Source: a virus. Taken from it: a DNA stretch of 23,424 bases. The stretch is taken from IMG/VR virus record IMGVR_UViG_3300033148_002444, positions 1-23,424 of that record. The stretch is one strand, 5' to 3'. Below the pieces are notes generated by a model. The model was not told where the DNA came from, did no database searches, and was given only the letters and a program-made list of their open reading frames with translations. The position numbers and the translations under genes were made by a program. Numbering within the stretch: the stretch's first letter is position 1; each line of letters opens with the position of its first letter. Below, piece by piece: positions 1 through 23,424 of the stretch.

Positions 1-2895
1 GAAAAGACAGTAACAAGTAGGCTTCAAGGCGCGTTCAGCAAGCTTGGTAGTTCAATAAAAAACAGCTTACTACCAGTAGTAGCGGTTGGCGCGATCATAA
101 GAAAGATCGGGTCTACTATTAGTAACGCTGTAAAGACCATTAAAGAGTTTGAATCAGCATTAGCCGAACTATCAGCTATTACAGGCGCTGTAGGAGAAGA
201 CTTAGACTTCTTCAAGCAGCAAGCTATTGAGTTAGGGCCTCAATTTGGAAAAGGCGCTAAAGAAATAGTAAACGCATTCAAACTGGTAGGCTCTGCGCGT
301 CCTGAGCTATTAAAAAATAGTGAGGCACTAGCAGAAGTAACAAAGCAAGCGCTAGTATTGTCCCAAGCATCGGGCGCAGAATTAGAATCATCAGTAGACG
401 CACTTACATCCACCCTTAATCAATTCAACATACCAGCCGAAAACGCATCGGACGCGATAAACACCTTGGCGGCAGGCTCAAAGGCTGGTGCGGCTCCAGT
501 AGATCAGATATCTCAATCATTAGTAGCGTTTGGAGCGGTTGCAAATCAAAACAACGTCACTCTAGAGGAGTCCGTGGGGTTAATCGAGACGCTGGCTGAT
601 AAATCAATTGTAGGAGCAGAAGCCGGAACAAAACTACGTAACGTACTTACAATACTCTCAACAGCAGAAGCTTTGCCTAAAAAAGCCCTTGATGAGCTTG
701 ATAAATTTGGTGTTGATTTAGATGTTGTGACTGACAGTACAATACCATTAAACCAAAGGCTAGAAGAGTTCAGTAAGATTGCTAACGACGGAACAGCGCT
801 AGTGAAGGTATTTGGTCGTGAAAACCAAGTTGCAGGGTCCATAATTCTCAACAACGTGGACAGGTTCAACGAACTCACTAATGCAGTCACAGATACTAAC
901 GTGGCTTACGAGCAAGCGGAGATAGTCAGTCAGACTCTAGAGTTTCAAACCGCCAAGACAGAAGCCACTTATGAGTCGCTCATACTATCCCTTGACAGCG
1001 GTAACGGCACGTTGAGTAACACCGCTACATCCTACGAAAACGTAAAGCAGAAACTTCTTGAATTTTTGATTGTGGCTAATGACGCAGAAGCCACGAACGA
1101 AGACCTAGCTAAGTCGTTCTTAGAATTTGGTAATTCAATAGGCTTAGTGCTGGGTGGCGTTGGAGATATATCCGAGGAGGTTCAAAAAAACATCGCTGGA
1201 ATCGAAGGAACCATAGATAAATTTGTAGAAAAGAATATACAAGCAGCTTTCGCCCTAGAGGACGGATTTAGAGCCCTAGGAGGTAACAGCGAGCAAATAG
1301 AGCAAGGAGCGGCATTTGCAGAAGTTGCTTTAGATAATCAGGTAGTAAAGATAAAAGAGCTAGCTACGGAGGTATCAACCCTAAGTGGCTCCGAAAAAGA
1401 AAGAGCGGAAGCTGCACTAGAGATCGAGAAAAGGATATTAGACGGTATTCAGGCTGAAATAGAGGCTAGAAAACAACTCACAGCAGAGGCTTTGTTGGGT
1501 ACTGTGGGGCCGAGTGCGGATCAGTTGAACGCTATAAACGCATTAGCAGAAGTAGAGGAAGAAGCCGATAAAAAAGCAGGAGATAAGAAGAAAAAAGATC
1601 GCGAAAAGCTAGAACAAGAGCTAAAAGAGCTTAGAATCAAGGTGCTAAAAGATGGGCTAGACGAAGAGTTAGCCTTGTTGGAGTTGTCTTTCGAGGAGGA
1701 GAAGGCTAAATTTAAGGGTAACGCAGAAGCTTTAACGCTACTAGATGAACAGTTCGCCAACGACTCATTTGCGATCAAGCAAGAGTACGCTAAGAAAGAG
1801 GAGGAGTTAGCTAAGGCTACTGAGGATGAGATAATAGCCAACAAAAAAGAAGCTCTTGAGATAAGCGAAGGTCTCATACAGCGTAGCGCCGACGAAAAGG
1901 TACTAGCAGCCACAACAGAAGAAGCGATAGCTCAAGACTTAGCAGACACAGAGGTGCAAATCGAGATCGAGAAGCTAGAAAAAATACTAGAACTAAGAAA
2001 GGCAGCAGGCGAGGATACGTTAGAGATAGATCAACAACTAGCGAATCTAAGGAGAGATCAAGCACAGCAAGAAATACAAGCGGAGGCTGAAAGAGCGCAG
2101 CTACGCAAAGAGGCTGCTTTAGAATTGGCCGGAACTCTACAAGACATTATAGCTCAAAATATCGAGAATACAGCCAACGCACGAGTAGCAGCACTAGAAG
2201 AGGAGTCGGATAAAAGAATCGAGACAATCGATAAGCAGTTAGAAGCCGAAAACCTATCAGAAGAGGAAAGAGAAAAGCTACTCGAACAAAGAAGTGAGAT
2301 TGAAGAGCAGACCGCTAATGAGGCATCTAGGATTCAACAGGAAGCAGCAGAAAAGCAAAAAGAACTAGCGTTATTCAAGATTCTAATAGAGGGCGGGGTT
2401 GCAGCAGTTAAAGCACTATCCATAGACCCTACAGGCGTCCTCACGGCAATAACAGCGGCCATTACGTTGGCTCAATTCGCATTCGTGTCTTCACAACCAG
2501 TACCTCAATTTGCAGAAGGAACACCACTAGTTTCTGGAGGTATAGCAGGAAAGGACTCCGTGCATGCGCTTTTAATGCCTAAAGAGCGAGTTGTTCCGGT
2601 AGCTGATAATATGAAGTACTGGGGGCCTTTGGAGGCTATCAGGAAAGGCAATTACGATGATTACGTTTATACCCACAACGTTCTACCAGCCATTAATAAC
2701 GCACTAGCGGCTCAAAGACAAGGAAGTAACTCTTCTTTTGCTGAAAACGTAGCAAATTCACTATCTTTGAACTCAGCATTCAATGACAGAAACCTTCTAA
2801 GATCAGACATGGACACTAGGAAGATATTAAGGGATATAAGTAGTTCGCTTAAAAGTCTTGAATCTAAAGATCAAAAGTCCTCGCGTCAAATTTAA
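1..2895 (+). CDS. phage tail tape measure protein, TP901 type (5'-partial)
   Basis: This is the tail-length ruler, which sits in the tail lumen and is released on infection. The frame is open from base 1, so the start lies outside the window; a TTG at 358 is internal because the TP901-like core (about window residues 30-270, with segments such as FESALAELSAITGAVGE and LADKSIVGAEAGTKLRNVL) begins before it. Residues about 430-790 are highly charged, Glu/Lys/Ala-rich and clearly coiled coil. A hydrophobic stretch follows near 810-830. The C-terminus has the FAEGTPLVSGG...MPKERVVPV pattern common at the end of tape measure proteins of Bacteroidota phages. 964 residues are visible. The stop overlaps the next start by one base (TAATG), so the two are probably coupled. 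Confidence 0.93.
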   Translation, partial: EKTVTSRLQGAFSKLGSSIKNSLLPVVAVGAIIRKIGSTISNAVKTIKEFESALAELSAITGAVGEDLDFFKQQAIELGPQFGKGAKEIVNAFKLVGSARPELLKNSEALAEVTKQALVLSQASGAELESSVDALTSTLNQFNIPAENASDAINTLAAGSKAGAAPVDQISQSLVAFGAVANQNNVTLEESVGLIETLADKSIVGAEAGTKLRNVLTILSTAEALPKKALDELDKFGVDLDVVTDSTIPLNQRLEEFSKIANDGTALVKVFGRENQVAGSIILNNVDRFNELTNAVTDTNVAYEQAEIVSQTLEFQTAKTEATYESLILSLDSGNGTLSNTATSYENVKQKLLEFLIVANDAEATNEDLAKSFLEFGNSIGLVLGGVGDISEEVQKNIAGIEGTIDKFVEKNIQAAFALEDGFRALGGNSEQIEQGAAFAEVALDNQVVKIKELATEVSTLSGSEKERAEAALEIEKRILDGIQAEIEARKQLTAEALLGTVGPSADQLNAINALAEVEEEADKKAGDKKKKDREKLEQELKELRIKVLKDGLDEELALLELSFEEEKAKFKGNAEALTLLDEQFANDSFAIKQEYAKKEEELAKATEDEIIANKKEALEISEGLIQRSADEKVLAATTEEAIAQDLADTEVQIEIEKLEKILELRKAAGEDTLEIDQQLANLRRDQAQQEIQAEAERAQLRKEAALELAGTLQDIIAQNIENTANARVAALEEESDKRIETIDKQLEAENLSEEEREKLLEQRSEIEEQTANEASRIQQEAAEKQKELALFKILIEGGVAAVKALSIDPTGVLTAITAAITLAQFAFVSSQPVPQFAEGTPLVSGGIAGKDSVHALLMPKERVVPVADNMKYWGPLEAIRKGNYDDYVYTHNVLPAINNALAAQRQGSNSSFAENVANSLSLNSAFNDRNLLRSDMDTRKILRDISSSLKSLESKDQKSSRQI

Positions 2896-4901
2896 TGGAG
2901 ATACTAGAAATATACCTAGATAATACGCAGATATTCGACTGGGTTAACTGGGATGATTACACTCAAGAGATATCTAGAGAGGACTCTATAAAAACATTTG
3001 CAGTTCAAGTTACGAGTACGTTCAGGTTTACAGGGGACGGATATAAATTCATATTAGATAAACTTAACGAGCTTGGACCTTGCGCAACAATATCAGCCAA
3101 GGTAGTCTATAGACCTAGCGAATCGTCGTCAGAGATGATTTTAGAGGGTACTATATTTACCAACTCATTGAACTACAAGCTGGAAAACTCTGGGGTTGAA
3201 TGCATAGTTGAATGCAAGATAGAAGATAATGCATTTGGAAGGTTTATAATAGGTAATCAAGACGCTGAATTCTTCATAGGTCAGGGCATAAGCTTGACTG
3301 GGGTTCCGTATACCGGAGCTACCCCCATAGACTTAACAATGTTTGACCCAGAGGATGACACAGATATATCCGGAAATAGAAGGGTTTATGATGTAAAGGA
3401 CGCCATACTAGACATCGTTGAGGCTTTGTCGGGTGACGATATAGTGTTTAGTTCGTCTTGGTACGACGCTCTCCCTGACGATGAGCGTTACTGCGTAACT
3501 ATAGGTAGCAACATTAGACTATTAACGCAGTCAGACCCATACATCTCATTTAGAGCTATAGTATCAGAACTACAAAAGAAATACAATCTATGGCTATTTA
3601 GCGCTAGAATAGACGGCGTAAACACCATAAAACTAGAGCAAGAGGACTTCATTACACAGTTTGAAGAAATAGTTTTAAATGACGTAAGGGATATAGACGT
3701 ATCTTTTGATGAGTCTAAATTTTATTCTACAGTTAATGTTGGGTCTACAGAGTTTATCAGAGATGATGAAGGGAAGCAATTCAACCCCTCTGATACGACA
3801 GAAACCTTTCCGTTCATGTCGAACTTCCCTTACGTGCCTCTTGTTACGCACATAGAGGAGTTGTTTAACGTCGAATCGGAGTGTTCTGCTGGCTCTTCTC
3901 TGGACTTGATATCTCAATGGGTAATAGATCATAACGTAATATTGAAGGTCGTAAAAGAGGCTAACGATGAATATGATGATGATACTTTCCTAATCCAATA
4001 CGACAGAACAACAAACAGAGCTACACCCGAAATTCTATTAGAAGGAGTAAATCCATTCGGAATAGGTAAGACCTATCAATATAACGGGCAAATAATCAAC
4101 GAAAGGGTGGTTGATAGGTGGAGGTTTCAAGGCGACATAACTAACAACTTCGTAGACACTACCGACAAATTCAGGATAGGCACATCAAACTCTTCACCTT
4201 TGCAGCCAGATGATTTTGAGTGGAATCCAACGCCTATGGATTTAGATTCTCCACTACCGCTATTCAATGATAACAATAGGTGGGACACTACTAATTACGA
4301 ATTTATAGTCCAAGAGACGGGTGTTTATAGATTCGACGGTGAAATTCTTTACGAAATAGTATCCAATGCAAGTGCCTTGAATGGTATTTTGGCCAGTTGG
4401 ATATATGAGTACTCCCCCACCGGCATATTCATTAACAAAACTTTAATGGGTGTTGGTGGAGTTAGCGGCACTGGGAATAGCTCTATTGACTTTTTCGACC
4501 AGCCAGCATATTTGCATAAGAACAATATAGCTGTATGGGTTAATCGAATTGATTGGCCAAGCCCAGCAGTAGGCTTGTCATGGAGATTTGTAAATAGTTT
4601 TGGTGGTGACGATACGGTTTTGGAATTAAAAAATACGGTTACAACCGGAGACTTCACCGAAGAACAGAGCGCTAATACACTATTCTCTCAAAGAATGCAG
4701 TTTCAACACGCCATCGACTCTCAGACATGGCTAGATATGGTGCAGAATCCGGCTAGGGGAATATCTATAGTGAACGACGTATACAATGGAAGGGCTGAAA
4801 TAGCAAAAGGATGGCCTAAAAAGATTAGCATAAATTTTGTTACCGGAATGGCTCAATGGGACTTGATAACAAATATAGATCAAGAAGCGTTCAGCCCGTA
4901 A
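2895..4901 (+). CDS. putative tail hub/baseplate protein with inserted beta-sandwich domain
   Basis: A 668-residue protein directly after the tape measure gene, the usual place for distal tail or tail-hub proteins. The first ~430 residues are acidic, beta-rich and without a recognisable enzyme motif. Residues about 450-585 look like a separate beta-sandwich (ETGVYRFDGEILYE at its start, LHKNNIAVWVN near its middle) resembling C1q-like or carbohydrate-binding folds. The final ~80 residues (with GWPKKISINFVTG) return to the hub-like character. The function is inferred from position; the inserted domain may bind host glycans. The start ATG overlaps the upstream stop by one base. The stop lies one base from the convergent stop of the lipoprotein gene. 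Confidence 0.7.
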   Translation: MEILEIYLDNTQIFDWVNWDDYTQEISREDSIKTFAVQVTSTFRFTGDGYKFILDKLNELGPCATISAKVVYRPSESSSEMILEGTIFTNSLNYKLENSGVECIVECKIEDNAFGRFIIGNQDAEFFIGQGISLTGVPYTGATPIDLTMFDPEDDTDISGNRRVYDVKDAILDIVEALSGDDIVFSSSWYDALPDDERYCVTIGSNIRLLTQSDPYISFRAIVSELQKKYNLWLFSARIDGVNTIKLEQEDFITQFEEIVLNDVRDIDVSFDESKFYSTVNVGSTEFIRDDEGKQFNPSDTTETFPFMSNFPYVPLVTHIEELFNVESECSAGSSLDLISQWVIDHNVILKVVKEANDEYDDDTFLIQYDRTTNRATPEILLEGVNPFGIGKTYQYNGQIINERVVDRWRFQGDITNNFVDTTDKFRIGTSNSSPLQPDDFEWNPTPMDLDSPLPLFNDNNRWDTTNYEFIVQETGVYRFDGEILYEIVSNASALNGILASWIYEYSPTGIFINKTLMGVGGVSGTGNSSIDFFDQPAYLHKNNIAVWVNRIDWPSPAVGLSWRFVNSFGGDDTVLELKNTVTTGDFTEEQSANTLFSQRMQFQHAIDSQTWLDMVQNPARGISIVNDVYNGRAEIAKGWPKKISINFVTGMAQWDLITNIDQEAFSP

Positions 4902-4902
4902 C

Positions 4903-5280
4903 TTAGTATTTTCTAGCAGTCACAACTTCTTCCACGACTAAACGACCATCAATTATTGACGGCGAAAAGTTAATTTTCCTAAACAAACCGGAAAATGAAA
5001 GGTGTATATTGACTTTTTGGCGCTCACCTTCTTTAGGGTCATTAGTAATAAGTAGAAACTTATAACTCTCGCCTTCATCAATAGAGAAGCTGCGAGAGCT
5101 TCCTAACGGAATAGTCCCTAAATCCATTAAAACACCCTCGTCGTTATAAACAATAGCGCTAGATATTGCAGACTCACCAGAGAAGCTTAAGTCTACTTGG
5201 ACTAATTCTTTTTGAGGCATTTTCTCGCAAGAAGCTGTGAACATCAATACGACCGATAGTAGTAGTGCTATTTGTTTCAT
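4903..5280 (-). CDS. small lipoprotein, probable moron (superinfection exclusion candidate)
   Basis: A 125-residue protein with a classic signal peptide: MKQ, a hydrophobic run, then a lipobox-like TASC with Cys19 as the lipidation site followed by Glu. The mature part of about 107 residues is beta-rich, with no known motif. It is on the opposite strand to all surrounding late genes and has its own -7 element (TAACTTTG) 4 nt before ATG. A single gene with its own promoter on the opposite strand within a structural cluster is typical of a moron expressed during lysogeny or early infection. Phage lipoproteins such as T5 Llp and TP-J34 Ltp block superinfection; a similar role here is inference only. 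It has no room for its own terminator because the convergent stops are one base apart. Confidence 0.75.
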   Translation of the reverse strand: MKQIALLLSVVLMFTASCEKMPQKELVQVDLSFSGESAISSAIVYNDEGVLMDLGTIPLGSSRSFSIDEGESYKFLLITNDPKEGERQKVNIHLSFSGLFRKINFSPSIIDGRLVVEEVVTARKY

Positions 5281-5284
5281 GAGC

Positions 5285-5292
5285 CAAAGTTA
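5285..5292 (-). promoter_or_regulatory. -7 element of lipoprotein gene promoter
   Basis: On the minus strand the octamer TAACTTTG matches the Bacteroidota -7 consensus TAnnTTTG and ends 4 nt before the lipoprotein ATG. No TTG is present 19-21 nt upstream. Transcription would start at or next to the A of ATG, giving a leaderless mRNA. Confidence 0.45.
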
Positions 5293-5389
5293 CGAAATCA
5301 ATATTTAATCATTTTACTAGTAGTATTTCAGATAAATTCATATATTAGCCCCATGATTAAGAAGATGTATTATAGCTTTTGTTTTTGGT

Positions 5390-5402
5390 TTCACGTCGTG
5401 AA
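5390..5402. repeat. palindrome TTCACG-T-CGTGAA
   Basis: Perfect 6-bp inverted repeat with a single central base, in the gap between the lipoprotein gene and the tRNA cluster. The form fits a dimeric repressor operator. A weak -7-like TAGCTTTT lies just upstream at 5373-5380. Confidence 0.4.
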
Positions 5403-5438
5403 CATGACCTAGCTATATACAGTATCGATATATTTATT

Positions 5439-5469
5439 AGCCTTTGGTCACACGACTAAGGGCTTTTTT
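5439..5469 (+). terminator. intrinsic terminator upstream of tRNA cluster
   Basis: AGCCTTTGG at 5439-5447 pairs with CTAAGGGCT at 5456-5464 over 9 bp (two G-U pairs) around an 8-nt loop, followed by six T (5465-5469 plus the last T of the stem). It ends at the base before tRNA-Phe. It may end the tail transcript after it passes antisense through the lipoprotein gene, or a short RNA starting in the 5281-5430 gap. Confidence 0.6.
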
Positions 5470-5541
5470 GGTTTTATAGCTCAGAGGTAGAGCGGCGGGG
5501 TGAAGTTCCGCGCGTCCGAGGTTCGATCCCTCGTAAGACCA
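5470..5541 (+). tRNA. tRNA-Phe (GAA)
   Basis: 72-nt cloverleaf. The acceptor GGTTTTA/TAAGACC has one G-U pair, the D stem is GCTC/GAGC, the anticodon stem GCGGG/TCCGC encloses loop GTGAAGT, and the T arm is CGAGG-TTCGATC-CCTCG. The anticodon is GAA at 5502-5504 and the discriminator is A. CCA is not encoded. The loop is unusual, with G32, G37 and U38, whereas bacterial tRNA-Phe normally has A37 and A38. Confidence 0.85.
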
Positions 5542-5547
5542 CTAAAT

Positions 5548-5630
5548 TGAGATGTACGCAAGTGGACAACGCGGCCGGATTGTAGCTCCGGTGCTTTCGA
5601 GCTTCGTGGGTTCGAATCCTACCATCTCAA
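5548..5630 (+). tRNA. tRNA-Tyr (GTA), long variable arm
   Basis: 83-nt type II tRNA, as expected for bacterial Tyr. The acceptor is TGAGATG/CATCTCA, the D stem CGC/GCG, the anticodon stem CCGGA/TCCGG with loop TTGTAGC, the variable arm GCT-TTCG-AGC and the T arm GTGGG-TTCGAAT-CCTAC. The discriminator is A, and CCA is not encoded. Position 37 is G and 38 is C instead of the normal bacterial A37-A38. Confidence 0.88.
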
Positions 5631-5636
5631 CAAAAC

Positions 5637-5710
5637 AGCAGGGCATGTTCCAAGGCAGGCGACAGAGACTCCAAATCTCCGTGTGAAAGGTTCGATTCCT
5701 TTCCTTGTTG
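5637..5710 (+). tRNA. tRNA-Trp (CCA)
   Basis: 74 nt. The acceptor AGCAGGG/CCTTGTT has two G-U pairs. The discriminator is G, the Trp identity base. Loop CTCCAAA carries anticodon CCA at 5671-5673, and the T arm is AAAGG-TTCGATT-CCTTT. The anticodon stem AGAGA/TCTCC has an A-C mismatch at its outer pair and the D arm (TGTT/GACA) is compressed against it, so this tRNA is somewhat irregular. CCA tail not encoded. Confidence 0.78.
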
Positions 5711-5716
5711 CAAATA

Positions 5717-5787
5717 GGCGGTATGTCCGAATGGCTAGGTGCTGGATTGCAAACCCAGTTATATTGGTTCGATCCCAATTGCCGCCT
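5717..5787 (+). tRNA. tRNA-Cys (GCA)
   Basis: 71 nt. The acceptor is GGCGGTA/TGCCGCC, the D stem TCC/AGG, loop TTGCAAA carries anticodon GCA, and the T arm is ATTGG-TTCGATC-CCAAT. The discriminator is U, the Cys identity base. The anticodon stem CTGGA/CCCAG has an A31-C39 mismatch next to the loop. CCA tail not encoded. The phage genes just downstream are unusually rich in Cys. Confidence 0.85.
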
Positions 5788-5813
5788 CAATATGATATAA
5801 TGAAATTACAGGG

Positions 5814-5844
5814 TTGAGTTGTTGCATTAAAAGTGTTATCTTTA
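5814..5844 (+). promoter_or_regulatory. Bacteroidota-type promoter for the 5872 gene
   Basis: TTG at 5814-5816, exactly 20 nt, then TATCTTTA at 5837-5844 (7 of 8 constrained form; final G replaced by A). The predicted start near 5849 leaves a leader of about 23 nt before ATG 5872. Confidence 0.5.
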
Positions 5845-5871
5845 GGCCATTAACTAGTTTCAATTGAAGTA

Positions 5872-7464
5872 ATGATTTACCTAGCGACCCAACCATACCC
5901 TTTTGATGTATCTCAAGACGAATGCGACTGTTGCGAAGAGGATATCATACCTCAGTTAGTGAATCAAACGGACGTAACTCAATTCCAAAACATCGTAGAA
6001 GTTCCGGATTGGAGCCCTCAGGTTGTGGAAGACCCTACATTTATCTTGACAGTCGGAGGGGGTAGTCCGTGGACCATAGTGTCGCCAACATGGACGGTTG
6101 GAGGTGGTCAATTATGCAAGGTTCTTAGCGGTGTAGCCTCAGCATCTCAATGCTTCCAGTTGGGCATATTTAACATAGGGAGTTATTACCAAGTAAACAT
6201 CGTTGTTGACTCATTAAGTGGCGGCACGTTTGATTTCACCATCGCAGGTAATGCTTTTAGCGTATCTTCTGCGGGTGAATATCAATTCAACGTATTTGCG
6301 TCAGCAGATGGCGCGAGGGTCTTTGGTGATGATGACGTTTTAGGATGTGTTAGCCTATATGAGGCTTACGAGATATTACCTCAATACACAAAGTGGCTAA
6401 TAAAAGATAGTCAAGGTGACATAGTTGAGGTACTAGATCAAGATAACGATCCAGACGCGTTTGAGATTAATGGGAAGAATATTACAGGATATATAGACTG
6501 GAGCGCATTAAGCTTGCCTGACGGATGCTACTGTATTTGTGTGGCTGCGGCGAGTGAAAATACATGTGTTCAAAACTACATACCTAACGGCGAATTTAAT
6601 GTATCTGGAGCGTCAGGAGATGACCAAACGACAGGATGGCAATTAAACAATAACGGTCCCGGAACTTGGACCATACAGCTTGGCAGGTTGAGGTACACTA
6701 GTAATGGGGCTGGAAATCAAGGCACTGCTATCCCTATATTTGCGAATTTCTGTGAAGGGGTGAGCTATGATATTGAAGTGTTAGTAGTAATTAGCGGAAG
6801 TACAGATATAAGTGTTAGAATAGGGTCTATTGCCGGACCCGCTATAGGTTCCGCTGGTGTTCACAACTTCACAATAGTGGCTGACGGGTCAGGAATGACC
6901 ATAACAGCGCTCCCCCTTGGACCAGAAGGGACAATCGTTCTTATAGAATACATTAGAGTATCCCTAGCCAATGAGTCAGAATACACGCCAGACGCGTGCG
7001 GTCCTCAAATAAATCTAGGAACACACGAATGCACACACCTTATAAACGCGTGCCACAATTCAAATGTAGGAAAGTTCAACTTCAAGGACAGTTTATTTAG
7101 TCCGCACGTTAGGTTGCATTCTAAAATAGGCAGAGCCGGATATGGTGGAGACAGGGTGACGTCAACACTATCCAACTCTGAGAAAAACAATGTGTACTTT
7201 AGCAGAGAGAAGATTAAGCAAATACAGATAGATACCGCCAGCACATACATACATGACTTCCTATCTACATTAATGGGCTATAAGTACGTAGGTATAGACG
7301 GGGTTAGGCATCATATGGAGGACGATGAATACCAACCTGTTTACGGAGATAACGACAATTGCAATGCGCAATCATCAATACAAATAAGTAAAGCACCACA
7401 ACAAGATGATCCAGCTATTATATTTAGAGACTGTACCGGAATGGACACGAATTGCGCAAACTAG
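5872..7464 (+). CDS. cysteine-rich putative virion/adhesion protein with tandem jelly-roll-like modules
   Basis: A 530-residue protein with 17 Cys by count, including DECDCC near the N-terminus, CYCIC in the middle and paired Cys at the C-terminus. Two similar beta-sandwich-like stretches are visible. One is near residues 45-165 (WTVGGGQLCKVLSG, SYYQVNIVVDS, SSAGEYQFNVFA). The other is near 240-365 (PNGEFNVSG, WTIQLGRLRYTS, VSYDIEVLVVISG, GSAGVHNFTIVAD). Both have the look of carbohydrate-binding jelly rolls and may be an internal duplication. The last ~150 residues form a separate Cys/His-containing domain. There is no signal peptide. It has its own promoter and precedes another Cys-rich protein, so a tail or receptor-binding role is likely but inferred from position and fold resemblance only. 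Confidence 0.65.
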   Translation: MIYLATQPYPFDVSQDECDCCEEDIIPQLVNQTDVTQFQNIVEVPDWSPQVVEDPTFILTVGGGSPWTIVSPTWTVGGGQLCKVLSGVASASQCFQLGIFNIGSYYQVNIVVDSLSGGTFDFTIAGNAFSVSSAGEYQFNVFASADGARVFGDDDVLGCVSLYEAYEILPQYTKWLIKDSQGDIVEVLDQDNDPDAFEINGKNITGYIDWSALSLPDGCYCICVAAASENTCVQNYIPNGEFNVSGASGDDQTTGWQLNNNGPGTWTIQLGRLRYTSNGAGNQGTAIPIFANFCEGVSYDIEVLVVISGSTDISVRIGSIAGPAIGSAGVHNFTIVADGSGMTITALPLGPEGTIVLIEYIRVSLANESEYTPDACGPQINLGTHECTHLINACHNSNVGKFNFKDSLFSPHVRLHSKIGRAGYGGDRVTSTLSNSEKNNVYFSREKIKQIQIDTASTYIHDFLSTLMGYKYVGIDGVRHHMEDDEYQPVYGDNDNCNAQSSIQISKAPQQDDPAIIFRDCTGMDTNCAN

Positions 7465-7490
7465 ACATTAAACCTGAGATTCAAGTGGTC

Positions 7491-7521
7491 TTGCTTAATT
7501 AGCTGCTAATTAGTATATTTG
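7491..7521 (+). promoter_or_regulatory. Bacteroidota-type promoter for the 7603 gene
   Basis: TTG at 7491-7493, 20 nt, then TATATTTG at 7514-7521, a perfect match to TTG-N20-TAnnTTTG. The predicted start near 7526 gives a leader of about 77 nt. The spacer contains the inverted repeat at 7496-7512. Confidence 0.75.
7496..7512. repeat. inverted repeat TAATTAG-CTG-CTAATTA inside promoter spacer
   Basis: Perfect 7-bp arms around a 3-nt centre, lying wholly between the -33 and -7 elements of the promoter at 7491-7521. A dimeric regulator bound here would block RNA polymerase, so it is a candidate operator. Confidence 0.5.
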
Positions 7522-7541
7522 CCTCAACACGTCTTAACAAG

Positions 7542-7561
7542 TGACCATATTTAGGCGGTCA
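7542..7561 (+). promoter_or_regulatory. leader hairpin of the 7603 gene
   Basis: TGACC and GGTCA pair around a 10-nt loop in the ~77-nt leader upstream of ATG 7603. It may stabilise the mRNA of an abundant product. It is a short stem and could be chance. Confidence 0.3.
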
Positions 7562-7602
7562 TAGAGTAGCCTGAGCATAATTAACATGAAAAATCTATAA
7601 TC

Positions 7603-8145
7603 ATGGGATGCGAATCATGCTACACATGTGAAGACCTAGTAGAGCAGCAGGTAAATCTAGACTGCGACCCGTTGACGGGTGTTGTTCCAGAAGTATTATT
7701 TTTTCGGTGCGGAAGCTTACCCACCGATCCATCAGACAACGTAGAGATCGCGAATTTAATTGCTGCGGGTGACGCCGTGCTATACAAGCAATTAAAAGTG
7801 CTGGTTAACGCTCCAAGCGAAATCACTACTGCATCATTAGTTGCGGGCCAAACAGATGGAGTATCTAATTACGATAGAACAGCCTCTTATATCGACGGAA
7901 ATGTGAACTCTACAAACGTAGACGCTTATAACGAAATGAATAGCTCTAACGGCAAAAGATTTGGCGGCGCTCTTCTGTATTACTGCGAAAGCGAGATGGT
8001 TAAGTTCATCTCAACTACAACTCAACTAGTTGGTGGTGGTAATGACGTAGAGAACGAGCAATCTAAATTCGAAGGTGAATTGCGGTGGAGATCAAAAGCT
8101 GATCCTACGCTTTGGGATGCACCTGCGGGAATCTTTGGACAGTAA
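7603..8145 (+). CDS. putative abundant virion protein (possibly tail tube), CxxCxxC N-terminus
   Basis: A 180-residue protein with Cys3, Cys6 and Cys9 (MGCESCYTC) and three further Cys. The C-terminal half ends with KFEGELRWRSKADPTLWDAP, a pattern like the ends of small tail-tube or other structural proteins, but I do not recognise the family securely. It has the strongest promoter in the window, a separate leader and a small size, which fit a product made in many copies. No signal peptide and no enzyme motif. Its stop overlaps the start of the glycosyltransferase gene by one base (TAATG), tying its expression to glycan-transfer enzymes and making it a candidate acceptor. Confidence 0.6.
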   Translation: MGCESCYTCEDLVEQQVNLDCDPLTGVVPEVLFFRCGSLPTDPSDNVEIANLIAAGDAVLYKQLKVLVNAPSEITTASLVAGQTDGVSNYDRTASYIDGNVNSTNVDAYNEMNSSNGKRFGGALLYYCESEMVKFISTTTQLVGGGNDVENEQSKFEGELRWRSKADPTLWDAPAGIFGQ

Positions 8146-8999
8146 TGAGTCGAGGAATCGTACTTTTCGCTTTCGGCCATCCTGACTACTACCGGATGGC
8201 TTACAACATGGCATCAAGCATCAAAGCTACCTCTAGATTGAAGGTAGCTTTGGTGCATGACATACACAACCACAAACTCTGGCCTTTGCCAGAAGAAGAG
8301 TGGAAGGTGTTCGATAAGCGCATAGCATTAAAGAAGAAGCACACCGACGCTGGGCAAATAAAGTGCAATATGTACGAGTATTTACCGTACGATGACAATC
8401 TATACTTAGATGTAGACGGATGCGCTTTAAAGGACCTCACGCCGCTTATGGATGAACTATCTGGTAGAGATGGATATTTCTACACTCAGGTTAACGGAAA
8501 AGGCGGTAAATCGGACAATATACCATACTCGATATGGGCGACAAACGAAACTATCTGGGATTTCTTCGATCTTTCAGATGATGCAGTTCAGCCTGCTATT
8601 CAGTCTTCGTATATGTTCGTGAGAAAGTCTGACGAATCAGCGCCATTTTTCAAAGCGGTGTCCAATAATTTCAATAAAGGGTTTCCGAAAGACAAACTCA
8701 CAATGAGATGGGGCGGATCTATTCCGGATGAGTTGATTTACTCAGGCACAATGGCTCAATTTGGGCTTCTTGACTCGCACGGTGGTAGAAACTGTTACTT
8801 CGGATGGAAAAACAAAGAATCCGTATCAGAGGTTATGAGTAATTTCTATGTATTAGCGATATACGGTGGGAGAGGTCTTGTTAAATTGAGATACAAGGAG
8901 ATGTACGACCGTTACATGCGTAACACTATGAAAAGAATCGGACTACCTCACAAATACAAAGTGTACTCGCTACTAAGATCAAAACACGCTAATGGATAA
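8145..8999 (+). CDS. glycosyltransferase-like protein with DxD motif (GT8-like)
   Basis: A 284-residue protein starting GIVLFAFGHPDYYRMAYNMASSI, the beginning of a GT-A nucleotide-sugar fold. It carries a metal-binding DVD at residues 89-91 in LYLDVDGCAL, preceded by a KCNMYEYLPYDDN segment. This layout resembles GT8-type enzymes that transfer a sugar from a nucleotide donor. No signal peptide or membrane segment, so it acts in the cytoplasm. The start at 8145 (TAATG overlap) is preferred over an upstream in-frame start at 8112, which would place 11 unrelated residues inside the preceding gene. The next gene, also a glycosyltransferase, overlaps by 8 nt. The substrate is unknown: virion protein, DNA or host glycan are all possible. 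Confidence 0.75.
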   Translation: MSRGIVLFAFGHPDYYRMAYNMASSIKATSRLKVALVHDIHNHKLWPLPEEEWKVFDKRIALKKKHTDAGQIKCNMYEYLPYDDNLYLDVDGCALKDLTPLMDELSGRDGYFYTQVNGKGGKSDNIPYSIWATNETIWDFFDLSDDAVQPAIQSSYMFVRKSDESAPFFKAVSNNFNKGFPKDKLTMRWGGSIPDELIYSGTMAQFGLLDSHGGRNCYFGWKNKESVSEVMSNFYVLAIYGGRGLVKLRYKEMYDRYMRNTMKRIGLPHKYKVYSLLRSKHANG

Positions 9000-10170
9000 G
9001 ATCATAGGAGGCATAGCGTCACACCCTGCTAGGGTTGAATTCTTGGAGAGGACTATTGAGTCTATTTACGACCAATTCGACGTAATACACGTGTATCTAA
9101 ACAACTACGAGTCAATTCCTGACTTCCTAAAGAGAGATAAGATAAATCCCATTCTGTCCAGTGAAGCGGATGGAGACTTGAAAGCTCTTGGTAAGTTCTA
9201 TATGGCCGGAAAGGAAAGAGGGTATTATTTTTCAATGGACGACGACCTGCTATACCCAAGAGATTACACCAATAGGTTAATGACCTTGATTGACGATAAT
9301 TTCAAGAGTATAATTGCCGGAGTTCATGCTACAATATATCGACGCCACCCTGTAGATTCTTACTATACAGATCGAGGTAGAAAAATATTCTATTGTTACC
9401 ATACAAACAACAGAACACAGTCGGTCCACATGCTAGGGACGGGCACTATGGCGTACCATACTGATGTTATGGATTTCGAGTGGTCAATGTTTTCTGAACA
9501 AAAGAACATGCTCGATCCTCAAATGTGCAAATACGTGCAGTCGTTAAGCATACCAGCCATTACCATATCGCGACCAAACGGATGGATAAAGGAGATGAAG
9601 GGCTCGCAAGAAAAGGCTATATGGAAGTCTGTAGCTAAAGATGACAGCGTTCAGACAGGTATAATTAACTCAATTCCAAAGCTGGAACACTTCAAGCCGA
9701 ACGCGATAAACTATAAAAACCTAGGCGATGCGTCAATTGAGACAGGGTTGGTTAGGTGGATGGTAAGAAACATAGACGCCAACAGTAAGATTGTAGAATT
9801 AGGGTCTGGAAGCGGGTCTAAGGAGCTATTAAAGGGATTTGAAGTATTATCTGTAGAACACAACGAAAAGTACCTTAAATCGAATAAAAACAGTATTCAC
9901 GCCCCAATAGTTGACGGGTGGTACGATGTAAGCAAGCTAAAAGACTTAAAGAAAGGTGTTAAAGCCTACCTGATTGACGGACCACCAGCTAGGATCTCGG
10001 ACAGGCGAAAGCTATTAGACAACATCAATCTATTCAACAAAAAAGCTGTATTCATAATGGATGACGTGAATAGAGAAGATGAGATGCAGATGGCTAAGGA
10101 TATCGAATCAGTTTTGGGTAGGAAAATGACAATCCACACAGGCATAAAGAAGAACTTTGCAACGATATGA
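8992..10170 (+). CDS. bifunctional glycosyltransferase (GT-A) / methyltransferase-like fusion
   Basis: A 392-residue two-domain protein. Residues 1 to ~225 are GT2-like: IIGGIASHPARVEFLERTIES at the start and a DDD metal/nucleotide-sugar motif at 83-85 (YYFSMDDDLLYP). Residues ~245-392 look like a class I SAM-dependent methyltransferase: VELGSGSGS at 268-276 (motif I, Gly-rich SAM loop), VEHN about 15 residues later (acidic end of strand 2) and LIDGPPA at 327-333. Sugar transfer and O-methylation of the sugar could be coupled. It overlaps the preceding GT gene by 8 nt and sits within virion genes, which suggests decoration of a phage product. The acceptor is not determinable from sequence. 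The methyltransferase assignment is less certain than the GT one. Confidence 0.75.
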   Translation: MDKIIGGIASHPARVEFLERTIESIYDQFDVIHVYLNNYESIPDFLKRDKINPILSSEADGDLKALGKFYMAGKERGYYFSMDDDLLYPRDYTNRLMTLIDDNFKSIIAGVHATIYRRHPVDSYYTDRGRKIFYCYHTNNRTQSVHMLGTGTMAYHTDVMDFEWSMFSEQKNMLDPQMCKYVQSLSIPAITISRPNGWIKEMKGSQEKAIWKSVAKDDSVQTGIINSIPKLEHFKPNAINYKNLGDASIETGLVRWMVRNIDANSKIVELGSGSGSKELLKGFEVLSVEHNEKYLKSNKNSIHAPIVDGWYDVSKLKDLKKGVKAYLIDGPPARISDRRKLLDNINLFNKKAVFIMDDVNREDEMQMAKDIESVLGRKMTIHTGIKKNFATI

Positions 10171-10250
10171 AGGTTATTAAGATGAGATGCGGCGGTAAAA
10201 AGTCTGGATGCCAAACAGAAATTGTATTACCATACATGAAGGCGGCGTAA
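10167..10250 (+). CDS. possible 27-residue protein coupled to portal gene
   Basis: A tiny frame whose ATG overlaps the upstream stop (ATGA) and whose TAA overlaps the portal ATG at 10250 (TAATG), the same junction types used by real neighbours. It encodes a basic peptide with two Cys (RCGGKKSGC). It may be a genuine micropeptide or only a translational bridge carrying ribosomes to the portal start. No function known. Confidence 0.4.
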   Translation: MKVIKMRCGGKKSGCQTEIVLPYMKAA

Positions 10251-12382
10251 TGCTAGATCCGTTACAAATAGATTTAATAGTTGCTCACACGGTAAGTGTA
10301 AGAAATTCACGTGCAGACTATTACAAGAAATTCAGTTCAGGGGTGCATGGTATCAATCGATCCGAAAAGATACCGGAGTACTACCCTAATTACGACTGGA
10401 TGATCAAGCTGTACCGAACTGTTCGGGTACATTTTGATCAAAAAATAGTGCCTATGGAGTTGTTTGATAGCAGGTCTCCAAACCAGACAGAGCAAGAGCG
10501 AAAATGGCTCATAGACAACTACAAGCTGATTACAGGTCCGGTAGCAATGGACTACGTTAACACCGTTGGTAGGTGCTTTATACAAGGAAATTTCAACGTC
10601 AGTTTTAAGGAGGAGGATGAAGACTTTGTATTAACAGACACAACTTACCAATCTTATGTTAATGAAAACTTCGGGCCTTATGGTTCGATAATGAACTACC
10701 TAAGGAACTTTCTTCCATCGATAAAAGCTCAAGATGCCAACGGTGTTATAGCCGTAAAGCCTAAGTCGATACCAACTACCATAGATGAGGACGGAAACAC
10801 CGTCGTATCCAGTGTGGAGCTTCCAGAGCCATTACCTTACTATTACGACACAAGTAAGCTAGTTGGATATAAGGACGGTGTATATGCCATGATAGAGACT
10901 ACTGAAAAGTCAGTCGTAACGGTAGACGGAAAGCCTCAGAATACAGGATGGGTATACGAACTTTATGACGATCAATGGATATATAGAATAGTTCAGACGG
11001 GCGTAAAAGAAGACGAAACATACGAGACAATACCTTGGTTTAATCATGAAGCCGCAGAGGTTCCTGTCAAAAAACTAATGGGTGTTGCTGGCATCGATGA
11101 TAATCAGATTATTTATCAGCCCCCGTTTATGCTAAGCACGGCGCTATTAGAGGAAGCGATATTAGACAATGGCTATCTTCAAATGATAAAAGCCAAAGTC
11201 GTGTTTCCGCACGTGGTCATGCTGGCTAGTGAATGTGAATTTGATCTAGCAACGGAAGAAGCTACTGCGTCGTGTTCAGACGGGGTTCTAAAGGGCACTT
11301 ATCAGGATGGCAGACCGTACTCAAAGACTTGTCCAAAATGTCATGGCCAAGGCATGATAAGTAGAATGGCTCCGTTCGGACAAATGCTAATAAAAGGTCC
11401 AGACAGATTTGATAAAGAAGGTGACACAGCTATATCGGAGCCCATTAAGTTCATTTCACCCCCGCTAGACGCGCCTGAAATGCTACGAGCCGAGATAGAC
11501 AACAACATCAGCAAGGCTAGGGGTATAATGCACCTCAACACAACCATGGGTGAGGCTAAAGGTCAAGAGAACGCAACAGCAACAGCTAAGGCTCTAGATC
11601 TAAAAAACCTCACAGCTTTCGTAGCCCCAATATCTAGTCAGACATGGGAAATAGGTAGGTTTGTATACAGGAATGTCGGAATACAACGATACAAAGATGC
11701 GTTTGTAATGCCAGACGTCGTAGAGCCTAAAGAATTTGACTTCAAAACACAAAGCGATATACTGTCAGACTTTGAGGCGGCCGCAAAAGCAGGGCTGCCT
11801 AGTCCGGTAATGCATGAACTACTAAGAATGTACATTAAGAGCGCATTCCATGGAGAGAATAACAGCGTCAAGATACTAGACTTACTTACAAAGGCCGATA
11901 GAATTCTAACCACGGACCAAGACGCCATAGATATGGGTATTGCCAGAGGCGAAATAGCTGGTTGGGAGAATGTTCTTCACGAGTCTGGGATGGCGTTCAT
12001 ATCTGAGTTAATAAGTAACGACAAGGACTTCTTAGAAAAGCCTCAGGATGTACAAGTGAAAGCCTTGAAGGACATGGCGGTAGAATCCCTAAATAGTGTC
12101 AAAGAAATCAAGAGGATAGAGCTAGAAGAGTCCGTTAATAAAGATGGAATATCAGATGTCGAGGCAGAAGCTAGAGCTAAACTTAAAGGAACAGTTGGCG
12201 GAGTAGACGGAATCATCTCGATAAACCAAGCGGTATTCGCAGGTGAGATGACAGAGGCTGCTGGTGAAGCGTTATTGGTTCAAATTTACGGATTCGAGCC
12301 TGAGATTGCCGCCAGCATGATCGAGAAGGGTAGCCCTCAAGAGGTCAGAGATAGAATCAAAAGGATTCAAGACCAATCATGA
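10250..12382 (+). CDS. portal protein with internal zinc-binding-like motif
   Basis: A 710-residue protein placed directly before the MuF-like gene, the conserved order of head modules. The portal forms the dodecameric ring through which DNA is packaged. Fit to the family: length, a middle region rich in beta turns, and the C-terminal helical part (ARGIMHLNTTMGEAKGQENATATAKAL, then SSQTWEIGRFVYRN). Residues 329-368 contain Cys329, Cys342 and CPKCHGQG (Cys361, Cys364), a DnaJ-like CxxCxGxG. The C-terminal ~180 residues are charged and helical. The start at 10250 (TAATG) is preferred; an in-frame ATG at 10208 would add 14 residues. It overlaps the next gene by ATGA. Confidence 0.8.
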   Translation: MLDPLQIDLIVAHTVSVRNSRADYYKKFSSGVHGINRSEKIPEYYPNYDWMIKLYRTVRVHFDQKIVPMELFDSRSPNQTEQERKWLIDNYKLITGPVAMDYVNTVGRCFIQGNFNVSFKEEDEDFVLTDTTYQSYVNENFGPYGSIMNYLRNFLPSIKAQDANGVIAVKPKSIPTTIDEDGNTVVSSVELPEPLPYYYDTSKLVGYKDGVYAMIETTEKSVVTVDGKPQNTGWVYELYDDQWIYRIVQTGVKEDETYETIPWFNHEAAEVPVKKLMGVAGIDDNQIIYQPPFMLSTALLEEAILDNGYLQMIKAKVVFPHVVMLASECEFDLATEEATASCSDGVLKGTYQDGRPYSKTCPKCHGQGMISRMAPFGQMLIKGPDRFDKEGDTAISEPIKFISPPLDAPEMLRAEIDNNISKARGIMHLNTTMGEAKGQENATATAKALDLKNLTAFVAPISSQTWEIGRFVYRNVGIQRYKDAFVMPDVVEPKEFDFKTQSDILSDFEAAAKAGLPSPVMHELLRMYIKSAFHGENNSVKILDLLTKADRILTTDQDAIDMGIARGEIAGWENVLHESGMAFISELISNDKDFLEKPQDVQVKALKDMAVESLNSVKEIKRIELEESVNKDGISDVEAEARAKLKGTVGGVDGIISINQAVFAGEMTEAAGEALLVQIYGFEPEIAASMIEKGSPQEVRDRIKRIQDQS

Positions 12383-13320
12383 GCATAATTCAAGACAAAG
12401 CAAATAGGTTAGACAGTGTTCCGGCTGCGTTTTATGACTCGCTATCTAAGTTTGAACCTTCGTTACTTGCGTTCATAAGCAATCAATTATCCAAACTAGA
12501 GCTAAAGAACGGTAGGTTGAAGCCAACAGCATCGAACCTAAAAATAATTAACTCTATAATGACTAAGATTAGGTCTTTCATGAGGTCAGAACGATACACT
12601 GATATAGTGAAGGATTACGGTAGTGAATTTGACGAGCAAGCTAAGCTAACCGAAAAGCTTTTTGAAGAAGAAATAGGAGAATTCAAGAGCAACGCAGCAA
12701 GCAAAGGCGCTTTTGAGCTAAGTAAGAGTCAAGCGCTACTACTCCTGATTGGAGATAGTTTAAATAAGCCGCTTTTTTCCAAAATAGAAAGCCTTTTGGT
12801 TAATTCAGTTAGCCAGAATGCGTTAGATTCTGACTTGCTTGACTCAATGAGTTTATTGATAGTTGGTGACGACAGCAGACTAGGAACACTTTCTAACTAC
12901 ACATCCACAACAAACAACATTAGAGACACTTTTTCAACGTCAGATCGTGAATTTACGCAGCAATCGGCAGACTTGCAAGGTATTGTTTGGTACATGTATG
13001 CGGGTGGAACAATAAGAGACACCAGAGATTTCTGTCAAGCAAGAGACGGGAAATATTTCCACAAGAATGAGGTAAAACTATGGGTAACCGGAAGGCAAAG
13101 AGGTGCTGGAAACCCATCTCCTAGCACTAAATGGCAGGGTCAAATACCATCAACAACCAGTAGTAATATATTCACGGTTTGCGGCGGGTACAATTGCAAC
13201 CATTCGCTAATGCCTGTTAGTATATTCTCAGTGCCAAAAAGCGTAATAAATCGAAACATAAAGAACGGGAATTACAAGCCCACAACAAGCGAGATAGAGC
13301 AATTAGGGCTAGCCGCTTAA
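12379..13320 (+). CDS. MuF-like minor head protein
   Basis: A 313-residue protein. The N-terminal two thirds are helical; the C-terminal part has the MuF/SPP1 gp7 pattern, with WYMYAGGTIRDTRDFCQARDGKYF from residue 204 and a terminal Cys/His group (VCGGYNCNHSLMP). In this family the protein joins portal and capsid, and a few copies may enter the cell with DNA. No fused toxin domain is present. Its ATG overlaps the portal stop (ATGA). It is followed by a 66-nt gap holding a strong promoter. Confidence 0.75.
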   Translation: MSIIQDKANRLDSVPAAFYDSLSKFEPSLLAFISNQLSKLELKNGRLKPTASNLKIINSIMTKIRSFMRSERYTDIVKDYGSEFDEQAKLTEKLFEEEIGEFKSNAASKGAFELSKSQALLLLIGDSLNKPLFSKIESLLVNSVSQNALDSDLLDSMSLLIVGDDSRLGTLSNYTSTTNNIRDTFSTSDREFTQQSADLQGIVWYMYAGGTIRDTRDFCQARDGKYFHKNEVKLWVTGRQRGAGNPSPSTKWQGQIPSTTSSNIFTVCGGYNCNHSLMPVSIFSVPKSVINRNIKNGNYKPTTSEIEQLGLAA

Positions 13321-13351
13321 ACCGATACTTTAACTGAAAGACTGTAACTAC

Positions 13352-13382
13352 TTGATTTATAAATAAACAATAATTATATTTG
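13352..13382 (+). promoter_or_regulatory. Bacteroidota-type promoter for scaffold/capsid operon
   Basis: TTG at 13352-13354, exactly 20 nt, then TATATTTG at 13375-13382: a perfect match and the same octamer as the promoter at 7491. Only 4 nt separate it from ATG 13387, so transcription should begin at the start codon (leaderless mRNA). Confidence 0.75.
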
Positions 13383-13386
13383 TACC

Positions 13387-13755
13387 ATGGCGACACGATA
13401 TGTAATAGCAAACAGAGGCGGTAAAGAGACTAGACTAAGGATTTCAGACTCCCTAGCTAAGAGTGCGGCTTACATGAACAAGCATCAGCTAAAACTAGCT
13501 CCAGAAGTGCCAAGCATTTCGTCAAAAACGGAAAGCAAAGAAGAGACTCACGAAAAAACAGATGTACAGCCTAACGCTTCGACGTTAACGAACATCAAAG
13601 AAGACACGGTCTCTATGTCGGTTGATGACCTTAAAGATAAGTATGTTAAAGATGATTGGGTACACCTAGCTAAGTCATTAGGCATGATGGGAAACCACTC
13701 CAACACAGGAGAGGAAAAACTTATTACCAAAATCAAAAATAAACTAGAAGAATAA
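13387..13755 (+). CDS. small head-module protein with C-terminal SAP/HeH-like segment
   Basis: A 122-residue protein. The N-terminus RYVIANRGGKETRLRISD is followed by a polar, Ser/Thr/Lys-rich linker (about 45-80) and a C-terminal helical unit (DDLKDKYVKDDWVHLAKSLGMMG...) that resembles SAP or HeH helix-extended-loop-helix nucleic-acid or protein-binding motifs. It is the first gene after the promoter at 13352 and probably leaderless. The stop overlaps the scaffold start (TAATG). It may be an assembly cofactor or an adapter; the exact role is unknown. Confidence 0.6.
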   Translation: MATRYVIANRGGKETRLRISDSLAKSAAYMNKHQLKLAPEVPSISSKTESKEETHEKTDVQPNASTLTNIKEDTVSMSVDDLKDKYVKDDWVHLAKSLGMMGNHSNTGEEKLITKIKNKLEE

Positions 13756-14636
13756 TGAGCGAAGTAGCAGACAAGATTGTAGAGTTTTTAGGCTTCTCCA
13801 TGGGAGAAGATACCACGTTAGATCAGTTTAAATCGTGGTCTGACTCCAATTTGGTAAACGTAAAAGGTCTTGAGGACAACAAGCTAGTAAAAGAGTATGT
13901 TGGTCGAAGACTGGGCACAAACCATACAAGCACAAAGAAGGCATTTAAAGACGCCGGAGTTGAATTTGAAGACGGATCGGCCAATGATTTTGGTCAAATG
14001 CTAGAGGCTGCAACCAAGTACCTTAATGATCGAAAAACAGGCTTTGAGAGTAAAATTGAATCGATCAAAAACGGAAGTCCCGACAAAACGAAGGACTTAG
14101 AAGATAAAATTGCCGAGATTGTTGACCTAAAGAGGACAAACAAGGATTTAAATGAAACTGTCAAGAGCTTAAAGACTGGTATTTCGGAGAAAGAAGAGGC
14201 TATTAGTCGGGCTGAGGTCGAAAAAGAGGGTTTTATTTTCAGCCAACTGAGAAGCTCAAAGCACAGTGGATTAGGGTTAGACCCAAATGCGGACAAGTAC
14301 AAGGTCAAAGGCTTCTTTGCTGAGATGAACGAGAAATTCAAAACAAAGCTCGAAACTACAGTAGGCGAAGACGGAAAAAAGTCTTACAGCATTGACATTA
14401 GAACACCAGATGGCGATCAAGTGCCTAACCCTGATAAGCATGGCGAGTTCCTTGGATACGAAGACGTGTATAAGAGAGGTGCTGCTGAGGCTAAATTACT
14501 AAAGATTAACAAGGATGGAGGCAAGGAAGTTCCAAGCAATCCACCAACCCAAAGAGTAAGCACAAACACTACAACAGAGGTGAAAGCTAATTTCCCATCT
14601 GCAAAAGGGAGTAAAGTGTCTTACGCTAGGAATTAA
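13755..14636 (+). CDS. putative capsid scaffolding protein
   Basis: A 293-residue acidic, helical protein immediately before the major capsid gene. Residues about 95-160 form a predicted coiled coil (repeated Asp/Glu/Lys with Leu/Ile spacing, for example DLEDKIAEIVDLKR), and a flexible Ser/Thr/Asn-rich tail follows residue 250. This is the usual architecture of scaffold proteins that direct procapsid assembly and then leave. No protease motif is evident. TAATG overlap with the upstream gene. Confidence 0.7.
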   Translation: MSEVADKIVEFLGFSMGEDTTLDQFKSWSDSNLVNVKGLEDNKLVKEYVGRRLGTNHTSTKKAFKDAGVEFEDGSANDFGQMLEAATKYLNDRKTGFESKIESIKNGSPDKTKDLEDKIAEIVDLKRTNKDLNETVKSLKTGISEKEEAISRAEVEKEGFIFSQLRSSKHSGLGLDPNADKYKVKGFFAEMNEKFKTKLETTVGEDGKKSYSIDIRTPDGDQVPNPDKHGEFLGYEDVYKRGAAEAKLLKINKDGGKEVPSNPPTQRVSTNTTTEVKANFPSAKGSKVSYARN

Positions 14637-14705
14637 GATAAATATAGACGTGTGAAAGTGTCCCGCTGTTGGTTATAAATAAGCAGCATTTTGTTAAGTG
14701 GCTTT

Positions 14706-14735
14706 ATCCTTTCTGGCCAAAGAATTTGGAAGGAT
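14706..14735 (+). promoter_or_regulatory. bulged hairpin in the major capsid gene leader
   Basis: ATCCTT (14706-14711) pairs with AAGGAT (14730-14735), and inside it CCAAA (14717-14721) pairs with TTTGG (14725-14729) around GAA, leaving a 5-nt bulge on the 5' side. It ends 21 nt before ATG 14757. Candidate mRNA-stabilising or translation-control element. No clear promoter is seen in this 120-nt gap. Confidence 0.45.
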
Positions 14736-14756
14736 TACTTATAAAAATGCAAAACA

Positions 14757-15815
14757 ATGTCATACTTACAGACACTGTTGACAGCTTGTCCCGATATTCA
14801 GGACCAGCTTGACACATACTTTCAAACAAACGGCACTAGCCGAGGTGTAATTGATGAGGCCATGCCTTTGCTTCAATTCATCGTAAACAACGACGGTGGC
14901 TTGGCTCAACGAGTCCACTCTAGCCAAAACAAGGTTCGTCAAGTAGACTTACTTTACACTCAATTCATTACAGAAGATCAGGTGACAGAGGTTAGTGGTA
15001 AATCATGTACCGCAACCGAAGAGCGAGGAGATTGCTCTAAATCTTACACCATCGACACTACTGACCAGTTGAATGTAAATCAGAGAGTTACTCAAGAGTC
15101 GCTTCAAAACAACTGCCAAGATAACGCGGAATACTTCCTAGAGGTTATCTCTAGAATGATCGACGTAATGGATCGCAAGGTAGCTACCAAGACGGCAAAT
15201 GACGCTGTTGCGCTCTTAGGCGGGTGGTCTACAGACACTCTTAATGTAGTTGCCGACACGCTGCAAGTGAAAACACTTAAAGACGGCACAACTGACGAAT
15301 TAGCGCCATTCACTACAGAAGAGGTTCAGACTGCTTTCGAAACTTCTAAATTCAACTCAAACACATTGGTTGTTGGTGGTCAAACACTACACAACTACAT
15401 GAAGAAGCTGCAAAACGGATGTTGCGCAAACCAAGGTCTTGACCTAGGCGCTATGTTCTCTCAGTTCGCGTTTGCGAGTGCTTGGGATAAGCGAGTGGTA
15501 AATGCTGCTGGTGGCAACGAGTTCTCTTGGGCTCTTCAAGCTGGAGCGCTTCAATTGCTTCAATGGACTAGCTCTAGATGGAAAGAAGGCGCTATTGGAG
15601 ATATTCAAAGCGTAGGTAGTTACGTATCAATGGTTGTTCGTTCACCTAAGACTGGTGTTGCGTACGATTTGACAATCAACGATACCTGCGAAGAACTGCA
15701 CTTCAACCTGAATTCAACGACCAAAGTTGTTGATCTTCCGGATGACATGTTCCCTACAGGTTCTGACTACGATGGAGTGAAGTGGTTTGCTCCAATTGAA
15801 GTAGTAAATGTTTAA
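14757..15815 (+). CDS. major capsid protein
   Basis: A 352-residue protein in the portal - MuF - scaffold - capsid order. Evidence is position, size, own structured leader, a terminator right after it, and codon choice: Arg is mostly CGN here, while neighbours favour AGA/AGG, as expected of a very highly expressed gene. The composition is typical of an HK97-fold subunit, although no diagnostic motif can be named. Seven Cys are present, including a GCC pair, which is high for a capsid protein and leaves room for disulfide or metal stabilisation. The protein begins SYLQTLLTACPDIQDQL. Confidence 0.75.
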   Translation: MSYLQTLLTACPDIQDQLDTYFQTNGTSRGVIDEAMPLLQFIVNNDGGLAQRVHSSQNKVRQVDLLYTQFITEDQVTEVSGKSCTATEERGDCSKSYTIDTTDQLNVNQRVTQESLQNNCQDNAEYFLEVISRMIDVMDRKVATKTANDAVALLGGWSTDTLNVVADTLQVKTLKDGTTDELAPFTTEEVQTAFETSKFNSNTLVVGGQTLHNYMKKLQNGCCANQGLDLGAMFSQFAFASAWDKRVVNAAGGNEFSWALQAGALQLLQWTSSRWKEGAIGDIQSVGSYVSMVVRSPKTGVAYDLTINDTCEELHFNLNSTTKVVDLPDDMFPTGSDYDGVKWFAPIEVVNV

Positions 15816-15846
15816 GTATTAAGATTTAGCTTTGTCTGCTATGTCA

Positions 15847-15894
15847 GGCCCGTCGATGCTTCGGTTGACACGGGCCACTTTTAAACTCTTTTTA
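15847..15894 (+). terminator. intrinsic terminator after major capsid gene, TTCG loop
   Basis: GGCCCGT (15847-15853) pairs with ACGGGCC (15870-15876), with a TTCG tetraloop sequence at 15860-15863 closed by C-G, and a T-rich tail (15879-15893). Placement directly after the capsid gene would let capsid mRNA exceed that of downstream genes. Confidence 0.6.
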
Positions 15895-15895
15895 T

Positions 15896-16897
15896 ATGTG
15901 CTGGGACAACTTTATAGGCGTAGATTCTGTTTGCACTCCATTCTCGGAGTCAGGATTTAATTTTGTAGATGTTGGAATTAGCAAGTCAGACCTCGACTCG
16001 TATATAGGAAGTGAGTTTTCCACAGGTCAAGAGTTGGCACAGAACAGGGTTGATTTTGCGTCAAGCGCAATTCAAAGCGTTTTAAACACATCTTTTGGGG
16101 GCAAATTCAAGACCACATCCTTGATTGAATCAAAGTCGATTGGGAAATATCAAGACAATCTTGTTGTACAACCATTGATAGCCAATACTTTAAAAGGCAT
16201 CCAATTAGAGTGCTGTGACACCAAGTCATATCTAAACCTAAACCTAACGTCATTAAGCCTTCAAGTTGCACACAACGGCACGGTTGAGGTAATGATATAC
16301 GACTTATTGCAAAACAAACTTCTTGATACAGTCGAAGTTGAAGCGGTTGATGGTGAGATATCGAGAGTCAGCATAAATAATAGCTACCCAACGAACAAGC
16401 AAAAGCTAAATCTATTCATAGGGTATGAGTCCAATTTTGATTCATACAAGAGTTCGATAAGCAATATAGGGTGTTCTAGCTGTACGAATAATTACTGGTC
16501 ATTCTCGTCTAAATACGTTAGGAATTCTGGCGCAACGACACCGTTCGCGTCTCAAAAGATAGACAGCAATGTAGTGTCTTCTAATGACACCGGAGGGTTG
16601 TCAATTGAGTACGGTGTTAGCTGCGACTTTAGTAAGTGGATGTGTTCAATAAAGCATTCGGTCGCTCTTCCTATTCTGTACAAGAGTTCTGAAATGATAA
16701 TGGACTATGCTTTGCAGCAAAAGCAATGGAATTCAAACACCGGAATACGAAGGGAAGACTTGAAAAAGCGCAGGGACGAATACAAGTCAGAATACGAAAC
16801 TCACATGAGCGGAGTACTATCATCTATAAACCCACCTAGTGACTCTACGTGCTTTCACTGTAGCGGCCCGACGGTCACAAGAGTAAATCTGCCATGA
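15896..16897 (+). CDS. cysteine-rich head/neck protein of unknown fold
   Basis: A 333-residue protein with about ten Cys, several paired: Cys2/Cys13, ECC, CSSC, CFHC. I do not recognise a family. Sequence is beta-rich in the middle (VEVMIYDLLQNKLLDTVEVE) with a helical, charged segment near 275-300. Its place between capsid and tail-completion genes suggests a connector or virion component. The start ATG lies in the T-rich tail of the terminator without a ribosome binding site, so translation may be weak. Overlaps the next gene by ATGA. Confidence 0.55.
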   Translation: MCWDNFIGVDSVCTPFSESGFNFVDVGISKSDLDSYIGSEFSTGQELAQNRVDFASSAIQSVLNTSFGGKFKTTSLIESKSIGKYQDNLVVQPLIANTLKGIQLECCDTKSYLNLNLTSLSLQVAHNGTVEVMIYDLLQNKLLDTVEVEAVDGEISRVSINNSYPTNKQKLNLFIGYESNFDSYKSSISNIGCSSCTNNYWSFSSKYVRNSGATTPFASQKIDSNVVSSNDTGGLSIEYGVSCDFSKWMCSIKHSVALPILYKSSEMIMDYALQQKQWNSNTGIRREDLKKRRDEYKSEYETHMSGVLSSINPPSDSTCFHCSGPTVTRVNLP

Positions 16898-17418
16898 TCA
16901 TAGATGAAGCAAAAGTAATGCAGGCCGCTAGAGAGTCATTACGACTCGCTGCGTTTGACACGTTCTCAGCTATGAGTAATCGAATATTTATAGACGGGAA
17001 GAGGTCTAGCGGAAGAACCATGGGTAAGTATAGTAAAAAGCCCTTTTACGCGAACCCCAATACATCTCCTGTGGCAACAAATAAAACAGGGAAGACAGGC
17101 AATAAAATACAAGGAGGATATTACGCAGGTGGATACGCGGAATACAGAGCGCAGCAAGGTAGAGAGTCTGGATTTAAAAACCTTAGACTAACAGGAGACC
17201 TGCAATCTGACTTCAATAACTCTAGCTCCGGATTCACGTTACAGGAGACTGGGGATATGTGTTACGCAATAAGCATAGACAAGCCCGAAAACGTAAAGAA
17301 GGTAGAGGGTCAGGAGTCTGAACTAGGTCCTATATTCACCGAGTTCACCAAGAAAGAAGAAAGGCTTTTAGAGCAGAGCTTAAGAGCTAACATAATTAAC
17401 AAGCTTAGATCATTATGA
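16894..17418 (+). CDS. putative tail completion / virion morphogenesis protein
   Basis: A 174-residue basic protein. The central GGYAEYRAQQGRESGFKNLRLTGDLQSDF matches the typical pattern of phage virion-morphogenesis/tail-completion proteins (Tyr-Lys/Arg ... Gly-Arg ... Leu-Thr-Gly-x-Leu), which cap the tail or join it to the neck. The C-terminus is helical and basic. ATGA overlaps at both ends place it in a coupled series with its neighbours. Confidence 0.6.
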   Translation: MIIDEAKVMQAARESLRLAAFDTFSAMSNRIFIDGKRSSGRTMGKYSKKPFYANPNTSPVATNKTGKTGNKIQGGYYAGGYAEYRAQQGRESGFKNLRLTGDLQSDFNNSSSGFTLQETGDMCYAISIDKPENVKKVEGQESELGPIFTEFTKKEERLLEQSLRANIINKLRSL

Positions 17419-18089
17419 GTATCGAAATAACAGACGCAGGCCAAAGTATATTGATGACTGGGCTTAAGGACTCTGATAAAGAAGTCAACTTTAATAAGGA
17501 CGATCTAAGCTTAACGCTGGATGTAAGTAGTGAGCTTGTTGCGGTCACGGACGGCAGGGCATCCTACTCGATCGACTACAATGACGTGACTATTCCGGCA
17601 GGGCTGACGTCAGCAGAAGACCTTAGAGATTATATAAATAGTTTGAATTCCGGTGGCGGTGGAGGCGGTGGTGACGCTAGTGCTGCTAATCAGTTAACGC
17701 AGATAGGTTTAGAAACCACAATTGCAGCAAACACGACAGCTTTAACAAGTGTTGATTATTCTACGGAGGCCACCCAAGCTCTCAACTTGTCGGAGTTGAC
17801 AGATATTAATGAAAACACTAGTCTTGCATCAAGCGCCGATGTTACCAGTGTTGCTTCTAGCGTATCTGTAGTGACCATAAAAGCAGCTAATTCCAATAGG
17901 AAGTCTTTGATTGTGACTAATGACGGGTCGGATGTTTTGTACTTGAAGTATGGCGCTGGAGCTTCATTAACCTCTTATACTATTCAGTTGTTCGCAGAGG
18001 ATTTAGCAGTAATAGACGACTTTAGCGGTGAAGTAACAGGCATTTGGGACGTTGCGACTGGTTCTGCAAGAGTAACAGAAACTACATAA
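17415..18089 (+). CDS. putative virion decoration/fibre protein with poly-Gly hinge
   Basis: A 224-residue acidic protein. Residues 1-75 form one small domain, then seven consecutive Gly at about 80-86 act as a hinge. A Thr/Ser/Ala-rich, probably trimeric helical stalk follows (about 90-150), then a beta domain (SVVTIKAANSNRKSLIVTND ... TGSARVTE) of a type seen at the ends of many phage structural proteins. Likely surface exposed. Role inferred. Confidence 0.5.
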   Translation: MSIEITDAGQSILMTGLKDSDKEVNFNKDDLSLTLDVSSELVAVTDGRASYSIDYNDVTIPAGLTSAEDLRDYINSLNSGGGGGGGDASAANQLTQIGLETTIAANTTALTSVDYSTEATQALNLSELTDINENTSLASSADVTSVASSVSVVTIKAANSNRKSLIVTNDGSDVLYLKYGAGASLTSYTIQLFAEDLAVIDDFSGEVTGIWDVATGSARVTETT

Positions 18090-18091
18090 CT

Positions 18092-18484
18092 ATGACTAGA
18101 GTTGTAAGAAGAAATAAAGTTGGTGTAGGGAATACACTCACAATCGTAGGAGAGATAACACCGCCAGTATTATCGGTAGACGTTGACAACTATAACCCAA
18201 CAGGGTTCGGGGCTGGCGTAATGATACGTCAAGACGTTAGCGTTAATAACGTTGAAATATCTGGATTTCCGGCTCCGGCATTTCCAGACATAGGTATGTT
18301 TGGCATACAGAACACAAACGCCGCGTCTCTTGATCTTAGATTCACAAATAATGTTAACAGCGATCCGGCTAACAGAATATTGCTAAGGGATAATGCTCGA
18401 AAATCCCTAAAGCCAAATGATACTGGGTGGTTTCAATACGACCACTCAAAGCAACGATGGACACCTGCTAATAGAATAGGGTAG
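18092..18484 (+). CDS. small virion protein of unknown function
   Basis: A 130-residue protein with a basic N-terminus (TRVVRRNKVG) and beta-rich remainder. Its C-terminal half (NTNAASLDLRFTNN ... RILLRDNARKSLKPND) resembles the end domain of the preceding protein, with residues fitting a small beta-sandwich. ATG 18092 is chosen because it is 2 nt after the upstream stop; an in-frame upstream start at 18044 would lie inside that gene. Confidence 0.5.
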   Translation: MTRVVRRNKVGVGNTLTIVGEITPPVLSVDVDNYNPTGFGAGVMIRQDVSVNNVEISGFPAPAFPDIGMFGIQNTNAASLDLRFTNNVNSDPANRILLRDNARKSLKPNDTGWFQYDHSKQRWTPANRIG

Positions 18485-18486
18485 AT

Positions 18487-19245
18487 ATGAAGATATACAT
18501 TGAAGACGGACAGAGCGTACCATCAGTAATGGCGCTAAAAGACGATGTAGCCTCGCCTTCGGGTTATTCAGAGGTTACATCAATATATGGTATTGAAAAA
18601 TATGGACTACAAGCAATCAGCGACAAAACAACCGGATGGTTCGACAAGAAGTGTCTTCGAGAAAAGCTGAAAACTGTAGTATACACTAAGATGCAAGTTT
18701 CACATCCCTCTCACGTCGAAGATGAGTCTAAGTGGAACCTACTTACGAGTGCTGAAAAGAGCGTAGCTGCTCATTGGTTGATAGTTGGCAATGAGTCGTT
18801 TTTACTAGACGTCGTTAACGATAGTAGATATTGGATTAGTCAGGCCGTAATCTATAGAGATTGGACCCAAAAAGCTAGATCAAGTAGGCTCAACACGATG
18901 GAGGCCATAGTGTATTTAAGGATGAATGACTTGTCTTATGCTAAGTCAGTGCTTGCTGGATTATCTCAGATTGCCGAGGACACCGTAATTGATGTTGACA
19001 ACATAACAGGCGTGCTAAAGTCAAAAGTTAAGGTTAAGAGGATGACGTCAATGTACATCAGAGGGCTTGAGTCCGAAGAGCATGATGGAGAAGTAGCTAT
19101 AGTGGATTACATTAATGAGACTCCAAACACCCCATTCTCCAATGGTAGGGGGTTTAGGGGTTTGGACGCGTCTAAATTCAGATCCGGTCACACTCCCGAC
19201 AGTGTAGCGGATGAGCTTTTAACCGTTATTGATGGAAGTTACTGA
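18487..19245 (+). CDS. hypothetical structural-module protein
   Basis: A 252-residue protein without recognisable motif. Mixed alpha/beta; residues 85-165 are helical and aromatic (WLIVGNESFLLDVVNDSRYW). It is in the coupled neck/fibre series (TGATG overlap with the next gene), so a connector or assembly function is plausible. Nothing in sequence identifies it. Confidence 0.5.
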   Translation: MKIYIEDGQSVPSVMALKDDVASPSGYSEVTSIYGIEKYGLQAISDKTTGWFDKKCLREKLKTVVYTKMQVSHPSHVEDESKWNLLTSAEKSVAAHWLIVGNESFLLDVVNDSRYWISQAVIYRDWTQKARSSRLNTMEAIVYLRMNDLSYAKSVLAGLSQIAEDTVIDVDNITGVLKSKVKVKRMTSMYIRGLESEEHDGEVAIVDYINETPNTPFSNGRGFRGLDASKFRSGHTPDSVADELLTVIDGSY

Positions 19246-20768
19246 TGTTAAACGTAATTATATCATATTGGAACGCGATACTGTTTAACACAGGACTTTT
19301 CGAGGTTAACTTTGACCTAGCGGAGCCTGTGGTTGATGGTGAAAAGATGTTCCACGCGATATATGATTCAGATAACGGTTACTCATTCGATAATCAGGAT
19401 TTTTCGAGCTACAATGGCTTGAGTTACTGGACCCTAAGGCGGTCTATAGGAAATTCTGTAGAGCCAGACCCTAATAGAGCCGGAAAGTGGGTGAATAGAG
19501 TCAAATATCCCCTGTCTTTAGTGTTCGTAATCCCTAGAGATTTAGTGCCTCAAGACTGCTCAACAACGTCTGTTGATACAATGCAGACAATAGCGTCTCA
19601 GTTCACCAGACAAACTAAGGAGCTTAGAAAGTTATTAGGAGCAAAGGAAGTGTATTATGGTGGTCAGGAATGGGTAACAGATAGAAAACAAATACTATCT
19701 ACCCAGTATTCGGGAACTGGGCCTGTTGATGTCGATTATAAGTACCACTACTTTCAACTAGACTTGGACTTAACAATAGTTATCCCAAGCGAATGTATAG
19801 ACAGTATTTGTGACATAGAATCATTTGACGTTATCAACTTGTTCAAGTGGTGCGACCCAAGTACGTACTTTAGGTTGACACCAGAAAATCAACAATGTAT
19901 TCAGGATAATTTCTGTTCAGGTGGCGGCGCTGGATCGGTTAATGTGAATCAGTCAGACGGGACCCTGATACAAAACGTTTCAGGGGGTACACCAGCAACA
20001 GAGTACAATGTTTCTGATTCAATAATTCAAAGCTCAGGAGGTGCATTTAATGACTCTGTAAAAGCCACTGATTCATACGCGATACCAGATAATTCGTACT
20101 TAGATTGTGAGGGTGATCCTCAAACGCAAGAATACGGAACGATCATTGATTGCCAAGTGGGGCTGAATCGTGTTTATAGGCCACCACTGCCTTCTGGTCA
20201 GTACACTAGCTTTAGGGTAGGTGACGAAGGTACTCAAGTTCAGTCTGGAACCTATGATTATAACGCCACAGGGAGGCTAGTTGATCTTGAGAAATCAAAC
20301 TCATCCTTTTTTGTCACCCTGACTGAAAACAACATATACGGAAACCCTTTAAGGTTTACCAATGACATTGGAACTCAAGACACTGACGGTACTGGAGGCT
20401 CTACACCGGATTACATAATCGACCATTACACCGGTCTTGGTTGGTATATAAACCTCAACACGCCAACTAATTGGAATGCCCAGATTGACGCCGCATTGCT
20501 TATCGTCACTGGTGGCCCTGCTTTCTATACTGATTTCCGTATGCCGAACAAGCCAGAAGGTGAGAGTATAGCAGATAGTTCTATATCTTTAACTGTGTTT
20601 AACTACACTCCGTTTTCCTTAAACCTTCCGAGCGGCGTTTGGACCTCAACTACTTTCATTACCAGCCCTGTTAGAGCTTACAACTTGAGCCAAAACGGGG
20701 ACACAGGATTGCCAATGAAAGCGTCCTCTAATGGGAACTTAATAGCGGTTAGAAACCATTTTGTATGA
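19245..20768 (+). CDS. tail terminator-like N-terminus fused to fibre-like region
   Basis: A 507-residue protein. Residues 1 to about 210 form a compact domain beginning SYWNAILFNTGLFEVNFDLAEPV, with Cys pairs near 190-220, reminiscent of neck or tail-completion proteins. A Gly/Ala linker (SGGGAGS, about 225) joins it to a beta-rich fibre region of about 280 residues containing VKATDSYAIPDNSYLD, a pattern common in Bacteroidota phage fibres. The division into domains is seen; the functions are inference. ATGA overlap with the next gene. Confidence 0.55.
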   Translation: MLNVIISYWNAILFNTGLFEVNFDLAEPVVDGEKMFHAIYDSDNGYSFDNQDFSSYNGLSYWTLRRSIGNSVEPDPNRAGKWVNRVKYPLSLVFVIPRDLVPQDCSTTSVDTMQTIASQFTRQTKELRKLLGAKEVYYGGQEWVTDRKQILSTQYSGTGPVDVDYKYHYFQLDLDLTIVIPSECIDSICDIESFDVINLFKWCDPSTYFRLTPENQQCIQDNFCSGGGAGSVNVNQSDGTLIQNVSGGTPATEYNVSDSIIQSSGGAFNDSVKATDSYAIPDNSYLDCEGDPQTQEYGTIIDCQVGLNRVYRPPLPSGQYTSFRVGDEGTQVQSGTYDYNATGRLVDLEKSNSSFFVTLTENNIYGNPLRFTNDIGTQDTDGTGGSTPDYIIDHYTGLGWYINLNTPTNWNAQIDAALLIVTGGPAFYTDFRMPNKPEGESIADSSISLTVFNYTPFSLNLPSGVWTSTTFITSPVRAYNLSQNGDTGLPMKASSNGNLIAVRNHFV

Positions 20769-21061
20769 ATGTATACAACAACACAACAGGGCTGTCAGCA
20801 CCTAATGGAGCTTGCGATTCTTTCGTTATACAGATAGTCACAGACCATATCGACGAAACTAAATTCTGTCAGGGATTGTTTTGGGCTGATGGATCAACCG
20901 TATCTGCTGAGACACAACCCAACATAGTTAGATTACTCCCGGTGTCGGCAGATGGAACGCAAGAAGAGGTGGAAAACGAAGTATTTAACAAAAGTCCATT
21001 CGATATAGACGGAGAAACTATAACATTACTAAGTGATAATATCATAGGAACTTACCCTTAA
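20765..21061 (+). CDS. small hypothetical late protein
   Basis: A 98-residue acidic protein with two Cys, no membrane segment and no recognisable motif. Coupled to the fibre-like gene by ATGA overlap, so perhaps a fibre partner or chaperone. Confidence 0.45.
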   Translation: MNVYNNTTGLSAPNGACDSFVIQIVTDHIDETKFCQGLFWADGSTVSAETQPNIVRLLPVSADGTQEEVENEVFNKSPFDIDGETITLLSDNIIGTYP

Positions 21062-21071
21062 ATCAAAACTC

Positions 21072-21230
21072 ATGACTTGCGAAGAACAGAAAACAGTATA
21101 TTCAGAACGAATCAAGGAATTGAACGACCTGCTTAATAACGAAGAAATTGACGCTCAAGAGTATCAGGATGAGCATGATTTGGCATCGGTTGCTTTTGGT
21201 GTAACAGTTAGTAAGTGGCCATGTCCTTAA
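21072..21230 (+). CDS. small acidic helical protein, 52 residues
   Basis: ATG 21072 to TAA 21228-21230. The first ~35 residues are a charged amphipathic helix (SERIKELNDLLNNEEIDAQEY), ending with a Cys-containing tail (SKWPCP). It lies 10 nt after the preceding stop and overlaps the following membrane-protein start, so it keeps the operon contiguous. Function unknown. Confidence 0.5.
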   Translation: MTCEEQKTVYSERIKELNDLLNNEEIDAQEYQDEHDLASVAFGVTVSKWPCP

Positions 21231-21646
21231 AAACGAGTATACTAACGTATATTGGGATTGTATTATCCTTAGTCGTTGGCTACGGCTATCTTTTTTTGTC
21301 GCCAGACAATTGGCCTAATATGACCGCTTCTGAGTACGAACATCAATCTACCATATTCAAGGTGGTTTATTTTAGCGCCTCTAGCGGCGTTTCTTTAATC
21401 GGATGGTGTGTTGCTATGATTGTTGTATCAAAGCCCCTTAAATCGGACGCGAGTAGCCTTAATAAGAATTTACTGCGTGTATTCATCGGATACTTAGCTA
21501 CACAATTTTTGGTTGATCTGTTTAACGGCGGTGAATACATCCTATATTGGAGCGTCATAGACCACAGCTCAGCAATATTACTAGTGACCTATTCTGTTTA
21601 CCACGCCTTTAGATTAGCGATTGGCAGTAAAACAACATTGAAATGA
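21221..21646 (+). CDS. multi-pass small membrane protein, lysis-region candidate
   Basis: A 141-residue protein with about four hydrophobic segments: near residues 5-25, 45-65, 85-100 and 110-130. ATG 21221 overlaps the upstream gene by 10 nt; a GTG at 21215 would add two residues. It is followed by a holin-like gene through an ATGA overlap. It may be a holin partner or antiholin, or another inner-membrane protein. No family recognised. Confidence 0.55.
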   Translation: MSLKTSILTYIGIVLSLVVGYGYLFLSPDNWPNMTASEYEHQSTIFKVVYFSASSGVSLIGWCVAMIVVSKPLKSDASSLNKNLLRVFIGYLATQFLVDLFNGGEYILYWSVIDHSSAILLVTYSVYHAFRLAIGSKTTLK

Positions 21647-21849
21647 TATCAGAAGCGATAGGATTAGCGATAACAACAGTTGGGTGTATGATATTGTCAT
21701 TTTTCATCCCTGAAATAGTAGAATCAGCAACGAGTTCACAGCCTAATCAGTGGTTAGAATTCATATACAAGATGACCTCGTTGATGGTTCCGGTGTTTGT
21801 TGCTTTGGTCTGGACCAGAAGAAAAAAGCGAAAAGACAAAGAAGACTGA
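21643..21849 (+). CDS. holin-like protein
   Basis: A 68-residue protein with two hydrophobic segments (about 5-25 and 42-58) and a strongly basic C-terminus (TRRKKRKDKED). Size, topology and the charged tail match class II holins, which form the lysis lesion in the inner membrane. It is the last plus-strand gene of the late series. No endolysin gene is adjacent in the window, so the assignment is tentative. Confidence 0.55.
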   Translation: MISEAIGLAITTVGCMILSFFIPEIVESATSSQPNQWLEFIYKMTSLMVPVFVALVWTRRKKRKDKED

Positions 21850-21901
21850 CAGACAAAGCCAGTCTAAAATCAAACATTACGCGGTAGAGCCTGACAAACT
21901 A

Positions 21902-22405
21902 TTACGGTATCATCCCTTCATTTTCATTTAATTCAGACAATGCTTTCTGGTACGCTATAGATGCGGATAATTCATCTGAAAACGAACCTAAGTACTTCTT
22001 TTTCTTTCCGATTCGAATATAGGAAACCCAATTGCTCCTTCTGGATTCCCAGCTAACCCCTATATACTTACTTGACCCCCTGCGGCGATCTTTTGAGCAG
22101 TTCTCTCGATTAGACAATAACTGTAAATTATCCAATCGGTTGTTTGTGGGGTTGTTGTCGATATGGTCAACGACCACTTTCATCCCACAAGGCACATGAC
22201 CCAAGAAAGCCATAGCGACAAGCTGATGCGTTTGTATCAGCCTTCCTGAAACACCATTTGATAGCCATATTTGAGTCTTTCCGCCTCTAGCCTTCTTACC
22301 TCTAATAATCCTTGGGGTTTTGCCGTGAAACGATCGGACCCTCCCCATGTTAGACACTTGATAAAATCCTTCGTATTGAGGAATGTCTTTAAATATTTCC
22401 TTCAT
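21902..22405 (-). CDS. free-standing homing-type endonuclease, NUMOD4-HNH-AP2
   Basis: A 167-residue protein with three modules in order: NUMOD4-like (EIFKDIPQYEGFYQVSNMGRVRS, residues ~3-25), HNH nuclease (HQLVAMAFLG ... DHIDNNPTNNRLDNLQLLSNREN, ~75-110) and an AP2-like DNA-binding unit (YIGVSWESRRSNWVSYI ... KKYLGSF, ~120-150). This is the standard layout of phage-borne HNH homing endonucleases, which nick or cut DNA of related phages lacking the gene. The start is placed at the ATG at 22403-22405, where NUMOD4 begins; the frame runs open to a GTG at 22531 but those 42 residues are unlike the family. On the minus strand next to plus-strand lysis genes, it is probably a selfish insertion. 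Confidence 0.85.
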   Translation of the reverse strand: MKEIFKDIPQYEGFYQVSNMGRVRSFHGKTPRIIRGKKARGGKTQIWLSNGVSGRLIQTHQLVAMAFLGHVPCGMKVVVDHIDNNPTNNRLDNLQLLSNRENCSKDRRRGSSKYIGVSWESRRSNWVSYIRIGKKKKYLGSFSDELSASIAYQKALSELNENEGMIP

Positions 22406-22440
22406 AATGTTTTTAACGAAAAACCCCGATAACCTTAGCC

Positions 22441-22497
22441 GTGTAGGATGGCATCGAGTTAACGAGGTTTCATTATAAATTCTTAGGGTTCCTACAC
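22441..22497. repeat. 8-bp inverted repeat upstream of HNH gene
   Basis: GTGTAGGA (22441-22448) and TCCTACAC (22490-22497) are perfect inverted copies around a 41-nt loop, in the leader of the minus-strand HNH gene. In the minus-strand RNA a loop AACC could also pair with a GGTT after the stem, a possible pseudoknot. Confidence 0.35.
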
Positions 22498-22543
22498 CAT
22501 TTGTGTCCGCAATATAGCTTTTTTTACGCACAAACTGACATGC

Positions 22544-22588
22544 GCTTGTGACAACAAGTAGGTGTAATCGCGTACAAATGTCACAAGC
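22544..22588. repeat. 10-bp inverted repeat, operator candidate
   Basis: GCTTGTGACA (22544-22553) and TGTCACAAGC (22579-22588) are perfect inverted copies, 35 bp from centre to centre. The left copy also overlaps a compact palindrome CTTGT-GACA-ACAAG (22545-22558). It sits in the divergent gap between the HNH gene and the 22609 gene. Confidence 0.6.
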
Positions 22589-22612
22589 ATAATGCTTAGA
22601 TTTGCATTATGC
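22587..22612. repeat. 9-bp inverted repeat across -7 element and start codon
   Basis: GCATAATGC (22587-22595) and GCATTATGC (22604-22612) flank TTAGATTT. The repeat encloses the -7 element and includes the ATG of the next gene, so a protein bound here would exclude RNA polymerase. Confidence 0.6.
22597..22604 (+). promoter_or_regulatory. -7 element for the 22609 gene
   Basis: TAGATTTG matches TAnnTTTG and lies 4 nt before ATG 22609, predicting a leaderless mRNA. No TTG at the expected -33 distance; the right arm of the 10-bp inverted repeat covers that area, hinting at regulated or activator-dependent use. Confidence 0.5.
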
Positions 22613-22794
22613 GCAGCAGGTGGCAACGTCTTAAAAGGTACATAGTTATAGGCTTAGTTGTCACCTATTACAATCCAAAGATCATACTAAACCCCAAGAC
22701 TGCTCTACTGTTTGTTGTGTGGTTCTTTGATGATGTTTATCGGGTTCTTAGAGTCTTTTTTTTAGCTCTATATCTTCTTTGCGATTCTAATTAA
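22609..22794 (+). CDS. small basic membrane protein, probably leaderless
   Basis: A 61-residue protein with a basic start (RSRWQRLKR), then two hydrophobic segments (about 11-20 and 33-57) rich in aromatic residues. No known family. It is the first gene to the right of the control region and its 3' end overlaps the convergent 38-residue gene by 27 nt. Possible roles include membrane exclusion or host takeover, but nothing specific is shown. Confidence 0.5.
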   Translation: MRSRWQRLKRYIVIGLVVTYYNPKIILNPKTALLFVVWFFDDVYRVLRVFFLALYLLCDSN

Positions 22795-22884
22795 AACTTT
22801 AATCGTCACTACGGAAATGCCGCCAATGAGGATCAAAAAGGGAATTGCTACAAATATTGTCGGGGCAATGTATTCTAGTTCCAT
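22768..22884 (-). CDS. 38-residue membrane microprotein
   Basis: ATG at 22882-22884 (minus strand), TAG at 22768-22770. One strong transmembrane segment (TIFVAIPFLILIGGISVVTI) and a basic end (RIAKKI). It follows the upstream gene with junction TAG-A-ATG, one base apart, so it is almost surely coupled to it. Function unknown; small single-pass proteins in phages often modulate lysis or host membrane enzymes. Confidence 0.5.
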   Translation of the reverse strand: MELEYIAPTIFVAIPFLILIGGISVVTIKVLIRIAKKI

Positions 22885-22885
22885 T

Positions 22886-23095
22886 CTATTGTGTTTTAGT
22901 GTTGTTTATACGATCTATCATGTACCCAAAAACTACGATCTGCTGCAACACTGGAACTAATGAAATGAACAATGATCCAATAATAACGTTATCCATGCTC
23001 ATAGGCGTTCTCCCTTTGCCTGCGTCTGACTTCATCATTATACACATGCACGCGATTGCAAATAATAAATAAACTGCTACAATTGACTCTTTCAT
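22886..23095 (-). CDS. 69-residue two-pass membrane protein
   Basis: Two hydrophobic segments (about residues 4-20 and 37-58) joined by a basic loop (KSDAGKGRTP). The first segment with its Cys residues could be read as a signal, but lacks a lipobox. It lies in the minus-strand series between the HTH gene and the 38-residue gene. A plus-strand frame over the same bases (22845-23072) looks less protein-like. Function unknown. Confidence 0.55.
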   Translation of the reverse strand: MKESIVAVYLLFAIACMCIMMKSDAGKGRTPMSMDNVIIGSLFISLVPVLQQIVVFGYMIDRINNTKTQ

Positions 23096-23121
23096 CTTTT
23101 CAATTATTACGCAGCCTCTAG

Positions 23122-23361
23122 CTACTGATTAACAAATTCTATAACACCTGAATCGAACCTATCAATCAACCTCACCTCTTCGTTGTAGTAGTGGTGTCCG
23201 GTTACGTCTTTGACATACACGTTTCGAGTTATCAAATACTTGTCAAGCTCTTTCCATCTGAATATTGTGGTCAAGTGCTTTCCGCTTATTAGAGACAGTT
23301 CGTTTGGTGTTACAAACCTCTTGTCTTTTAAGCTGCTCCTGTCTTTTTTGTATCTTCCCAT
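23122..23361 (-). CDS. small HTH DNA-binding protein, excisionase/MerR-like
   Basis: A 79-residue protein. Residues about 16-60 fit a short helix-turn-helix with wing: VTPNELSLISGKHLTTIFRWKE (HTH), then a beta wing with KDVTGHHYYNEEV. The layout (start of HTH at 'TP-E-A/L' and Arg-Trp at the recognition helix end) is like phage excisionase or MerR-type regulators. It may regulate phage genes or assist recombination. It starts one base after the upstream stop (TAG-A-ATG), so it belongs to a minus-strand operon entering from the right. Confidence 0.6.
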   Translation of the reverse strand: MGRYKKDRSSLKDKRFVTPNELSLISGKHLTTIFRWKELDKYLITRNVYVKDVTGHHYYNEEVRLIDRFDSGVIEFVNQ

Positions 23362-23362
23362 T

Positions 23363-23424
23363 CTATTGATTAGGTGTTAATGTTTTGGTTTCTCTATTGC
23401 TAGGCCGGAATCGATTAGCCCGAA
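23363..23424 (-). CDS. C-terminus of an upstream minus-strand gene (partial)
   Basis: An open frame enters from the right edge and ends with TAG one base before the HTH gene start; visible end residues are RPSNRETKTLTPNQ. The identical TAG-A-ATG junction further along the operon supports it. Too short to identify. Confidence 0.4.
   Translation of the reverse strand, partial: RANRFRPSNRETKTLTPNQ

Follow-up and report, generated by a model that had tools for sequence, protein, structure and literature searches.

Gene content and inverted repeats at the end of the late block

The window, by which we mean the whole stretch of DNA analysed, is the complete IMG/VR record IMGVR_UViG_3300033148_002444 of 23,424 bases. 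It carries a siphovirus structural block that includes the tape measure protein, the portal and further head and tail genes, amid which lie four adjoining tRNA genes (Phe, Tyr, Trp and Cys; 5470-5788). The sequence points to a Bacteroidota-type siphovirus as the origin of the contig, the host being suggested by a remote match of the portal to a Flavobacterium phage, by non-coding TAnnTTTG elements and by the spacing of these elements. Apart from this remote Flavobacterium portal protein, tblastn searches of phage records returned no relative.

The structural genes form a late block, and the last gene of the late operon (21643..21849, plus strand) encodes a hydrophobic protein of 68 aa whose only holin match, to phrog_6918, was weak and below threshold (E=0.043); this gene is a possible source of read-through RNA. 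It is followed by a free-standing HNH endonuclease gene on the minus strand (21902..22405; NUMOD4 and HNH_3, with a weak AP2 match under its cut-off), placed downstream of the late operon and ahead of the control region described below. The ATG of the HNH gene is itself folded into a stem in its 5' leader (22396-22480, minus strand; UUUAUAAUG / CAUUAUGAA), a statistically weak structure (z -1.3) that recalls hairpin-controlled homing endonuclease genes. At the end of the block lies a gene for a small hydrophobic protein of 61 aa with a conserved DD[VI]Y.VLR.FF motif and a putatively leaderless start (22609..22794, plus strand). Its place after the possible, sub-threshold holin gene suggests a membrane or lysis-related role.

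Homologues of the small gene were sought across viral and genome contig collections, and the gene was found in a single related contig, IMGVR_UViG_3300033141_000944 (L001), which shares 61-70% protein identity with the window across several structural genes. The late operon of L001 ends with a syntenic homologue (E 1.3e-4 when that record was searched) in which 17 of 61 columns are invariant, including QRL and DD.Y.VLR.FF. The L001 protein terminates at FF while the window protein continues for 10 residues; at 22752-22766 the window has a run of 8 T against 7 T in L001, and the frame shifts just past FF, a difference that may stem from an indel, from slippage or from faulty assembly. Among the other candidates, L002, L004 and L005 were rejected as homologous loci, since they have one structural protein in common and their downstream genes differ; L007 and the other 28 stretches from a relaxed motif scan were attributed to chance, the L011 contig has the head gene and ends short of the region, and L012 is remote.

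Upstream of and over the start of the small gene, direct reading and an exhaustive scan recovered both inverted repeats and the compact palindrome that an earlier note had described, all at the place given there. The first repeat, P1, has 10-bp arms and a loop of 25 (22544-22553 GCTTGTGACA / 22579-22588 TGTCACAAGC, plus strand) and contains the palindrome CTTGT-GACA-ACAAG (22545-22558, arms 22545-22549 and 22554-22558, plus strand), whose 5-bp inner symmetry is partly identical with the left arm of P1. The second, P2, has 9-bp arms and a loop of 8 (22587-22595 GCATAATGC / 22604-22612 GCATTATGC, plus strand), and it encloses both the -7 element TAGATTTG and the ATG at 22609. The window contains 4 perfect repeats of at least 9 bp with a loop of at most 30, where shuffled sequences contain 2.3, and 3 of at least 10 bp, where they contain 0.6; as these counts are close to the shuffled expectation, neither repeat is remarkable by itself. 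A repeat of at least 10 bp together with one of at least 9 bp within 75 bp was found in 1 of 300 shuffled genomes, and what is unusual is the clustering of the repeats and their position over a start codon. The other two long inverted repeats of the window (7755-7796 and 8222-8252) both lie within coding sequence. The half-sites TTGTGACA and GCATAATGC, which the earlier note had proposed to look for elsewhere, are not enriched in the rest of the window; TTGTGACA occurs 3 times in 23 kb, twice at this locus. A possible third stem, P3 (GGUGGCAAC / GUUGUCACC; 22620..22665, plus strand), lies within the coding region and has a counterpart GACAAC/GUUGUC in L001, a conservation that may merely reflect the protein (QRL, VVT). 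Rfam returned nothing at the locus, a CopA-like match at 22415-22495 on the minus strand being far under threshold.

Promoter element and start codon of the small gene

The -7 element TAGATTTG (22597..22604, plus strand; consensus TAnnTTTG) lies 4 nt ahead of the ATG. In Flavobacterium johnsoniae transcription starts 4-5 nt past the -7 element TAnnTTTG (PMC6847099), and by this spacing the arrangement TAGATTTG-N4-ATG makes the A of the ATG at 22609 the expected +1. The claim that a control region with a leaderless promoter lies here, within an inverted repeat and between divergent genes, is supported, and as an architecture the predicted leaderless promoter is well supported by the sequence. 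If the A of the ATG is taken as +1, the locus has the TAnnTTTG 4-5 nt upstream that is expected of a Bacteroidota sigma-A promoter. The stricter form TAHHTTTG, with no G at bases 3 and 4, does not fit, as both TAGATTTG and its L001 counterpart TAGCTTTG carry G at base 3, which is almost absent from the mapped F. johnsoniae promoters (PMC6847099). A -33 TTTG/TTG about 20 nt upstream is absent at 22609 and at its L001 homologue; it is present at the gene starting at 13387 and at the homologue of that gene. The -33 element is also weak in the mapped F. johnsoniae promoters (PMC6847099). Because of the G at base 3 and the missing -33 TTG, the promoter may be weak or activator-dependent.

Within the window TAnnTTTG stands exactly 4 nt ahead of an ATG at 13387, at 5280 (minus strand) and at 22609, and in L001 the spacing is 5 at the homologue of 13387 and 3 at that of 22609. 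Across eight Bacteroidota phages 10 of 30 TAnnTTTG-ATG pairs had a spacing of 4-5 nt (P about 5e-5), and the six other Bacteroidota phages alone gave 6 of 24 (P about 0.008), as compared to none of four in the control, the Pectobacterium phage JX195166. The recurrence of TAnnTTTG-N4/5-ATG in several Bacteroidota phages is of practical help in locating starts and promoters in these phages, which are poorly annotated. Mapped transcripts of F. johnsoniae are mostly leadered, with leaders of more than 10 nt on 87% of those assigned to a promoter (PMC6847099). Our literature search on leaderless genes of Flavobacterium phages found no paper, and one on crAss found nothing relevant.

Besides the start at 22609, starts of the leaderless type were noted in the window at 13375-13387 and 5280-5292 (minus strand), and in other phages at L044 1757, 5260 and 13709, L045 31658 (minus strand), L047 40311 (minus strand) and L049 40973, one of them belonging to a terminase gene. 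At 15827-15890 of the window, the leader of the gene at 15896 contains the letters TAGCTTTG and, after them, a GC-rich stem (GGCCCGT...ACGGGCC).

The predicted start hairpin in the window and in L001

In L001 the ATG of the small gene lies 87 nt past the last late gene with a same-strand operon directly upstream, and the HNH gene is missing at this place. Here TAGCTTTG-TAC-ATG is enclosed by TTGGGTAGC-(9)-GCTACCTAA, which form a stem analogous to P2 whose 9 bp include one G-U pair (around L001:9693-9706). The stems of the window and L001 have no common arm sequence, and measured from the -7 element their positions differ by about 6 bp. In spite of this, each of them encloses the stretch from TTTG to ATG. 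At the L001 start the A and U of the AUG fall in the loop and the G alone is paired, and the -7 element is separated from the ATG by 3 nt, not 4-5. P1 is conserved in L001 neither in sequence nor in position relative to the promoter, and L001 has a stem of its own, CGTTTGC/GCAAACG. This conservation argument draws on one homologue, two genomes being compared.

Local folding of 40 gene starts (24 from the window, 16 from L001) showed the two homologous starts to be by far the most structured. The folding energy was -13.4 kcal/mol at 22609 against -8.0 for the next-best window start, and -12.3 kcal/mol at the L001 homologue against -7.0 for the next-best L001 start. When the flanks were randomised around a fixed core, the start hairpin gave P = 0.001 in the window and P = 0.01 in L001, which is an independent test. 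In the window the three AUG bases have a predicted unpaired probability of 0.02-0.06 in read-through RNA (94-98% paired) and of 0.57-0.99 in leaderless RNA. A stable stem covering the translation start in long transcripts, as at T4 gene e, is thus predicted in both phages, and by motif and spacing transcription from the promoter would start within the 5' arm or beyond it, leaving short transcripts without that arm.

A comparable layout was noted in Flavobacterium phage 6H (L045, KC959568), which had been fetched solely for the spacing test. There, at 31045-31120 on the minus strand, TACTTTTG and an ATG are enclosed by the near-perfect stem TTTCATGCGCTTTTAcTTTTggtaAAAAtAAAAGCGTATGAAA of -19 kcal/mol (top 0.15% of that genome), at the start of a 105-aa gene (30744-31061, minus strand) lying two genes ahead of the amidase. 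Its product has one hydrophobic stretch followed by a probable coiled coil and looks spanin-like by eye. As the spacing in 6H is 16, the message would have a short leader and would not be leaderless, and as all matching 6H records are identical there, 6H is an independent instance and not a covariation test. From its sequence, 6H shows a similar predicted layout on an unrelated gene.

A proposed start-codon lock and its alternatives

We propose, with a probability of about 0.52, that the 9-bp repeat acts as a translational lock of the T4 gene e type over an internal leaderless promoter. RNA of the late operon would read through from upstream into the 22609 gene and carry both arms, which would pair, bury the start codon and block the ribosome. 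RNA from the TAGATTTG promoter would start at or beside the A of the ATG, lack the 5' arm and be translated as a leaderless message. Messages from far upstream would probably be silent and only those begun within the repeat translated. With escape from the hairpin reserved for the leaderless RNA, synthesis of the small hydrophobic protein would require its own promoter to be active and would not simply accompany transcription of the late operon. In the window the read-through is uncertain, since an antisense HNH gene separates the control region from the late operon. The lock is favoured because the stem holds its place over the start codon while its letters change; arms and register that differ in L001 are expected of a start-codon hairpin, not of a site read by one conserved repressor, and the G-U pair of the L001 stem is tolerated by RNA and not by a DNA palindrome.

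The locus had earlier been read as a phage switch or early operator region. In the general form of this explanation, which we consider unlikely, the repeats would be bound by a dimeric regulator of phage or host origin, with repression through P2, which overlaps the -7 element, and either repression or activation through P1, with its right arm at -30 to -21. Symmetric sites do overlap a promoter that has no -33 TTG, and two of the three copies of TTGTGACA in 23 kb are at this locus. Against this, the arms are wholly different in L001 and, with respect to the -7 element, the symmetry centre has moved by about 6 bp, P1 is kept there neither in place nor in sequence, and half-sites are not enriched elsewhere in this partial contig. 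An early operator further fits poorly with a late block, a gene at the end of that block and repeats that have no further copies. For the nearby gene taken for an HTH regulator (23122-23361), neither Pfam nor PHROG gave a significant match, the modelled structure (pLDDT 42) was uninformative, and no homologue was found in the L001 contig. In this partial contig neither the repeated operator copies nor the neighbouring repressor gene of a repressor operator region were found. P1 may nonetheless have an operator role.

That the repeats are short inverted repeats arising by chance in AT-rich intergenic DNA, conspicuous through their overlap with a start codon, appears quite improbable to us. About 2 repeats of such length are expected per genome of this size and only two genomes were compared, but the cluster arose in 1 of 300 shuffles, a different hairpin stands independently at the homologous L001 start (P=0.01), and both starts are outliers among the 40. 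We give very little weight to the stems being 3'-end or processing structures of the late operon (a terminator or an RNase III site) whose overlap with the start is secondary. The stems are stable and in L001 two of them directly follow the last late gene; however, the terminator scan lists no stem of this region, the stems over the start lack a following T-run, and the window stems lie about 690 bp beyond the last late gene, past the HNH gene.

Comparison with known systems

In operator and switch regions of the lambda type, divergent genes flank a promoter that is overlaid by inverted repeats. The window likewise has inverted repeats over its promoter and divergent genes, but it has no repeated operator set or recognisable repressor gene, and the arrangement is not conserved in sequence in L001. 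The promoter resembles the Bacteroidota sigma-A promoter in its TAnnTTTG and the 4 nt to the expected start site, and differs from it in the G at base 3 of the -7 element, the lack of a -33 TTG and the ATG at +1 (PMC6847099, PMC9723704). Phage T4 uses a start hairpin to silence gene e and several homing endonuclease genes on long early transcripts; transcripts from a late promoter omit the 5' arm, and on these the genes are freed (PMC3014915, PMC2988022). Like gene e and I-TevI, segB and mobE, the window has a stem over the translation start and a promoter whose predicted transcripts lack the 5' arm (PMC3014915, PMC2988022). As with gene e, the gene would lie downstream in a longer transcription unit, and similar leader structures are predicted in relatives. 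What is hidden in the T4 genes is a Shine-Dalgarno ribosome binding site; in the window it is the start codon that the stem covers, and a leaderless message would arise from a promoter of Bacteroidota type, with a late instead of an early unit upstream. Initiation in Bacteroidota does without Shine-Dalgarno pairing, and therefore the classical phage device of hiding the ribosome binding site would be unworkable there in the usual way. We put forward tentatively, as something possible rather than probable, that Bacteroidota phages may have their own version of the T4 gene e lock, made from their own promoter type and (here) leaderless translation, which would keep selected genes of the late or lysis region silent on read-through RNA and would recur on unrelated genes, in the window and L001 on the one hand and in 6H on the other. 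If the start codon is hidden and the escape product is leaderless, the same timing logic would have been rebuilt from different parts.
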